The translations under genes and the position numbers were made by a program. A DNA stretch of 64,000 nucleotides from Porticoccaceae bacterium (GTDB lineage Bacteria; Pseudomonadota; Gammaproteobacteria; Pseudomonadales; Porticoccaceae): positions 1 to 64,000 of the forward strand of contig JAHEGD010000003.1 of the NCBI GenBank assembly GCA_024639885.1, given 5' to 3'. The notes beneath the pieces are model-generated. The model worked only from the letters and a program-made list of their open reading frames with translations. It had not been told where the DNA came from and ran no database searches. Of this stretch, positions 1 through 64,000 are shown in pieces (the stretch's first letter is position 1; each line of letters begins with the position of its first letter).

Positions 1-4
1 CCAA

Positions 5-33
5 TTGACAAAGCCCAGCGGGCTGCCGATAAT
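5..33 (+). promoter_or_regulatory. sigma-70 promoter of tRNA-Leu
   Basis: A TTGACA hexamer at 5-10 and GATAAT at 28-33 are separated by 17 bases, followed by a GC-rich discriminator (GCGCGCC). This is the classic form of a stringently controlled stable-RNA promoter. The predicted start near position 40 leaves a short leader before the tRNA at 61. Confidence 0.8.
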
Positions 34-60
34 GCGCGCCCTACGCAACACCCTCCTCTT

Positions 61-147
61 GCCCAGGTGGTGAAATTGGTAGACACGCCAGCTTCAGGTG
101 CTGGTCCTCGCAAGGGGGTGGAGGTTCAAGTCCTCTCCTGGGCACCA
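61..147 (+). tRNA. tRNA-Leu (anticodon CAG)
   Basis: An 87-nt class II tRNA. The acceptor arms GCCCAGG and CCTGGGC pair, the anticodon stem CCAGC/GCTGG encloses a loop with CAG, a long variable arm is present, the T arm contains GGTTCAAGTCC, and CCA is encoded at 145-147. The length and variable arm fit leucine, and CAG decodes CUG, a very frequent codon in this GC-rich genome. It is transcribed alone from the promoter just upstream. Confidence 0.97.
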
Positions 148-168
148 TTATCTAGCGCGCTGAGTCAG

Positions 169-1806
169 TCAGCTGAACCGCTGATAAAATTTCTCAAAGA
201 TACCATCCAACAGCGCTACAAATCGCTTCGCATAGTCGTCGCCGTCAACCAGTGGCCCTTTGCGCATCGCCGCATAAATCTGCTGGCGCTGGGTAGTCAA
301 CTGGCCGGCGTTAGCCGCTATCTGCACAGCACAGTCGGCCCAGCCCTGCGGGGTCGGCTCCGCAATGTACTCCGCTAGCCCCAAACTTATCAGCGCACCA
401 GCACTGGTAGCGCCGGCCCCGCCGCGCGATTTTTCGGTCAGTACTGGTGTCCCAGCGCTGAGCGCTTCGTAGCTGGTGGTGCCGCCACTAAACGGCGTGG
501 TGTCGAGCATGACATCAACATCGGCGTAGGTTTGCAGGTAGACATCAAAACGCAGCCGCCCGCGGAACTGAACACGGCTGGTAATGACGCCGCGGTTGAC
601 GAACGCGGTGCGCAGTTCGGTCATTACCTCGCGGTCTTCATAGGCTAGCCCGACTAACAACAGCTGACTGGTTGGCAGTGCCTTGAGCACCGCCGCCCAG
701 CGGTCGAGCGTAGCTTCGGTAATTTTGGCCGGCAGCGAGAAGCAACCGAAAGTGAGCAGGCCGTTTTGATCGACCGGTGCCGCGCTCGGCTGCAATGCCA
801 TCGGTGGGTCGTAGCAGAACCGGCTGCCCGCCATCACTGCGGTGTGCGCGTCACCCTGTAGCAGCGGTAGGTGGTACTGGTCGGTAATGGTGGCGTCGAT
901 ATTGGGCAGAAAGGTACTGTCCATATAACCCAAACAACTCAACTGCACCGGGGCAGCGCGTTGAGCCAAAATCGGCAACGCATTATTGGCGGTGTGGCCA
1001 CCCAACTCGATTAGCATGTCTAGATCTAGCTCGCGCAGCTGCGCCAGCTGCTGTTGGCTGTCGCTCGCCGGCAGGTGGAGCCAGCGGTTGTTGCCGCGCA
1101 CCTTGTCAGTCACCGAGTCGACCGTGCTACCGGTGTAGATTAGTGTCACCTCGAAGCTGTCGCCCAATTTGCCGATCCAGCCGCTGGTGAAATAGCCAAC
1201 TGGGTGGCGGTAAAAGTCCGCGCTAATAAACCCAACCCGTAAGCGTCGCCCCAGTGCCGGTGTGCGGCCAGCCACTGTGGTCTCGGCATGGGGGTAGTGT
1301 CGCTGTGCCAGCGCACCCAAGTCGCGCAATACATCGCTCGCCTGTTCGACATAATTTGCATACATGGTAGCCGTTGAGTAAACCGCCGGACATGGCGGAT
1401 GAGCATCCATGTAACTGCGCACCACTTGCAATGCCACAGCCGGCTGGCGGCTTTCGAAAAAAGACTGCGCCAACAGCAGACAGTGCTCTTTATCGTTCGG
1501 CTCAGGATGAGCCTCAAGCACGCCTCTAGCGCGGCTCGGAAAGCCCTGTTTAAGCAGGCACTTAGCCAGCCCCTTAACTACCGGAGGATGGCAGACACCG
1601 CTCTGATAGACACGGCTAAAGCGCACTGCTGCCTCTTCATAGAGTCCCTGCTCTACCAGTACCGCGGCGCTCTGCCAGAGCGCTTCACTGACCTGTTCTG
1701 GGTTGCTAGCGGCGCGCCGTGCTTGCTCCGCCAGATAGAGCGCACCGGGCAGGTCACCGGCCAGCGCCGCCGCCGTCGATTCGGCGAGAGTGGCGCTATG
1801 ATCCAC
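169..1806 (-). CDS. TPR / O-GlcNAc transferase-like (SPINDLY-type) glycosyltransferase
   Basis: About 545 residues. The first ~190 residues are helical and alanine/leucine rich with degenerate TPR-like pairs. The rest resembles the catalytic domain of glycosyltransferase family 41, with RVGFISADFYRHPVGYF opening the domain and LDTTPFSGGTTSYEALSAG plus GTPVLTEK as the donor-site region. Family members move a sugar, often GlcNAc, from a UDP-sugar to protein Ser/Thr in the cytosol; bacterial substrates are mostly unknown. A GTG at 1806 with GAGGTGG six bases upstream is preferred; a GTG at 1818 in the same frame is also possible. It converges on tRNA-Leu and stands alone, so its substrate cannot be inferred from neighbours. 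Confidence 0.85.
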   Translation of the reverse strand: MDHSATLAESTAAALAGDLPGALYLAEQARRAASNPEQVSEALWQSAAVLVEQGLYEEAAVRFSRVYQSGVCHPPVVKGLAKCLLKQGFPSRARGVLEAHPEPNDKEHCLLLAQSFFESRQPAVALQVVRSYMDAHPPCPAVYSTATMYANYVEQASDVLRDLGALAQRHYPHAETTVAGRTPALGRRLRVGFISADFYRHPVGYFTSGWIGKLGDSFEVTLIYTGSTVDSVTDKVRGNNRWLHLPASDSQQQLAQLRELDLDMLIELGGHTANNALPILAQRAAPVQLSCLGYMDSTFLPNIDATITDQYHLPLLQGDAHTAVMAGSRFCYDPPMALQPSAAPVDQNGLLTFGCFSLPAKITEATLDRWAAVLKALPTSQLLLVGLAYEDREVMTELRTAFVNRGVITSRVQFRGRLRFDVYLQTYADVDVMLDTTPFSGGTTSYEALSAGTPVLTEKSRGGAGATSAGALISLGLAEYIAEPTPQGWADCAVQIAANAGQLTTQRQQIYAAMRKGPLVDGDDYAKRFVALLDGIFEKFYQRFS

Positions 1807-1900
1807 TGGCCACCTCACTAAGGGTCAGATGGCAGTTGTGCTGCATACAGGTTTTGCAAAACGCACTGTTGTATTTTTTGCGCTGCAAGGCGGAAAAATC

Positions 1901-2743
1901 ATGGCTCAAAAAATCTTCCCCGAGCGGCTGCACACTGCCGCAGCAGAGCATCACCTCAGCGCGATGGTTGATCGCCATCATGTTAAAGCGCAGCTCGCAG
2001 TCAAAGCGGCCAGAGCGCTGCGTGGTGGCCAGCGCAGCATTGTGGTCGGGATCCCAGAGCAGCTGGTTGGCCGCGGGCTACCCCTCTGCCGTCAGCTGCT
2101 CACTGCCAGTGGCCAGTGGCGCGCCCTAGTTGAGCAACTGCTGGGCCGGCCCGATCTGCTCGACAGCCCCTATTTTAACCAGCTGTCTGCGGCACTCGTC
2201 CGCCTGCTGGCAGAGCCGGCGACGATTGCAACACTGGGCTTGCCCGCCTATATCGGCGAGCTAGCCGATTACGAATGGTTAGAGTTGGCTGCAGAGCTGG
2301 CCGACCCCGATCCGACACCGGCAGCTGAGCTGGCCACGTTGACCGATACCCAGCTACTGGCAACGCCGTTACGGTTGTGCCGCAGCGCCCAACTTGGCCA
2401 CTACCATTGGCCGGTGGCGATGCTGAGCAGTTCACTGGAGGAGAACCTGCCATGGCTGGCAGCTGGCCCTAGCCACCCGCCACAGACTATCGCGGTCTAC
2501 CGCGACGGCGGCGGTAAAATCCGCTTTAGCGCCTTGAACCGATTAACTAGCAAACTGTTACAGCAACTACAGGGCCACCCGCAACGCCCTCTTTACCAAC
2601 AGTTCACTGCACTGGCCACAGCCAGCGCCATGCCGCTAACGCTGCTACAACCCCATGCACTAAGCCTGCTTCGCCAGTTCGGCGATGACCGGCTAGTGAC
2701 CGTCAAACAGCCCAGCCAAGGAGCGACCGATGACCACGATTAA
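1901..2743 (+). CDS. HvfC/BufC-like (DUF2063) protein
   Basis: About 280 residues. The middle resembles the HvfC family: LPLCRQLL, then SPYFNQLSAALVRLL, then an AYIGELADYEWLELA helix. The C-terminus has the family pattern YRDGGGKIRFSALNRLTSKLL followed by an HALSLLRQFG helix. HvfC proteins act with the DUF692 enzyme HvfB in maturing metal-binding peptides (bufferins), often beside a DoxX membrane protein. Here the DoxX gene overlaps the 3' end by 14 bases, but no HvfA or HvfB is present. The N-terminal part is divergent. The ATG at 1901 has AAGG ten bases upstream; the frame is open from an ATG at 1829, but that extension reads poorly. Family assignment is by remembered pattern only. Confidence 0.6.
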   Translation: MAQKIFPERLHTAAAEHHLSAMVDRHHVKAQLAVKAARALRGGQRSIVVGIPEQLVGRGLPLCRQLLTASGQWRALVEQLLGRPDLLDSPYFNQLSAALVRLLAEPATIATLGLPAYIGELADYEWLELAAELADPDPTPAAELATLTDTQLLATPLRLCRSAQLGHYHWPVAMLSSSLEENLPWLAAGPSHPPQTIAVYRDGGGKIRFSALNRLTSKLLQQLQGHPQRPLYQQFTALATASAMPLTLLQPHALSLLRQFGDDRLVTVKQPSQGATDDHD

Positions 2744-3401
2744 CTCAATACAAGCTTTATACGCGCAGCTAGTGCGGCTGCTTGGCAGGGTCGACTTTAT
2801 CGCCCCACTGTTGATGCGCCTCTTTTTAGCGCCAGTATTTCTGTCGGCAGGCCTCAATAAGCTCGCCAATTTTGACAGCACGGTCGCCTGGTTCGGCAAC
2901 CCGGAGTGGGGGTTGGGGCTGCCGCTACCGTGGCTACTGGCGGCACTTGCGACTACCGCAGAACTGGCCGGGGCGGCACTGCTGCTGCTCGGGTTGGCAA
3001 CCCGTCTGGCAGCGATACCGCTGATAGTTACTATGTTGGTGGCTATCGCCACAGTGCACTGGCAGCATGGCTGGTTTGCAATCGCTCCCTCAAACCCCAC
3101 CACCAGCATGGTGGCACCGTTAGCGCCGGCACTGGGTGCCGTTGGCATCAACGCCGCCGAGCAGAGCTTGGCCAACAGCGCCGAGGTCGCCGAGCGCTTA
3201 ACTGCGACGCGCCAGCTACTGCAGCGCCATGGCAACTACCGCTGGCTAACCGAGCGCGGCAGCTTGGTGGTGCTCAATAACGGCATTGAATTTGCTGCCA
3301 CCTACCTGATCATGCTGCTTTCGCTGCTATTCCATGGCGGTGGCCGCTGGGTGAGTGCAGATTACTGGATGGCTGAGCGCTGGCGGTTGGCAACCGGCTG
3401 A
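2730..3401 (+). CDS. DoxX family membrane protein
   Basis: About 223 residues with four to five hydrophobic segments. The start of the domain, LMRLFLAPVFLSAGLNKLANF, and the long alanine/leucine helices are typical of DoxX/HvfX quinone-associated membrane proteins. A polar insert at about residues 130-180 interrupts the transmembrane part. The ATG is preceded by AAGGAG and lies inside the end of the HvfC-like gene, so the two are translationally coupled. DoxX proteins beside HvfC-type genes are thought to act in redox or stress functions tied to metal-binding peptides. Substrate and partner are unknown here. Confidence 0.8.
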   Translation: MTTINSIQALYAQLVRLLGRVDFIAPLLMRLFLAPVFLSAGLNKLANFDSTVAWFGNPEWGLGLPLPWLLAALATTAELAGAALLLLGLATRLAAIPLIVTMLVAIATVHWQHGWFAIAPSNPTTSMVAPLAPALGAVGINAAEQSLANSAEVAERLTATRQLLQRHGNYRWLTERGSLVVLNNGIEFAATYLIMLLSLLFHGGGRWVSADYWMAERWRLATG

Positions 3402-3413
3402 GTCAACGGCCCG

Positions 3414-3617
3414 CTAGCTGTTCGCCAACGCCGTCATAATGCCGTCAACCACGTCGTTTAACGTGCTTTGTGCGTCGATAAAGTCTAGGTCAAGATCTAG
3501 CCCAAGCTCGCTCTCTAGCATCATCGCCATCTCGACCAAGCCGATGGGTGCCGCCAAGTTCACAATGAATTGTGTTTGCGGCACTAAAAGTAAATGGCTG
3601 CAAGAACCAACGCCCAA
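3414..3617 (-). pseudogene. decayed acyl carrier protein C-terminal fragment
   Basis: A 67-codon frame whose second half, GLVEMAMMLESELGLDLD followed by FIDAQSTLNDVVDGIMTAL, reads like helices II-IV of an acyl carrier protein. The phosphopantetheine attachment motif (normally Asp-Ser-Leu) is missing: the residues there read Ala-Ala-Pro-Ile-Gly-Leu. The N-terminal part is not ACP-like. No fatty-acid or polyketide genes lie nearby. A second tail of the same kind lies just upstream on the same strand, so this is probably debris from a duplicated ACP gene rather than a working carrier. Confidence 0.55.
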
Positions 3618-3647
3618 TAGGTAAGAAAAACGGCCGCGATATGGCTG

Positions 3648-3737
3648 TTATCTCAGACCCGACATCACCTCATCGACGATGTCATTTAGGATACCGCGCA
3701 CTGAGATAAAGTCGAGGTTTAAGTAGATCAAACTTAC
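3648..3737 (-). pseudogene. second ACP-like C-terminal remnant
   Basis: Reading the minus strand from 3737 to a TAA at 3648 gives 29 codons containing LNLDFISVRGILNDIVDEVM. This parallels the tail of the frame at 3414-3617 (LDLDFIDAQSTLNDVVDGIM) residue for residue over about 20 positions. An in-frame stop lies immediately upstream (3738-3740) and there is no start, so it cannot be a gene. The two tails suggest tandem duplication of an ACP-type gene followed by decay. Confidence 0.5.
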
Positions 3738-3961
3738 CTAAATAAACTTTCACGTCACAATGTTTTAGTCTAAACAGAAGAGACACTAAGCTCGCAGCCT
3801 ATTTAGCACTGCTAGCGCTTGAGAGCTGAGACCGTCTCCCAAAGGAACAGCGGGGGCCGAGTCGTCTCCAAGGATGGATTCACGGCGTGTCTCAGCACCC
3901 AACGCCGGCTGCGCCACAAACAGGAGAAGAGTGTTGTTGCGAACAAGATCCCGGATCTCGC

Positions 3962-4097
3962 GCTGCGCGCGGTCCGGGATGACGTTTATTGGAGAGCTGC
4001 GCGCGGTCCGGGATGACGTTTATTAGAGGGCTGCCCGCGATCCGGGATGACGTTTATTAGAGGGCTGCGCGTAGTCCGGGATGACGTTGCTTAGGAA
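3962..4097. repeat. 34-bp tandem repeat array, four units
   Basis: Four direct units start at 3962, 3996, 4030 and 4064. Each begins GCTGCGCGCGGTCCGGGATG (with variants), followed by ACGTTTATTAGAGG-like sequence. The same 34-bp family recurs at 28152-28343, and both arrays are preceded by ACAAGATCCCGGATC. Units abut without unique spacers. The array lies between doxX and the minus-strand tRNA genes, a convergent junction. Confidence 0.85.
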
Positions 4098-4116
4098 AAG
4101 CTGCGCTTGCAGGACA

Positions 4117-4214
4117 GACTCGCAACGGCTTACGCCGTTGCTCGGTGCTGCGCTCCGCCTTCGGCGCCCTAAAAGCTGCGCCTTTGGTCGAATCCGCTGC
4201 GCGAGTTGTGAGTC
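4117..4214. other. structured intergenic sequence downstream of the tRNA operon
   Basis: Contains a perfect 8-bp hairpin (GCAACGGC, TTAC, GCCGTTGC at 4122-4141) nested in an imperfect outer inverted repeat (GACTCGCAAC at 4117 and GTTGTGAGTC at 4205). A short frame here reads as low-complexity Arg/Ser/Cys and is not a credible gene. No function is assigned. Confidence 0.4.
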
Positions 4215-4237
4215 TCGTGCGGGCCGGAAAATAAAAA

Positions 4238-4270
4238 ACCCCATGCCAGAGGCATGGGGTTTTTTATTTT
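4238..4270 (-). terminator. intrinsic terminator of the tRNA-Val/tRNA-Asp operon
   Basis: A 10-bp stem ACCCCATGCC/GGCATGGGGT with a 3-base loop is flanked by A-tracts on the left and T-tracts on the right. It can work in both directions but lies immediately after tRNA-Asp on the minus strand. Confidence 0.85.
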
Positions 4271-4272
4271 AG

Positions 4273-4349
4273 TGGCGGACCGGACGGGACTCGAACCCGC
4301 GACCCCCGGCGTGACAGGCCGGTATTCTAACCAACTGAACTACCGGTCC
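4273..4349 (-). tRNA. tRNA-Asp (anticodon GTC)
   Basis: A 77-nt tRNA on the minus strand. Acceptor arms GGACCGG and CCGGTCC are followed by discriminator G and an encoded CCA. The anticodon loop in GCCTGTCACGC gives GTC, and the T arm reads GGGTTCGAGTCCC. It follows tRNA-Val at 51 bases and shares its promoter. Confidence 0.97.
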
Positions 4350-4400
4350 GCATAAACTGTCCTGACTCCTGCCAATTGCACAAAAATCAGTGGTAAAAAA

Positions 4401-4476
4401 TGGTGGGTGGTAACGGGATCGAACCGCTGACCCTCGCCTTGTAAGGGCGATGCTCTACCAGCTGAGCTAACCACCC
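4401..4476 (-). tRNA. tRNA-Val (anticodon TAC)
   Basis: A 76-nt tRNA on the minus strand with acceptor arms GGGTGGT and ACCACCC, encoded CCA at 4401-4403, anticodon TAC in CCCTTACAAGG, and T arm CGGTTCGATCCCG. It is the first gene of the tRNA-Val/tRNA-Asp operon. Confidence 0.97.
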
Positions 4477-4492
4477 TCCGGAAGAGGTGCGC

Positions 4493-4520
4493 ATTCTACT
4501 GGTTTGGAAGTAGCTGTCAA
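4493..4520 (-). promoter_or_regulatory. promoter of the tRNA-Val/tRNA-Asp operon
   Basis: On the minus strand TTGACA (4515-4520) and TAGAAT (4493-4498) are separated by 16 bases, followed by a GCGC discriminator. The predicted start falls about 10 bases before tRNA-Val. Confidence 0.75.
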
Positions 4521-4624
4521 ACACTTTTTGCTAATCGGCTATCAACTCACCCGGCTATACATTACAGCGGTCTACTTTTACACTGCGCGCACTTCAAAAG
4601 TAGCAGCCCACCGCGAGCCTAACT

Positions 4625-4981
4625 ATGTTCCTCTACAAAGAATTTTCTATTGAAGCCGCCCACCGGCTACCCAATGTGCCGGCCGGCCACAAGTGCTCAC
4701 GGCTGCACGGCCACTCGTTCTTGGTCCGCATCGAAGTCGCCGGACCGGTCGGCGAGCAGAGTGGCTGGGTGATCGACTTTGCCGACATTAAGTCGGCCTT
4801 TAAGCCGCTCTATGAGCAGCTCGACCACCACTATCTGAATGAGGTCGAGGGGCTTGAGAACCCAACCAGCGAGAACCTCGCCAGCTGGATATGGCAGCGC
4901 CTAAAACCTACCCTGCCGCTGCTGAGCGCCATCGAGATCAAAGAGACCTGCACCAGCGGCTGCCGCTACGTCGGCGACTGA
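4625..4981 (+). CDS. queD: 6-carboxy-5,6,7,8-tetrahydropterin synthase (QueD family)
   Basis: About 118 residues, the usual size for QueD. It converts 7,8-dihydroneopterin triphosphate to 6-carboxytetrahydropterin, an early cytosolic step of queuosine biosynthesis. Zinc ligands are visible as His13, His28 and His30 in EAAHRLP and LHGHSF, with the catalytic Cys24 in KCSRLHGH. The motif [11 protein letters not shown] and the C-terminal [11 protein letters not shown] are typical. The gene is divergent from the tRNA operon and convergent with the epimerase gene 7 bases downstream. Other queuosine genes are not in the window. A 6-pyruvoyltetrahydropterin synthase activity is the alternative reading. 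Confidence 0.9.
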
Positions 4982-4988
4982 GCCGCCG

Positions 4989-5891
4989 CTACAACAAACT
5001 CTGCAGCGCACCGTCCAGCTCTGGGTAGGCAAACCGGTAACCGCTCTCCAGCGCTTTGCCCGGCACCACATTCTGGCCGTTGAGCAGCAGCTCGACCCCC
5101 ATCTCACCGAACAACACTTTAACCGCCAGCGCCGGCATCGGCAGCCGCGCCGGGCGGTGCAATGCCCTACCGAGTTGGCGGGCAAACTCGGCGTTGGTCA
5201 CCGGATTGGGGGCGGTGGCGTTAAAGCCATGGCGCAGATCGCTGCGCGCAAGCGCGTGGTTAATCAGCCCGACCATATCTTCGATATGCACCCACGACAT
5301 CCACTGCTTGCCGCTGCCGATCGGGCCACCTAGCGCCAACTTAAAGGCTGGCAACATTTTTTGCAGAGCGCCCTGCTCACCCAACACGACGCCAGTGCGC
5401 AACCAGACCACCCGCGCACCAAGATCCTCAAAGCCGAGCGCTGCCTGCTCCCAGGCGTGGCAGAGTTGATGCGAGAAGCCGTCGCGGGCAATGCCATCCT
5501 CACGCTGCGGCTTGCTGCCGTGGCCGTAATAGCCGATCGCCGAGCCGCTGACCGCTACCGGCGGGGCGTGGCCGAGCTCGGCAAATTTATCGACCAACTG
5601 CTTGGTCAGCTCTACCCGGCTGGCATAGAAGGCCGCCTTGCGCGCCTTGCTCCAGCGCCGATCAGCGAGCGGCTCGCCGGCCAAGTTAATCAGCCGGTCA
5701 AACGGTGCCATGCCGTCTAGCTCTGCCAGTGAGCTGATCACTGTTAGCTGTGCCGTGCTCGGCAACCGCTTGGCCGCGCGCTCGGGCTGGCGGGTCAGCA
5801 CGGTGAGCTGATCGCCGGCAGCCAGTGCGCTGCGACAGTAGTGGCTGCCGATAAAACCGCTGCCACCGGTAACGAGCGTCCTGTTGCCCAT
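4989..5891 (-). CDS. TIGR01777 family NAD(P)-dependent epimerase (YfcH-like)
   Basis: About 300 residues. The N-terminus holds the Rossmann dinucleotide motif TLVTGGSGFIGSHYCRSAL, followed by INLAGEPLADRRWSKARK, diagnostic of the YfcH/SulA family. The block WMSWVHIEDMVGLINHAL and a C-terminal DUF1731-like segment (PMPALAVKVLFGEMG...NVVPGKALESGYRFAYPEL) complete it. Members are atypical short-chain dehydrogenases whose substrate is not settled. The frame is open to 5975, but the ATG at 5891 has AGAGGTGG upstream and starts directly on the Rossmann fold. It is transcribed divergently from purC. Confidence 0.88.
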   Translation of the reverse strand: MGNRTLVTGGSGFIGSHYCRSALAAGDQLTVLTRQPERAAKRLPSTAQLTVISSLAELDGMAPFDRLINLAGEPLADRRWSKARKAAFYASRVELTKQLVDKFAELGHAPPVAVSGSAIGYYGHGSKPQREDGIARDGFSHQLCHAWEQAALGFEDLGARVVWLRTGVVLGEQGALQKMLPAFKLALGGPIGSGKQWMSWVHIEDMVGLINHALARSDLRHGFNATAPNPVTNAEFARQLGRALHRPARLPMPALAVKVLFGEMGVELLLNGQNVVPGKALESGYRFAYPELDGALQSLL

Positions 5892-5994
5892 AAAACCACC
5901 TCTAGTTATTTGACGAGCTGCCACCAAGGCTGCGTTAGCGGCGGTGAGTCTGCTAGAATCGCCCACTCTTACCACAGGCCGACAGGCCGCCTAG

Positions 5995-7110
5995 ATGAGC
6001 ATTTTCATGAGTCTTGCAGATAAAGTCTTGGCAGTAAATAACGATCTGCCGATCCGTACCGAGCGGCCGGTGCACAGCGGCAAGGTCCGCTCGGTCTACT
6101 GGCTGACCGCGCAGGACAGCGCCCGGCTGATCGCCGAACACGGCTACCCGGTAGCGGCCGACGCGCAGCTGGCGGTGATGGTGATCTCCGACCGCATCTC
6201 GGCCTACGAGTGCCTGTGGCGCGGCGAGGGCAACCTGCACGGCATCCCCGGCAAAGGGGCGGCGCTCAACGCCATATCCAACCACTGGTTTAACCGCTTT
6301 AAGGAGCGCGGTCTGGCGCGCAGCCACATTGTCGACACCCCCCATCCGCTGGTGTGGATTGTTCAGCAGGCGCGCCCGGTAATGATCGAGGCGATTTGCC
6401 GGCAGTACATCACCGGCTCGATGTGGCGCGCCTACGCCGCCGGCGAGCGGGACTTCTGCGGCATTCAACTGACCGACGGACTGCGCCGCGACCAGCGTTT
6501 AGATCAATTGTTAATTACCCCCTCAACTAAGGGCGTGATCAGTGGCATCGACGGTATACCCGAAGTGGACGACGTCAACGTCAGTCGCGCCCAGATCGCC
6601 GACCACTACCGGGCGTTCAACTTCAACTGTGCCGCCGACATCGCCCGCTACGAGCAGCTGCTGAGCGAGGGCTTTGAATTGATTAGCGCCGAGATGGCCG
6701 ACCACGACCAGCTGTTTGTCGACACTAAATTTGAGTTTGGCTACGCCCGCAACGCCCAGGGCGATGACGAGCTGATCTACATGGATGAGGTCGGCACCCC
6801 CGACTCGTCGCGCATTTGGGATGGCGCCAGCTACCGCGACGGCGTGGTGCTGGAGCGCTCTAAAGAGCAGTTCCGGCAGTTTCTGCTCAACCACTTTGCC
6901 GATGCTGACATCCTCACCAACAAAGACCGCATGGCCGAGCGCTATGCGCTGGCCCGCGATAACGAGCTGCCGGCGCAGATCATGCACGACGTCGCCGCCA
7001 CCTACCGGCAGACCGCCGAGCAGATTACCGGCCAGCCGCTGCAGATCGCCGACGACCCGCGCGCCGAAATTGTCGAGCTGCTCGCCAACCGCTACCAATT
7101 GATCGACTGA
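5995..7110 (+). CDS. purC: phosphoribosylaminoimidazole-succinocarboxamide synthase (long form)
   Basis: About 371 residues, clearly longer than the ~237-residue E. coli enzyme and like the alternative long PurC of Shewanella-type gammaproteobacteria. It joins CAIR and aspartate with ATP to make SAICAR in purine synthesis. Signature blocks are [42 protein letters not shown], and [14 protein letters not shown], the last binding ribonucleotide. An internal ATG at 6007 ([15 protein letters not shown]) matches the usual N-terminus of the family, so the real start may be four codons in. phrB follows after 10 bases and is probably cotranscribed. Confidence 0.95.
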
Positions 7111-7120
7111 GGCTGCGCCG

Positions 7121-8539
7121 ATGAGCGACCACCAGATTGTCTGGCTGCGCAACGACCTGCGCAGTGCCGACCACCCCGCCCTGTTCCACGCGTGCAACGC
7201 CGCGCGCGATAGCGGCGGCACGGTCACCGCGCTCTATATTGCCACCCCGGCGCAGTGGGCGTACCACGACGAAGCGGCGGCCAAGCTGGCGCTGCGCAGC
7301 GGCCTGCTGACTGACCTGCGCGGCCGGCTGGCTGAGCGAGGGGTCGACTTTACGCTGCTGGAGTGCCCGCGCTACGCCGATATCCCGGCGCTGCTGCGGA
7401 GCTTTGCCGAACAGAGTGGCGCCACCGCGGTCTGGTATAACGCCGACTATCCGCTCGACGAGCTCAACCGCGACAACGCCACCGACGCCGCACTGGCCGC
7501 CGCCGGCATCGCCGCCAAGCGCTGCGACGGCGATATGCTACTGGCCGAGCCGACCCTCAACGGCCAGGGGTTGCCCTACAAAGTATTTACCCCGTGGTAC
7601 CGCGACTGGCTGCGCAAGGTCGAACAAAACGGCCTGCCGGCCCTGCCCGAACCCGAGCCGGTTGGCAGCGCGCTGGCGGCGGTTGCCGAGCCGGTCGCCC
7701 TGCCCGGCGCCAGCAGCTACCGCGACGACCTGTGGCCGGCCAGTGAGGCGGCGGCGCAGCAGCGGCTGGGCCAATTTGCCGCCCAGCAGCGGGCCCGCTA
7801 CGGCGAGCTGCGCGACATCCCCAGCGTCAACGGCACCAGCACGCTGTCGGTCTATCTGGCCAGCGGCGTGCTGACCGTGCGGCAGATTTTTGCCGCGGTG
7901 GTCGGCGACTGTGAGGCGACCGGCAGCAACTGGCGCGACGACCACTGGTTTCGGGAGCTGGGCTGGCGCGAATTTTACAAAAACCTGATGATTCACTTCC
8001 CGGCGCTGTCGCGCGGGGCGGCATTTAAAAGCGAGACCGAGGCGCTGCACTGGCAGCGCGACCAGCCGCTCAACCTACTCTGGCAGCGGGGCCAAACCGG
8101 CTACCCGATTGTCGATGCGGCGATGCGCCAGCTGCAGCGCACCGGCTGGATGCACAACCGGCTGCGGATGATCACCGCCAGCTTTTACACCAAGCTGCTG
8201 TTTATGGATTGGCGCGACGGCGAGGCGTTTTTTATGCGCAGCCTGCTCGATGGCGACTTCGCCTCCAACAACGGCGGTTGGCAGTGGAGCGCCTCGACCG
8301 GCTGCGACGCGTCGCCGTGGTTTCGGATCTTTAGCCCGCTGCGCCAGTCCGAGAAATTTGACCCCGACGGCGCCTTTATCCGCAAGATGGTGCCAGAGCT
8401 AGCCGGCGTTGACGGCAAACAGATCCACAACCCGCCCAGCGCGGTGCGCCAGGCGTGCGGCTACCCAGAGCCGATCGTCGACTACAGCCAGGCGCGCGCC
8501 GCCGCTTTGGCGGCGTTCAAGGCACTGACTAACGGCTGA
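7121..8539 (+). CDS. phrB: deoxyribodipyrimidine photo-lyase (class I CPD)
   Basis: About 472 residues. The enzyme repairs UV-induced cyclobutane dimers with blue light, using FADH- and an antenna. The N-terminal alpha/beta domain (IVWLRNDLRSADHPALFHAC) binds the antenna cofactor. The C-terminal helical domain carries WREFYKNLMIHFP, the FAD-binding block GYPIVDAAMRQLQRTGWMHN and NGGWQWSASTGCDASPWFRI. The ATG has GAGG upstream and the gene follows purC closely. Its presence fits life in sunlit water. Confidence 0.96.
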   Translation: MSDHQIVWLRNDLRSADHPALFHACNAARDSGGTVTALYIATPAQWAYHDEAAAKLALRSGLLTDLRGRLAERGVDFTLLECPRYADIPALLRSFAEQSGATAVWYNADYPLDELNRDNATDAALAAAGIAAKRCDGDMLLAEPTLNGQGLPYKVFTPWYRDWLRKVEQNGLPALPEPEPVGSALAAVAEPVALPGASSYRDDLWPASEAAAQQRLGQFAAQQRARYGELRDIPSVNGTSTLSVYLASGVLTVRQIFAAVVGDCEATGSNWRDDHWFRELGWREFYKNLMIHFPALSRGAAFKSETEALHWQRDQPLNLLWQRGQTGYPIVDAAMRQLQRTGWMHNRLRMITASFYTKLLFMDWRDGEAFFMRSLLDGDFASNNGGWQWSASTGCDASPWFRIFSPLRQSEKFDPDGAFIRKMVPELAGVDGKQIHNPPSAVRQACGYPEPIVDYSQARAAALAAFKALTNG

Positions 8540-8542
8540 GCG

Positions 8543-9475
8543 CTAAACTACCCGATCGAGCAGCTCGCCGCCCTGCACAAAAGCGGCCATATTGGCCGCG
8601 GCGCGGCGCACCATGTCGCCGCGGCACTCGGCGGTGGCGCTGCCAATGTGGGGAGTCAAGACCACATTGTCCATCGCTATCAGCGCCTCTGGCACGGTCG
8701 GCTCGTGCTCAAAGACATCGAGCCCCGCGGCGGCCAACTGGCCGGCCTGCAGGGCGGCGATCAGTGCCGTCTCATCGATCAGCGGGCCGCGGCCGGTGTT
8801 TATTAGTACCGCGTGTGGCTGCAGCTTAGCCAGCATAGCGGCGTCGATCAGGTGGTGGGTATCGGCCGTCAGCGGGCAGTTTAGCGAGACAATATCGACA
8901 CTGGCCATCAGCTCCTCAAGGGTTTCGCAGTAGCTGGCGCCAAGCGCCTGCTCGGCCTCTGGCTTGCGGCGCGGCCCCCAGTAGACAATCTGTATATTGA
9001 AGCCGGCGGCGCGGCGCGCCAGCGCCTGGCCTATATCGCCAAAGCCGACAATCCCCAGTTTTTTGCCGTGCACCCGGCTGCCCAGCTTGCCCTGCGCCTG
9101 CAGCCACTGGCCGGCGCGCAGGTAGCGTTCGCCGGCGCTCAACCGCCGACAGGTATCGAGCAGCAGCGCCATGGCCAAGTCGGCAGTATCCTCGGTCACC
9201 ACCGGGGTATTAGAGACCTGAATGCCGCGCGCCTTGGCGGCGTCGAGGTCGATATTGTCAGTACCCACACCGATGTTGGCGATTAGCTTGACGCTGTCGG
9301 GCAGCGCGCCGATCTGGTCGGCCTGCATCGCATCCATCACCGTGGTCAGGGCGATGGTGGCACCGGTCCAGAGTTCGCCCTGGTAGTCGTGCGCCAAGCG
9401 CACCTCGCCAAGCTGTTTGAGCGAATCGGTAAACGCCGCCGGCAGCAGCGCGGTAGTGACGACAATAGTGTGCAT
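8543..9475 (-). CDS. D-2-hydroxyacid dehydrogenase
   Basis: About 310 residues of the NAD(P)-dependent D-isomer 2-hydroxyacid dehydrogenase family. The nucleotide-binding motif LGIVGFGDIGQALARRAAGF lies mid-protein. Catalytic residues are the Arg in NTGRGPLIDE, a Glu in VFEHEPTVPEAL and the His in TPHIGSATAECR. The family oxidises or reduces compounds such as glyoxylate/glycolate, hydroxypyruvate/glycerate or 2-ketogluconate; sequence alone does not decide which. The frame is open to 9532, but the ATG at 9475 has a strong AAAGGAG upstream. It converges on phrB with a 3-base gap. Confidence 0.9.
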   Translation of the reverse strand: MHTIVVTTALLPAAFTDSLKQLGEVRLAHDYQGELWTGATIALTTVMDAMQADQIGALPDSVKLIANIGVGTDNIDLDAAKARGIQVSNTPVVTEDTADLAMALLLDTCRRLSAGERYLRAGQWLQAQGKLGSRVHGKKLGIVGFGDIGQALARRAAGFNIQIVYWGPRRKPEAEQALGASYCETLEELMASVDIVSLNCPLTADTHHLIDAAMLAKLQPHAVLINTGRGPLIDETALIAALQAGQLAAAGLDVFEHEPTVPEALIAMDNVVLTPHIGSATAECRGDMVRRAAANMAAFVQGGELLDRVV

Positions 9476-9603
9476 AGCAATCTCCTTTAGTGGGTTGGCA
9501 GTGTAGGCACAGTGGCCGCTGCAGTTTGTCACAAAGTTAGCAGAGTGGCGCCCGCCGCCGGCCTACAGTACCGCCATAATTAGGCAACACAAGGGGCTGC
9601 AGC

Positions 9604-11439
9604 GTGGCAGGGTATCGATCAAATAAAGTGACCGTGGGTAAAACCGCCTCGGCAGCGCGCGCCCTGTGGATGGCCAGCGGGGTCGACAATAAAGATTTCG
9701 GCAAACCGATCATCGCCATCTCCAACTCGTTTACCGAGTTTGTGCCGGGCCACGTCCACCTTCAAGAGGTCGGCCGGCTAGTCGCCGACGCGATCTGGGA
9801 GGCCGGCGGTATCCCGCGGGAATTTAACACCATCGCCGTCGACGACGGTATCGCCATGGGCCACGACGGCATGCTCTACAGCCTGCCCAGCCGCGATGTG
9901 ATCGCCGACAGCATCGAGTACATGGTCAACGCCCACTGCGCCGACGCGATCATCTGCATCAGCAACTGCGACAAAATCACCCCCGGTATGCTGATGGCCG
10001 GGCTGCGGCTCAATATTCCGGTCATCTATGTCTCTGGCGGGCCGATGGAGGCCGGCCGCACCGAGACCGACAACCAGATTGTCCGCGTTGACCCGATTGA
10101 GACCTACATCGCCGCCTTTAATGAGGACACCAGCGAGCGCGCCAAACAGATCGAGAACAGCGCCTGCCCCACCTGCGGCAGTTGCTCTGGCATGTTTACC
10201 GCCAACTCGATGAACTGCTTGGCCGAGGCGCTCGGTTTGGCACTGCCCGGCAACGGCTCGATGCTCGCCACCCACGTCGACCGCAAGACCCTGTTCACCA
10301 CCGGCGCCAAGCGCATCGTCGAGATGGCTCGCGCCCACTACATTAACGGCGACCAGTCGCTGCTGCCACGCGCCATCGCCACCCGCGCTGCGTTTATCAA
10401 TGCGATGAAGGTGGATATCGCCATGGGCGGCTCGACCAACACCATTCTGCACCTGCTGGCGATGGCCCAAGAGGCCGAGGTCGACTTCACCATGGCCGAT
10501 ATCGACGAGCTGTCGCGGCAGATCCCCCACCTCTGCAAAGTGTCGCCGGCGACCCGCGACTACTACATGGAAGATGTCCACCGCGCCGGCGGCATCATGG
10601 GGCTGCTTGGCGAGCTCGACCGCGCCGGGCTGATCGACACCAGCGTCAACCATGTTAGCGGCCAGAGTTTGGCCGCTGTGCTCGACAAGTGGGATTACCT
10701 GCGCAGCCAAGATCCCGAGGTCTACTCGTTCTACACTGCGGCACCGGGCGGCAAAAAGACGATTCGCGCCTACAGCCAAGACGCTCGCTGGAAGAGCCTC
10801 GACATGGACCGCGAGCGCGGCTGTATCCGCAGTATCGACCACCCCTACAGCACTGAGGGCGGGCTGGCGGTGCTGTTTGGCAACCTCGCCGAAAAGGGCT
10901 GTATCGTCAAAACCGGCGCGGTGCCGCTGGCGATGTACCAGTTTAACGGCCGCGCGCGGGTGTTTGACCAGCAAGAGACGGCGCTGAGCGCGATTGAGAA
11001 CGACCAGATTGAGCCGAACAGCGTGATCATCATCCGCTACGAAGGCCCCAAAGGCGGCCCCGGCATGCAGGAGATGCTCAAACCGACCATGACCTTAAAG
11101 GTCAAGGGGCTCGACAGCAGCTGCGCGCTGCTGACCGACGGCCGCTACTCCGGCGCCACTGCCGGGCTATCAATCGGCCACGTCTCCCCCGAGGCGGCAA
11201 ATGGTGGTAACTTAGCACTGGTAGAGGACGGCGACCGCATCGAGATCGACATTCCCGGCCGGCGTATCGAGCTGATGGTCGGCGCGGCCGAGCTGGCCGA
11301 GCGGCGCACCGCGATGGAGGCCCGCGGCAGCCAAGCGTGGCAGCCGCAAGGCGAGCGCAGCCGGGTCGTCACCCGCGCCCTGCGCGCCTATGCAGCGTTT
11401 GCCAGCAGCGCCGACCGCGGCGGCTTTAGAGATATTTAA
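9604..11439 (+). CDS. ilvD: dihydroxy-acid dehydratase
   Basis: About 611 residues, the full size of IlvD. It dehydrates 2,3-dihydroxy-isovalerate and -methylvalerate to the 2-oxo acids in valine, isoleucine and leucine synthesis. Typical blocks are [54 protein letters not shown] and [18 protein letters not shown], the cysteines holding the Fe-S cluster. Near the C-terminus [20 protein letters not shown] is conserved. The start is a GTG at 9604 with AAGGGG nine bases upstream. The next gene, an oxidoreductase acting on 2-oxo acids, follows after 34 bases. Confidence 0.97.
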
Positions 11440-11473
11440 ACCAACAGACCACCGAGTCAAATTTGAGGGCGAT

Positions 11474-14400
11474 ATGGGCAAGTTACGCGACATCTCACTG
11501 AGTGATAAATACACCCAAAATAGCGGCATGCTGTTTATTAGCGGCAACCAAGCGCTGGTCCGGCTGCCGCTGATCCAGAACGAGCTCGATCGCCGCAACG
11601 GGCTCAACACCGGCGGTTTTATCTCTGGCTACCGCGGCTCGCCGCTGGGCGGCTACGACGCCGCGCTGTGGCAGGCCAAAAAGGCCATTGAAGCTAACGA
11701 CGTCCACTTTCAGCCCGGTCTCAACGAAGAGCTGGCCGCCACGGCGGTAACCGGCAGCCAACAGCTGTCAGTGGTGCCCGGCGCCACCCACGACGGCGTG
11801 TTCGGCATCTGGTACGGCAAAGGCCCCGGCGTCGACCGCGCACTCGATGCGCTCAAACACGGCAACTTCTCTGGCGCCCACGAAAACGGCGGTGTGCTGG
11901 TACTCTACGGCGACGATCACCCCGGCAAGAGCTCGACTATCTGCAACCACTCAGAGCCGGCGCTGGCAGCGGCGATGATCCCCTCTTTTTACCCGGCCAA
12001 TGTCGGCGAGTTTATCGAGTTCGGCCTGCTCGGCTGGGCCGCCTCGCGCTACAGCGGCATGTGGATCGGCTTTAAATGTGTCAACGAGACGGTCGAGCAG
12101 ACCGCCACCGTCGAGGTCGATCTCGACACTATTACCTTCAACACCCCAGACCGCGGTGAGCTGCCCGCGGGTGGCGTCAACTACCGAGTGATTGGCCAAG
12201 CGCGCGAGCTCGACGAAGTGATCGTTGCCGAGCACCGTATTCCGCTGCTGCACCAGTTTATCCGCGCCAATAATATCGACCGCATCAGCCACGGCAGCCG
12301 CGATGGCGCTGGCAAGTTGGCTGTTGTTACTGCGGGTAAGGCGTGGCAAGAGACGGTCGCCGCGCTCAAACTGCTCGGTATCGATGAAAGCCGCGCTGCC
12401 GCACTGGGCGTCACGGTCTACAAGCTCGGCTGTATTTGGCCGATCGAGCCAGAGGGGCTCAAAGCGGTAGCCGCCCGCCACGACGAGCTGTTGGTGGTGG
12501 AAGAGAAAAAAGCCTTTATGCAACCGCAGGTCGCCGAGCTGATAGTCAACCTGGCCAACCGCCCGGCGCTCTCTGGCAAGCAGGCAGCCGATGGCAGCGC
12601 GCTGCTGCCGGCCTCGACCTCGCTCAACGCCCAATTGATTGCCAAGGCGATTGCCAGCCGGCTAGTGGCCGGCGGCTGCAGCGACGACACCGTGGTAGCT
12701 TACGCCCAGCAGGCCTGTGAAGCCGCCGCTAAATCTGGTGTAGCGGTAATGCGCACCCCGTACTTTTGTTCTGGCTGCCCGCACAACACCAGCACCAAGG
12801 TGCCCGAGGGCAGTATGGCGATGGGTGGCATCGGCTGCCATGCCATGGCCAGTGCCTACCGCCCAGATACTGTCTCGCCACTGCAGATGGGTGGCGAGGG
12901 CGCCAACTGGATCGGCCTGTCACCGTTTACCCAGACCAAGCACGTCTTCCAAAACCTCGGCGATGGCACCTACTACCACTCGGGTTTAATGGCTATCCGC
13001 GCGGCGGTCGCCGGCGGTATTAATATCACCTACAAAATTCTCTACAACGACGCCGTCGCGATGACCGGAGGCCAGCCGGTCGATGGCCCGATCTCGGTCG
13101 CCGAGATCACCCACCAGGTGATCCACGAAGGGGTTAAACGCTGCGTGGTAGTGAGTGACTACCCGGACAAATACGACGGCGACAACGGCCTCGCCGCGGG
13201 GGTCAAAGTACTCCACCGCAGCGAGCTCGATGCGCTGCAGCGCGAGCTGCGCGAGGTAGAGGGCTGCACCGTGATTGTCTACGAGCAGACCTGTGCCGCC
13301 GAGAAGCGCCGCCGTCGCAAGCGCGGCAAGCTCGAAGACCCGGCCAAGCGCATGTACATCAACCCGGCGGTCTGCGAAGGCTGCGGCGACTGCTCAGCGC
13401 AGTCGACCTGCGTCAGTATCCAGCCGCTGGAAACGGCGATGGGCCGCAAGCGCCAGATCGACCAGTCGTCATGCAACAAAGACTACAGCTGTAACCGCGG
13501 CTTCTGCCCGTCGTTTGTCACCATCTACGACGCCCAGCCGAAAAAGCCCGAAGCGGTCGCCACCGGCGGCGGCCTGTTCGACGGCCTGCCACAACCGGCC
13601 GCGCCAGCGCTCAACGGCAGTAGCTACAACGTGATGATTACCGGCATTGGCGGCACCGGCGTGATTACCGTCGGTGCGGTGCTGGGCATGGCCGCGCACT
13701 TAGAGCAGCGGGCCTGCTCGATCTACGACATGACCGGCCTGTCGCAGAAAAACGGTGCGGTCTACAGCCACCTGAAGATTGCCGACAGCAATGCCGACAT
13801 CGGCGCCCAGCACATCGCCGGCGGCGAAGCCAACCTGCTGCTCGGTTTTGACATGGTCGCCTCACTCGGCGGCGACGCCTTTGCCAGCTTGGCACCGGCC
13901 ACCCACGTGGTCGGCAACAGCCGGGTCAGCAACACGGTGATCTTCCAGTTCAACCCCGATGACAAAGTCGACAACAGCCTGCTCGAGCAGCAGCTGGCCA
14001 ACCGGGTCGGCCAGGACCACCTGCACTTGGTTGACGCCAGCACGCTGGCGCTGCAGCTGTGTGGTGACACCATCGCCGCCAACATGTTCATGGTGGGCTA
14101 CGCCTGCCAGAACGGCTTGCTGCCGCTCTCTGTCGAGGCGATCGAGCGCGCTATCGAGCTCAACGGCACCGCAGTTGAGTTCAACCTCAACGCGTTCCGG
14201 CTCGGTCGCGTCGCCGGCCACGACATCGACCGGCTACTGGCACTGCTCACCCCCGCCGCGACCAGCCAAGCGCTGCCGCAAACCGCCGACGAGATCATCG
14301 CCCACCGCGTCGCCCACCTCACCGGCTACCAGAACGCCGCCTACGCCGAGCGCTATCGCGCGCTGGTTGAGCAGGTGCGCAGCGCCGAGCAGACGCTCGC

Positions 14401-14953
14401 CGCCGGCAGCGAGCAGCTGACTGCGGCAGTGGCGCGCTACTACTCCAAACTGCTCAGCTACAAAGATGAGTACGAAGTGGCGCGGCTGCACAGCGACGCC
14501 GCCAACCTGGCCGCCATGCAGAGCCAGTTCAGCGGCAAGCTGCGGGTTGAGTACAACTTGGCGCCGCCGCTGATCAGCAAGCGCGACCCGGTCACCGGCC
14601 AGCTGCAAAAGCGCAGCTTTGGGCCGTGGATTCTGCCCGCCTTCAGGCTGCTGGCTAAGCTGCGCTTCCTGCGCGGTACCGCCTTCGATATCGTCGGTAA
14701 AACTGCCGAGCGCAAGATGGAGCGCCAGCTGATCACCGACTACGAAGCGCTGCTGAGCGAGGTGATCCGCGATTTGAACAGCGACAACTTCGCCACCGCG
14801 GTAGAGCTGGCGTCACTGCCGGAGACCATTCGCGGCTACGGCCACGTCAAAGAGCGCCACGTCAACGCCACCCGCCAGCGCTGGGCAGCGCTGCTTGAGG
14901 TGTTCCGCCACGGCGAGCCAGAGAAGGTCGTCCAGTTCCAAGAGGCCGGTTAA
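11474..14953 (+). CDS. indolepyruvate:ferredoxin oxidoreductase family protein (fused)
   Basis: About 1159 residues fusing the subunits of archaeal-type IOR. The N-terminal part is pyrimidine-binding (FISGYRGSPLGGYDAALWQA). The middle is the TPP domain, with YFCSGCPHNTSTKVPEGS and GGEGANWIGLSPF. A cysteine-rich stretch CEGCGDCSAQSTC plus CNKDYSCNRGFCPSF is near residues 630-680. The C-terminal gamma domain has ITGIGGTGVITVGAVLGMAA. Such fusions oxidatively decarboxylate aryl or branched 2-oxo acids to acyl-CoA. The ORF opens at 11390 inside ilvD, but the ATG at 11474 with GAGGG upstream begins the conserved part. The hydrolase gene follows after 3 bases. Context beside ilvD suggests a branched-chain 2-oxo acid substrate, which is inference. 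Confidence 0.92.
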   Translation: MGKLRDISLSDKYTQNSGMLFISGNQALVRLPLIQNELDRRNGLNTGGFISGYRGSPLGGYDAALWQAKKAIEANDVHFQPGLNEELAATAVTGSQQLSVVPGATHDGVFGIWYGKGPGVDRALDALKHGNFSGAHENGGVLVLYGDDHPGKSSTICNHSEPALAAAMIPSFYPANVGEFIEFGLLGWAASRYSGMWIGFKCVNETVEQTATVEVDLDTITFNTPDRGELPAGGVNYRVIGQARELDEVIVAEHRIPLLHQFIRANNIDRISHGSRDGAGKLAVVTAGKAWQETVAALKLLGIDESRAAALGVTVYKLGCIWPIEPEGLKAVAARHDELLVVEEKKAFMQPQVAELIVNLANRPALSGKQAADGSALLPASTSLNAQLIAKAIASRLVAGGCSDDTVVAYAQQACEAAAKSGVAVMRTPYFCSGCPHNTSTKVPEGSMAMGGIGCHAMASAYRPDTVSPLQMGGEGANWIGLSPFTQTKHVFQNLGDGTYYHSGLMAIRAAVAGGINITYKILYNDAVAMTGGQPVDGPISVAEITHQVIHEGVKRCVVVSDYPDKYDGDNGLAAGVKVLHRSELDALQRELREVEGCTVIVYEQTCAAEKRRRRKRGKLEDPAKRMYINPAVCEGCGDCSAQSTCVSIQPLETAMGRKRQIDQSSCNKDYSCNRGFCPSFVTIYDAQPKKPEAVATGGGLFDGLPQPAAPALNGSSYNVMITGIGGTGVITVGAVLGMAAHLEQRACSIYDMTGLSQKNGAVYSHLKIADSNADIGAQHIAGGEANLLLGFDMVASLGGDAFASLAPATHVVGNSRVSNTVIFQFNPDDKVDNSLLEQQLANRVGQDHLHLVDASTLALQLCGDTIAANMFMVGYACQNGLLPLSVEAIERAIELNGTAVEFNLNAFRLGRVAGHDIDRLLALLTPAATSQALPQTADEIIAHRVAHLTGYQNAAYAERYRALVEQVRSAEQTLAAGSEQLTAAVARYYSKLLSYKDEYEVARLHSDAANLAAMQSQFSGKLRVEYNLAPPLISKRDPVTGQLQKRSFGPWILPAFRLLAKLRFLRGTAFDIVGKTAERKMERQLITDYEALLSEVIRDLNSDNFATAVELASLPETIRGYGHVKERHVNATRQRWAALLEVFRHGEPEKVVQFQEAG

Positions 14954-14956
14954 CGC

Positions 14957-15727
14957 ATGGCCGAGTTGCACTACCTAGACAGCCCAGCCGGCCACCGGCT
15001 GGCCTACCGCCACACCCCCGCCGCTGCCAACAGCGGCCCTGGGGTGCTGTTTTGCTGCGGCTTTCAGTCCGACATGAACGGCGACAAAGCGCTCGCCATC
15101 GAGGCGCTGTGCGCTGAGCAGGGCCGCCAATTTACCCGCTTTGACTACATGGCCCACGGCCAGTCGAGCGGCGACTTTGCCGACGGCACCATCAGCCAGT
15201 GGCGCGACGACACCCTGCAGGTACTGGACCAAGTGACCAGCGGCCCACAGCTGATTGTCGGCTCATCGATGGGCGGCTGGATCATGCTACTGGCGGCCCT
15301 CGCCCGCCCCGAGCGCATCCACTCACTGCTCGGGCTGGCGGCCGCACCCGACTTTACCAAACGCTTTGTCGAGGACGAGCTGAACGCAGAGCAGCGCGCC
15401 GCACTGGTCGCCAACGGCTACCACGACGAGCCCAACTGCTACGATGACAGCGGCGTCTACCGGATGTACTACAAGCTGATAGAAGATGGCACCGCCAACA
15501 ACACCCTGCTCGAGACGCCGCTGGCGATTAACGCACCGCTGCGGCTGCTACACGCAGTCGACGACGCCGATGTGCCGTGGCAGGTCGGTGGCCGCATCAT
15601 CGAGCAGATGACCGGCAGTGACGGCCAGCTGCAGCTACTTAAAACCGGCGGCCACCGGCTCTCAGACCCCGCTTCGCTGGCGTTGATTAGTGCTACTATT
15701 AATTCGCTGCTTGCGCAGCACAGCTAA
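14957..15727 (+). CDS. alpha/beta hydrolase
   Basis: About 256 residues with a plain alpha/beta hydrolase fold. The nucleophile elbow is GSSMGGWIML (Ser about residue 105) and the acid lies in HAVDDADVPWQVG. The His is in TGGHRLSDPASL near the C-terminus. The block FDYMAHGQSSGDFADGTISQW resembles the palmitoyl-ester hydrolase ABHD10 type, so a thioester or ester hydrolase is likely. It starts 3 bases after the IOR gene, so the two are probably cotranscribed; it could clean up acyl-thioesters made by that enzyme, which is speculative. Confidence 0.85.
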   Translation: MAELHYLDSPAGHRLAYRHTPAAANSGPGVLFCCGFQSDMNGDKALAIEALCAEQGRQFTRFDYMAHGQSSGDFADGTISQWRDDTLQVLDQVTSGPQLIVGSSMGGWIMLLAALARPERIHSLLGLAAAPDFTKRFVEDELNAEQRAALVANGYHDEPNCYDDSGVYRMYYKLIEDGTANNTLLETPLAINAPLRLLHAVDDADVPWQVGGRIIEQMTGSDGQLQLLKTGGHRLSDPASLALISATINSLLAQHS

Positions 15728-15766
15728 CAATAACAACAACCACAACGATAACGACAACAATAGGCA
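15726..15766 (+). other. CAA-rich untranslated leader
   Basis: About 40 bases made almost only of A and C (AACAATAACAACAACCACAA and similar), just before the AGGG and ATG of the MAPEG gene. It lacks G and T and should stay unpaired. It may help ribosome loading; no operator is seen. Confidence 0.4.
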
Positions 15767-15771
15767 GGGTT

Positions 15772-16206
15772 ATGGAAACGTTAAATCAAGCAGTCATGAT
15801 CAACCCAACCATGAGCACAGTACTGTGGCTGGCGGCCTGGTGGGCGCTGATGCTGGTACCGCTGGTGTTTGTCCGGCTGATCACCTCGCGTCAGCAGAAC
15901 AAAATCAAGTTTGACCCAAGCGGCAACGACCTCGACGGGTTGGCGGCGCGGATCACCCGGGTCACCTGCAACAACTACGAGAACATTCCGCTGTTTATCG
16001 GCGTACTGTTGGCCGCCCAGCTGCTTGGCCAGAGTGCAATCACTGACCAGACCGCCTGCTGGCTGCTCTACGCCCGCATCGGCCAGAGCGTCGCTCACCT
16101 GATCTCTGGCAGCCGCAACTGGGTGCTGGTGCGGTTTGCCTTTTATATCGCCCAGTGGGCGCTGGTCAGCTGCTACATCGTGCAGCTGCTGATGGCCGTC
16201 AACTAG
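15772..16206 (+). CDS. MAPEG family membrane protein
   Basis: About 144 residues with four predicted membrane helices. The family signature NNYENIPLFIGVLLAAQL lies near residues 63-80, and the second conserved region ARIGQSVAHLISGSRN is followed by RFAFYIAQWALVSCYI. MAPEG proteins are membrane glutathione transferases/peroxidases or relatives; bacterial members are mostly untested. The ATG at 15772 has AGGG close by. A strong terminator follows, ending the transcription unit that may begin at ilvD. Confidence 0.85.
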   Translation: METLNQAVMINPTMSTVLWLAAWWALMLVPLVFVRLITSRQQNKIKFDPSGNDLDGLAARITRVTCNNYENIPLFIGVLLAAQLLGQSAITDQTACWLLYARIGQSVAHLISGSRNWVLVRFAFYIAQWALVSCYIVQLLMAVN

Positions 16207-16224
16207 CCGCTGTAGCGGCGCATT

Positions 16225-16250
16225 AAAGCCGCCTGCGGGCGGCTTTTTTG
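16225..16250 (+). terminator. intrinsic terminator after the MAPEG gene
   Basis: Stem AAAGCCGCC/GGGCGGCTTT with loop TGC, followed by a T-tract (TTTTTTG). It lies 19 bases after the stop codon. Confidence 0.9.
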
Positions 16251-16330
16251 TTGCACTCAACTCGCTAGCGCGACTCTGGGCACGGCACTACACTAGCCGG
16301 CTTTTCACTGACCGGCACACAGGTAGCTCG

Positions 16331-16975
16331 ATGGAAGCACTCAACGGTATTACCGGATTGACGACTTTTGTGCTCGGCACGGTTTTTATTGTGCTGCTGC
16401 CCGGCCCGAACTCCCTGTATGTGATGAGCACCGCCTCGCGGCTCGGCTGGCGTCAGGCCGCGCTTGGCGCTGGCGGGGTGTTTGCCGGCGACAGTGTGCT
16501 GATGATCACTGCGGTGCTCGGCGCCGCCTCGCTGCTCAACAAGTCACCAGCCGCCCTGCAGGCGATGCAGTTACTGGGGGCACTCTACTTGGTATACCTG
16601 GGCGGCGGCCTGCTGCGCCAGGCTCGGGCGCTCTGGTCGGGACTGGCCGCGGCCGGTAATGACGCCCCCAAACCCAACCGCCACCACCCGTTTCTGCAAG
16701 CGCTGACTGTCAGCCTCCTCAACCCCAAGGCGATTCTGTTCTTTGTGTCGTTCTTTGTACAATTTGTCTCGCCGCAGGCGCCGGCGCCGCTACTCAGTTT
16801 TTTGCTACTGGGGCTTATCTTGCAGGTGATCAGTATGCTCTACCTAGCGTTGCTGATTGTTACCGGTGTGCGGTTGGCCAAGCTGTTTGGCAACCATCGG
16901 CGGCTGGCCAGCGCCGCGACCGCTGGGGTCGGCGTCGCCTTCATCAGTTTTGCACTGACGCTGGTCGCAAGCTGA
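16331..16975 (+). CDS. leuE: LysE family amino-acid exporter (LeuE-like)
   Basis: About 214 residues, six hydrophobic segments. The N-terminal LysE/RhtB signature TVFIVLLPGPNSLYVMSTAS and the mid-protein QALTVSLLNPKAILFFVSFF are both present. These are proton-coupled exporters of neutral amino acids in the inner membrane. The exact block order and the Asn-Ser-Leu-Tyr-Val run resemble LeuE, the leucine exporter. That fits the neighbouring ilvD and liu genes, but specificity for leucine is inferred. No regulator gene is adjacent. Confidence 0.8.
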   Translation: MEALNGITGLTTFVLGTVFIVLLPGPNSLYVMSTASRLGWRQAALGAGGVFAGDSVLMITAVLGAASLLNKSPAALQAMQLLGALYLVYLGGGLLRQARALWSGLAAAGNDAPKPNRHHPFLQALTVSLLNPKAILFFVSFFVQFVSPQAPAPLLSFLLLGLILQVISMLYLALLIVTGVRLAKLFGNHRRLASAATAGVGVAFISFALTLVAS

Positions 16976-17059
16976 CCACCACGCCGACAACGAGGTGCTC
17001 TTAATTTAACCCGCCAACGGGTAAACTGGCCGCCCCGTCACTCTACGATCGCTACAGCC

Positions 17060-18286
17060 ATGTCGCAAAACAGCCCCACCGCCTGGAAACTACTGGCCGG
17101 CAATGGTCAGTTCCGCTGGCTGCTGGCCGGCAATACAGCGATGTTTTTCGGGTTCTTCTCGACACTGCTGCTGCGCTCGCTGCTGGCCTGGGAGCTGACC
17201 GGCGACGAGATGGCGCTGGCCTATATCAACTTGGTGGCGGCGCTCTGTATGTTCGCCTCGTCGCTGGTCGCCGGGGTGATCATCGACCGCTTGGAGCGGC
17301 GCCGGCTAATTATTATTGCCCAGCTGGTTGTGGTCGCCGCCGAGACCACCGTGCTCGGCCTGCTGCTGCTCGATCAGCTCAGCTTCTCGGCACTGATCAT
17401 CAGCGCGGTGGCAGCCAGCACCGCGTTCCCGTTTATTATGCCGGCACGCACCGCGATGCTAGTCGACGCAGTCGGTTACGGCCCGCTCGGCCGCGCCAAT
17501 GCGCTGATCGGCGGCGGCATCAATATCGCCCGCATGGCCAGCCCGGCGGCACTGGGTTTTTTAATCGACGCCAGTGGTTTTGTGCTCGGCTACCTGCTAC
17601 TGTTAAGCCTACATACGCTGTCGCTAGGCTGTACCGTGGTGCTGCGCCAGTATCCCGCCAAGGGCGGATCAGACCACCATTTTTGGCAAGAGTTTAGCGG
17701 TGGCTTTCGCTATATCGCCAGCCGCAGCAGTCTTGCTATGGCCATTGTCTTTGGCTTGTTGCCAATGCTGGTCGTCGTACCGTTGCAGAACCTGATGGTG
17801 ATCTTTGTCGATGAGATCTGGGATCAGGGCGGCACCGGCTTGGGCATAATGATGGCTGCGATGGGGATCGGCGGCCTGCTCGGCTCGCTGCTCACCGCCC
17901 AGCTCAAAGAGGCCAGTTTCGTGTTGCCGCTGGGGGTTAGCACCGTGGTACTGGCCGTGATGCTGCTGGTGTTTGCCTACACGCCGAGCTTTTTAATTGC
18001 CGCCCTGCTGGTGGTGGGTATCTACGGCTGCTCGGCGGTAGCGCAGACACTGGTCGGCACCGCCTGCCAGATGATGACCGAGGACCACGTTCGCGGCCGC
18101 GTCACTACCATCACCATGATGTCGATGAGCCTGTCGCCACTGGCCACCCTACCGCTGGCGTTCGCCTCTAAACAGCTCGGTGCCGGCTGGGCACTGACTA
18201 TCACCGCCGTGCTACTCGCGTCGGCCGCGCTGCTGATCTGGTGGCTATCCAGCGCCTTCCGGCAGATCGATAGCGCCGCCAACTAG
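17060..18286 (+). CDS. major facilitator superfamily exporter
   Basis: About 408 residues, about twelve hydrophobic helices. The opening MFFGFFSTLLLRSLLAWELT and the loop GVIIDRLERRRLIIIAQLVV (a form of the conserved Asp-Arg-x-x-Arg-Arg loop between helices 2 and 3) are typical of the MFS_3/EntS branch. The second half begins GGFRYIASRSSLAMAIVFGL. EntS-type carriers export siderophores or drugs; no siderophore genes are in the window. A good ribosome binding site is not visible. It precedes the liu promoter and is probably a separate unit. Confidence 0.85.
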   Translation: MSQNSPTAWKLLAGNGQFRWLLAGNTAMFFGFFSTLLLRSLLAWELTGDEMALAYINLVAALCMFASSLVAGVIIDRLERRRLIIIAQLVVVAAETTVLGLLLLDQLSFSALIISAVAASTAFPFIMPARTAMLVDAVGYGPLGRANALIGGGINIARMASPAALGFLIDASGFVLGYLLLLSLHTLSLGCTVVLRQYPAKGGSDHHFWQEFSGGFRYIASRSSLAMAIVFGLLPMLVVVPLQNLMVIFVDEIWDQGGTGLGIMMAAMGIGGLLGSLLTAQLKEASFVLPLGVSTVVLAVMLLVFAYTPSFLIAALLVVGIYGCSAVAQTLVGTACQMMTEDHVRGRVTTITMMSMSLSPLATLPLAFASKQLGAGWALTITAVLLASAALLIWWLSSAFRQIDSAAN

Positions 18287-18413
18287 CCATCCCGTTCGGC
18301 ACAGCCGTCGCGCCACCGCTGCACCGGCCCAGCCACCACCACGACTGTCACCCTTAATAAGCGTCCATGACCAAACAGGCCGCGCGGGTTCACTTTTTTC
18401 TCCACCCGCCAAG

Positions 18414-18455
18414 TTGACGTTAGCGTTAACGAAAGGTATCTTACGCAAACGTTAA
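18414..18455 (+). promoter_or_regulatory. liu operon promoter with candidate LiuR operators
   Basis: TTGACG (18414-18419) and TATCTT (18437-18442) are 17 bases apart. Two similar dyad-like sequences are present: TTGACGTTAGCGTTAACG over the -35 and TTACGCAAACGTTAA at 18441-18455. Both resemble the known LiuR motif built around ACGTTTACGT. MerR-type autoregulation of the whole liu operon from here is likely. Confidence 0.55.
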
Positions 18456-18502
18456 ATAGTTGGCCGCTAGCGCGGCCCCGTCAAGACTAAGAGGTGATAG
18501 TT

Positions 18503-18904
18503 ATGGTCGATAAGAGTCGTCAATACAGTATCTCCCAGCTCGCGAAAGAGTTTGATGTCACCCCGCGGGCGATCCGCCACTACGAGCAGATCGGCCTGAT
18601 CGCGCCGCAGCGGGTCGGCCAAAACCGCATCTACAACGCCGCCGACCGGATCCGCTTAAAGCTGATTGTGCGCGGCAAGCGGCTCGGCCTGTCGCTTGAA
18701 CAGTCGCGCGAAATTATCAATATGTACGAGCACGGCGCCAACAACGCCGCCCAGCTAGAGACCCTGATCGACGCCATCCGCCTGCAGCGCGAGCGGCTGC
18801 AGGCGCAGCTGGAGGAGCTCAACAGCATGCTCGGCGATCTCGACCAAGCCGAGGCCGAGTCGCTCGAGGCACTCGCCCACAGCGACCGCGCCAAAGCCGG
18901 TTAG
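18503..18904 (+). CDS. liuR: MerR family regulator of leucine/isovalerate catabolism
   Basis: About 133 residues. The N-terminal winged helix-turn-helix YSISQLAKEFDVTPRAIRHY and EQIGLIAPQRVGQNRIY is MerR type. A coiled helix (LQRERLQAQLEELNSMLGDL) follows for dimer contact. There is no cysteine metal site, which fits LiuR, the acyl-CoA-responsive regulator of branched-chain amino acid degradation in proteobacteria. The ATG at 18503 has GAGGTG six bases upstream; a GTG at 18494 is in frame but lacks such a site. It is the first gene of the liu operon, 54 bases before liuA. Confidence 0.9.
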   Translation: MVDKSRQYSISQLAKEFDVTPRAIRHYEQIGLIAPQRVGQNRIYNAADRIRLKLIVRGKRLGLSLEQSREIINMYEHGANNAAQLETLIDAIRLQRERLQAQLEELNSMLGDLDQAEAESLEALAHSDRAKAG

Positions 18905-18958
18905 CGCCGCACACCGATTACCCCACTCTCATCATCATCAACCAAACCGGAGCCGCCC

Positions 18959-20128
18959 ATGAGCATCAGCTACCCTACCCTCAACTTTAACCTCGGCGAA
19001 GAGATCGACATGCTGCGCGATTCGGTCTACCAGTTCTGCCAAGCCGAGCTGGCCCCGCGCGCCGAGCAGATCGACCGCGACAACGAGTTTCCGATGGACA
19101 TGTGGCGCAAGTTTGGCGACATGGGGCTGCTGGGCATCACTGTTGACGAGCAGTACGGCGGCTCCAACATGGGCTACTTGGCCCACACCATCGCGATGGA
19201 AGAGATCTCGCGCGCCTCGGCGTCGGTCGGTCTCTCCTACGGCGCCCACTCCAACCTCTGCGTCAACCAGATCTCTAAGAATGGCAGCCACGAGCAGAAG
19301 CTCAAGTACCTGCCCAAGCTCTGCAGCGGCGAGCACATCGGCGCGCTGGCGATGTCTGAACCCAATGCCGGCTCCGATGTAGTCAGCATGAAATTGGCCG
19401 CGGTCAAAGATGGCGACCACTACGTGCTCAACGGCAACAAGATGTGGATCACCAACGGCCCCGATGCCGACACCTATGTGATCTACGCCAAGACCGATCT
19501 GCACGGCGGCTCGAAAGGCATCACCGCATTTATTGTCGAGCGCGACAGCGCCGGTTTTAGCCGCCACCAGAAGCTCGACAAGCTCGGCATGCGCGGCTCC
19601 AACACCTGCGAGCTGGTCTTTCAAGATTGCCGAGTGCCGGCCGAGAACATCCTCGGCGGCGAGGGGCGCGGCGTGGCGGTACTGATGAGCGGGCTCGATT
19701 ACGAGCGCACCATCCTCTCCGGCGGCCCGGTCGGCATCATGCAGGCCTGTATGGATGTGGTGGTCCCCTACCTGCACGACCGCAAGCAGTTTGGCCAGTC
19801 GATCGGCGAGTTCCAGCTGATGCAGGGCAAAGTAGCCGATATGTACACCGAGCTGAGCGCCTCGCGGGCCTTTCTTTATGCGGTGGCGGCAGCCTGCGAC
19901 CGCGGCCAAGAGTCGCGCAAAGATGCCGCCGCGGTCATTCTCTACACCGCTGAGCGCGCCACCCAGATGGCCCTGCAGGCGATTCAGACACTCGGTGGCA
20001 ACGGCTACATCAACGAGTACTCGACCGGCCGACTGCTGCGCGACGCCAAACTCTATGAGATTGGTGCCGGCACCTCAGAGGTGCGGCGCATGCTGATCGG
20101 CCGCGAACTGTTCAACGAGACCCGCTAA
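18959..20128 (+). CDS. liuA: isovaleryl-CoA dehydrogenase
   Basis: About 389 residues, the usual length. It oxidises isovaleryl-CoA to 3-methylcrotonyl-CoA with FAD, passing electrons to ETF. The substrate/FAD signature [18 protein letters not shown] is near residue 129. The catalytic Glu249 sits in [13 protein letters not shown], the isovaleryl-type position on the helix rather than the C-terminal position of short- and medium-chain enzymes. The C-terminal [20 protein letters not shown] is conserved. GGAG precedes the ATG. It is the first enzyme gene of the leucine branch. Confidence 0.96.
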
Positions 20129-20153
20129 CACCGCCCGCCAACAGGAGCTGACC

Positions 20154-21761
20154 ATGGCGATAATTGCCAGCAAAATAAAACCCCAGAGCGGCGAATTTGC
20201 CGCCAACGCCAGCCACATGCAGGCGCTGGTCGCCGACCTGCGCGCCAAGATCGACACGATCTGCGAAGGCGGCGGTGCCGCCGCGCAGCAGCGCCACCTC
20301 GACCGCGGTAAACTGCTGCCGCGCCAGCGGGTCGACGCCCTGCTCGACCCCGGCTCGCCGTTTTTGGAGCTTTCGCAGCTGGCCGCCTACGAGGTCTACG
20401 GCGAGAACGTGCCGGCCGCCGGGGTGATTACCGGCATCGGCCGGGTCGCCGGCCGCGAGTGTCTGATCGTCGCCAACGACGCCACCGTCAAAGGCGGCTC
20501 CTACTACCCGTTGACGGTTAAAAAACACCTCCGCGCACAGGCGATCGCCCAGCAAAATGGGCTGCTGTGTATCTACTTGGTCGACTCCGGCGGCGCCAAC
20601 CTGCCCCGCCAAGACGAGGTCTTCCCCGACCGCGACCACTTTGGCCACATCTTTTTTAACCAGGCCAACATGTCTGCCGAGGGTATCCCGCAGATTGCCG
20701 CGGTGATGGGCTCGTGCACCGCCGGCGGCGCCTATGTACCGGCGATGGCCGACGAATCAATCATCGTCAAAAACCAAGGCACTATTTTCCTCGGTGGGCC
20801 GCCGCTGGTGAAAGCGGCCACCGGCGAGGTGGTCAGCGCCGAAGAGCTCGGCGGCGCCGATGTCCACTGCCGCACCTCTGGGGTTGCCGACCACTACGCC
20901 CAGAACGACCTACACGCGCTAGAGCTGGTGCGCCGCGCAGTGGCGCGCAGCAACCGGCTCAAGCCGGCCCAGCTCGACACCGCCGCGGCGCTGCCGCCGC
21001 GCTATCCCAGCGAGGAGCTCTACGGCGTCATCCCCACCGACACCCGCACCCCCTACGATGTCCGCGAGGTGATCGCGCGGGTCGTCGACGACTCTGACCT
21101 CGACGAGTTTAAGGCGCTCTACGGCACCACGCTGGTGTGCGGTTTTGCGCGCATTCACGGCTACCCGGTCGGCATCGTCGCCAACAACGGCATTCTGTTT
21201 GGCGAGTCGGCCGAGAAAGGCGCGCACTTTGTCGAGCTCTGCGCGCAGCGCAAGATCCCGCTGGTGTTCTTGCAGAACATCACCGGCTTTATGGTCGGCA
21301 AACAGTATGAAGCCGGCGGTATCGCCAAACACGGTGCCAAGATGGTCACCGCGGTGGCGTGCGCCAAGGTGCCCAAGTTCACCGTGCTGATCGGCGGCTC
21401 GTTCGGGGCCGGCAACTACGGTATGTGCGGCCGCGCCTACGACCCCAACTTCCTGTTTATGTGGCCCAACGCGCGTATCTCGGTGATGGGTGGCGAGCAG
21501 GCCGCCGGCGTCTTGGCGACCGTCAAACGCGACCAGATAGAGCGCGCCGGCGACAGCTGGAGCAGCGAGCAGGAGCAGGCTTTTAAGCAGCCGACCATCG
21601 ACGCCTACGAGCATCAGGGCCACCCCTACTACGCTTCGGCGCGGCTCTGGGACGACGGCGTCATCGACCCCGCCGAAACCCGCACGGTGCTCGCCCTGGC
21701 GATCTCTGCCAGCCTCAACAAACCCATCGCCGAGACACGCTTTGGCGTGTTCCGTATGTAA
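20154..21761 (+). CDS. liuB: methylcrotonyl-CoA carboxylase, carboxyltransferase subunit
   Basis: About 535 residues. It transfers the carboxyl group from biotin on LiuD to 3-methylcrotonyl-CoA, giving 3-methylglutaconyl-CoA. The two crotonase-like halves are present: the N-terminal half with [20 protein letters not shown] and [19 protein letters not shown], and the C-terminal half with [20 protein letters not shown] and [16 protein letters not shown]. The latter Gly-rich block is typical of MccB rather than PccB. An AGGAG site precedes the ATG, 25 bases after liuA. Confidence 0.97.
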
Positions 21762-21773
21762 CCGGAGCCGATT

Positions 21774-22562
21774 ATGAGCACAGATAGATTACTGATTGAA
21801 CGCGACAGCCGCGCTGTCGTCACCCTCACGCTCAACAACCCCGAACAGCACAACGCCTTCGACGACCAGCTGATTGCCGCACTCGAGAGCGCCTACGCCA
21901 GCCTCGCCGAGGACACCTCAGTGCGCGCCGTCGTACTGGCCGCCAACGGGCGCAGCTTCTCGGCCGGCGCCGACTTGGGCTACATGAAAAAAATGGCCGG
22001 TTTCAACCAGGCCGACAACCAGAAAGATGCCGAGCGGCTGGCAGCGATGCTGGCCGCGCTCAACAACCTGCCGATGCCGACCATCGCCCGCGTGCAGGGT
22101 GCCGCTTTTGGCGGCGCGGTCGGCTTGGTGAGCTGCTGCGACATGGCGATCGGCAGCCAGCGGGCCAGCTTCTGCCTCTCTGAGGTCAAGCTCGGGCTGA
22201 TCCCGGCGACCATCTCACCCTACGTGCTGCGCGCTATCGGCGAGCGCGCCGCGCGCCGCTACTTCACCACCGCCGAGCGCTTCGACGCCGCCACCGCCGC
22301 AAGGCTCGGCCTGCTCAGCGAGGTGGTTGACGAAAGCGAACTCGACAGTGCTGTCGAGCAGCTGCTGGCTGCACTGCTCGCCAACGGCCCGTCGGCCGTG
22401 CGCGAGGCCAAAGCGCTGGTGCTCGACTACGGCGGCCGCCCGATCGAGCCGGCGCTGATGCTCGACAGCAGCGAACGAATCGCCCGGCTGCGCGTCTCTG
22501 CCGAGGGCCAAGAGGGGCTGGCGTCATTTTTTGACAAGCGCCCGCCGGCCTGGCAGCAGTAA
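21774..22562 (+). CDS. liuC: methylglutaconyl-CoA hydratase
   Basis: About 262 residues of the crotonase fold. It hydrates 3-methylglutaconyl-CoA to HMG-CoA. The oxyanion-hole block FSAGADLGYMKKM is near residue 62 and the second block VQGAAFGGAVGLVSCCDMAI near residue 105. The family Glu is in FCLSEVKLGLIPATISPYV. The gene starts 12 bases after liuB and lies in the standard liu order, which supports this function over other crotonases. Confidence 0.95.
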   Translation: MSTDRLLIERDSRAVVTLTLNNPEQHNAFDDQLIAALESAYASLAEDTSVRAVVLAANGRSFSAGADLGYMKKMAGFNQADNQKDAERLAAMLAALNNLPMPTIARVQGAAFGGAVGLVSCCDMAIGSQRASFCLSEVKLGLIPATISPYVLRAIGERAARRYFTTAERFDAATAARLGLLSEVVDESELDSAVEQLLAALLANGPSAVREAKALVLDYGGRPIEPALMLDSSERIARLRVSAEGQEGLASFFDKRPPAWQQ

Positions 22563-22607
22563 GCCTAGCTCTCCCCTATTGCACACAACACGACGGAAGT
22601 TGCCCCT

Positions 22608-24614
22608 ATGTTCAGTAAAATTCTTATCGCCAACCGCGGCGAAATCGCCTGCCGGATCATTCGTACCGCGCGCGCCATGGGCGTTAAAACTGTCGCCGTG
22701 TACAGCGATGCCGACGCCACCGCCCAGCATGTGCTGCTCGCCGACGAGGCGGTTCACATCGGCGGTTCGGCCTCGCGCGACAGCTACCTGAAGGGCGACC
22801 GCGTGCTCGCCGCCGCCCTGCAGACCGGCGCCCAAGCGGTTCACCCCGGCTACGGCTTCCTCTCCGAGAACGCCCAGTTCAGCGAGCTGTGCAGCGCCAA
22901 CGGAGTGGTCTTTATCGGCCCGCCGGTCGGCGCCATTGAGGCGATGGGCTCGAAGTCGGCCGCCAAGCAGATTATGGAGCAGGCCGGCGTACCGCTGGTG
23001 CCGGGCTACCACGGCAGCGATCAGAGCCCGGCCACCCTCAAGGCCGCCGCCGATCAGATGGGCTACCCGGTGCTGCTTAAAGCGGTCGCCGGTGGCGGCG
23101 GCAAAGGCATGCGTCAGGTGTGGGCCAGCGACCAGTTTGATGAAGCGCTGGCGGCCGCCAAACGCGAGGCGCTGAACGGCTTTGGCAACGACGACATGCT
23201 GGTTGAGAAATACCTCACCCAGCCGCGCCACGTCGAGATCCAAGTGTTTTGCGACAACCACGGCAACGCCGTCTACCTGTTTGAGCGCGACTGTTCGGTG
23301 CAGCGCCGCCACCAGAAGGTGCTCGAAGAGGCGCCCGCCCCCGGCATGAGCGAGCCGCTGCGCCGCGCCATGGGCGAGGCTGCCGTTAAGGCGGCGCAAG
23401 CGATCGACTACCGCGGCGCCGGCACCGTCGAGTTTCTGCTCGATGTCGACGGCAGCTTTTTCTTTATGGAGATGAACACCCGCCTACAGGTGGAGCACCC
23501 GGTAACCGAGCTGATCACCGGCGAGGATCTGGTCGAGTGGCAGCTGCGCGTTGCCGACAACCAGCCGCTGCCCAAAGCGCAGAGCGAGCTCACCCTGCGC
23601 GGTCACGCCGTCGAGGCGCGCATCTACGCCGAAGACCCCGACAACGAATTTCTGCCCGCCACCGGCGCGCTCAGTTACCTGCGCACCCCGGCCGAGTCGG
23701 CCCACGTGCGGGTCGACAGCGGCGTGGTTGAAGGCGACCAAGTGTCGGTCTTCTACGACCCGATGATCGCTAAACTGATTGTCTGGGACGAGGACCGCGA
23801 GCGCGCCATCGACCGGCTCACCAACGCCCTGCGCGACTACCGGATAGCCGGCCTGACCACCAACATCGACTACCTCTACCGGATCGCCGACAGCGCGCCG
23901 TTCCGCGCCGCCGACCTGGATACGCGCTTTATTGAGCGCCACAACCAGCTGTTGGTAGAGACCCCGCGCACCCAACTGACCGTCGAGCAGCAGCTGGCCA
24001 TAGTGGCCGCACTGGTCGCCGAACCCGCTGCGCCGGTCGCCAGCGCCGCTGGCGACGCCGACTGCTCGCCGTGGCAGGCCAGCGGCGACTGGCGTCTCAA
24101 CTACCGCCACCGCCGCCACACCGCGGTGGCAGTCGACGGCTGCGAGTACCGCATCGCCACCGAGCTGGCCGACGGTGCCATTCACTGGCAGGCCGACGGC
24201 GGCGAGCAGCACGTTACCGGCACACTCAGCTGCCAGCGCAGCGGTGACCAGCTGCAGCTGGTGATCGATGGCCAGCGCAGCAGCGCCAGTGTCTACCGTG
24301 CCGGCCAGCAGCTGACCGTGTTTAGCGCCGCCGGCAGCTTTACCGCCAGCCTAGTTGCGCCAGACTTGGGTGACACCGACAGCACCGACGCCGGCGGTGG
24401 GCTGCTAGCACCGATGAACGGTACTGTGGTCGCCCAGCTGGTAGAGCCCGGTGTCGATGTCGAGGCCGGCACCACGCTGATGGTGATGGAGGCGATGAAG
24501 ATGGAGCACGCCATCAAGGCACCCAGCGCCGGCCGTGTCGCCGAGTTTTACTTTAGCCCGGGCGAGCTGGTAAGCGGCGGTGCCGAGCTGCTCGACTTTA
24601 GCGCCGCCGAATAA
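22608..24614 (+). CDS. liuD: methylcrotonyl-CoA carboxylase, biotin-containing subunit
   Basis: About 668 residues. A biotin carboxylase domain fills residues 1-450, with ILIANRGEIACRIIRTAR, the ATP-grasp glycine loop AVAGGGGKGMRQV and the catalytic MEMNTRLQVEHPVTE. A linker (BT-like) region follows. The C-terminal biotinyl domain holds MEAMKMEHA, with the lysine to be biotinylated at about residue 631. It uses ATP and bicarbonate to carboxylate its biotin, then works with LiuB. The biotin protein ligase is not in the window. Confidence 0.97.
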   Translation: MFSKILIANRGEIACRIIRTARAMGVKTVAVYSDADATAQHVLLADEAVHIGGSASRDSYLKGDRVLAAALQTGAQAVHPGYGFLSENAQFSELCSANGVVFIGPPVGAIEAMGSKSAAKQIMEQAGVPLVPGYHGSDQSPATLKAAADQMGYPVLLKAVAGGGGKGMRQVWASDQFDEALAAAKREALNGFGNDDMLVEKYLTQPRHVEIQVFCDNHGNAVYLFERDCSVQRRHQKVLEEAPAPGMSEPLRRAMGEAAVKAAQAIDYRGAGTVEFLLDVDGSFFFMEMNTRLQVEHPVTELITGEDLVEWQLRVADNQPLPKAQSELTLRGHAVEARIYAEDPDNEFLPATGALSYLRTPAESAHVRVDSGVVEGDQVSVFYDPMIAKLIVWDEDRERAIDRLTNALRDYRIAGLTTNIDYLYRIADSAPFRAADLDTRFIERHNQLLVETPRTQLTVEQQLAIVAALVAEPAAPVASAAGDADCSPWQASGDWRLNYRHRRHTAVAVDGCEYRIATELADGAIHWQADGGEQHVTGTLSCQRSGDQLQLVIDGQRSSASVYRAGQQLTVFSAAGSFTASLVAPDLGDTDSTDAGGGLLAPMNGTVVAQLVEPGVDVEAGTTLMVMEAMKMEHAIKAPSAGRVAEFYFSPGELVSGGAELLDFSAAE

Positions 24615-24644
24615 CCGACCGCCACCACACCGGGGAGCCGACTG

Positions 24645-25541
24645 ATGAGCCTACCAAAGCAGGTCAAAATCGTTGAAGTGGGGCCGCGCGACGGCCTGCA
24701 AAATGAGCCCAGCGAACTGACCGTGGCAACCCGCGTCGCGCTGATTGAGGCGCTCGCCGACGCCGGCCTACGGACCATCGAGGCGGGCAGTTTTGTCAGC
24801 CCCAAGTGGGTGCCGCAGATGGCCGGCAGCGCCGAGGTGTTCGCGGCGCTAAAGCCGCGCGCGGAGGTGACCTACACTGCGCTCACCCCAAACTTACAGG
24901 GGTTGGAAGCGGCGCTGGCGGCGGGTGTCAAAGAGGTGGCGGTATTTGGCGCCGCCTCAGAGGCGTTTAGCCAAAAGAACATCAACTGCACTATCGCCGA
25001 GAGCCTGGCCCGATTTGAGCCGGTCGCCCGCGCCGCGCTGGATGCCGGCGTGGCGGTGCGCGGCTACATCAGCTGCGTGGTGGGCTGTCCCTACCAGGGG
25101 GCGATCGAGCCGGCCGCCGTGGCCAGCGTGGCGCAGCAGCTACTGGATATGGGCTGCTACGAGATCTCGCTCGGCGACACCGTTGGCGTCGCCACCCCCA
25201 ACCGCGTCACCGCACTGCTCGAACCGCTGCAAGCGACAATCTCAACGCGACAGCTAGCGGTGCACTTTCACGACACCTACGGCCAGGCCTTGGCGAACAT
25301 CTACCGCGCCTTGGAAATGGGCGTAGCCACCGTCGACAGCTCGGTCGCCGGGCTCGGCGGCTGCCCCTACGCCGCCGGCGCCTCGGGCAATGTCGCAACA
25401 GAAGAGGTGGTCTATCTGCTCAACGGGTTGGGCATCGAGCACGGCGTCGACCTCAACGCACTGGCCCGCGCCGGCGCCGCCATATCGGCGCAGCTCAACC
25501 GCCCCAATGGCTCCAAGGTGGGGCGCGCACTGGCCGGATGA
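24645..25541 (+). CDS. liuE: hydroxymethylglutaryl-CoA lyase
   Basis: About 298 residues of a TIM-barrel lyase splitting HMG-CoA into acetyl-CoA and acetoacetate, the last step of the leucine branch. The N-terminal VEVGPRDGLQNEP has the metal-binding Asp and catalytic Arg. AVHFHDTYGQALANIYRALE gives the metal His pair, and the flexible-loop signature GLGGCPYAAGASGNVATEE holds the active-site Cys. GGGGAG precedes the ATG. It ends the liu operon; acetoacetate can be handled by scoAB at 28.4-29.7 kb. Confidence 0.97.
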   Translation: MSLPKQVKIVEVGPRDGLQNEPSELTVATRVALIEALADAGLRTIEAGSFVSPKWVPQMAGSAEVFAALKPRAEVTYTALTPNLQGLEAALAAGVKEVAVFGAASEAFSQKNINCTIAESLARFEPVARAALDAGVAVRGYISCVVGCPYQGAIEPAAVASVAQQLLDMGCYEISLGDTVGVATPNRVTALLEPLQATISTRQLAVHFHDTYGQALANIYRALEMGVATVDSSVAGLGGCPYAAGASGNVATEEVVYLLNGLGIEHGVDLNALARAGAAISAQLNRPNGSKVGRALAG

Positions 25542-25641
25542 GCGGGTAAAAACAAAGAGTGGCCAAAGCAGCGCTTATCAGCGATTATTACACCACGACT
25601 CCCCCTTCGTGGCGCCAGAACAGCGGCGTATGCTTAGGGCG

Positions 25642-25667
25642 AAAAAACCGCCCGTTGGCGGTTTTTT
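25642..25667. terminator. bidirectional terminator between liuE and the AraC gene
   Basis: Stem AAAAAACCGCC/GGCGGTTTTTT with loop CGTT. It touches the stop codon of the minus-strand AraC gene and lies 100 bases after liuE, so it can end both transcripts. Confidence 0.9.
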
Positions 25668-26644
25668 CATTTATCGCGCCGCAATGCGCTCGGCGCCACC
25701 CCCGCCCAACGGCGCAGCGCGCGCCGAAAGTTGGCCGCGTTGGCAAAGTCGAGCAGTGCGGCAATCTCTGCCACCGGCAGATCGGTACCGGTCAGATACT
25801 CGACCGCCAGCCGGTGGCGCACCTGGTCGAGCAGCGGCTGAAAACGGCTCCCCTCGCGGGCCAACTTGCGCTGTAGGGTGCTCTCGCTGACATTGAGCCG
25901 GCGCGCCACTTCGGCGCAGTTGGGAAAGTGCGAGTGGCAGCTGAGCAGCTCGTGCTTAACCCGCTCGCTGACCAGTCCGGCGTGGCTATCGCGGCTGAGC
26001 ATGCGGTCGCAGTGGCGCCGCAACACCGCCTGGGCGAGCGGGTCTGACGAGTCGATCGGCAGTGCCAGCGCCGCGCGGTTAAACAGCAGCGCGGCGCCCT
26101 GCTGCTGGTAGCGAACTGCGCCGCTAAACCGCGCTGCGGTCGACAATTCCGCATAGGGCAGTTCTATCGTCAGCTCGGCGAGCGATTGCGGCGCCAACAT
26201 CTCTAGGTTGTGCTGTACCGCGCTAAACAACACATCGATATAAAAGTCGCGCAGTGGCTCTGGCAGGTGGCCGGCGCGCACCGCTAGCCGCAGCCCGCTG
26301 TCGCTGCGCTGGCTGCTCACCTCGATGCTCGGCAAGATGGCGCGGGCGTAGCGCAACAGCAGGTTGAGCAGCTCGCCGACGGTCGCCGCGGTCATCAGCG
26401 CGTAGCCAAACATCCCCAGCGAGACCATCTCTAACCGCTGCCCCAACTCAATACCAAGGTGGCCGCACGGCTCGTCGCGGTCGCCGCGATAGAGCGCCAA
26501 CGCACAGCTGTAGAGCTGGTCGGCCTCGACGCCGCTCAACAGCGTCTGCGCACCGAGCGGCGCAGCGAGCGCCTGCAGTGGCGCCAGCGGCTGGCCGCGC
26601 TCGCGCAGTATGGTCTCGATCACAGTGGCAACATGTTGGTGCAT
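25667..26644 (-). CDS. AraC family regulator
   Basis: About 325 residues. Residues 1-200 match the arabinose-binding-like N-terminal domain found in OruR/ArgR-type and alkane regulators (LGIELGQRLEMVSLGMFGYA). The C-terminal 90 residues carry two helix-turn-helix motifs: CAEVARRLNVSESTLQRKLA and VAEIAALLDFANAANFRRAL. It is divergent from alkB across a 120-base gap that holds a 9-bp inverted repeat, so it probably controls alkB. The inducer is unknown; medium-chain alkanes or alcohols are the natural guess. Confidence 0.88.
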   Translation of the reverse strand: MHQHVATVIETILRERGQPLAPLQALAAPLGAQTLLSGVEADQLYSCALALYRGDRDEPCGHLGIELGQRLEMVSLGMFGYALMTAATVGELLNLLLRYARAILPSIEVSSQRSDSGLRLAVRAGHLPEPLRDFYIDVLFSAVQHNLEMLAPQSLAELTIELPYAELSTAARFSGAVRYQQQGAALLFNRAALALPIDSSDPLAQAVLRRHCDRMLSRDSHAGLVSERVKHELLSCHSHFPNCAEVARRLNVSESTLQRKLAREGSRFQPLLDQVRHRLAVEYLTGTDLPVAEIAALLDFANAANFRRALRRWAGVAPSALRRDK

Positions 26645-26663
26645 GGCAGCGCTCTCACCCGCT

Positions 26664-26729
26664 TAATTGACCGTATATAACCCTTACATTGATGGTATTT
26701 AACCCCTATCAGCTACCGCCGGTCAATTA
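26664..26729. promoter_or_regulatory. inverted repeat in the araC-type/alkB intergenic region
   Basis: Perfect 9-bp arms TAATTGACC (26664-26672) and GGTCAATTA (26721-26729) are separated by 48 bases. The AT-rich spacer includes the near-repeats TATATAACCC and TATTTAACCC. Spacing and position between divergent genes fit looping or paired half-sites for the AraC protein. This is inference. Confidence 0.45.
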
Positions 26730-26764
26730 GACTCGTTGACAAGCTGACCCATTGGAGTGACCCC

Positions 26765-27937
26765 ATGCCCACCTTAACTGCAGAACACCCCACCCTCGGC
26801 ACCATTAGCTACCGCGACAACAAGCGCTACTGGTGGGCACTGGCGATTCTGCTGCCGGCCTTCCCGCTGATGGGGATCGGCCTCTACCTCTACAGCGGCC
26901 TGGAGTGGACGCTAGTCGCGCCGCTGGTCGGTATCTATATCGCCGTGCCGACCCTCGACTGGGCGCTCGGCAGCGACACCAGCAACCCACCGGAGGCGCT
27001 GGTACCGCAGCTGGAGGCCGACCGCTACTACCGCTACCTGACCTACGCAACGGTGCCGATGCACTTTATCGTGCTGTTTGTCGCCGCCTATGTGGCCGGC
27101 AGCTACCCACTGAGCGGCTGGGGCATTGCAGCGATCGCGATGAGCGCCGGGCTCTACAGCGGCTTGGCTATCAACACCGCCCATGAGCTCGGCCACAAAG
27201 CCACCGGGCTGGAGCAACTGCTGGCCCGTATCTGCCTGGCGGTGCCGGCCTACGGCCACTTTACGGTCGAGCACAACCGCGGCCACCACGTGCTGGTATC
27301 AACCCCCGAGGACCCGGCTAGCGCGCGCATGGGCGAATCGATCTACGCCTTTGCGCTGCGCGAGATACCCGGCACCTTTGTGCGCGGCTGGCAGCTAGAG
27401 CGCCAGCGGCTGGCCAAACAGGGCAGATCGCTGTGGTCGCCGAGCAACACCATCCTGCAGTCGTACGCTCTCAGCGCCGCCATTCATATCGGCCTGATCG
27501 CACTGTTTGGGTGGCTGATGGTGCCGTTCCTGCTGGTTCACAATTTTTGGGCGTGGTTCCAGCTCACCTCGGCCAACTACGTAGAGCACTACGGGCTGCT
27601 GCGCGGCAAACAGGCCGACGGCCGCTACGAGCGCTGCCAGCCGCACCACTCGTGGAACGCCAACTACATCGTCAGCAACCTGCTGCTGTTCCACCTCGAG
27701 CGCCACTCCGACCACCACGCCAACCCGTCGCGCCGCTACCAGAGCCTGCGTAACTTCGACGACCTGCCCGAGCTGCCCAATGGCTACTACGGCGTCTACT
27801 GGCTCGCCTATTTACCGTGGCTTTGGTACCGCGTGATGGACCGCCGACTGCTCGCCCTGCCGCACATTCAGGGCGATCTGAGCCGGGTTAATATCCAGCC
27901 CAGCCAACGGGCAAAAATTGAGGCTCGCTACGATTGA
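26765..27937 (+). CDS. alkB: alkane 1-monooxygenase
   Basis: About 390 residues of the membrane di-iron hydroxylase family, which adds oxygen to terminal methyl groups of medium-chain alkanes. The histidine boxes are HELGHK at 140-145, HNRGHH at 170-175 and HSDHH at 314-318, the last within LERHSDHHANPSRRYQ, which together with NYVEHYGL is the AlkB hallmark. About six membrane helices are visible. GGAG precedes the ATG. No rubredoxin or rubredoxin reductase gene adjoins it, so electrons must come from elsewhere in the genome. Confidence 0.96.
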   Translation: MPTLTAEHPTLGTISYRDNKRYWWALAILLPAFPLMGIGLYLYSGLEWTLVAPLVGIYIAVPTLDWALGSDTSNPPEALVPQLEADRYYRYLTYATVPMHFIVLFVAAYVAGSYPLSGWGIAAIAMSAGLYSGLAINTAHELGHKATGLEQLLARICLAVPAYGHFTVEHNRGHHVLVSTPEDPASARMGESIYAFALREIPGTFVRGWQLERQRLAKQGRSLWSPSNTILQSYALSAAIHIGLIALFGWLMVPFLLVHNFWAWFQLTSANYVEHYGLLRGKQADGRYERCQPHHSWNANYIVSNLLLFHLERHSDHHANPSRRYQSLRNFDDLPELPNGYYGVYWLAYLPWLWYRVMDRRLLALPHIQGDLSRVNIQPSQRAKIEARYD

Positions 27938-27982
27938 GCTGTGGATGGCTATCGCGTGTCGTCGTAGTCCGCCAAGCCTCAC

Positions 27983-28110
27983 CAGCAACCGTCATCCCGG
28001 CCTCTGAGCCATCTCAGCAGCCGTCACCCCAGCCCCCGAGCCATCTCAGCAGCCGTCACCCCAGTCCCCGAGCCACACCAGAAACCGTCATCCCGGCCTC
28101 CGAGCCGGGA
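27983..28110. repeat. 32-bp tandem repeat array, four units
   Basis: Units start at 27983, 28015, 28047 and 28079. Each resembles CAGCAACCGTCATCCCGGCC followed by TCCGAGCCATCT. They share the CGTCATCCCGG core with the 34-bp family but on the opposite strand. The array lies right after alkB. Confidence 0.8.
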
Positions 28111-28144
28111 TCTTGTTTTATAACACTGCCAGACAAGATCCCGG
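28105..28144. repeat. 12-bp perfect inverted repeat joining two arrays
   Basis: CCGGGATCTTGT (28105-28116) pairs with ACAAGATCCCGG (28133-28144) across 16 bases. It forms the axis between the 32-bp array on the left and the 34-bp array on the right. As RNA it would form a strong hairpin between convergent alkB and scoB; there is only a short T-run after the left arm. Confidence 0.75.
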
Positions 28145-28151
28145 ATCACGC

Positions 28152-28343
28152 GCTGCGCGCTGTCCGGGATTACGATATGAGGGGAGCTGCGCGCTGTCCG
28201 AGATGACGATATGAGGGGAGCTGCGCGCTGTCCGGGATGACGATGTGAGGGGAGCTGCCCGCTGTCCGGAACGACGATGTAAGGGGAGCTGCGCGCAGTC
28301 CGGGATGACGATGTAAGGGGAGCTGCGCGGTGTCCGGGATGAC
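28152..28343. repeat. 34-bp tandem repeat array, six units
   Basis: Units start at 28152, 28186, 28220, 28254, 28288 and 28322 (last one incomplete). The unit reads GCTGCGCGCTGTCCGGGATG then ACGATATGAGGGGA. Sequence and period match the array at 3962-4097. Units carry scattered point changes, so the array is old enough to have drifted. Confidence 0.85.
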
Positions 28344-28365
28344 CTCGCCGAAGCTCTCGCGCCGA

Positions 28366-29022
28366 CTAAAACTCCATCTCGGGTACCACTTCAGGCACCA
28401 CCAACTCGCCGGCCGTTTTGGCGACAATCTCATCCACGCTGATACCCGGTGCGCGCTCTTTGAGCCAGAACTTGCCATCGGCGATCTCGACATAGGCGAG
28501 ATCGGTCACCACTTTCTTAATGCAACCGGCGCCGGTCAACGGTAGGCTGCACTGCGGCAGCAGCTTGCTCTCGCCGTGTTTTGATGCGTGGGTCATGGTC
28601 ACGACAATATTATCGGCACCGGCAACCAGGTCCATCGCACCGCCCATACCTTTAATCAGCTTGCCGGGGATCATCCACGAGGCGATATTGCCCATTACAT
28701 CCACCTCGAAGGCACCCAGCACGGTCAGGTCGACATGGCCGCCGCGGATCATGGCAAACGACTCCGCTGACGAGAAAATACTCGCCCCTTTAACAGCGGT
28801 AACCGTCTGCTTGCCGGCATTGATCATATCGGCGTCCAGCTCTGCCTCGGTCGGAAACTGGCCCATACCCAGCAGCCCGTTCTCTGACTGCAGCATCACG
28901 TTCATGCCGGCTGGCACATAGTTGGCGACCAGCGTCGGGATGCCGATCCCCAAGTTGACGTAGTAGCCGTCTTGCAGCTCGCGCGCGACGCGCATCGCCA
29001 GTTGTTCTCTGCTTAGTGACAT
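28366..29022 (-). CDS. scoB: succinyl-CoA:3-oxoacid CoA-transferase, subunit B
   Basis: About 218 residues. The catalytic Glu lies in LQSENGLLGMG, and the block VNLGIGIPTLVANYVPAG is the usual beta-subunit N-terminus. With subunit A it moves CoA from succinyl-CoA to acetoacetate, which lets acetoacetate made by LiuE enter central metabolism. It follows scoA by 11 bases on the same strand. An acetyl-CoA:acetoacetate (AtoA) or 3-oxoadipate transferase is the alternative, but the nearby liu operon favours acetoacetate. Confidence 0.9.
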   Translation of the reverse strand: MSLSREQLAMRVARELQDGYYVNLGIGIPTLVANYVPAGMNVMLQSENGLLGMGQFPTEAELDADMINAGKQTVTAVKGASIFSSAESFAMIRGGHVDLTVLGAFEVDVMGNIASWMIPGKLIKGMGGAMDLVAGADNIVVTMTHASKHGESKLLPQCSLPLTGAGCIKKVVTDLAYVEIADGKFWLKERAPGISVDEIVAKTAGELVVPEVVPEMEF

Positions 29023-29033
29023 TGCGGCTCTCC

Positions 29034-29738
29034 TCAGTTGGCGGCGCGCACGGTGCGCTGCTCGATGCGTTTTTCAAAGCTGCCGACTATCATTCGGTCA
29101 ACGTAAATGCCGGGCGTGTGGATCTGGCTCGGCTCCAACTCACCCGGTTCAACCAGCTCTTCGATCTCCACCACGGTAATCTTGCCGGCAGTGGCTGCCA
29201 TCGGGTTGAAATTTTGCGCGGTGTGGCGGTAGACCAAATTGCCGTAGCGGTCGCCCTTCCACGCCTTAACAATGGCAAAATCGCCGCGAATGCTCTCTTC
29301 AAGAATATACGGGCGGCCGTCAAACTCGCGCACCTCTTTGCCCTCGCCAACCGGGGTACCGTAGCCGGTAGCGGTAAAAAAGGCCGGGATACCGGCGCCG
29401 CCGGCGCGCATTTTCTCGGCCAGGGTGCCCTGCGGGGTGAGCTCTACCTCTAGCTCGCCGGCCAGCAGCTGCTGCTCGAAGAGCGCGTTCTCGCCCACGT
29501 AAGACGAGATCATCTTGGCCACTTGGCGGTCCTCTAGCAGCACCCCCAATCCAAATCCGTCGACACCGCAGTTGTTAGAGACCACGGTGAGGCCGCGGCT
29601 ACCCTTGCGCTTGATCTCGGCGATCAAGTTCTCGGGGATACCGCACAACCCAAAACCGCCGGCGATCACCGTCATGCCGTCCTCTAAACCTGCCATCGCT
29701 TCGGCATAACTGCCGACTAATTTGTTAAATCCCGCCAT
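29034..29738 (-). CDS. scoA: succinyl-CoA:3-oxoacid CoA-transferase, subunit A
   Basis: About 234 residues. The glycine-rich CoA-binding block [19 protein letters not shown] is near residue 20, followed by [18 protein letters not shown], both typical of subunit A. The C-terminal part has [18 protein letters not shown]. The ORF is open to 29795, but the ATG at 29738 has AGAGGAG upstream and begins at the conserved Phe-Asn-Lys-Leu. Divergent from a LysR gene, across an AT-rich stretch with a LysR-type dyad, so substrate-dependent control is likely. Confidence 0.92.
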
Positions 29739-29803
29739 CGGTTGGCTCCTCTGTTGTCTGGGCTCTAGGTTCACCCAGCTATTTATATAAATCAAATTAA
29801 ATT

Positions 29804-29824
29804 AAACTTACTATTAATAAGTTT
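29804..29824. promoter_or_regulatory. candidate LysR-type operator
   Basis: Perfect dyad AAACTTA, seven bases, TAAGTTT, in the shared promoter region of scoAB and the lysR gene. The size and AT-rich centre match a LysR recognition site of the T-N11-A kind. The surrounding 60 bases are far more AT-rich than the genes. Confidence 0.55.
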
Positions 29825-29845
29825 TACTAATAATTAGAGGCCTCT

Positions 29846-30853
29846 ATGGCGATCACCGTTAAACAGCTGCGCGCGTTCACCGCAGTCGCCGAGCAGCGCA
29901 ACTTTGCCGCCGCCGCACAGAGCCTGCACCTGTCGCAGCCGGCGCTTAGCCTGGCCATAAAAAGCCTTGAACAGCAGGCCGGCGGCCGGCTGTTGGCGCG
30001 CACCACCCGCAGCTTTGCACTCACCCCCGAGGGGGAGGCGTTCTACCCGGTGGCGCGGCGCTTGGTCGGCGACTGGTCGGCGGCGCTAGACGAGCTGCAG
30101 CAGCAGTTCTCACTGCGCAGCGGCACATTGTCGATCGCGGCTATGCCGTCGTTTGCCGGCAACCTGATGCCGCAGGCGCTGGCCGACTACAGTCGTCGCT
30201 TTCCGGCGGTGCGGGTCACCCTGCAAGATGTCATCGCCGAGCAGGTGGTGGAGCTGGTCAGCTCCGGCCGGGTTGAGCTGGGCATCACCTTTCTGCCCGA
30301 GCAGACCGAGCCGCTCAGCGACCTGTATATAGAGCCACTGTTTAACGACCGCTTTATCGCCCTGCTGCCGGCCGACCACCCGCTCTGCCAGCAGAGTCAG
30401 GTGAGCGGCGCCGAGCTGGCCGAGCACAACCACATCGCCCTGCAGTCGCCCTCTTTGGTCAGCCGGCTGATTGGCGAGCAGCTCAGCGCCGCCGGCCAGC
30501 CGTTCAACCCCAGCTACCAGAGCCACCAGCTGACCACCATTGGCGGTATGGTCGCCAACGGCTTGGGGGTCAGTATCGTGCCGTCGTTTTCGGCCACCCA
30601 GATGCGCCAGCTCGGCTGTGTCTGCCTGCCGTTGGTGGCACCCGCAATCGAGTGCACGGTGGGGGTGCTGTACCGGCGCCGCGCGGCGCTGTCTTCGGCG
30701 GCCGGGGCGATGCTAGAGACCCTCTGCAACACCTTTCAACGGCGCACCATGCCGGCCGTTACCTACCCGCAGCAACCCCTACTGGCCCGCCAACAAGGCG
30801 AGCGCGACGATCCGCTGGTACAATCAGCGGCCGAGCAGTTCAGGCTCTTTTAA
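29846..30853 (+). CDS. LysR family regulator
   Basis: About 335 residues. The N-terminal winged helix-turn-helix QLRAFTAVAEQRNFAAAAQS plus LSLAIKSLEQQAGGRLL is standard LysR. The remaining part is the periplasmic-binding-like effector domain with IEPLFNDRFIALLPADHPL. It is divergent from scoAB and shares their promoter region, so control of the CoA-transferase is likely. The C-terminal tail of about 30 residues after the effector domain is longer than usual. Effector unknown. Confidence 0.9.
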   Translation: MAITVKQLRAFTAVAEQRNFAAAAQSLHLSQPALSLAIKSLEQQAGGRLLARTTRSFALTPEGEAFYPVARRLVGDWSAALDELQQQFSLRSGTLSIAAMPSFAGNLMPQALADYSRRFPAVRVTLQDVIAEQVVELVSSGRVELGITFLPEQTEPLSDLYIEPLFNDRFIALLPADHPLCQQSQVSGAELAEHNHIALQSPSLVSRLIGEQLSAAGQPFNPSYQSHQLTTIGGMVANGLGVSIVPSFSATQMRQLGCVCLPLVAPAIECTVGVLYRRRAALSSAAGAMLETLCNTFQRRTMPAVTYPQQPLLARQQGERDDPLVQSAAEQFRLF

Positions 30854-30885
30854 CCGAACAGACCAGCAGCGCCGCGGAGTGACCA

Positions 30886-31644
30886 GTGACCCAATTTAGA
30901 CCCTGTATCGACCTACACGGCGGCGCCGTCAAACAGATTGTTGGCGGCTCGCTGCAGGGCGACAGCGCCACTACCAATTTTGTCAGTGATAAAAGCGCCG
31001 GCTACTACGCCCAGCTGTTCGCCGAGCACGGTTTGCGCGGCGGTCACGTGATCTCGCTCGGCGCCGGCAACCAGGCCGCTGCCGAGCAAGCGTTAGCGGT
31101 GTGGCCGGGCGGTTTGCAGTACGGCGGCGGGGTCAACCTCGACAACGCCAAGCACTATTTAGCCAGCGGCGCCGCCCAGGTTATCGTCACCTCGTGGCTG
31201 TTTGTCGAGCGCCAGTTCAGCTGGCCGCGGCTCGAGCAGCTGGCGGCCGCGATCGGCCCCGACAAATTAGTTCTAGATCTCTCCTGCCGCAAAGTCGGCG
31301 ACGGCTGGCAAATTGCCAGCGACCGCTGGCAGACCATCACCGACACCGCCGTCAGCGGCCAACTGCTGGCCGAGCTAGGGGGCTACTGTAGCGAGTTTTT
31401 AGTTCACGCCGCCGACGTCGAGGGGCTGCAACAGGGCATCGATAGCGAGCTGGTGGCGCTGCTCGGCGAGCACAGCCCGCGGCCGGCCACCTACGCCGGT
31501 GGCGCCCGCTCGCTGGACGACCTGGAGCGGGTCAAAGCGCTCTCTGGCGGCCGTGTCGACCTGACCATTGGCAGCGCGCTGGATATCTTTGGCGGCAGCG
31601 GGGTCAGCTTGGCCGACTGCGTGGCGTGGAACCGCGCGCAATGA
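30886..31644 (+). CDS. HisA of the eukaryotic (HIS6) type
   Basis: About 252 residues. The start FRPCIDLHGGAVKQIVGGSL, NFVSDKSAGYYAQLFAEHGL, then GGHVISLGAGN and LVLDLSCRKVGDGW match the fungal/plant ProFAR isomerase subfamily better than the bacterial HisA. The reaction would be isomerisation of ProFAR to PRFAR in histidine synthesis. A GTG start at 30886 has GCGGAG upstream. Its stop overlaps the start of avtA (ATGA). No other his genes are in the window; whether a standard hisA also exists in this genome cannot be seen. Confidence 0.85.
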   Translation: MTQFRPCIDLHGGAVKQIVGGSLQGDSATTNFVSDKSAGYYAQLFAEHGLRGGHVISLGAGNQAAAEQALAVWPGGLQYGGGVNLDNAKHYLASGAAQVIVTSWLFVERQFSWPRLEQLAAAIGPDKLVLDLSCRKVGDGWQIASDRWQTITDTAVSGQLLAELGGYCSEFLVHAADVEGLQQGIDSELVALLGEHSPRPATYAGGARSLDDLERVKALSGGRVDLTIGSALDIFGGSGVSLADCVAWNRAQ

Positions 31645-32891
31645 AGCTGACCGCGTTTGGTGAAAAGTTTGGCGGCCGCTCAGGCATTGGCGAGCTGATG
31701 GACGATCTCGGCCAGGCGCTGCGCGAAAACCCCGAGATGATTTTTATGGGCGGCGGCAACCCGGCGCGCATTGCCGCGTTAGAACAGCGCTTTGAGGAGG
31801 AGCTAGAGGCGCTGCTGGGCTCGCCCGACAGCCGCCATCAGCTGCTCGGCATCTACCAATCCAAACAGGGCGAGCGCGCCGCCCGCCGCGAGCTAGCCAG
31901 CTACCTCAAGCGGCGGTTTGGCTGGGCGGTCAGCGAGCGCAACATCAGCTTTGCCAACGGCAGCCAAAACGCCTGTTTTATTCTGTACAACCTGTTCGCC
32001 GGCGAGATGGCCGACGGCAGCCAGCGCACCCTGCACCTGCCGCTGGTGCCAGAGTACCTGGGCTACCGCGACATCGGCCTGTCGCGGCAGTTTTTTACCG
32101 CCACCAAGCCGACCATCGAGCTGCTCGGGCAGCAGCAATTTAAATACCATGTCGATCTGGCCGCTCTCGCGGTCGGGCCGGCGTGTGGCGCCATCAGCGT
32201 ATCGCGGCCCACCAACCCGACCGCTAATGTACTCAGCGACGATGAAGTAGACGCCCTGCAGGCACTGTGCGCCGCCCACAACGTGCCGTTAATTGTCGAT
32301 GGCGCCTACGGGCTGCCGTTTCCCAACATCGTCTTTGGCGAGGCGACGCCGCGCTGGAACGAGCAGACCATACTGATGCTGAGCCTCTCCAAACTCGGCC
32401 TACCCGGCATCCGCGCCGGTATTGTGGTCGCCAGCGAAGCGGTCATCGAGGCCTTCAACAACGCCAACAGCATCGTCAACTTAGCCAGCTCCACGGTCGG
32501 CCCGGCGCTGCTTAGCCAGCTGCTTAACAACGACACCATCGACACGCTCTGCCAAACCGTGGTGCAGCCGTTCTACCGCGACCGCGCTGCTGCCACCCTG
32601 GCGCTGCTGCAGCGCGAGCTGGCCGGCCTGCCGTGCCGCGTTCACAAACCAGAGGGGGCTATTTTTCTCTGGCTGTGGTGCGACGGTCTGCCGATTGATA
32701 GCTACCAGCTCTACCAGCGGCTCAAGGCGCGCGGGGTGCTGGTAGTGCCCGGCGAGGACTTTTTTATCGGCGTAGAACCCGACTGGCAACACCAGCGCCA
32801 GTGCCTGCGGCTCTCTTACGCGGCGGAGCCGGCGGTGATCGCCGCCGGGGTCGCCATCATCGGCGAGGAGCTGCGCCGTGCCTACCAGTAG
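31641..32891 (+). CDS. avtA: valine--pyruvate aminotransferase
   Basis: About 416 residues, the size of AvtA. A PLP enzyme of fold type I that makes valine from 2-oxoisovalerate with alanine. Blocks ENPEMIFMGGGNPARIAALE, SRPTNPTANVLSDDEVDAL, and MLSLSKLGLPGIRAGIV (with the PLP lysine) line up with E. coli AvtA, as does HKPEGAIFLWLWCDGLP. The ATG at 31641 overlaps the stop of the HisA-like gene by one base pattern ATGA, so translation is coupled. An upstream in-frame start at 31626 is less likely. It also overlaps the cytochrome gene by 14 bases. Confidence 0.95.
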   Translation: MKLTAFGEKFGGRSGIGELMDDLGQALRENPEMIFMGGGNPARIAALEQRFEEELEALLGSPDSRHQLLGIYQSKQGERAARRELASYLKRRFGWAVSERNISFANGSQNACFILYNLFAGEMADGSQRTLHLPLVPEYLGYRDIGLSRQFFTATKPTIELLGQQQFKYHVDLAALAVGPACGAISVSRPTNPTANVLSDDEVDALQALCAAHNVPLIVDGAYGLPFPNIVFGEATPRWNEQTILMLSLSKLGLPGIRAGIVVASEAVIEAFNNANSIVNLASSTVGPALLSQLLNNDTIDTLCQTVVQPFYRDRAAATLALLQRELAGLPCRVHKPEGAIFLWLWCDGLPIDSYQLYQRLKARGVLVVPGEDFFIGVEPDWQHQRQCLRLSYAAEPAVIAAGVAIIGEELRRAYQ

Positions 32892-35139
32892 CCGACCGGC
32901 CCGCTACCGGCTGGCCGCGCTGCTGGTTGGCGGGCTACTACTGGCCGGGGCGACCACCGCCGGCAGCCCGCCACAGCCGAGCGGCGACAGCCGCTACGCC
33001 GGCAGTGACAGCTGCGCCGGCTGCCACACCGAGCAGTACCAGCGCTGGCGCGGCTCGCACCACGCCGGCGCCATGCAGCACGCCAGCGCCGCCACGGTGC
33101 TCGGCGATTTCAACGACAGCCAGTTTAGCCACTACGCCGGCAGCTACCGTTTTTACAGCGACAGCCGTGGCTACCGGGCGGTATTCAGCCCGCTCGGTGG
33201 CGGCGCCGAAGAAGAGTACCCGGTGCTCTACACCTTCGGTGTCGAGCCGCTTCAGCAGTACTTGGTAGCGCAGCCGGGTGGCCGCCTACAGGCGCTACCG
33301 ATCGCCTGGGATACCCTGCAGCAGCGCTGGTTTGATGTGCAGGGCGATCTGCAGCCCGCCCCCCACGAGCGCATTCACTGGCGCAACGGCGGGCTCAACT
33401 GGAACAGCATGTGCGCCGACTGTCACTCGACCGGGCTAGAAAAAAACTACCAGCCCAGTAGCGACAGCTACGCCACCGAGTGGGCCGAGATCAACGTCGG
33501 CTGCGAAAGCTGCCACGGCCCGGCCGCCGCGCACGCCAACTGGCAACTGGCCAGCAACAGCCAGCGGCCACTGCCGAGCGGCCAGCCAACACTGGCCAGC
33601 GACCAAGCGGCCAGCTGCGGCCAGTGCCACGCCCGCCGCGGGCCGCTACTGGGCAGTGGCAGCACACCCGATTACGCCGTGGAGAGCATCGCCGCCCCGC
33701 TCTACCACCCCGATGGCCAGATCAACGACGAGGTGTTTGTGCTCGGCTCCTACCTACAGAGCAAGATGCACAGCGCCGGTATACCCTGCAGCAGCTGCCA
33801 CGAACCGCACAGCAACCAGCTGCGCCAGCCCGGCAACGCGCTCTGCGCCAGCTGCCACGAGCCGCACTACAATAGCCCCGCCCACCACCGCCACGCCAGC
33901 TACCAGCTGCCCAGCAGCGAGCAGCCCGACCACTACAGCGGTGCGCTGGCCAATCGGCTGCTGCTGCCCAGCCAGTCACTCGGCAACCAGTGTGTCGACT
34001 GCCATATGCCCGGCAAACTCTATATGGGTAACGACTTTCGCCGCGACCATCGCTTTAGCGTACCGCGCCCCGATCTGGCCGCAGCCCACCCCGAGCTAAA
34101 CCTGCCCGACGCCTGCAGCGACTGCCACAGCGACCGCGAGCCGAGCTGGGCCGCTGCCCGGATCCGCGACTGGTTCGGCCCAGAGCGCGCCGCCCACCAC
34201 GCCGAGCCACTGCTGGCCGCCGCTAGCGGCACCCACACTGCCCTCTACCAGCTAATTGGCGACGACAGCGCGGCGCCGATCGCCCGCGCCACCGCCATGC
34301 AGTTGGCGCCGCCGGCGGTGCCGGGTGGCCAGCTAGAGCCGCTGTTGCGCGAGCAACTGGCCAGCCCCAGCCCCCTGCTGCGCCGCGCCGCGGTGCTGGC
34401 GCTAAGCCACTTGGCTGGCGACGACCGGCGCCGGCTGCTGGCGCCGCTGGCCGGCGACCCCGCCGCTACCGTGCGGCTGGCGGTGGCACAGGCGCTCAGC
34501 GACATCGACAGCGAGCAGCTGGCGGTGCAGTGGCGCGGCGCTTACCAGGCCGCCATGCGCGACTACCAACACTACTTAACCGCCAACAGCGACTTTCCGT
34601 CGCTGCGCTACCAGGCGGCGGTCGACCACCACCGCCGCGGTGAGCTAGAGCCAGCGGCCGAGGACTACCGCGCCGCACTGGCGCTGGACGACCGCTTTAA
34701 CCCGGCCCGTTACAACTTGGCGCAGCTGCACTACCAGCGCGGCCAGCGCCAGCAAGCCCGCGCGCTCTACGCCACGATAGTAGAGCAGGAGCCAAACGCC
34801 GCGACCGCCCGCCACGCGCTCGGGCTACTGTTGGGCGAGCTTGGCGACAGCCCCGCCGCCATCGAGCAGTTGACCCGCGCCGCCGAGCTGAGCGACAGCC
34901 CACGCAGCTGGTACAACGCCGCCATACTGCAGCAGCGCAGCGGCGCCAGCGCCGCCGCCGAGACGAGCTACCGCCGGGCGATCGCGCTCGCCCCCGACCA
35001 GGCCGACTACACCGTCGGCTTGGTGTCGCTGCTAGTACAGAGCCAGCGCCGCGCCGAGGCGATCGCCGAGTTAGACGCGGCGATCAGCCGCAACCCCTAC
35101 CAGCGCGCGCTGCGCGAGCTGCGATTTTCGTTGCAGTAA
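32878..35139 (+). CDS. octaheme cytochrome c with HEAT-like and TPR repeats
   Basis: About 753 residues. An N-terminal hydrophobic stretch (YRLAALLVGGLLLAGATTAG) looks like a signal peptide. Eight CXXCH heme motifs follow in the first ~425 residues: CAGCH, CADCH, CESCH, CGQCH, CSSCH, CASCH, CVDCH and CSDCH. Residues ~450-545 are HEAT-like (LLRRAAVLALSHLAGDDRRR), and the C-terminal 200 residues form TPRs (NPARYNLAQLHYQRGQRQQA). This matches the family of large multiheme proteins with C-terminal TPRs, presumed periplasmic electron carriers. Substrate unknown. A GTG start lies inside the end of avtA. Confidence 0.9.
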   Translation: MPTSSRPARYRLAALLVGGLLLAGATTAGSPPQPSGDSRYAGSDSCAGCHTEQYQRWRGSHHAGAMQHASAATVLGDFNDSQFSHYAGSYRFYSDSRGYRAVFSPLGGGAEEEYPVLYTFGVEPLQQYLVAQPGGRLQALPIAWDTLQQRWFDVQGDLQPAPHERIHWRNGGLNWNSMCADCHSTGLEKNYQPSSDSYATEWAEINVGCESCHGPAAAHANWQLASNSQRPLPSGQPTLASDQAASCGQCHARRGPLLGSGSTPDYAVESIAAPLYHPDGQINDEVFVLGSYLQSKMHSAGIPCSSCHEPHSNQLRQPGNALCASCHEPHYNSPAHHRHASYQLPSSEQPDHYSGALANRLLLPSQSLGNQCVDCHMPGKLYMGNDFRRDHRFSVPRPDLAAAHPELNLPDACSDCHSDREPSWAAARIRDWFGPERAAHHAEPLLAAASGTHTALYQLIGDDSAAPIARATAMQLAPPAVPGGQLEPLLREQLASPSPLLRRAAVLALSHLAGDDRRRLLAPLAGDPAATVRLAVAQALSDIDSEQLAVQWRGAYQAAMRDYQHYLTANSDFPSLRYQAAVDHHRRGELEPAAEDYRAALALDDRFNPARYNLAQLHYQRGQRQQARALYATIVEQEPNAATARHALGLLLGELGDSPAAIEQLTRAAELSDSPRSWYNAAILQQRSGASAAAETSYRRAIALAPDQADYTVGLVSLLVQSQRRAEAIAELDAAISRNPYQRALRELRFSLQ

Positions 35140-35195
35140 CCACAGCGCCGGCGCGGTTAGGTATACTCGCCACCACTACCGATTAAGGAGCCACC

Positions 35196-36248
35196 ATGAG
35201 CGATTGCCGCTACGCCCCCGCCCTGCCCGCCGAGCAACTGCCCAGCGACCACCCGCCGGTTAAACCGGCCAAAATTGGTGTACTGCTGCTCAACTTGGGC
35301 ACCCCAGACAACACCAGCTACCGCGCCGTGCGGCGCTACTTGGCTGAGTTTTTAAGCGACAAGCGGGTGATCGACTCGCCGCGCTGGTTCTGGCTGCCGC
35401 TACTCTACGGTATTATCTTAACCACCCGCCCGGCACGCAGCGGGGCCGCCTACCGCAAAATCTGGGACACCGACAACAACCAGTCGCCGCTGCTCACCTA
35501 CACCCAAAAAATTACCGCCAAGGTGGCTGCCGCCTACGCCGGCAGCGAGGTGGTGGTCGAGTTTGCGATGCGCTACGGCAACCCGTCTACCCAGACCGGT
35601 ATCGATGCGCTATTAGCGCAGGGCTGCGACAAAATACTGCTGCACGCGCTCTATCCGCAGTACAGCGCCACCACGACAGCGACCGCCTACGACAAAGCGT
35701 TTGACCACCTAAAAACCCTCAAGCGCCAGCCGGCGATACGCACCATGCCAACCTGGCACGATCACCCCGCCTATATCGAGCTGCTGGCCGACAAGGTGCG
35801 CACCAGCCTGGCCGCGCTTGACCACGAGCCGGAGGTGATCCTCACCTCGTTCCACGGCCTGCCCAAGCGCTACCTGATGGAGGGCGACCCCTACCACTGT
35901 CTCTGTGTTAAAACCTCGCGGTTGGTGCGCGAGGCATTGGGCTGGCCGCAGGAGCGCTGGATAACCACGTTCCAGTCACGCTTTGGCCCGGCCGAGTGGC
36001 TGCAGCCCTACACCGATAAAACCCTCGAGAAGCTGGCCGCCGACGGCGTTAAACGGGTAGCGATTATGTCGCCGGCGTTTGTCTGCGAGTGTATCGAAAC
36101 CCTCGAGGAGATCGCCATGGAGGCCAAAGAGTCGTTCCTAGAGGGCGGCGGCGAGCAGTTTACCTACATCCCCTGCCTCAACGACGACGACAGCCACACC
36201 GCCTTTCTAACCACGCTGATCGACAACGAGCTGAGCGGCTGGCGCTAG
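35196..36248 (+). CDS. hemH: ferrochelatase
   Basis: About 350 residues. It inserts Fe2+ into protoporphyrin IX, the last step of protoheme synthesis. The N-terminal GVLLLNLGTPDNTSYRAVRR, the middle ALYPQYSATTTATAYDKAF with LTSFHGLPKRYLMEGDPYH holding the catalytic His, and the C-terminal MSPAFVCECIETLEEIAME with its catalytic Glu are all present. AAGGAG precedes the ATG. It follows the octaheme cytochrome gene by 56 bases, a sensible neighbour for heme supply, though a promoter-like gap exists. Confidence 0.96.
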   Translation: MSDCRYAPALPAEQLPSDHPPVKPAKIGVLLLNLGTPDNTSYRAVRRYLAEFLSDKRVIDSPRWFWLPLLYGIILTTRPARSGAAYRKIWDTDNNQSPLLTYTQKITAKVAAAYAGSEVVVEFAMRYGNPSTQTGIDALLAQGCDKILLHALYPQYSATTTATAYDKAFDHLKTLKRQPAIRTMPTWHDHPAYIELLADKVRTSLAALDHEPEVILTSFHGLPKRYLMEGDPYHCLCVKTSRLVREALGWPQERWITTFQSRFGPAEWLQPYTDKTLEKLAADGVKRVAIMSPAFVCECIETLEEIAMEAKESFLEGGGEQFTYIPCLNDDDSHTAFLTTLIDNELSGWR

Positions 36249-36256
36249 CCGCGCAG

Positions 36257-36775
36257 CTACTCGGCCAGATAACCCGCCGCACCGCTTTCCAATACCGCAG
36301 TGTGCTGGCGCAGCGCCTGCTCAACGCCGTAACGGGTAGCGATCAACTCGGCGCAGATGCGCTCTTTCGGGCCCCGCAGCGGGGTGATACAGGCGTAGCT
36401 TTTTACCGCCTTGCCGGGCACTAGCTCGCTAACCACCACCAGCGCGCGGCGCTGTTCACCGGCCGGCACCCACAGCTGGCGCTGCGGAAATTCCAACCGG
36501 CCGGTCGGCTGCCAGCGCTCGTCATAGCCACTTAAGTCGACCCGCTGTAATTGGTCGCTGGTGTTCTCAACTAGCACGTAAAATGCGATACGATTACCAA
36601 AAGTACTCTCTTCAAGCCGCTCAGTCGCCACGGTTAAGCCGGCCGCGTTGGCCACGGTTGCGTTGCACAGGCCGGCTAAAAGCAAACCGCAACAGCCTAG
36701 TTTAGCCGCCATGGCTATTTGCGTGAGCGCGCTGTCATTGCGCTGTCGCGATATTCTCAAGACTCTCTTTTGCAT
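36257..36775 (-). CDS. exported protein of unknown function
   Basis: About 172 residues. After a basic stretch, a hydrophobic segment CCGLLLAGLCNATVANAAG ends in a signal-peptidase-like Ala-x-Ala, so the product is likely periplasmic. The mature part is mostly beta (IAFYVLVENTSDQLQRVDLS) and could be an Ig-like sandwich, and includes a Cys pair near the C-terminus (YACITPLRGPKERICAELI). No family is recognised. The ATG at 36775 has AAGGAG upstream; an ATG at 36808 is in frame. It converges on hemH with an 8-base gap. Confidence 0.7.
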   Translation of the reverse strand: MQKRVLRISRQRNDSALTQIAMAAKLGCCGLLLAGLCNATVANAAGLTVATERLEESTFGNRIAFYVLVENTSDQLQRVDLSGYDERWQPTGRLEFPQRQLWVPAGEQRRALVVVSELVPGKAVKSYACITPLRGPKERICAELIATRYGVEQALRQHTAVLESGAAGYLAE

Positions 36776-37157
36776 GGTGAACTCCTTGCCAGCAACTGGC
36801 CTGAGCACTCGGTTACTTGACTACTGCAGCTGTTGAAAGAGGATGATCGGAGCCGTTTAACCCGCCGATCGCCTACCGACAGCGCTGCAATACAAGGCCA
36901 TTATTAATAGCAAAGTTTTTGCAGTCAATATTTAACCGAAAAATATTAGTGACCTTGTAGCCAAGTAGAGCCTACCATTACCTAACCAAGCGTTAACCAA
37001 ACGACCGATAGTGCCATTGTGATAGCGTGCTATCGATAGGCTGCGCGAAACATAAATATAAGAGCAAAAAGTTTGCTGTTATGTTGTTTTGCTGTAGCAT
37101 AAGAGCAGCGCTGGCAGCCCAGCCCCACTGATAGTTATCACCCATTTAGGAGCTACG
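36776..37157. other. AT-rich intergenic region with a 14-bp dyad
   Basis: About 380 bases between divergent genes, much more AT-rich than the surroundings. It includes the perfect palindrome GATAGC-GT-GCTATC at 37021-37034 and runs such as CAATATTTAACCGAAAAATA. Promoters for both flanking genes must be here. The near-repeats GTTTGCTGTTATG and GTTTTGCTGTAGCAT (37070-37105) lie 60-90 bases before the double winged-helix gene and could be its own sites. No coding sequence is seen. Confidence 0.45.
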
Positions 37158-37907
37158 ATGCCAAACACCGCCAACCCCCGTGCCGAGGCCGGCCTAGAGT
37201 GGTGCTACAGCGCCTACAACCACCCGGTGACACAGGAGCTGTACAGCAAAGTTATCGATTGGGAGTTCGCATTTTTGATCGCCCGCGAGCTGACCGAGCA
37301 CGGCGCAGTAAAGTCTACCCGCCGGCTCGCCTCGCAGCTGGAAGTAACCCAACAAGCGGTGCGCAATAAAATTCGCAAGTTGGTGGCGCTGGGCATGCTG
37401 ACCGCCAGCGGCAGCCACTACAGCGCCACCGACGGTTTTACCGATTTACTGGAGCGCTATCTGAGCGCGGTAAGCGAACTGGGCACAACACTAGAGCTGT
37501 GGCGTGACGCCGACGGCGTGACAGTGGCCCCCAGCACGCTGCAGGTGCGCGACATTCTTATCGCCACCAACGACTTTCAGCGCAGCGGCCAGACGCTGCT
37601 GACCGGTGCCGGCTGGGTAATTTTTATGGAGTTAGGCTGGGCCAGCGTGGTCGGCACCGAGCTCGACTCCACCCGGCTGGCCGCCGCCTGCCGGCTGAGC
37701 ATGAACTCGGTGTCACTGCAGCTTAACCGGCTAGAGCTGCGCGGCTTGTTAGTGCGCAGCAAAGCGGCCAGCGATGGCCGCAAGACGATTTGGCAGCTGA
37801 GCGAACAAGGCCAGCAGCAGCTTAGCTCGTACTTGCACTTCCTAGTTGAACTAGTCCAACAACAACTCAGCCTAACAGGCTCACCCCAACGGCGATCTAA
37901 CCATTAG
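37158..37907 (+). CDS. putative regulator with two winged-helix domains
   Basis: About 249 residues, no recognised family. Residues ~45-85 form a helix-turn-helix like MarR/GntR proteins (TRRLASQLEVTQQAVRNKIR then KLVALGMLTASGSHY). Residues ~165-220 form a second (DSTRLAAACRLSMNSVSLQL then NRLELRGLLVRSKAASDGRK plus TIWQLSEQG). A helical linker joins them. The Arg-Lys-Thr wing is MarR-like. TTAGGAG precedes the ATG. It could regulate the minus-strand adhesin or exported-protein genes on either side. This is a prediction from pattern only. Confidence 0.65.
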   Translation: MPNTANPRAEAGLEWCYSAYNHPVTQELYSKVIDWEFAFLIARELTEHGAVKSTRRLASQLEVTQQAVRNKIRKLVALGMLTASGSHYSATDGFTDLLERYLSAVSELGTTLELWRDADGVTVAPSTLQVRDILIATNDFQRSGQTLLTGAGWVIFMELGWASVVGTELDSTRLAAACRLSMNSVSLQLNRLELRGLLVRSKAASDGRKTIWQLSEQGQQQLSSYLHFLVELVQQQLSLTGSPQRRSNH

Positions 37908-37927
37908 ATCTCATCGCGATGTGGCGC

Positions 37928-38515
37928 TTACAGCGGCACCGCGTTGATGGGGATCGAAATACGGTCCTCGTCGCTGTGCGACTGGCTCACCGAGTGCTCC
38001 AGCCATGCCGGGAAGATATACAACTCGCCGGGCTTAGGGGTAATGGCCACCGGTTTAGAGGCCATGGTACAGGGTGACTGCAGCGGTGAGTACTTGGCGC
38101 CCAGCCGCGGCTCATGAAAAATAATATCGCCGCTCTGCACCGGCACTTGCAGGTAGTAGACACCGGTTAACAGACAGTTCTCGTGGCCGTGCTGCACATT
38201 GTAGCTGTACCGTTCAGACCAGTTGGCCTCGCCGTGTAGGTTAAAGGCGAGATTGGCCGGCAGCTCGAACTGCTCGAACACTTCGGTAAAACAGCGGCGC
38301 GCAGCCTGCTCCAGTGGTGCAAAGCTGCGGTGCGCCAGCAGCCGCCAGCCGCTCTTCCAACCGCCGCGCAGCGAACGGGTGTTAACCTCGGCGCGAGGGT
38401 CTTTGTCACGCAGGCGGGCAATGGTCGCCAGCCACTCGGCGTGGTGGCTGTGCAGTTCTGGCAGTTCGAACTGCCAGAGCCGAGTGACAAACAGCTCGCG
38501 CTGATGTGCAGCCAT
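37928..38515 (-). CDS. putative 2OG-Fe(II) oxygenase (TIGR02466-like)
   Basis: About 195 residues. The C-terminal half has the double-stranded beta-helix pattern of the TIGR02466 family: QHGHENCLLTGVYYLQVPVQ with the first metal ligands, then GELYIFPAWLEHSV with the second His and DRISIPIN with the 2-oxoglutarate Arg. The first motif reads HGHE rather than the common HxH/D form, so the ligand assignment is tentative. Such enzymes hydroxylate proteins or small molecules; the substrate is unknown. The gene lies 21 bases after the adhesin gene on the same strand, so the adhesin is a candidate partner. Confidence 0.7.
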   Translation of the reverse strand: MAAHQRELFVTRLWQFELPELHSHHAEWLATIARLRDKDPRAEVNTRSLRGGWKSGWRLLAHRSFAPLEQAARRCFTEVFEQFELPANLAFNLHGEANWSERYSYNVQHGHENCLLTGVYYLQVPVQSGDIIFHEPRLGAKYSPLQSPCTMASKPVAITPKPGELYIFPAWLEHSVSQSHSDEDRISIPINAVPL

Positions 38516-38536
38516 AAAATTAGCGGGCCAAGGCAG

Positions 38537-41476
38537 TTAGACCGTTAGCCGCGTACCGTTCCAGGTCATACTGATACCACCCAAATTGACCTGCAGAAGA
38601 GGAGCAACACCCTCGGTGGTGAAGCCCAAGTAGCCCATGTTTGCTCGGCCTACAAGCGTTCCAGAAGTTCCAGAGTTGTAACCACTGAGCATGAGAGCGC
38701 CAAAAAGGTTTGTAGAGCTATTAGGCGTTCTATATAAAATAGCACGACCAATAGTGTCTCTGAAGAGACCAGCTTGACGGCCTCCTGAATCCATCCATTC
38801 ATAGCCGCCATCATAATTTGTTCGGGTTGCTCGATAGGAGCTGGAGAAATAAACATAGGAAGCGACAGTGAAGCTTTCAACGGTTGAGTTAGCGTCACCG
38901 ACCAGAATTAATTTGTCATCGCTGCCTAAATTGAGCGTGCCCGTCCAGAGTTCACTAGCTAGATCTTGTAGTCCGCCGGACTTGTAAGGGACAATGATGT
39001 AAATGTCGTAAGAGTCAGAGCCTGAGAAAACTCGCGACCCGGTTGGCGTGCCGTCCAGTGTCGATGTGTGGCCATTGGCAAAATCAAAAATGACTGGAAT
39101 TGCCTCTGCCGGCGCGACGGTATCAATGGTCGCCGCCGCCAAGGCGCCGTTGCTGCTGAGATTGCCGGCGAGGTCAGTTTGGCGAACCAGCACGTCGTCG
39201 CTGTCATAGACCCCATCGGCCAACTCAAAGCTGTTACCGCTGCCGGGATTCCAGCTGTTGCCGCCGTCAGTGGAATACTCCCAGATGGCATCGGCCTCTA
39301 AGCCAGATATGGTCACTGTCGCATCGGAGGTCGAGCCATCGGTGCCGGCGTCGACTAACGCCACGCTTGGCGCTGCCGGCGCGGCGGTATCAATGGTCGC
39401 CGCCGCCAAGGCGCCGTTGCTGCTGAGATTACCGGCGAGGTCAGTTTGGCGAACCAGCACGTCGTCGCTGTCATAGACCCCATCGGCCAACTCAAAGCTT
39501 GAATCGCTGCCACCTGAGCTCCAGGTAGAACCGCTGTCAACCGAGTACTCCCAGCTCGCACCCGCTTCCAGTGCGCCAACGTTAACAGTTGCGTCGTTGG
39601 TCAGGCCACTGCTGCCCGCATCGGCCAGTGCTACAGTGGGGGTCGTTATTGCCGTATCCACAGTCGCACCAGCAAGGTCTGTTGCAAGGCTTTGGTTGCC
39701 TGCCAGATCGGTCTGGCGAACTTGCACGTCACCCGTATCGTAAACACCGTCTGCAAGCTCAAAGCTTGAATCGCTGCCACCTGAGCTCCAGGTAGAACCA
39801 CTGTCAACCGAGTACTCCCAGCTGGCGCCGCTCTCTAAGCCATCCACCACAATGGTGGCATCGTTAGTAATGCGGTCATCACCGATATTGCTGTCGCTAG
39901 CAATGTCGACGGTCAGTGACGCAACAGTCGTATCAACCTCAATCGCTCCCAACTCGGCAACGTTGCTGAGGTTGCCGGCCAGATCGGTCTGGCGGACTTG
40001 CACATAACCTTCATCGTAGCTGTCATCGCCCAGCTCAAAGCTGCTGCCACTACCGGCCACCCAGCTAGACCCGCTGTCAACCGAGTACTCCCAGCTGGCA
40101 CCCGCTTCCAGTGCGCCAACGTTAACGGTTGCGTCGTTGGTCAGGCCACTGCTGCCCGCATCTGCCAGCACTGCAGTGGGGGTCGTTATTGCCGTATCCA
40201 CAGTCGCACCAGCAAGGTCTGTTGCAAGGCTTTGGTTGCCTGCCAAGTCGGTCTGGCGAACTTGCACGTCACCCGTATCGTAAACACCGTCTGCAAGCTC
40301 AAAGCTTGAATCGCTGCCACCTGAGCTCCAGGTAGAACCGCTGTCAACCGAGTACTCCCAGCTCGCACCGCTCTCTAAGCCATCCACCACAATGGTGGCA
40401 TCGTTAGTAATGCGGTCATCACCGATATTGCTGTCGCTAGCAATGTCGACTGTCGGTGGCGCTACGGTCGTATCAACCTCAATCGCTCCCAGCTCGGCAA
40501 CGTTGCTGAGGTTGCCGGCCAGATCGGTCTGGCGGACTTGTACATAACCTTCATCGTAGCTGTCATCGCCCAGCTCAAAGCTGCTGCCACTACCGGCCAC
40601 CCAGCTAGACCCACTGTCAACCGAGTACTCCCAGCTGGCACCCGCTTCCAGTGCGCCAACGTTAACGGTTGCGTCGTTGGTCAGGCCACTGCTGCCCGCA
40701 TCGGCCAGCACTGCAGTGGGGGTAGCGACCAACGTGTCTACCGCCTGCGTCTCTTGCTCTGCAGCCAGATTTTTACCGCCAGCCGACGTCCTAGCCACGT
40801 CAGCCGCGATATCAACCGTAATAGGTGCAACGCTATCATCTGACGGCGTCACTACCAGCGTGTATTCACTAGCCGAGACCGCTGTGAAGGCGCCCTTTGT
40901 CCCCCCGGTTACAACGACATCATCAACAACGAAGTCCTGTACATCGTTATCAAAAACAATAGTGAAGGTCACATCGCCATTAACCGGCGTTGAAGTACCA
41001 CCTGAAATAACAACAGTAGGCGCCGGTCCAGTACCGGCACTGTCGTCGTTAGCGAGCGCGACGCCGCCACCCACTACCAGCACGCCGGCTGCAACATTAG
41101 TGGCGGTAAGCCCACCGAAGGCCTCTGTCTCTGCCAAACCACCCAGCAGATCACTCTCGGGCCAGACCGTTCCAGCCCCTTCCAGTTCCATCACGGTGCT
41201 GGTACCAATTTCGGCGGTGGCGGTATCTAAGCTGCCGTTAACGCTGAACTGTGCGGCCATATCGTCGCTGTAGAACTCAGTCAACCGACTGACCTCGTCG
41301 CCATTGATAGTCATCACCAGATCGTCGCCGTCGCGCAACAGCTCTAGACCGTCGGGTATGCTATCGCTACCAGCCACGGTGAGGGTATAAACGCTATTCG
41401 CTTGGGTTGGGTGAACACCAACGCCGATTGCCGAGACCACACCCTCTACTGCCTGCTTGAGCACCAATGACAACAT
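38537..41476 (-). CDS. large repeat-containing adhesin-like protein
   Basis: About 979 residues, acidic and poor in Cys, with no signal peptide. The N-terminus (ELLRDGDDLVMTINGDEVSR) resembles the BapA-type prefix domain. An Ig-like domain (VVISGGTSTPVNGDVTFTIV) follows, then six tandem ~90-residue Ig-like repeats, each with ASWEYSVDSGS and VRQTDLAGN. These alternate in two types forming a 180-residue super-repeat. The last ~200 residues are unrelated to the repeats and more AT-rich (YIIVPYKSGGLQDLASELW, NSSTNLFGALMLSGYNSG), perhaps a lectin-like head. Type I secretion is typical for such proteins, but no secretion genes lie nearby. The ATG at 41476 has GGGAG upstream. Confidence 0.8.
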   Translation of the reverse strand: MLSLVLKQAVEGVVSAIGVGVHPTQANSVYTLTVAGSDSIPDGLELLRDGDDLVMTINGDEVSRLTEFYSDDMAAQFSVNGSLDTATAEIGTSTVMELEGAGTVWPESDLLGGLAETEAFGGLTATNVAAGVLVVGGGVALANDDSAGTGPAPTVVISGGTSTPVNGDVTFTIVFDNDVQDFVVDDVVVTGGTKGAFTAVSASEYTLVVTPSDDSVAPITVDIAADVARTSAGGKNLAAEQETQAVDTLVATPTAVLADAGSSGLTNDATVNVGALEAGASWEYSVDSGSSWVAGSGSSFELGDDSYDEGYVQVRQTDLAGNLSNVAELGAIEVDTTVAPPTVDIASDSNIGDDRITNDATIVVDGLESGASWEYSVDSGSTWSSGGSDSSFELADGVYDTGDVQVRQTDLAGNQSLATDLAGATVDTAITTPTAVLADAGSSGLTNDATVNVGALEAGASWEYSVDSGSSWVAGSGSSFELGDDSYDEGYVQVRQTDLAGNLSNVAELGAIEVDTTVASLTVDIASDSNIGDDRITNDATIVVDGLESGASWEYSVDSGSTWSSGGSDSSFELADGVYDTGDVQVRQTDLAGNQSLATDLAGATVDTAITTPTVALADAGSSGLTNDATVNVGALEAGASWEYSVDSGSTWSSGGSDSSFELADGVYDSDDVLVRQTDLAGNLSSNGALAAATIDTAAPAAPSVALVDAGTDGSTSDATVTISGLEADAIWEYSTDGGNSWNPGSGNSFELADGVYDSDDVLVRQTDLAGNLSSNGALAAATIDTVAPAEAIPVIFDFANGHTSTLDGTPTGSRVFSGSDSYDIYIIVPYKSGGLQDLASELWTGTLNLGSDDKLILVGDANSTVESFTVASYVYFSSSYRATRTNYDGGYEWMDSGGRQAGLFRDTIGRAILYRTPNSSTNLFGALMLSGYNSGTSGTLVGRANMGYLGFTTEGVAPLLQVNLGGISMTWNGTRLTV
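39531..40718 (-). repeat. 540-bp near-identical direct repeats within the adhesin gene
   Basis: The same DNA recurs at a 540-bp period: GTCAGGCCACTGCTGCCCGC begins at 39600, 40140 and 40680. Each unit codes for two Ig-like domains (180 residues). Only scattered single-base changes separate the copies, so they arose by recent duplication or are kept alike by gene conversion. Confidence 0.9.
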
Positions 41477-41871
41477 AACCACTCCCGTAATAATTGATAG
41501 GTATTAACGCATAAGTTTTTCACAGGATCGCCTGATTTAAAAGCACTGCCGTTGGGGAAAAACACATCGCGCGAAGGCAATCGGTATCGGCGCGCTAGCA
41601 GCCCACTGCAGTGATGGGTCTACGGTTTTGCGCCGGCCGGCGGTACAGTTATAAGGACCACTGTAAACGATTAACGCCGCCGCCCGGCGTTGAGATAGGG
41701 GCTTGAGCGTGCTGCCAAATCACGACGAGCGAAGGCCCAGAATCTAACGCCACCCACCATCCGGAATGGCTTTAAACAGAGCGCGATCCCGTTCGCTAAA
41801 ACCTAAATTGAAGAATGCCAGATGGCTGTGCTGGCAACACCGTTAGTAGACCGGCATCGAGTCGCCGATGA
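41477..41871. other. intergenic region upstream of the adhesin gene
   Basis: About 395 bases between the steroid operon's last gene and the adhesin, same strand. It should hold the adhesin promoter; AT-rich sequence at 41490-41540 is a candidate location. A short open stretch on the minus strand at 41744-41842 reads HLAFFNLGFSERDRALFKAI then PDGGWR and a stop, which looks like the tail of some protein but is not recognised and has no start. Confidence 0.4.
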
Positions 41872-42330
41872 TTACCTGGCGATCGGTTTTACGGTCAATC
41901 GGATATCGTCGCCGCGCGGGTGAATCTCTTCCCAGAGCCGCTCGTAGCCGGTGTGGGCGATCTTCCACTCGCCATCAACCTTGATGTAGCGGTCGTGGTA
42001 GAGCGCAGAGCCCATCACCGTCACGTTCTCAACTAAATTGACGAAAATGTCCTGCAGGTACCAGATGCCAGTGGCGCTGTCGCCGTCGACGCTGATCTCC
42101 GGGTGGTGGCCGTTGTGCATGCCGAAGGTCTGCTCGGTGAAGGCGCGCTTGTAAAAGCGCTCCAAACGCGGCCAGCCGGCCATGTCGAAGTCATAGTCGC
42201 CGCCTTTAAAGTGGGCGGTAGAGTCGGGCGTAAACACGGTCTCTAGGCCGGTGTAGTCGCCGGTGTCGAGGAAGCGAAAATAACGCGCTTTGAGTTGTTT
42301 AATCAGCTCTATGGCTTCTAAGTCGATCAT
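41872..42330 (-). CDS. SnoaL-like (NTF2 superfamily) protein
   Basis: About 152 residues. The opening IELIKQLKARYFRFLDTGDY followed by TPDSTAHF and a C-terminal YHDRYIKVDGEWKIAHTGYE is the SnoaL_4-type cone fold. Members include isomerases, hydratases and dehydratases as well as non-enzymes. It overlaps kstD by one base (ATG and stop share a base) and is the last gene of the 14-kb minus-strand steroid operon, so a role on a steroid intermediate is likely. The typical Tyr/Asp/Asp triad of ketosteroid isomerase is not obvious here, unlike in the protein at 62.2 kb. Confidence 0.8.
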   Translation of the reverse strand: MIDLEAIELIKQLKARYFRFLDTGDYTGLETVFTPDSTAHFKGGDYDFDMAGWPRLERFYKRAFTEQTFGMHNGHHPEISVDGDSATGIWYLQDIFVNLVENVTVMGSALYHDRYIKVDGEWKIAHTGYERLWEEIHPRGDDIRLTVKPIAR

Positions 42331-44051
42331 CAGTCTTGGTATCCATTTATCTGTTTAGCGGCTTGGTACGCCATTGTCATCGCTGGGCCGAGGGTGGCAC
42401 CGGGGCCGGGATAGGTGGGCAGCAGCGCAGCCGAGCAGTTGCCCACCGCGTACAACCCTTTGATGGTGCCGCCCGCCGCCGCTTTAACGTTGGCGTGGGT
42501 ATCGGTATCCAGCCCGCCGAGCGTACCAAAGTCGCCCGCCTCTATGCGCATGGCGTAGTATGGCGCTTGGTCTATCGGCGCCAGGCAGGGGTTGGGCTTA
42601 ATGTTGGGGTCAGCGTAGTAGCGGTCGTAGGCAGACTCGCCACGGTGGAACTCTTCATCGACGCCGCTCACCGCGTAGCGGTTCATATTGGCTACCGTCT
42701 CTTCCAGCCCGGCCGGGTCGATGCCCAGCTTGGCGGCCAGCTCGGCAATGGTATTAGCCTTGGCGACAAAGCCGGTCTCAAACCACTTTTTGGGCAGCAC
42801 CCAGTCGGGCTTCATGGCGGCCGTCATCATCGGCCCAACAATGTAGTTGGCGCGAAAACGGGCATCAAAAACATGGTAAGCCGGCGCGCACGGGTTGTCG
42901 TCGCTGTGCGCTTTAAACAGCTCCTTCTGAAACGCCATGTAGTTTTGCGACTCGTTGGCAAAGCGCTTGCCAGCCTTATTGACCACGCAGGAGCCGGGAA
43001 ACGACTTCTCCATAATGCTCAGCCGCGGTGCCGGTTCATCCGGCACACAGAGGGTAGTGGTCCACCAGGCGCCGTTAATCAGCCGCGTCTTGGCACCCAC
43101 ATCGAGCCCCGCGAGCAGCGCATCGCCGGTGTTGGTGGGGGTGCCGGCACTCCACTCCGTATTGGTTGGGGCGGGCAGGTACTGCTCGCGCAGCTGCTGG
43201 TTTTGCTCAAAGCCACCGGCGGCCAAAATCACCCCTTTGTCTGCTTTGACGCGAATGGTTTTACCTGCTTGCTGGTAGACAGCGCCGATCACGACGCCGC
43301 TCTGGTCGCTAACTAACTCAGTCAACCGGGCATTAAATTCGATCGGAATGTTGCGCTCTTTAACCGACCAATAGAGCCGTGCGATGCCGGCTGAGCCACA
43401 CGCCAAGCGGCGTGAGATTCGAGTTTTAAACCGCCACGGAATGTCGCTGGCATAATCCCAGACCATCTTCATTACCAATTTCACCCAGCCAGGCATTTTC
43501 AGCATCAATAATTGAGCCTCGACTTGGGTGAAGTGAATCACACCAAACAGCCGCATCATGTGATGGCTATACGTCAAGCGCTTGTAGTCTTTACCCAACT
43601 CTGAGGCCATGACCGGTGCTGGCTCCAGCGAGCGGTGGCCAGGTTTAGCGCCAGCCACATTAGAGTAGTAGTCGGGGTAGTGGTCTAGGGACTCGTAGCG
43701 AACACGGCTGCGGTCGTGTAGAAAACGGAGCATCTTGGGCCCGTTTTGCAAATAGCTTTCAATCAGCTCGAGCGGCACATCCTCGCCGTCTAGCGTATTG
43801 GTGAGGTAGTCGAGAGCCTCTTGGTAGGAGTCCTCGGCGCCGGCCTGTTGCGCGTAGTGGTTGTTGGGCACCCAGATACCGCCGCCCGAGGTGGCGCTGG
43901 TACCGCCAACTTTATCGGCCTTTTCCAGTACCAGCAGGTTGGTACTGCCCATTTCGTAGTTACACAGTGCGGCAGTTAAGCCGCCATTACCGGTGCCGAC
44001 GACCAACACATCGACGGTTTTATCCCACTGTTGAGCTTGATCGTGTTGCAT
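42330..44051 (-). CDS. kstD: 3-oxosteroid 1-dehydrogenase-like flavoprotein
   Basis: About 573 residues. The FAD-binding N-terminus VDVLVVGTGNGGLTAALCNY, then LVLEKADKVGGTSATSGGGI, and the C-terminal GLYAVGNCSAALLPTYPGPG plus ATLGPAMTMAYQAA with the conserved Tyr and Gly are typical of KstD. The enzyme adds the delta-1 double bond to ring A of 3-ketosteroids, which with 9-alpha-hydroxylation opens ring B. Delta-4(5-alpha)-dehydrogenase is a close relative and cannot be fully excluded. It lies in the minus-strand steroid operon, 35 bases after the thiolase gene. Confidence 0.88.
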   Translation of the reverse strand: MQHDQAQQWDKTVDVLVVGTGNGGLTAALCNYEMGSTNLLVLEKADKVGGTSATSGGGIWVPNNHYAQQAGAEDSYQEALDYLTNTLDGEDVPLELIESYLQNGPKMLRFLHDRSRVRYESLDHYPDYYSNVAGAKPGHRSLEPAPVMASELGKDYKRLTYSHHMMRLFGVIHFTQVEAQLLMLKMPGWVKLVMKMVWDYASDIPWRFKTRISRRLACGSAGIARLYWSVKERNIPIEFNARLTELVSDQSGVVIGAVYQQAGKTIRVKADKGVILAAGGFEQNQQLREQYLPAPTNTEWSAGTPTNTGDALLAGLDVGAKTRLINGAWWTTTLCVPDEPAPRLSIMEKSFPGSCVVNKAGKRFANESQNYMAFQKELFKAHSDDNPCAPAYHVFDARFRANYIVGPMMTAAMKPDWVLPKKWFETGFVAKANTIAELAAKLGIDPAGLEETVANMNRYAVSGVDEEFHRGESAYDRYYADPNIKPNPCLAPIDQAPYYAMRIEAGDFGTLGGLDTDTHANVKAAAGGTIKGLYAVGNCSAALLPTYPGPGATLGPAMTMAYQAAKQINGYQD

Positions 44052-44086
44052 ACCCTACCCTCGTTTGATTCTATCAGCGCTAGCAG

Positions 44087-45292
44087 TTAAATAACTTCAA
44101 ACAACCCGGCGGCACCCATCCCACCACCCACGCACATGGTGATGACGACATACTTGACGCCGCGCCGTTTGCCTTCGATAAGGGCGTGGCCAACCATCCG
44201 CGCGCCGCTCATACCGAACGGGTGGCCGATCGAGATAGCACCGCCATTGACGTTGAGCCGGTCGTTGGGAATGCCGAGTTTGTCGCGGCAGTAAATTACC
44301 TGGCAGGCGAACGCTTCATTGAGCTCCCAGAGACCGATGTCGTCAATACCCAAGCCGTGCTGTTTTAGCAGTTTGGGGATCGCGTAGACCGGTCCGATGC
44401 CCATCTCGTCAGCGGCACAGCCGGCCACTGCCATACCGCGATAGAGCCCGAGCGGAGCAAGGTTGTGCTGGGCGGCGGTGGCGGCGTCCATCAACAGCGA
44501 CACCGAGGCACCGTCGGAGAGCTGCGAGGCGTTGCCGGCGGTAATGTACTCGCCAGCGCCATCGGTAAACTGCCCTTCGGCCATCACCGGCTGTAGCTTG
44601 GCCAAGTCGGCCAGCTGGGTGGTTGGGCGGTTGCCCTCGTCGGCAGTTAGGGTCACCTGCTGGTAGCTGGTCTCTTTGGTCTCTCTGTTAAAGACCGCTT
44701 TACGGGTCTCCAACGGCACGATCTCGTCGTCGAAGGCACCGGCCTGCTGGGCTGCTGCAGTGCGCTGCTGGCTCTGCAGCGAGTATTCGTCCTGTGCCTC
44801 GCGGCTGATGCCGTAGCGCTGGGCGACGATTTCAGCAGTCTCTATCATCTGGATATAGGCGCGCGGCGACTGTGCCAGCACCGCCTGGGAGACGTTGCGG
44901 TAACTGTTTTTGTGTTTGGTTTGAACCAGCGAGATCGACTCCATACCGCCGGCAATCGCGATATCGTATTCACCCACCGCGATCGACTTGGCGGCGTTGC
45001 TGATCGCTACCAGGCCCGAAGAGCACTGGCGGTCGAGCGTCATGCCGGGCACCGAGTCGGGCAGGCCACCGGCAACCGCACAGAGCCGGCCTAGGTTGTA
45101 GCCCTGGGTGCCCTGTTGTGCGGCGGCACCAAAAATAACCTCTTCTACCAGGGCCGGATCGATACCGGCTTTTTTGACGACGGCATCGACAACGTGCCCC
45201 CCCAGCAGCGGCGCTTCGGTGTCGTTAAAGGCGCCGCGAAAAGCTTTGGCTATGGGGGTTCTTGCGGTAGAAACGATGACTGCATCGCGCAT
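44087..45292 (-). CDS. acetyl-CoA acyltransferase (thiolase)
   Basis: About 401 residues. Catalytic residues are Cys90 in [11 protein letters not shown], the His in [18 protein letters not shown] and the Cys in [15 protein letters not shown] near the end. It is the degradative type of thiolase, in a steroid operon, so it likely cleaves a 3-oxoacyl-CoA of the side chain or of rings C/D. It is distinct from the FadA6-like enzyme at 49.5 kb. The ATG at 45292 has GGAG upstream; the frame opens at 45304. Confidence 0.9.
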
Positions 45293-45337
45293 GGTAATCT
45301 CCAAAATAAGCTGTTGGGGTTTTCGAATGGGTTGCCG

Positions 45338-46138
45338 TTAGGCGCGCTGGCTAGAGACCGACAGCACCTCGCCAGTCATGTAGCTGGCGTAATCAGAGGC
45401 GAGGAACATCATCACGTTAGCCACTTCCCAGACCTCGGCAGCGCGCCCGAAAGCCTCGCCCTCTGCCAATTTTTGGAGCAGCTCCGGCGGCGAGCTTTTG
45501 CGTAAAAAGTCGTGCATGGCGATGCTCGGCGAAACCGCATTGATACGCACTCCGTAGTCGGCCGCCTCTAGCGCCGAGCAGCGTGTCAGCGCCATCACAC
45601 CGGCTTTTGCAGCGGCGTAGTGGCACTGCTCTTTTTGTGCGCGCCAGCCCAGTACCGAGGCGTTGTTGACGATCACTCCACTGCCGCGCGGCTGCATTTT
45701 TTTCAACATGGCGCGGCTCATCCGCATGGTGCCGGTCAGGGTGATGTCGAGCACTCGCTGCCACTCGTCGTCGCCCATCTCTACCAGCAGCCGGCTGCCA
45801 CCGAGCCCGGCGTTATTAATCAGCACGTCGATGCCGCCGGTCTGCTGCTCGGCGAACTCCACTAGCGCCTGCACCTCGCTCTCGACCGTGACGTTGGCCA
45901 GCTGCCCGTAGACAGCGCAGCTGTCGCTGATAGCGGCCAGCGTCTCTACCGCTTGCGCCAGCCGGCCCTCGTGAATGTCGCTAATGACCAGTGCGCGGGC
46001 GCCCTCTTCGACTGCGCGCTGCGCCGCAGCAAAGCCGATACCGGCACCGGCTGCCGCGGTAATCAGCACCGCGCGGCCAGCCAACAGCTGATGGCCGGCT
46101 ACATAGGGTGGCGCTGCTTTTTCGATAAATTCACTCAT
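45338..46138 (-). CDS. ipdF: IpdF-like short-chain dehydrogenase
   Basis: About 266 residues. The nucleotide motif is AVLITAAAGAGIGFAAAQRA, then INNAGLGGSRLLVEMGDDEW, and the catalytic Ser-Tyr-Lys is in VNNASVLGWRAQKEQCHYAA plus AKAGVMALTRCSALE. The run ASVLGWRAQ and the C-terminal GEAFGRAAEVWEVANVMMFL match mycobacterial IpdF (Rv3559c) closely. IpdF oxidises the 5-hydroxyl of hydroxy-HIP (5-OH-HIP) or its CoA ester in the degradation of rings C/D. It lies beside the FadE30-like gene, as in actinobacteria. Confidence 0.9.
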   Translation of the reverse strand: MSEFIEKAAPPYVAGHQLLAGRAVLITAAAGAGIGFAAAQRAVEEGARALVISDIHEGRLAQAVETLAAISDSCAVYGQLANVTVESEVQALVEFAEQQTGGIDVLINNAGLGGSRLLVEMGDDEWQRVLDITLTGTMRMSRAMLKKMQPRGSGVIVNNASVLGWRAQKEQCHYAAAKAGVMALTRCSALEAADYGVRINAVSPSIAMHDFLRKSSPPELLQKLAEGEAFGRAAEVWEVANVMMFLASDYASYMTGEVLSVSSQRA

Positions 46139-46166
46139 GCGGTTGATCCTTGCTAGTGGCTGACGG

Positions 46167-47354
46167 TTAACCGCGCGGCTCGCGCGGCATACCCAGCGCG
46201 CGCTCGGCGATTAAATTGCGTTGTATTTGGTTGGTGCCGCCATAAATGGTGTCGGCGCGCGAGTAGAGAAACAGCCCCTGCAGGCGCGACAGCTGGTAGC
46301 CGTCGCCGGCCAACAATTGCGCTTGGGCGCCCATCACATCCATCGCCAAGTTGCCCAAATTGCGGTGCCAACTAGACCAATAGAGCTTGTAGATCATCGC
46401 CTCTTTGGAGAGCGAGCCGTCCTCACCACCGGCGAGCATACGCATACTGTTGTAGCGCATGATACGCAGGCCGGTGTGGGCGGTGGCGATGCGCTGGCGA
46501 ATCGTCACATCGCGATAGCTGCCGTTACTTTTTGCCAGCGCAATCACTTCATCGAGCTCATTTTGAAAGAGCATCTGCTGGCCGAGCGTTGATACACCGC
46601 GCTCAAAGCCGAGCAGCGCCATAGCCACCTGCCAGCCCTGCTCAGGGCCGCCGACCAGGTCACTGTCGGCGCACACCGCATCATCAAAAAACACCTCATT
46701 AAATTCAGAGCTGCCGGTCAGCTGCTCAATCGGTTTTACGGTTACCCCGGGCTGGTCGAGCGCCACCATGAAAAAGCCCAACCCTTTGTGGCCGACCGAA
46801 CCCGGCTGGGTGCGCGCCACCACAAAGCAATAGTTGGACTCAGTCGCCCACGAAGTCCAAACTTTTTGGCCGTTAATACGCCACTCGCCACTCTCTGCGG
46901 CTTGCTCGGCGCGGGTTTTTACGTTGCCAAGGTCGGAGCCGGCGCTCGGTTCTGAGTAACCCTGACACCAAAACTCGCGACCTTCGCGGATCCCCGGCAG
47001 GTAGCGCGCCTGCTGCTCGGCACTGCCGTAGGCGATCAGCGTCGGGCCCATCAGCGTCTCTCCGATATGGCCAATCCGGCCCGGGCCGCCGGCGCGGGCG
47101 TACTCTTCGTTAAAAATTACCTGCTGCTCGATACTGGCGCCGCGGCCACCGTGCTGCTCTGGCCAGCCGATACAGGTCCAACCTCCGGCCGCCATGCACT
47201 GCTCCCACGCTTTGCGTTCCTCGACAAAACTGTGCTCGTCGCCGGGCCCACCGCGGTGGCGCAGCTGGGCAAACTCGCCGCTGAGATTCTGCTCCAACCA
47301 GCTTGCTACCTCGCTTCGGAACAGCTCGTCAGCTCGATTCTGGGCAAGGTTCAT
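46167..47354 (-). CDS. fadE30: FadE30-like acyl-CoA dehydrogenase
   Basis: About 395 residues. Key blocks are WCQGYSEPSAGSDLGNVKTR, QKVWTSWATESNYCFVVART, EFNEVFFDDAV, and LLGFERGVSTLGQQMLFQNE. These line up with FadE30 (Rv3560c), which performs the first dehydrogenation of HIP-CoA-type compounds. The full FAD and substrate motifs are present. Its start overlaps the end of the next dehydrogenase gene by 4 bases, so they are coupled and likely form a complex or act in sequence. Confidence 0.85.
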   Translation of the reverse strand: MNLAQNRADELFRSEVASWLEQNLSGEFAQLRHRGGPGDEHSFVEERKAWEQCMAAGGWTCIGWPEQHGGRGASIEQQVIFNEEYARAGGPGRIGHIGETLMGPTLIAYGSAEQQARYLPGIREGREFWCQGYSEPSAGSDLGNVKTRAEQAAESGEWRINGQKVWTSWATESNYCFVVARTQPGSVGHKGLGFFMVALDQPGVTVKPIEQLTGSSEFNEVFFDDAVCADSDLVGGPEQGWQVAMALLGFERGVSTLGQQMLFQNELDEVIALAKSNGSYRDVTIRQRIATAHTGLRIMRYNSMRMLAGGEDGSLSKEAMIYKLYWSSWHRNLGNLAMDVMGAQAQLLAGDGYQLSRLQGLFLYSRADTIYGGTNQIQRNLIAERALGMPREPRG

Positions 47355-48523
47355 AGCGCCTCCTGGTCTGCTGGGCTAGCCGGGCCGAGCAGCTGCTCGG
47401 CGAGTCTTTCGCGGTGGTAGTTGCCACTGCCAAGATAACTTTCGGTCGATTTAGCGCGCTTAAAATAGAGCTGGATATCGTACTCGGCGGTGATGCCAAC
47501 GCCGCCAAACAGCTGAACTGCTGTGCCGCTGACAAAGTAATAGGCGTCGCTGCAGTAACTCTTGGCCATTGCCGCGGCCTCTGCCAATTGCCCGGGCGCA
47601 GCGCTGCTCTGGCGCCACAACTCGGCCACGCAGGCGGCGTAGTAGAGCGCCGATCGGCCCGCCTCGACTTTCAGCATCATGTCGGCCGCTTTGTGCTTAA
47701 TGGCCTGGAACGAGGCGATAGTACGGCCAAACTGAACCCGCTCCTGGGTGTAGTCGACCGCCGCGGTGAGGCTCTGCTGGCTGCCGCCCACCTGGTCTGC
47801 CGCCAAGCTGATGGCGCCGATATCGGCCAGGTCGTCAACCAGCTGTGCGCAGCAACCACCGCTGTTCAGCAGCTGGCCGGCAGTCACTGTGACGTCGACC
47901 GCAGTCACCGTGGCCAACGGCCGAGTTTGATCCATCGTCGGGTGGCCGGTAATCGTCACCCCTGCGCTGTCGGTTTCGACGATGGCGATCGCCAGCTCGC
48001 CATTGGGCCGCTTGGCGGCCAACAGCAAAAAGTCGCTGCCGGCAGCGTGCGCCACCAGCTGGTAGTCGCCGTTGAGCCGCCAGTTGTCGCCGTCGGCTAC
48101 CAGTGTCGCCGTCACTGCGCCGCTGTCCCAGAGGTCGCTGCGCCCCAGATAGGCGAGCGCGGCTGTCTGGCCGGCCAACAGCCGCGGGAAGCAACTGGCC
48201 TGTTGCTGATCGCTACCGGCAGCAGCCAGCGCGCTGGTCGCAACCACCGCAGAGGCGATAAACGGGCCGCAATAGAGCCGCTCGCCCATTTTCTCTAAGA
48301 TACCGGCTATCTCGACAAAGCCCAGGCCAAGGCCGTCGTGCGCCTCCGGGATCAAGATCGCCTGCCAGTACATCTCCTCACAGAGGCGCTGCCAGTCACC
48401 CGGCTGGTAGCCGTTGGCGGCGACCATCGCGCTGCGCACCGCGGCGCTATCGGAAGCTTCGGCCAAGAACGCTGCAGCGGTCTCAAAGACCATCGTCTGC
48501 TCATCGGTAAACTTAAAATCCAT
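47351..48523 (-). CDS. acyl-CoA dehydrogenase, partner-type subunit
   Basis: About 390 residues of the acyl-CoA dehydrogenase fold (MDFKFTDEQTMVFETAAAFL; C-terminal VQLFGGVGITAEYDIQLYFK). The usual SEPxAGSD block is replaced by LGRSDLWDSGAV, so one cofactor or substrate site is altered. Steroid-degrading bacteria often use alpha2-beta2 dehydrogenases in which one subunit has lost such motifs. With the 4-base overlap to the FadE30-like gene, this protein may be that partner. Exact substrate not determined. Confidence 0.85.
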   Translation of the reverse strand: MDFKFTDEQTMVFETAAAFLAEASDSAAVRSAMVAANGYQPGDWQRLCEEMYWQAILIPEAHDGLGLGFVEIAGILEKMGERLYCGPFIASAVVATSALAAAGSDQQQASCFPRLLAGQTAALAYLGRSDLWDSGAVTATLVADGDNWRLNGDYQLVAHAAGSDFLLLAAKRPNGELAIAIVETDSAGVTITGHPTMDQTRPLATVTAVDVTVTAGQLLNSGGCCAQLVDDLADIGAISLAADQVGGSQQSLTAAVDYTQERVQFGRTIASFQAIKHKAADMMLKVEAGRSALYYAACVAELWRQSSAAPGQLAEAAAMAKSYCSDAYYFVSGTAVQLFGGVGITAEYDIQLYFKRAKSTESYLGSGNYHRERLAEQLLGPASPADQEAL

Positions 48524-48563
48524 ACTGCTCTCGATTTAGTTAACGGTTGCGGGGTGGACCGGC

Positions 48564-49454
48564 TTAGCTGCCGTAGACTTTTTGCGCCGGCACCTCGGCG
48601 GCCAGTAGCTCGACCATGGCGGCGTCGATCTGCTCCGGCTCCCAGCGGCTGTTCTTGCTGACCCCGGCAGTGGTGCGCCAGCCGTCGGCGATAGAGATAC
48701 GCCCGCCCTCGGCTTCAAAGACGCGGCCGGTGACCTCGCTAGAGCGCTCTGCAGCCAGCCACGCCACCAGCGTGGAGACATTCTCCGGGGCAAATTGGTC
48801 AAAGCTGCCGTCGCTGGGCGGCGCCATCCGCTCCGCCATCACCGGCACTGCGGTAGTCATGGCGGTGCGCGCCGCCGGCGCAATAGCATTGGCGGTGATA
48901 CCGTAACGGCGCAGCTCGGCCGCTTGGTTTAGGGTAAGCGCACAGATCCCCGCCTTGGCCGCGGCATAATTGGACTGCCCTATAGAGCCCTGCAAGCCAG
49001 CCCCCGAGGTGGTGTTAATAATGCGCGCGTCGACAGGCTGGCCCGCCTTGTGCTGGTCTCGCCAGTACTTAACGGCGTGGCTGGTAATACAGAAGTGGCC
49101 CTTCAGGTGGACCGCCATAATGGCGTCCCAGTCGGCCTCTTCCAGCGAGGCGAACATTCGGTCGCGGTTGATACCGGCGTTATTCACCACCGCGTGCAAC
49201 GCGCCATAGGTATCCAGCGCCTGCTCGACCGCCTCCAACCCCTGTGCATAGTTGGTGATATCTGACTGGTTAACCACCGCGTGGCCACCCGCTGCAAGGA
49301 TCTCGTCGACCACCGCCTGTGCGTTGGCAACGTTGATGTCGTTAACCAATACACTGGCACCCTGGCCGGCTAAAATACGGGCGTGGGCTGCGCCCAGCCC
49401 GCCCCCGGCACCGGTAATAATCACTACTCGTCCTGCACAGATGTTGCTCATCAT
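48564..49454 (-). CDS. short-chain dehydrogenase (Rv3548c-like)
   Basis: About 296 residues. NAD motif VVIITGAGGGLGAAHARILA, then VVNNAGINRDRMFASLEEADW, and the catalytic TSGAGLQGSIGQSNYAAAKAG. The layout and the Ile-Asn-Arg-Asp run resemble the 17-beta-HSD4-type dehydrogenases that oxidise 3-hydroxyacyl-CoAs, including Rv3548c of the KstR2 regulon. Role in the C/D-ring pathway is inferred from neighbours. Two adjacent ATGs (49454, 49451) follow GGAGAG; the second has better spacing. Confidence 0.85.
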   Translation of the reverse strand: MMSNICAGRVVIITGAGGGLGAAHARILAGQGASVLVNDINVANAQAVVDEILAAGGHAVVNQSDITNYAQGLEAVEQALDTYGALHAVVNNAGINRDRMFASLEEADWDAIMAVHLKGHFCITSHAVKYWRDQHKAGQPVDARIINTTSGAGLQGSIGQSNYAAAKAGICALTLNQAAELRRYGITANAIAPAARTAMTTAVPVMAERMAPPSDGSFDQFAPENVSTLVAWLAAERSSEVTGRVFEAEGGRISIADGWRTTAGVSKNSRWEPEQIDAAMVELLAAEVPAQKVYGS

Positions 49455-49503
49455 TCTCTCCGCTTTGCGTGATCAATCAATCGGCCCGGCGCCGGGCGAT
49501 TGG

Positions 49504-50652
49504 TTAGAGTCTTTCAATAATCGTGACGTTAGCTTGGCCGCCACCTTCGCACATGGTCTGCAGCCCATAGCGGCCGCCACGGCGTTCAAGCTCGTGGAGC
49601 AGCGTGGTCATCAGCTTGGCGCCGGTGGCACCGAGCGGGTGGCCGAGCGCAATCGCGCCGCCGTTGACGTTGGTTTGTGCGTGTGGGTAGCCGAGCTGTT
49701 TAAGCCACGCCATCGAGACCGAGGCAAACGCCTCGTTGATCTCTACCAGATCGATGTCGGCTAGGCTCATGCCGGATTTTTTCAGGGCGTACTCGGTCGC
49801 CGGTATCGGCGCAGTCAGCATCCAGATGGGGTCGGCGGCGCGCACACTGAGGTGGTGGATGCGCGCCCGCGGGGTGAGGTTGTAGCGCTTTAGGGCCGCC
49901 TCAGAGACGATTAACAGCGCGGCGGAGGCGTCGCAAGTCTGGCTGGAGACGGCCGCGGTGATGCTGCCGCCCTCTTGGAGTGGCTGTAGCTCGGCCATTT
50001 TGGCCAGCGAGCTATCGCGAATGGTCTCGTCGTAGCTGAGCCCGTTGAGCGGCACAATCTCGCGCTTGAAGTAACCCGCTTGTGTGGCTGCAGCAGCGCG
50101 CCGGTGCGACTCCAGCGAGTAGACTTCCATCTGTTCGCGGCTGATATCCCAGTGTTTGGCGATCATCTCTGCCGAATTAAACTGGGATACCTCCACCTTG
50201 CCGTAGCGTGCGACCCAGCCCTCACTGCCCGAGAACGGATCGTCGTAACCGAGCGGCTTGGCAGCCAGCATGGCGCTTGAGATCGGGATGGCGGTCATGG
50301 TCTGCACCCCACCAGCCACTACCACATCCATAGTGCCGGACATCACCGCTTGCGCGGCAAAGTGCACCGCCTGCTGCGAGGAGCCGCACTGGCGGTCGAT
50401 GGTGGTACCGGGCACGGCCTCATCGAGGCCGGCGGCGAGCCAGCTGGTGCGGGCAATATCGCCGGCAAGCGGGCCGATAGCGTCGACACAACCGAAAATG
50501 ATGTCGTCGTAATCGCTGTCTGGGATGGCGTTGCGGCCGACCAGCTCGCGCAGGACGTGGGCGCCCAAATCAGCGCCGTGCACCGCCGCAAGGCTACCTT
50601 TGCGGCGGCCGGTAGGCGAGCGCAGTGCGTCGACAATGTAAGCTTCTGGCAT
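49504..50652 (-). CDS. fadA6: FadA6-like thiolase
   Basis: About 382 residues. Matches mycobacterial FadA6 (Rv3556c) along its length: [40 protein letters not shown], Cys89 in [19 protein letters not shown], the His in [18 protein letters not shown] and the Cys in [20 protein letters not shown]. It is a thiolase assigned to late beta-oxidation in the C/D-ring pathway. It lies 9 bases after the upstream dehydrogenase gene, inside the operon. Confidence 0.9.
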
Positions 50653-50661
50653 GTCGTTCTC

Positions 50662-51747
50662 CTAGTGGGCGTGCGGCTGATCGCCGCGGCCAAAGGTGTA
50701 TTCGGGGCCGATTAAGGCATTGGGCTGCACCAGCCACTCGTGAACGCGGTTTTTGTGGAACCCCGGGTCGCCCCATTCGCGGTCCAGCACCCAGCTGCGC
50801 TTGGCCCAAATTTGCAGGTCACACTCCCAGGTATAACCCATTGCACCAAACACCTGAATGCAGTTGCGAGCGGCCAGCTGCGCCGCCTCGCCGGCGACCA
50901 CTTTGGCGTGTGACACCGCCCAGTCGGCGCGGGTCGCGGCTTGCGCCACAGTGTAGGCGGCGCGGTAGACCGGCGGCCGGGCAAACTCAATTTGCACGGC
51001 GCAGTCGGCAAGCAAGTGTTTAACTGCTTGGTTGACGCCGATCGGCTTGCCAAATTGCTGGCGGTCGGCGGCGTAGGCAACGGCCTGCTTGACCATCGCG
51101 TCGGCGAGGCCGATCAACTGCGCGGCGTTACCCAGCGCGCCGCGGTTGAGCGCAGCCCGCCAGCAGGCGGCACCGAGCTCGCCGTCGGCCAGCAGGGTCG
51201 CCTTGCTGGGCTGCCAGCTGACTGCCGCCAGCCGCCGGCTCGGGTCGACGCTCTTCACAGCGCTGAGGGTGACCTGCGCCGCAGGTAGTAGATGCACATC
51301 ACCACCGTGGCCGAGCAGAAAGTAATCGGCATTGGCGGCGAAGTTGATGTAGGGGTTGAGGATATGGCCGACCGCCACCCGGCAGCCGCCGCCAATCAGC
51401 TCGCCGAGTACCGACTCGGCGCGCTCGGCGCCACTCGCAGTGCAGATATCCGCCAGCAGCGGCGCCGCCACCAGTGCCTGTTCGACGGCCGGTTCTGGCA
51501 GCGCAAACTGCCCGCAGGTCTCAGCTAACTTAATGAAGTCGGTGGCATCTAGCCCCAGCCCGCCGAGCGCTTCGGGCACCAGCATACCGGCGAGACCGAG
51601 CTCGACCAGCTGCTGCTCGAGCGCGGCGTCGAGCCCGCTGTCGCTCTGCCAGCGCGCCCGAATGCGATCCGCCGGCGCCTCACTGGCGAGCAGTGTGGTG
51701 AGCGCCTCTTGGAACATCAGCTGGTCTTGGCTAAAGGTAAAGTCCAT
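50662..51747 (-). CDS. acyl-CoA dehydrogenase, partner-type subunit (FadE32/33-like)
   Basis: About 361 residues, slightly short. N-terminus MDFTFSQDQLMFQEALTTLL and C-terminal IQVFGAMGYTWECDLQIWAK show the fold. The usual SEPxAGSD block is absent (VGHILNPYINFAANADYFLL instead), as in the non-FAD half of heterotetrameric steroid dehydrogenases. It probably pairs with the next gene product, 23 bases upstream in the operon. FadE31/FadE32 of the KstR2 regulon are the likely counterparts. Confidence 0.83.
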   Translation of the reverse strand: MDFTFSQDQLMFQEALTTLLASEAPADRIRARWQSDSGLDAALEQQLVELGLAGMLVPEALGGLGLDATDFIKLAETCGQFALPEPAVEQALVAAPLLADICTASGAERAESVLGELIGGGCRVAVGHILNPYINFAANADYFLLGHGGDVHLLPAAQVTLSAVKSVDPSRRLAAVSWQPSKATLLADGELGAACWRAALNRGALGNAAQLIGLADAMVKQAVAYAADRQQFGKPIGVNQAVKHLLADCAVQIEFARPPVYRAAYTVAQAATRADWAVSHAKVVAGEAAQLAARNCIQVFGAMGYTWECDLQIWAKRSWVLDREWGDPGFHKNRVHEWLVQPNALIGPEYTFGRGDQPHAH

Positions 51748-51770
51748 GGTCGGTTCCTTGTTAAACTTTT

Positions 51771-52937
51771 TTAACGGCGCGGCATACCGAGCATTCGCTC
51801 GGCGATGATGTTGCGCTGAATCTCGTTGCTACCGGCGTAGATAGGGCCCGACTGGGAGAACAGGAAACCATCCAGCCAGCGCCCCAACTCGCTGTGCTCA
51901 GCTTCACTGCGCGGCTCTACTTCGGCGCGCGCGCCGAGAATATTCATCGCGGTCTGGTGCATGCGGATATCCAGTAGCGACCAGAAGATCTTGTTGCAGC
52001 TCGACTCCGGGCCGATCGAGCCACCGGCGTCAAGCCGCGAGGCAGTCTGGTAGGTGGAGAGCGCATAGGACTCGGTGTCCATGTAGCAGCGCACCACCGC
52101 GTCTTCCAGCGACGCGTCGAGCAGGTCGTGGCGGTGGCGGCGGTAGAGCTCGACCAGTCGCTTGGAGGTGTTCTGAAAGCGCGCTGGGCTGCGCAACATT
52201 AACCCGCGCTCAAAACCAGCGGTGGCCATGGCGATCTTCCAGCCCTCGCCCTCAGCGCCAATCAGATGGTCGCGCGAGACCCGCACATCGTCGAAGAAAA
52301 TCTCGGCGAAGCCGGCCTCGCCGTCGAGTTGCGCGATCGGCCGCACGGTCACGCCTGGGCTGTCCAGTGGCACCAAGATAAACGACAGGCCGTGGTGGCG
52401 CTCGGATGCTGCGTCAGTGCGAAACAGGCCGAACGCGTAGTCGGCATACACCGCGCGGGTCGACCAGATCTTCTGGCCGCTAATAATGAAGTCGTCGCCG
52501 TCGGGCTCTGCCTTGCAGCGGATCGCCGCCATATCGGAGCCGGCCCCGGGCTCCGACCAAGCTTGCGCCCACATCTCTTCGCCCGCTGCCATCTTGGTTA
52601 AGAAACGCGCTTTTTGCGCGGGCGTACCGTACTCCATCAGGGTTGGGCCAAGCAGGAATACGCCGTTTTGGTTGACCCTAAACGGGCCGCCGGCGCGGTA
52701 GTACTCTTCCTCAAAGATCAGCCATTCGACCAGTGAGCAGTCCCGGCCACCGTACTCTTTGGGCCATGTGACCATACCCCAGTTGCCAGCGGCTAGGGTT
52801 TTTTCCCAGGCGATGTGCTGCTCAAAGCCGACTTGGGTGTCGTAGTTTTGCAGCGGCTTGGCCGGTACATTGGCGTTCATCCAGTCGCGCACTTCGGCGC
52901 GAAACTGGTTCTGCTTAGCGGTGTAGATCAATTCCAT
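51771..52937 (-). CDS. acyl-CoA dehydrogenase (FadE31-like)
   Basis: About 388 residues. Complete motifs: WAQAWSEPGAGSDMAAIRCK, GQKIWSTRAVYADYAFGLFR, EIFFDDVRVSRDHLIGAEGE, and the C-terminal SGPIYAGSNEIQRNIIAERM. This is the intact partner of the subunit encoded just downstream. Steroid C/D-ring or propionyl side-chain intermediates are the probable substrates. Which step it serves cannot be fixed from sequence. Confidence 0.85.
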   Translation of the reverse strand: MELIYTAKQNQFRAEVRDWMNANVPAKPLQNYDTQVGFEQHIAWEKTLAAGNWGMVTWPKEYGGRDCSLVEWLIFEEEYYRAGGPFRVNQNGVFLLGPTLMEYGTPAQKARFLTKMAAGEEMWAQAWSEPGAGSDMAAIRCKAEPDGDDFIISGQKIWSTRAVYADYAFGLFRTDAASERHHGLSFILVPLDSPGVTVRPIAQLDGEAGFAEIFFDDVRVSRDHLIGAEGEGWKIAMATAGFERGLMLRSPARFQNTSKRLVELYRRHRHDLLDASLEDAVVRCYMDTESYALSTYQTASRLDAGGSIGPESSCNKIFWSLLDIRMHQTAMNILGARAEVEPRSEAEHSELGRWLDGFLFSQSGPIYAGSNEIQRNIIAERMLGMPRR

Positions 52938-52952
52938 GTCAGCCCTCTGCGC

Positions 52953-53834
52953 TCAGTCTTTTGCTTGCTTTTTGTTCTCGGCTGCCATGCTCTTGGCGTC
53001 GAAGCCGGCCAGCTTGTGGCCGGAGACGAGATCGTTGTGAGCGTGCGAGAAGTGATGCCAGGCGAATGCCGCATCCATGCCGGTGCGCTTGCCCTGCAGG
53101 TCTTCGACATGGTTGATCACCTGCTTGGTGAGCGCCAAGCCGAGCCGCGGCATCTTGGCGATTTTGTCGGCCAGCGCGGTGACGTCGGCAGCCAGCGTCG
53201 CGCGGCTGGAAATCTGATTGACCATGCCCAGCTGATGGGCGCGCTCCGCTCCCATCCGGTCGGCAGTAAACAGCAGCTCTTTGGCGATGCGCGGCGGCAA
53301 CTCAAACGGGTGGGCAAAGTATTCAACACCGGGGATACCCATACGCACCACCGGGTCGGAGAAAAACGCGTCGTCGGTGGCGACGATTAGGTCGCAGACC
53401 CACGCCAGCATCAGGCCGCCGGCAATACAGGCGCCCTGCACTGCTGCGATGGTCGGCTTGGGTATTTCCCGCCAGCGCCGGCACATACCCAAGTAGGCCT
53501 CGGCTTCGCGGGCGTAGAGAAACTCGCCGCCCTCTTTATTCGCGTGGTCGTACCACATGGTGACACGGTCTTGGCTGAGGTGAATGTCGCGCCCTGGGGT
53601 GCCGATGTCGTGGCCGGCCGAAAAGTGTTTGCCGGCACCCTCGAGGACAATCACCTTGACCTCATCATCGGCGACAGCACGCTTGAAGGCGTCGTCCATC
53701 TCGTAAGTCATACGGCCATTTTGGGCGTTGTTGTAGGTCGGCCGGTTCATGGTCACGTAGGCCACACCGGCCTCTACACGGTACAAGACAATGTCGTGTT
53801 CGACCTGCTCGCTGTTATCTGTTGGTTCGCTCAT
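52953..53834 (-). CDS. enoyl-CoA hydratase/isomerase family protein
   Basis: About 293 residues of the crotonase fold. The oxyanion-hole regions are GKHFSAGHDIGTPG near residue 70 and AVQGACIAGGLMLAWVCDLI. The C-terminal extension (~50 residues, HHFSHAHNDLVSGHKLAGFD) makes it longer than a plain hydratase. It lies between the dehydrogenases and ipdB in the operon, so it likely hydrates a C/D-ring acyl-CoA. It is different from the EchA20-like protein at the right edge of the window. Confidence 0.88.
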   Translation of the reverse strand: MSEPTDNSEQVEHDIVLYRVEAGVAYVTMNRPTYNNAQNGRMTYEMDDAFKRAVADDEVKVIVLEGAGKHFSAGHDIGTPGRDIHLSQDRVTMWYDHANKEGGEFLYAREAEAYLGMCRRWREIPKPTIAAVQGACIAGGLMLAWVCDLIVATDDAFFSDPVVRMGIPGVEYFAHPFELPPRIAKELLFTADRMGAERAHQLGMVNQISSRATLAADVTALADKIAKMPRLGLALTKQVINHVEDLQGKRTGMDAAFAWHHFSHAHNDLVSGHKLAGFDAKSMAAENKKQAKD

Positions 53835-53858
53835 GGCTACTCTCCTGGACGGCGCGGC

Positions 53859-54677
53859 TTAGGCGGCGCGGACACCGGGTGGGTTATCTTTTAACTGGCG
53901 GCTGCGCAGGTTGGCCGGGTCGAGCTCGGCAATTAGGCGCAGCTGCTCGGCGGTCGGTGCGGCAGTCACCGCCGGCTCGCCATCCACTTGCAGCTCAAAA
54001 CCGGTATTGTCGAGCACCTCTTGCAGGCTGACGCCGGGGTGTAGGCTAACCAGCCGCACGGCGTGGTCGGTGCCGCCAAAGTCCATTACACAGAGGTTGG
54101 TAATGATCAAGCGGATATCGATGTCGTCGAGCTGGTAGCCCTTGGGCAACCGCGCCGGGTTGTAGCCGATCGAGGCAACCACGTCGCATTCGCCATCAAC
54201 AAACACCCGCTTGGAGTGGGCCGGCACAAAGAATGAGTTGGCGTGTGATATCGAGTTGCCGGGGAAACCGCGCACCCCGAGCATCTGCACCTTGGGCTGC
54301 TGATAGTTGCCGCCCAGCGCAGAGATATTAGCCTGGCCAAAGCGATCGATCTGAGTGGGGCCGACCATGGCGTGGCGACGGCCACTCCAGACATTGTCAA
54401 AGATCCGCGAAAAGCCCATCCAGCACTCTTGCGCCTGGGCGGTAGTCGCACTGCGACCGCTGATCGGGTTGGGGGTGGAGAGCAGCCACGCTTCGCTGTC
54501 GGTCATCATCAGATCGGGGTTGTCGGTGAGCATCGACAAACTGGCCGCCAGCCGCGGCAGCGCACCGATACCGGTCGCCAACACTTCGCCTTCGGCGCCA
54601 AACGCACGCGATGCGGCGACCACCATCAGCTCGGCCAAGCTGTACGGGGCCGCGTCGTTTGCTTCAAGGTCTGACAT
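53859..54677 (-). CDS. ipdB: IpdB, steroid ring-opening CoA-transferase-like subunit
   Basis: About 272 residues. Matches the beta subunit of IpdAB: YSLAELMVVAASRAFGAEGE, GIGALPRLAASLSML, HAMVGPTQIDRFGQANISAL and CVMDFGGTDHAVRLVSLHPG. IpdAB has a CoA-transferase fold but works as a retro-Claisen hydrolase opening ring C of the COCHEA-CoA intermediate. It sits downstream of ipdA with a 73-base gap. The Ala/Gly-rich C-terminal tail is usual. Confidence 0.9.
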   Translation of the reverse strand: MSDLEANDAAPYSLAELMVVAASRAFGAEGEVLATGIGALPRLAASLSMLTDNPDLMMTDSEAWLLSTPNPISGRSATTAQAQECWMGFSRIFDNVWSGRRHAMVGPTQIDRFGQANISALGGNYQQPKVQMLGVRGFPGNSISHANSFFVPAHSKRVFVDGECDVVASIGYNPARLPKGYQLDDIDIRLIITNLCVMDFGGTDHAVRLVSLHPGVSLQEVLDNTGFELQVDGEPAVTAAPTAEQLRLIAELDPANLRSRQLKDNPPGVRAA

Positions 54678-54750
54678 AGTCTTGTTCCATTTTAATATTG
54701 AGTAAGCCGGCGCCTACAGCGCTGGGTGGTGATCACAACTAGCGCGATGG

Positions 54751-55623
54751 CTAGTAGACCGGCAGCGGCAGCGCTTGGATTTTTTCTAAGCCACCTGCAC
54801 TGCGCTGGTAGTCGGCCTCACTGGCGCCGATCACCTCCCGCTGATAGTCACTAAAACCGCCCTCGGCAATCGCTGTGGCGTACGCTTTAAACGCACCGAC
54901 ATCGTGACCGTAGTGCGGGCTGCACGAGCTGGGGTGGGCGCCGCCGGGAATGTGCACGACAGCCGAGGTTTGCGAGCGCTCCCAGTGAACTGAGCGCGCC
55001 TCGTCACCGGCATGGAAAAACTCGGTCTCGACCAGCTCCTCGCAGGAGACGATGGTCTGCTCTGCAGCGCGGGCAAACCAGTCGTCCATGTAGAGATCGG
55101 GGCTGGTGATCTGGCAGTTGCCGCGGCGATCGGCGCGATTGGCGTGAATCAGTGCAACATCCAACTTCAGCGCCGGCATCGCTACCCACGCCTTATCGTC
55201 GTAGGGGCTGTCGATCACTTTGATCTCTGGGGCGTTGACGATAACGTCGGTGCCGAGGCCAATATTGGTCGGGATAAAGGGAATGCGCCAAGCGGCGGCG
55301 CGCAGCCCGAGCAGCATCATCCCTTCGTCAATTTCGGTCACCTCGATGGCACCGCTCTCGCGCGCCTTGCGAAAACCTGGCTCCAGCGGGATGAAGTCGA
55401 GTGAGACAAACGCAAAAATAACTTTCTTCACTTTGCCGGCGGCACACAGCTGGCCGACATCGGCACCACCGTAGGCGACCACGGTGAGATCGCTGACATC
55501 GCTGCGCAACAGCTCGCGGATCAACGCCATCGGCTTGCGGCGCGGCCCCCAACCCCCGATGCCGATGGTCATGCCACTTTTAATGGCAGAGATAGCGTCG
55601 GCGGGCGACTTCAATTTATTCAT
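54751..55623 (-). CDS. ipdA: IpdA, steroid ring-opening CoA-transferase-like subunit
   Basis: About 290 residues. The N-terminus has KSGMTIGIGGWGPRRKPMAL, then TVVAYGGADVGQLCAAGKVK and VIFAFVSLDFIPLEPGFRKA, the pattern of IpdA. It pairs with IpdB to open ring C. It is the first gene of the minus-strand operon, and is divergent from fadD3 across about 190 bases, which must carry both promoters. The start ATG at 55623 is followed directly by the conserved Lys-Leu. Confidence 0.9.
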   Translation of the reverse strand: MNKLKSPADAISAIKSGMTIGIGGWGPRRKPMALIRELLRSDVSDLTVVAYGGADVGQLCAAGKVKKVIFAFVSLDFIPLEPGFRKARESGAIEVTEIDEGMMLLGLRAAAWRIPFIPTNIGLGTDVIVNAPEIKVIDSPYDDKAWVAMPALKLDVALIHANRADRRGNCQITSPDLYMDDWFARAAEQTIVSCEELVETEFFHAGDEARSVHWERSQTSAVVHIPGGAHPSSCSPHYGHDVGAFKAYATAIAEGGFSDYQREVIGASEADYQRSAGGLEKIQALPLPVY

Positions 55624-55810
55624 GAAAAGATCCTAATACTCGGCGGGTAACGGTGCTCGCAGAGCCAGCAGGGCAGCACCAACGATGAAATTATTATCAT
55701 TAGCCGGCCGCGCAGCTTCATCACCCATTGAGACTATGACAATAGATCGGTGAGCCACTACATTGCATAACAACGCTAGACCAACCCCAACTAACCGATG
55801 CGAACTGCCA

Positions 55811-57394
55811 ATGCCGACCAGCCACCCCCCAGCAGAGACCACCTGGCAACTACTTGAACAGCAAGTGGCGGCGCGTGGCGACAACCTGTTTCTTGAAGAT
55901 GGCGCGGTGCGGCTCAGCTACCGGCAGACCCACCAGCAGTGTCGGGCGGTAGCTGCGGCGCTGCTTGCCGACGGCTTTGAGCACGGCGAGCGCGCCGCCA
56001 TCTGGGCACCCAACATTTATCAATGGGTGGTCGCCGCACTGGCGATACAGTCGATCGGCGGCGTATTGACCACCATCAACACCCGCTTTAAGGGCGGCGA
56101 GGCCGCCGAGCTGTTGCGCGCCAGCGGCGCCACCACACTGTTCTGCATCGACTCTTTTCTCGGCGTTGACTACCCCGCTGCACTCAGTGGCCAGCAGCTG
56201 CCGGCGCTGCGCCGCCGCGTGCTGTTCAACGCCGCCGACCCCACCGCTGACGACAGCTGGGAGAGCTTGCTCAGCAACGGTGAGCTGTGGCTGGCAGCCA
56301 ATGGCGACAGCGCACTGCGCGACCGCCAGGCCGGCGTCGATGGCATGGCCGTCTCCGATATCATCTTCACCTCTGGTACCACCGGCAAAGCCAAAGGGGT
56401 GATGACCTGTCACGCCCAGAATGTGCAGGCGTTTACTGTTTTTGCGCAGCTGCTAGGACTCGACGCCAGCGACCGCTATCTGGTCATCAACCCGTTTTTC
56501 CACAGCTTTGGCTACAAGGCCGGCATGCTGGCGATACTCTCCCAGGGGGCGACACTGATTCCGATGGCAAGCTTCGATGTCGACCAGGTACTGGCAACCA
56601 TCGAGCGCGACAAGATCACCGTACTACCCGGGCCGCCGACCATTTTCCAGTCGTTAATTAACCACCCCAAACTGGCTGACTTTGATATCAGCTCGCTGGT
56701 CAAGGCGACCACCGGCGCGGCGGTAATCCCGACCTCGCTGATCACCGAGATGCAGCAAATACTCAAAATCAAACGGGTGATGACCGCCTACGGGCTCTCC
56801 GAGTGCTGTGGCGTCGCCACCATGTGCCGCGACGGCGACAGTGCCGAAACGATTGCCAAAACCTCCGGGCGGGCGCTACCCGGCGTTGAGCTGACGATCG
56901 TCGACAGCGAAAACCGACCGTTGCCGAGCGGCGAAATCGGCGAAATTGTGCTGCGTGGTTTTAACGTGATGCACGGCTACCTCGACGACCCTGCCGCCAC
57001 CGCTGAGGCGATCGACAGCGACGGCTGGCTGCACACCGGCGATGTCGGCTTTTTGGACAGCGCCGGTAACTTAGCGATTACCGATCGGCTCAAAGACATG
57101 TACATCAGCGGCGGTTTTAACTGCTACCCGGCGGAGATTGAATCGGCCATCAATGCTCACCCCGATGTCGTCATGTGCGCGGTCATAGGTGTAGCCGATG
57201 CGCGTATGGGTGAAGTCGGCCGCGCCTACGTCGTGCTGCGCGCCGGCGCCGAGCAGAGCAGCGAAAGCCTTCACCGGTGGTGCCGCGAGACGATGGCCAA
57301 CTACAAGGTGCCACGTCAGATCGCACTGGTCACCGAGCTGCCGCTAAACGCCTCGGGCAAAGTTCAAAAAACACAACTACGCGACGCCAACTAG
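55811..57394 (+). CDS. fadD3: FadD3-like HIP--CoA ligase
   Basis: About 527 residues of the acyl-AMP-forming family. The ATP motif is FTSGTTGKAKGV. INPFFHSFGYKAGMLAILSQ and TVLPGPPTIFQSLINHPKL match FadD3, which activates 3aα-H-4α(3'-propanoate)-7aβ-methylhexahydro-1,5-indanedione (HIP). The C-terminal hinge ITDRLKDMYISGGFNCYPAE and Lys in SGKVQK are intact. The frame extends to a TTG at 55763; the ATG at 55811 begins at the usual N-terminus but has a weak ribosome site. First gene of the plus-strand block. Confidence 0.92.
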   Translation: MPTSHPPAETTWQLLEQQVAARGDNLFLEDGAVRLSYRQTHQQCRAVAAALLADGFEHGERAAIWAPNIYQWVVAALAIQSIGGVLTTINTRFKGGEAAELLRASGATTLFCIDSFLGVDYPAALSGQQLPALRRRVLFNAADPTADDSWESLLSNGELWLAANGDSALRDRQAGVDGMAVSDIIFTSGTTGKAKGVMTCHAQNVQAFTVFAQLLGLDASDRYLVINPFFHSFGYKAGMLAILSQGATLIPMASFDVDQVLATIERDKITVLPGPPTIFQSLINHPKLADFDISSLVKATTGAAVIPTSLITEMQQILKIKRVMTAYGLSECCGVATMCRDGDSAETIAKTSGRALPGVELTIVDSENRPLPSGEIGEIVLRGFNVMHGYLDDPAATAEAIDSDGWLHTGDVGFLDSAGNLAITDRLKDMYISGGFNCYPAEIESAINAHPDVVMCAVIGVADARMGEVGRAYVVLRAGAEQSSESLHRWCRETMANYKVPRQIALVTELPLNASGKVQKTQLRDAN

Positions 57395-57422
57395 GGCTGC
57401 GGCATACACAGAGAGAACCATT

Positions 57423-58328
57423 ATGAGCATTAAAAGTTTGGGTTATATCGGCATCAACAGCGCGCAGCGCCAACAGTGGCAGGACTTTGGCTGCCAAGTG
57501 ATGGGGCTAGAGGATGTCAGCGAGCGGCTGGCTGGCGCCAACGCTGAATCGCTCTACCTGAAGATGGACAGCCACCCCTTTCGAATCGTGGTTCAGCCGG
57601 CGAACACGGAGGGGCTGGCCTTTTGCGGCTGGGAGTGCAACAGCGCCGAGGGGCTGACCGAACTGGCCGACCAGCTAACCGCCGCTGGGGTCGAGTTTCA
57701 ATGGGCCGACAGCGAACTGATCGCCGCCCGCCGGGTACAGAACTTACTGCAATTTAAAGACCCCTCCGGCAACTGCCACGAGGCCTACTGGGGTGTGGTA
57801 AGTGACTTTGTGGCACTTAACTCGCCAGCTGGGGTGCCGGCGTTTGTCACCGCCGAACAAGGCATGGGCCACATTGTGCTACCGGCGGTCAACTTTGACG
57901 CCACCGTGGCGTTCTTCCAAACGCTGGGTTTTGGTCTCTCTGATTTGATGAACATCAAGTTTAGCCCGGACCCCAACGAGCCCAACAAGCGACTCTGGTT
58001 TATGCACTGCAACGAGCGCCACCACAGCTTGGCCTTTTTTGAGATGGAGCACCCGGCCGGCTGCATCCACCTGATGACCGAAGTTGGCAGCGTCGACCAG
58101 GTCGGGCTCTGCAACGACCGCCGTATCGCCCACGAGATAAAACTGACTGGCACCCTCGGCCGCCATGCCAACGACCATATGGTCTCGTTCTATATGCGTT
58201 CGCCGAGCGGCTTTGATATCGAATACGGCGCCGAGGGCCGCACCATCGCCGACTGGCAGAACTATCAGGTGTTCGAGAGCACAGTGGCTAGCTTCTGGGG
58301 CCACGACTTCAGCGTCGGTATGGACTAA
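57423..58328 (+). CDS. hsaC: HsaC-like 3,4-DHSA extradiol dioxygenase
   Basis: About 301 residues, two vicinal-oxygen-chelate domains. Fe(II) ligands are His150 (QGMGHIVLP), His216 (GCIHLMTEVGS) and Glu267 (SGFDIEYGAEG), spaced as in BphC-type enzymes. It splits ring A of the catechol 3,4-DHSA to 4,9-DSHA. The N-terminal IKSLGYIGINSAQRQQWQDF matches HsaC. It lies 28 bases after fadD3 and just ahead of hsaB, hsaA and hsaD. Confidence 0.95.
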   Translation: MSIKSLGYIGINSAQRQQWQDFGCQVMGLEDVSERLAGANAESLYLKMDSHPFRIVVQPANTEGLAFCGWECNSAEGLTELADQLTAAGVEFQWADSELIAARRVQNLLQFKDPSGNCHEAYWGVVSDFVALNSPAGVPAFVTAEQGMGHIVLPAVNFDATVAFFQTLGFGLSDLMNIKFSPDPNEPNKRLWFMHCNERHHSLAFFEMEHPAGCIHLMTEVGSVDQVGLCNDRRIAHEIKLTGTLGRHANDHMVSFYMRSPSGFDIEYGAEGRTIADWQNYQVFESTVASFWGHDFSVGMD

Positions 58329-58433
58329 GCGTAAAAAGCTGACTAGCTCAATTGAGGTATGCGCGCCGCGGTAGTTTTTGAAAAGATTATTATCGTTACC
58401 GGCTCCGCCCACCCACAACATTGGACGACTGTT

Positions 58434-58949
58434 ATGCAACAGCTAGACCCGCGCGAGTTTCGCAACGCCCTCGGCAGTTTTGCCACCGGTGTCACCGTCA
58501 TTACTACGGCCGAGCAGAACTCGGATGGCAGCCGTCGCCCAGTGGCGCTGACCGCCAACAGTTTCTCCTCGGTATCACTCGACCCGGCACTGGTGCTGTG
58601 GAGCATCGACAAGTCGGCCGGCAGCTTCGCGGTGTTTAACGACTGCACCGCGTTCGCTATCCACGTATTGCACGATGGCCAGCGCGAGCTATCGCAGCGC
58701 TGCGCGTCGTCTAAGGGCGAAAAGCTACGCGATGGCGAATGGCGCTATGGCGAACTCGAAGTACCGCTGCTGGACGAATGTAAAACGCTCTTTGAGTGCC
58801 GGGTAGAGCACCGCTACGAGGGCGGTGACCACATTATTATGGTCGGCCGAGTGGTCAACTTTGAGCGCCGCGACGGGGGCGGCAAAGAACCAGCTCTGCT
58901 CTACTACCAAGGTCAGTACCAACAGCTCGATCAATCGTCAGCGGCTTAA
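58434..58949 (+). CDS. hsaB: HsaB-like flavin reductase
   Basis: About 171 residues. The flavin-reductase fold starts FRNALGSFATGVTVITT, then ALTANSFSSVSLDPALVLWS binds flavin, and CRVEHRYEGGDHIIMVGRVV closes it. HsaB supplies reduced FMN to HsaA. The frame begins at 58359, but the ATG at 58434 is where the conserved domain starts. An insertion AEQNSDGSRRP near residue 25 separates the first two strands. Adjacent to hsaA. Confidence 0.9.
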   Translation: MQQLDPREFRNALGSFATGVTVITTAEQNSDGSRRPVALTANSFSSVSLDPALVLWSIDKSAGSFAVFNDCTAFAIHVLHDGQRELSQRCASSKGEKLRDGEWRYGELEVPLLDECKTLFECRVEHRYEGGDHIIMVGRVVNFERRDGGGKEPALLYYQGQYQQLDQSSAA

Positions 58950-58983
58950 CCGCGCCTATTACTATTACCAGGGGAACACCACC

Positions 58984-60114
58984 ATGAGCAAACAAGAGAT
59001 CATTATCACCCCAGAACTGCAAAAACTGATTGCCAGCCATGCCGACCAGCATCGCCAGCAGCGCAAGCTCAGCGTCGAAGTCATCGACGCGCTGAAAGAG
59101 AGCGGCTTTTTCAAGATGATGCTGCCGCGCGAGTACGGCGGCCTCGAATCGCGTCCACAGGAGTTCTTTGCCGAGCAGATACGCATCGCCGAAGCTGATA
59201 TGAGCACCGCCTGGGCTGGCGGTATCATCGCCGTGCACGCCTTTCAGATTGCCATGATGAGCAAGCAGACCCAGGACGAAGTATACGCCGAAGAGCCCAA
59301 TACGCTGGTGAGCAGCTCTTACAACCCGGTTGGGGCCAAAGTGGAAGCGTGCGAGGGCGGTTTTATGCTTTCTGGCCGCTGGGGCTGGAGCTCAGGCTCC
59401 GACCACTGTAGTTGGGCGCTACTCGGTGGGGTAATCCCCGGCGACGGCTATCGTACCCTGCTGGTGCCGCGCCATGATTATCAGATTGAAGACACCTGGG
59501 ATGTAATGGGTTTGCAGGGCACTGGCTCTAACGATATCGTCATCGACGCGCCGGTATTTGTACCGATGCACCGCACCCACCACCAGATTGACGGCTTTAA
59601 CGGCGTACACTTTCAAGAGCGCCCGATCTACAACCTGCCATGGGCACAGACGTTTATCCGTGTGGTCAATACCCCGGCGATCGGCGCGCTCAAAACTGCA
59701 TTGAAAACGTTTATTAAAACCCGCACCGGTGACCAAACCACCGATATCACCAAGCTGGCTGGCGACGTTGAGACCCAAGAGCGGATCGCCAAAGTGCGCT
59801 ACACCATCGCCGAATTAGAAGACATTATGATGGGTAACTTCGACAAGATGGAGGCGATGGATTGGCAGCCGACCATCGAGCAGCGGGTGCTTTACCGCTA
59901 CCAAGCGGGCAAGGTGATCGAAAAAGCGATCGAGGCGATCGACACCCTGTTTGACGTCGCTGGCGGCCGCTCGGTGTTCAAAGGTCATCCGTTACAGCAG
60001 CTCTGGAACGATATCCATATCGCCCGCTGCCACGTTGCCAATAATCCGACCAGCTTCGCCCGCAACCTCGGCCTAGTGTCGATGGGCGCGGACAACGCCG
60101 ACTACTTCCTCTAA
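58984..60114 (+). CDS. hsaA: HsaA-like 3-HSA hydroxylase (oxygenase component)
   Basis: About 376 residues, an acyl-CoA-dehydrogenase fold used as a flavin monooxygenase. VIDALKESGFFKMMLPREYG at the N-terminus, then SGRWGWSSGSDHCSWALLGG and the C-terminal FDVAGGRSVFKGHPLQQLWN with DIHIARCHVANN match HsaA. It hydroxylates 3-HSA at C4 with FMNH2 from HsaB to give 3,4-DHSA. The ATG at 58984 has AGGGG upstream; the open frame starts at 58825. Confidence 0.93.
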   Translation: MSKQEIIITPELQKLIASHADQHRQQRKLSVEVIDALKESGFFKMMLPREYGGLESRPQEFFAEQIRIAEADMSTAWAGGIIAVHAFQIAMMSKQTQDEVYAEEPNTLVSSSYNPVGAKVEACEGGFMLSGRWGWSSGSDHCSWALLGGVIPGDGYRTLLVPRHDYQIEDTWDVMGLQGTGSNDIVIDAPVFVPMHRTHHQIDGFNGVHFQERPIYNLPWAQTFIRVVNTPAIGALKTALKTFIKTRTGDQTTDITKLAGDVETQERIAKVRYTIAELEDIMMGNFDKMEAMDWQPTIEQRVLYRYQAGKVIEKAIEAIDTLFDVAGGRSVFKGHPLQQLWNDIHIARCHVANNPTSFARNLGLVSMGADNADYFL

Positions 60115-60126
60115 GGGGCCGCGACC

Positions 60127-60861
60127 ATGCAGCAGCCAGCCAGCCACACCGCTACGATCGATGGTTTGACGCTCAACTACCTCGACCTGCTCGCCTCCGG
60201 TGAGCAGCGCGGTGTCGTGCTGTTTTTGCACGGCAGCGGCCCCGGCGCCAGCGGCTGGAGTAACTTTAAGTTCAATGCTGAGGCATTCAGCGCGGCCGGT
60301 TACCGGGTGGTGATCCCCGACCTGCCAGGCTACGGCTTAAGTGACAAGCCGACCGATGTCGACTACACCCTCGACTACTTTGTCGGCGCAGTTAGTGGGC
60401 TGCTCAGTGCGCTCGATCTAAGCCAGTTGACGGTGGTCGGCAACTCGCTCGGCGGTGCGATTGCACTGGGGTTGGCGTTGGCCGAGCCAACTGCGATGGG
60501 CTCGCCAGAGTTCACCCGGCCGGTACTCAATGAGCTGCTCAAACTGCTGGTGGCCGACCCAGCCCATGTAACCGAGGCGCTGTTAACCGAGCGCTGGGAA
60601 ACCCTACAGCGGCAAAACCCCCGGGTGCTGGCAACCATGCAGGTGCCCAACATGGCGGCGCGACTCGGCGAGCTCAATGTGCCAGTACAGGTTTTTTGGG
60701 GTGCCGACGACCAGTTCTGCCCCGCCTCCGGCGGCCAGAAATTTATCGACCACTGTGCCAACGTCCGCCTCAACGTGTTGACCCGCTGTGGCCACTGGGT
60801 GATGGTCGAATACCCGGATTACTTCAACCGCCAGTGTCTCGATTTTATAGCCCACAGTTAA
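60127..60861 (+). CDS. hsaD: HsaD-like meta-cleavage product hydrolase, short form
   Basis: About 244 residues, against about 290 for known HsaD/TesD. Ser107 (GNSLGGAIAL), Asp195 (WGADDQFCP) and His223 (CGHWVMVE) form the triad, and VLFLHGSGPGASGWSNF holds the oxyanion region. The Asp-His distance (28) equals Mtb HsaD, but the Ser-Asp distance is 88 rather than 127. The strand that normally follows the nucleophile helix (RLVLMGPGG) is missing. It cleaves 4,9-DSHA to HIP and a C5 acid if active. Gene order hsaC-B-A-D supports the role. Confidence 0.87.
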   Translation: MQQPASHTATIDGLTLNYLDLLASGEQRGVVLFLHGSGPGASGWSNFKFNAEAFSAAGYRVVIPDLPGYGLSDKPTDVDYTLDYFVGAVSGLLSALDLSQLTVVGNSLGGAIALGLALAEPTAMGSPEFTRPVLNELLKLLVADPAHVTEALLTERWETLQRQNPRVLATMQVPNMAARLGELNVPVQVFWGADDQFCPASGGQKFIDHCANVRLNVLTRCGHWVMVEYPDYFNRQCLDFIAHS

Positions 60862-60884
60862 CCGCTAACTTACCCCCACTGCGG

Positions 60885-60906
60885 CGTTAATTTTGCTACA
60901 TTAACG
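60885..60906. promoter_or_regulatory. candidate operator upstream of the LuxR-type regulator
   Basis: Perfect 7-bp dyad CGTTAAT, eight bases, ATTAACG, in the 108-base gap between hsaD and the regulator gene. It is AT-rich within GC-rich surroundings and lies about 65 bases before the start codon. It may be an autoregulatory site; no second copy was found at the 55.7 kb divergent promoter by eye. Confidence 0.45.
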
Positions 60907-60969
60907 TCACTTGGCGGTGGCTTATTCCGGCCACTATGGGGTAGACAGCTTGGGAGTAGAAGCAGCACG

Positions 60970-62112
60970 ATGCTCACACCAACACTAGACGAGTTCTCTA
61001 AGATTATCGGCCATCTCTATGATGGCCATATCGAGGAAGACCCGTACAATAATTTTCTGGCCGCTATCCGCGCGGTCATCGATTCTAACTTCGCCTCGAT
61101 CACCCTGCGCGAGCCGATCGCCGACGATGGTGGGCTGCTGTTTGTCAGCTGCGAAACACTGCAGAAGACTTACATAGACGCCCACGACAACCCCTACACC
61201 GACCGCTACTACACCTCTAACCTGATGACTAATCTGCCGTGGGGCGAGGTGGTCACACTCGACGAGTGCCACTCATACAGCTCGCTCGAAGAGAGCGACC
61301 TGTATGAGTTTTGTATGAAGCCGATCGACATCCACCACATGGTGGGTATTGACCTGCGCAACGCCAACGGCCAGCGCTTTAGCGTCCGCTTCTGCCGGCC
61401 CAAGAGCGCCAGCAACTTCGGTACCGAAGAGCGCCAGCTGTTGACGCTGCTGGCGCCGCACATCCAGCGCGCGGTCGCCAATGGCATGCAGCTGATCCAA
61501 CTCGACAATGAACGCAAGCTCTACAGCAAGACATTTAGCCGCCAGAGTATCGGCATCATCACCCTCGACGAGCGCGGCAAGGTGATCACCCGCAACGCGA
61601 TCGCCGACGAGCTGCTGCGCAACAAGGATGGCCTCCACATTATCAACGATACCATTCACCTAGACAGTGCCACGGCGCGCAGCAAATTTAACGGCTATGT
61701 CGAAGAAGTACTGGCTGCCCAGCGCGACCAGCAGGTGGCTCAAGTCAATGCGCTGTCGGCCGACCGGCCGTCGGGCAAGGCCGATCTCGAAATTCTCATC
61801 AAACCGATGATGATCGACAAGAGTGTCGACCCCAGCCACACCCCGCATATGATGGTGTTTATTAACGAGCCAGAAAAAAGCTACGACATCGACATTCGTA
61901 TATTGATGTCGATCTACGGGCTAACCCGCGCCGAGGCGCTGCTCGCCAAGTACCTCGCCGAGGGCGCCAACCTCGACCAGAGCGCCCAACAGCTGGGCAT
62001 TGCCCGCAACACAGCGCGCGCACAGCTGCGCTCAATCTTTGCCAAGACCGGTGTATCGCAGCAGTCGATGCTGGTCAGCTTGATACTCAAGAGCCTGGTC
62101 ACTTTCTCTTAA
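60970..62112 (+). CDS. LuxR-family regulator (TeiR-like)
   Basis: About 380 residues. The C-terminal 65 residues form a LuxR helix-turn-helix (LTRAEALLAKYLAEGANLDQ, SAQQLGIARNTARAQLRSIF plus AKTGVSQQSMLVSLIL). The N-terminal 300 residues are a PAS/GAF-like sensory region with no membrane segment. Size and architecture resemble TeiR, the testosterone-inducible regulator of Comamonas. It is the only regulator in the steroid island and is likely its activator. The link to TeiR is by architecture and context. Confidence 0.8.
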   Translation: MLTPTLDEFSKIIGHLYDGHIEEDPYNNFLAAIRAVIDSNFASITLREPIADDGGLLFVSCETLQKTYIDAHDNPYTDRYYTSNLMTNLPWGEVVTLDECHSYSSLEESDLYEFCMKPIDIHHMVGIDLRNANGQRFSVRFCRPKSASNFGTEERQLLTLLAPHIQRAVANGMQLIQLDNERKLYSKTFSRQSIGIITLDERGKVITRNAIADELLRNKDGLHIINDTIHLDSATARSKFNGYVEEVLAAQRDQQVAQVNALSADRPSGKADLEILIKPMMIDKSVDPSHTPHMMVFINEPEKSYDIDIRILMSIYGLTRAEALLAKYLAEGANLDQSAQQLGIARNTARAQLRSIFAKTGVSQQSMLVSLILKSLVTFS

Positions 62113-62132
62113 CCGCTAATCGCTATACACAC

Positions 62133-62164
62133 AAAAAAACGACCCGCGGGCCGTTTTTTTTGTG
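62133..62164. terminator. intrinsic terminator between the regulator and KSI genes
   Basis: A-tract, stem ACGACCCG/CGGGCCGT (one G-T mismatch), then a T-tract of eight. It ends the plus-strand fadD3-hsa-regulator block and can also serve the convergent minus-strand KSI gene. Confidence 0.85.
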
Positions 62165-62178
62165 CTGCCAACCGTGGC

Positions 62179-62547
62179 TTACAGCTGGCGAGTGTTGTCC
62201 TGCGACCAGAAGGCGCGCATCGAGGTGATCTTACCGGTCTCGTTGAGAGTGAACACATCGATAATCTCGATCGCCACCTTGGCGCCGAAATCGGCCTCAA
62301 TCTCGAACGGCACAGCAAATTCGTTACCCGCACAGCGCACCGGGCCGAGCGTGCGCGCCGCGGTCACTTTATCTACCGCCACTTGGTAGAAGGCCGCCAG
62401 CGCCTCGCTGCCAGCAATCAGCGGGCTGCCGACCGGGTCCTCGACCGTAGCGCCGTCGGCGTAAAGTGCCAACACGCCCTCAAGGTCTCCGGCAACCAGT
62501 GCCGACAAGTAGCTATCAATAATCTGTTGAGCGTTTGCCGTGTCCAT
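62179..62547 (-). CDS. ksi: steroid delta-5-3-ketosteroid isomerase
   Basis: About 122 residues, like the 125-residue Comamonas enzyme. The catalytic set is complete: Tyr13 (IIDSYLSAL), Asp37 (DGATVEDPVGS) and Asp97 (IEIIDVFTLN). The C-terminal TGKITSMRAFW matches known KSI. It moves the C5 double bond of 3-keto-delta-5 steroids to C4, an early step in steroid use. Located 17 bases after kshA on the same strand, likely cotranscribed. Confidence 0.92.
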   Translation of the reverse strand: MDTANAQQIIDSYLSALVAGDLEGVLALYADGATVEDPVGSPLIAGSEALAAFYQVAVDKVTAARTLGPVRCAGNEFAVPFEIEADFGAKVAIEIIDVFTLNETGKITSMRAFWSQDNTRQL

Positions 62548-62564
62548 TACCCGTCTCCGTCAAT

Positions 62565-63656
62565 TTAAATAGGTAGCCCATCGTCAATGTCGTGGCCTTT
62601 GTCAGCCGGCAGCGGCATCGCCGGCACGTGATAAGTGCCATTGACCTCGCTGTGCAGGGCCGCCAGCTCACTGCGCGGCAGATAGAACTGCGAGTACCAC
62701 CGACGGCCAGTTTTAAAAGGGCCATCGCTTTTCAATGCCATTATTTTGAGTGCTGGTTTTTTGTGCCGCCAGATCTGGAAGTCAGTGGCAAATGCCTCAA
62801 GCGCCCCGGCCTGCTGCGCCACCGCAATCTCGCGGTCTTCAGCCGTGGCTGGGTTGTTGGCGGCCTTCACCAAACAGCCGTGCCACGCCTTAATAGAGCC
62901 ATCAGCCACCGGGGTGCTGGCGATAATTTCGTACTGTACGCTGTCACCCCAGACCTGCTTGGAGAGCAGGATCCCCGGGCCGGTGTACCAGGTGGTGGTG
63001 TAGAGCATCAGCCCGCCGTAGAGCTGCATCACACCGCCCTGGCGCTGCACGTAGACATGGTCGTTGGCGACATTTTCAAAGTAGTCTGCCGGCGCCCCGT
63101 GGGTCGGGCCGAGGTGGCGGACATCGGACATATTGTCCAGTACCTCTTGCTGGTGAATCTCCAGCTCGCCCAAGTGATCGAGCTTCCACTGCACCCACTG
63201 CGGGTCATCCCACTCGGGTAGCGACGGCGCCGCGTAGTCTGGCTCACCGCCCTCTTCGTCGAACCAGGCCATGATACAGCCCATGCTCTCGACTACCGGG
63301 TAGGATTGGATCGACGCCGATTTGGGACAGGGGCCATCGTGGTAAGGGATGTCGTCGACATCACCGGCCGAGTTGTAGCGCCAGCCGTGGTAGGGGCAGC
63401 GGATAGAGTCGCCTTCAATCTGCAAGCCGTTGCGGACAATCATGGCCGAATCGCTGGCGGCCAGATGGGTACCCATGTGTTTGCAGTAAGCGTCGAGCAG
63501 CACCGGGTTGCCGCTCTCGCCGCGGTAGAGCGCCAAGTCGCGGCCAAAAAAGGTGACCGCAATCGGTCCGCTGTCGAGCTCGCTCTGCTCGGCGACCACA
63601 AACCAGCCGCGCGGAAACGTGTGGGGGCCTAAACCGTAATCTTTACTTGTCGCCAT
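62565..63656 (-). CDS. kshA: 3-ketosteroid 9-alpha-hydroxylase, oxygenase component
   Basis: About 363 residues. The Rieske [2Fe-2S] motif is Cys58-x-His60 (YCKHMGTHLA) and Cys87-x2-His90 (IRCPYHGWRY). The mononuclear iron site has His181 and His186 in DNMSDVRHLGPTHGAP, at the same numbers as in mycobacterial KshA. The N-terminus PHTFPRGWFVVAEQSELDSG matches KshA. The reductase KshB is not in the window. The ATG at 63656 has AGAGGAGAG upstream; the frame is open to 63728. Confidence 0.93.
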   Translation of the reverse strand: MATSKDYGLGPHTFPRGWFVVAEQSELDSGPIAVTFFGRDLALYRGESGNPVLLDAYCKHMGTHLAASDSAMIVRNGLQIEGDSIRCPYHGWRYNSAGDVDDIPYHDGPCPKSASIQSYPVVESMGCIMAWFDEEGGEPDYAAPSLPEWDDPQWVQWKLDHLGELEIHQQEVLDNMSDVRHLGPTHGAPADYFENVANDHVYVQRQGGVMQLYGGLMLYTTTWYTGPGILLSKQVWGDSVQYEIIASTPVADGSIKAWHGCLVKAANNPATAEDREIAVAQQAGALEAFATDFQIWRHKKPALKIMALKSDGPFKTGRRWYSQFYLPRSELAALHSEVNGTYHVPAMPLPADKGHDIDDGLPI

Positions 63657-63737
63657 GTCAGTCTCTCCTCTGTGCTGTGAGTATAGCCACAGTGCCGATA
63701 GGGTAATCGTCCAAATGAAGGTGACCAAAAAACACCG

Positions 63738-64000
63738 TTAAGCGCCTTTGAAATCGGCGTCGCGCTTCTCGACAAAGGCGTCGCGCGCCTCCTGCGAGTC
63801 GCCCTGCGCATAGGCCTGCATGGTAAAGCCCTGCTCCCAGCGGTATTTCTCTTCAAGGTTGCCATCCTCAATCATGGTCAGCGCCTCTTTGGCCAAGGCG
63901 ATCATCGCCGGGCTCTTCTCGGCGATTTTTGCGGCCACGCTGCGGGCTGTATCGCGCAGCGCCGCCAGTGCGACCACCTGCTCTACCGCACCTAGCCGGT
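63738..64000 (-). CDS. echA20: EchA20-like crotonase, cut by the window edge
   Basis: The last 87 codons of a crotonase-family gene; the frame is open to the edge, so the start lies outside. The tail LAKEALTMIEDGNLEEKYRW then EQGFTMQAYAQGDSQEARDA and FVEKR match EchA20 (Rv3550), the hydrolase that opens ring D in the C/D-ring pathway. Conserved active-site parts lie beyond the window. It precedes kshA on the same strand with an 81-base gap. Confidence 0.8.
   Translation of the reverse strand, partial: RLGAVEQVVALAALRDTARSVAAKIAEKSPAMIALAKEALTMIEDGNLEEKYRWEQGFTMQAYAQGDSQEARDAFVEKRDADFKGA

Follow-up and report, generated by a model that had tools for sequence, protein, structure and literature searches.

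Probable recent loss of core strand beta6 from an HsaD-type hydrolase in the steroid gene cluster of a SAR92-type marine gammaproteobacterium

The gene at positions 60127–60861 of the DNA analysed here (the window, a stretch of 64,000 nucleotides from a Porticoccaceae genome) is an hsaD/tesD-type gene for a meta-cleavage-product hydrolase, situated in the steroid gene cluster of a SAR92-type marine gammaproteobacterium, and it contains an internal in-frame gap. We consider it probable that the gap arose through a very recent in-frame deletion of 93 bp that inactivated hsaD. A preliminary description of this DNA had left three readings side by side, a minimal active hydrolase, a recent in-frame deletion and an assembly error; the deletion is the best supported of the three, the relatives being full length and the rest of the gene showing no relaxed constraint.

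Results

The gene encodes an HsaD-type hydrolase in a steroid ring-cleavage cluster

The open reading frame starts with ATG, has zero internal stops and encodes 244 amino acids. Its product was assigned to the alpha/beta hydrolases (Pfam) and is by descent a derivative of the alpha/beta-hydrolase fold. Matches to the NCBIfam BphD and HsaD models reached 147.3 and 137.3 bits, respectively, each split into two stretches and both below cut-off (400 bits for HsaD). Among solved structures the best match by sequence was BphD, with residues 30–126 and 132–243 of the query aligning to residues 35–131 and 166–285 of the chain. The HsaD cut-off does not discriminate here, because the intact orthologue of strain LSUCC0057 (L028:5001–5828) also stays below it, with 170.6 bits in a single stretch; against the BphD model (cut-off 462) the same protein scored 176.5 bits. 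Since even an intact protein scores this low, the marine clade is left unnamed by the NCBIfam HsaD and BphD models.

Start, frame, catalytic triad and the equivalents of the BphD substrate site are all retained in the window gene (Table 1). The GNSxGG elbow is present, and the distance between acid and base is 28 residues, the same as in 96 other loci. BphD acts on a biphenyl product, and we take its residues N51, R190 and W266 to be substrate-site residues; they align with N46, R156 and W224 of the window protein, which presumably share the substrate-binding role. In BphD of Burkholderia xenovorans LB400 (PDB 2og1) the triad aligns as well, but the Ser-Asp spacing is 125, and beta6 and the full lid are present.

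Table 1. Positions of the hsaD-type gene, its landmarks and its neighbours in the window.
Feature	Position	Strand	Basis or remark
hsaC-like extradiol dioxygenase	57423..58328	+	Top NCBIfam model HsaC, 302.3 bits; cut-off 450 not reached
hsaB-like flavin reductase	58359..58949	+	HsaB model third best, below cut-off
hsaA-like flavin-dependent oxygenase, directly upstream	58978..60114	+	Top NCBIfam model HsaA, 291.5 bits; cut-off 450 not reached
hsaD/tesD-type gene with internal in-frame gap	60127..60861	+	ORF list, profile matches, alignments
Asn46	60262..60264	+	Aligns with BphD N51
Nucleophile Ser107 within GNSLGG	60445..60447	+	Motif script, alignment
Join of the 93-bp gap, codons A123 and M124	60493..60498	+	Alignment with L028; placement +/- about one codon
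Arg156	60592..60594	+	Aligns with BphD R190
Acid Asp195	60709..60711	+	Motif script, alignment
Base His223, followed by Trp224 (60796-60798)	60793..60795	+	Trp224 aligns with BphD W266
Regulator-like gene, C-terminal helix-turn-helix, downstream	60970..62112	+	Weak matches only
kshA-like Rieske oxygenase, same cluster	62565..63728	-	KshA_C 178.4 bits; cut-off 23.3 passed

The gene order is hsaC-hsaB-hsaA-hsaD, and kstD-, CoA-transferase-, thiolase-, acyl-CoA dehydrogenase-, AMP-ligase- and kshA-like genes lie near. With hsaC-, hsaB- and hsaA-like genes upstream and kshA- and kstD-like genes nearby, the setting of the window hsaD in a steroid ring-cleavage cluster was confirmed. Steroid degradation is listed among the complete pathways of LSUCC0057 (PMC6588378), and marine gammaproteobacteria of the OM60 and SAR86 groups are described as putative steroid degraders, with HsaD/TesD among the key enzymes, in the excerpts of PMC4810484 used here. 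A general decay of the cluster was rejected, as each of the hsaA-, hsaB-, hsaC-, CoA-transferase- and kshA-like genes finds its reciprocal best match in the other genome of the genus sample (G067), with lengths that are similar or compatible. Both genus genomes also carry a second extradiol-dioxygenase-like gene (G000:C37:3639–4496, where G000 is the window's own genome, and G067:C2:115959–116816), 32% identical to the hsaC-like protein of the window.

The gap takes out strand beta6 with its turn and the beginning of the lid

The same-genus orthologue in G067, apparently strain LSUCC0057 (L028; G067:C1:520310–521137), has 276 amino acids, occupies the collinear place in the cluster, carries the same triad and is 76% identical to the window protein over the aligned residues. 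Unlike the window protein, it possesses residues V125–P155 (VAKLILMAPGGIEEREVYFNMRGIQEMVKYP), which make up beta6, the following turn and the first stretch of lid; in the protein alignment these 31 residues, or 93 bp, are without counterpart in the window protein, and the join falls at about 60495/60496, give or take one codon. The only other gap between the two proteins is a single residue close to the N-terminus. The absent segment thus holds the core strand that reads LILMAPGG in the orthologue, and of the lid between beta6 and beta7 the first part lies in the gap while the remainder is kept. This agrees with the preliminary description, in which a strand of the type RLVLMGPGG and part of the lid were reported missing from a gene with intact frame and triad.

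The spacings given there also held on recounting, with 88 residues from S107 to D195 and 28 from D195 to H223 in the window protein, and 127 and 28 in the PDB chain of Mycobacterium tuberculosis HsaD (PDB 5jz9, 2vf2), a member of the same family that catalyses the same pathway step. The loss of about 39 residues derived from this comparison was real as a gap but too large. Since Ser-Asp spacing in this clade is 118–120, the loss amounts to the 31 residues seen against L028, and the remaining 8 belong to the lid of M. tuberculosis HsaD, which has beta6 and is longer by that number than the lid of this clade; a single loss of 39 residues was rejected. Some small lipases have a Ser-Asp spacing shorter than 88. 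The short spacing is in itself unremarkable for the fold, and it is the absence of beta6 that is remarkable.

The short form was found once among relatives

A motif script was run on 107 loci and returned a spacing for 97, in which nine genes were entered as two loci each and that of LSUCC0057 a third time. Of the ten loci without a value, six are further hydrolase hits in the own genome and two belong to a contig-split gene; the last two, L090 and L098, align at full length, their motif having been missed by the pattern. Ser-Asp spacing in the 96 other loci was 118 (48 loci), 119 (33) or 120 (15), and 88 was seen solely in the window locus; the comparison with orthologues therefore showed full-length forms throughout and the short form once. 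At the level of the family, 11 of 112 genomes matched at E<=1e-30, including the own genome; nine of the ten other matches consist of one open frame of 282–294 aa, and the gene of the tenth (G052) is split between contigs. In the order sample, 77 of 390 genomes matched at E<=1e-25, and an unbroken match over residues 1–244 was found in the own genome alone. Besides the own gene, the frames listed below 270 aa were those of G442 (247 aa) and G311 (213 and 125 aa across two contigs); the former was rejected as a second short form, since its frame exits the contig end and retains LILMGCGG. Among the searched genomes of the family (112) and the order (390), the own genome was the only one in which a short form was seen. 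A scan of viral contigs gave 2 pattern matches and no relative. Among the titles and abstract openings listed in searches of open-licence literature, none reported a hydrolase without beta6.

The frequency of comparable gaps was determined with 382 reciprocal-best ORF pairs from G000 (572 kb) and G067 (1.12 Mb). A filter for good coverage and an identity of 60% or more left 270 pairs with 86,032 aligned residues, including some opposite-strand shadow ORFs. Net length changes of at least 15 residues flanked by well-aligned blocks were counted, and gaps near protein ends were ignored. Three of the 270 pairs showed such a change: hsaD, a repeat protein of the window and a 1029-aa frame on contig C21. 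The repeat protein is encoded by a large, repeat-rich gene on the minus strand (window 38540–41503 or 38537–41482) and has gained and lost repeat units relative to G067 (88 and 95 residues), and the C21 frame displays multiple gains and losses. These two gain-and-loss proteins aside, hsaD is the only clean net loss of at least 15 residues in the own genome among the 270 pairs. Nearer a protein end, the ORF at G000:C2:103577–104440 has a gap of 62 residues near the N-terminus relative to its G067 counterpart and is 79% identical elsewhere.

The rest of the gene shows no sign of relaxed constraint

Between G000 and G067, pN/pS was 0.266 for hsaD, compared with 0.213 for hsaC, 0.233 for hsaB and 0.240 for hsaA, and the median over 212 pairs (shadow ORFs included) was 0.242. 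Thirty-five other relatives share 50 invariant columns, of which the window protein keeps 49 and LSUCC0057 all; the sole departure is L103V (codon 60433–60435), on the nucleophile strand beside the place where beta6 would be. Among 106 columns conserved at 70% or more, the window protein and LSUCC0057 show two lone departures each, and at 179 sites with three agreeing outgroup sequences 4 own changes were counted for the window protein and 11 for its sister. If the gene has evolved neutrally since the deletion, the time elapsed would be at most about 4% of the branch, a rough figure for which half of a saturating dS was used. The remainder of the gene thus shows no relaxed constraint, which fits a very recent event: either the gene evolved at full length almost up to the time of sampling, or the organism does not have the gap. 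A working short enzyme would be constrained as well, but should show changes in the residues that would pack on the lost strand; among these there is no clear compensating change, L103V being the only candidate and a mild one.

Structural consequences predicted for the short protein

AlphaFold2 models of the window protein and the LSUCC0057 orthologue were built from the same relatives as the alignment. For the orthologue, mean pLDDT was 95.0 and pTM 0.93, with a strand at residues 125–131; for the window protein the values were 86.8 and 0.85, residues 120–126 fell below 50, and strands were absent between those at 102–105 and 187–192. The LxLMAPGG strand and its turn are therefore missing from both the sequence and the model of the window protein and present in the orthologue control. 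Modelling, which had been proposed in the preliminary description, yielded a mostly confident chain that nevertheless lacks the beta6 strand and is poorly defined at the join. The short-form model superimposed on MhpC and BphD (VIA-align) with Z-scores of 30.6 and 30.5 and rmsd values of 2.0 and 1.9 over 237 and 236 aligned residues, respectively; the score to MhpC was not counted as evidence of folding, because the model is led by the family alignment.

Seven residues of the lost segment are invariant in 36 relatives (L128, M131, A132, G134, G135, Y142 and M151 in L028 numbering). According to the excerpts of PMC7034887 used here, two weak hydrogen bonds link the nucleophile with the C-terminal residues of beta6 and are "absolutely conserved", in 40 of 40 alpha/beta-hydrolase families, and the C-terminus of beta6 additionally anchors the catalytic histidine. 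The segment that makes these contacts is absent from the window sequence, so that the loss of beta6 takes away part of the catalytic scaffold and not of the lid alone. The proposed course of events is that 93 bp would have been lost in frame, very recently, from the hsaD (tesD) of a steroid degrader. Without beta6 the sheet would be interrupted between beta5, which carries the nucleophile, and beta7, which carries the acid, and serine and histidine would lose their contacts at the end of beta6; the protein would then be misfolded or inactive, and, unless a different hydrolase steps in, the pathway would halt at the meta-cleavage product.

Discussion

Several observations speak against a disabling deletion: the gap is in frame, further lesions are absent, the constraint is that of a working protein, and most of the short chain is folded confidently by AlphaFold2 (pTM 0.85), although under the lead of the family alignment. 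On another reading, the short protein folds, closes its sheet without beta6 and still cleaves the steroid meta-cleavage product. The retained frame, triad and residues matching BphD N51, R190 and W266 would be expected of such an enzyme, as would normal constraint outside the gap, and L103V, the one departure from an invariant column, is on the strand beside the lost one. A minimal active hydrolase, as entertained in the preliminary description, is nonetheless very improbable in our view, as the gap takes a strand from the centre of the sheet along with seven invariant residues, the residues that packed on this strand show no clear change that might compensate, and the short form occurs in no relative examined. 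Activity is also made unlikely by the conservation of the beta6-end contacts in all 40 families surveyed, as stated in the excerpts of PMC7034887. It would take a natural alpha/beta hydrolase that dispenses with beta6 and holds its nucleophile and histidine without the contacts common to these 40 families, and we regard such an enzyme here as very improbable.

An error of assembly, also raised in the preliminary description, deserves more weight, though we still regard it as unlikely. The gap would then be absent from the living population or confined to a minority of it, and would stem from a faulty join, from a chimeric read or from the assembler's choice of a strain variant. An artefact predicts that the remainder of the gene resembles a full-length enzyme under normal constraint, as it does; the genome is a draft (2.21 Mb, 39 contigs), and the genus sample consists of this genome and G067, without a second strain of the species whose assembly could confirm the gap. 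However, the join is clean, in frame and internal to a 140-kb contig, and the window is collinear with G067 from ~25.7 to 63.9 kb. A search of the own genome with the lost residues returned only the retained downstream part in its place and one chance hit (E 0.35), by which a displaced segment elsewhere was rejected, and in LSUCC0057, a relative whose sequence may differ from that of the own ancestor, the two end regions share no exact repeat longer than 5 bases. With no displaced segment and so short a repeat, a repeat-driven misassembly is unlikely. The gap is moreover the only clean internal one of its size among the 270 orthologue pairs, the two variable proteins aside, and the assembly is therefore not generally prone to such gaps.

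The preferred reading, a recent disabling deletion, can be extended by supposing that the loss of hsaD is tolerated because a meta-cleavage-product hydrolase encoded on contig C23 stands in for it. We regard this addition as improbable. The C23 hydrolase is intact, with S108, D229 and H257 and a Ser-Asp spacing of 121; the HsaD model has no better match in the own genome (198.5 bits, the cut-off of 400 not being reached), and G067 gave no match to this hydrolase at E<=1e-40. Yet it is closest to CumD (414 bits, against 158 for M. tuberculosis HsaD) and sits in a catechol meta cluster, and since G034 and G037 carry a hydrolase of this type plus a full-length hsaD, its presence is not enough to account for the loss. 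Like the window protein it is a meta-cleavage-product hydrolase with a triad, but it is full length and shares 38% identity with the first half of the window protein. The catechol meta-cleavage cluster on this contig (L135:15895–19830) contains, besides the CumD-type hydrolase, genes matching the DmpH, DmpE and 2-hydroxymuconic semialdehyde dehydrogenase models above cut-off, and two further genes (L135:13938–15880), aldolase- and acetaldehyde dehydrogenase-like by eye, may belong to the same catechol pathway.

As a lesion it is ordinary, and the gene is a known one. Were the short protein to work, it would contradict the current view of what the core of an alpha/beta hydrolase needs, which is unlikely. 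A genuine, disabling deletion would mean that the C-C hydrolase step of steroid degradation disappeared from this lineage only just now, with the neighbouring genes still in place. The lineage would then offer a snapshot of pathway loss, in which a steroid cluster that looks complete may be non-functional.
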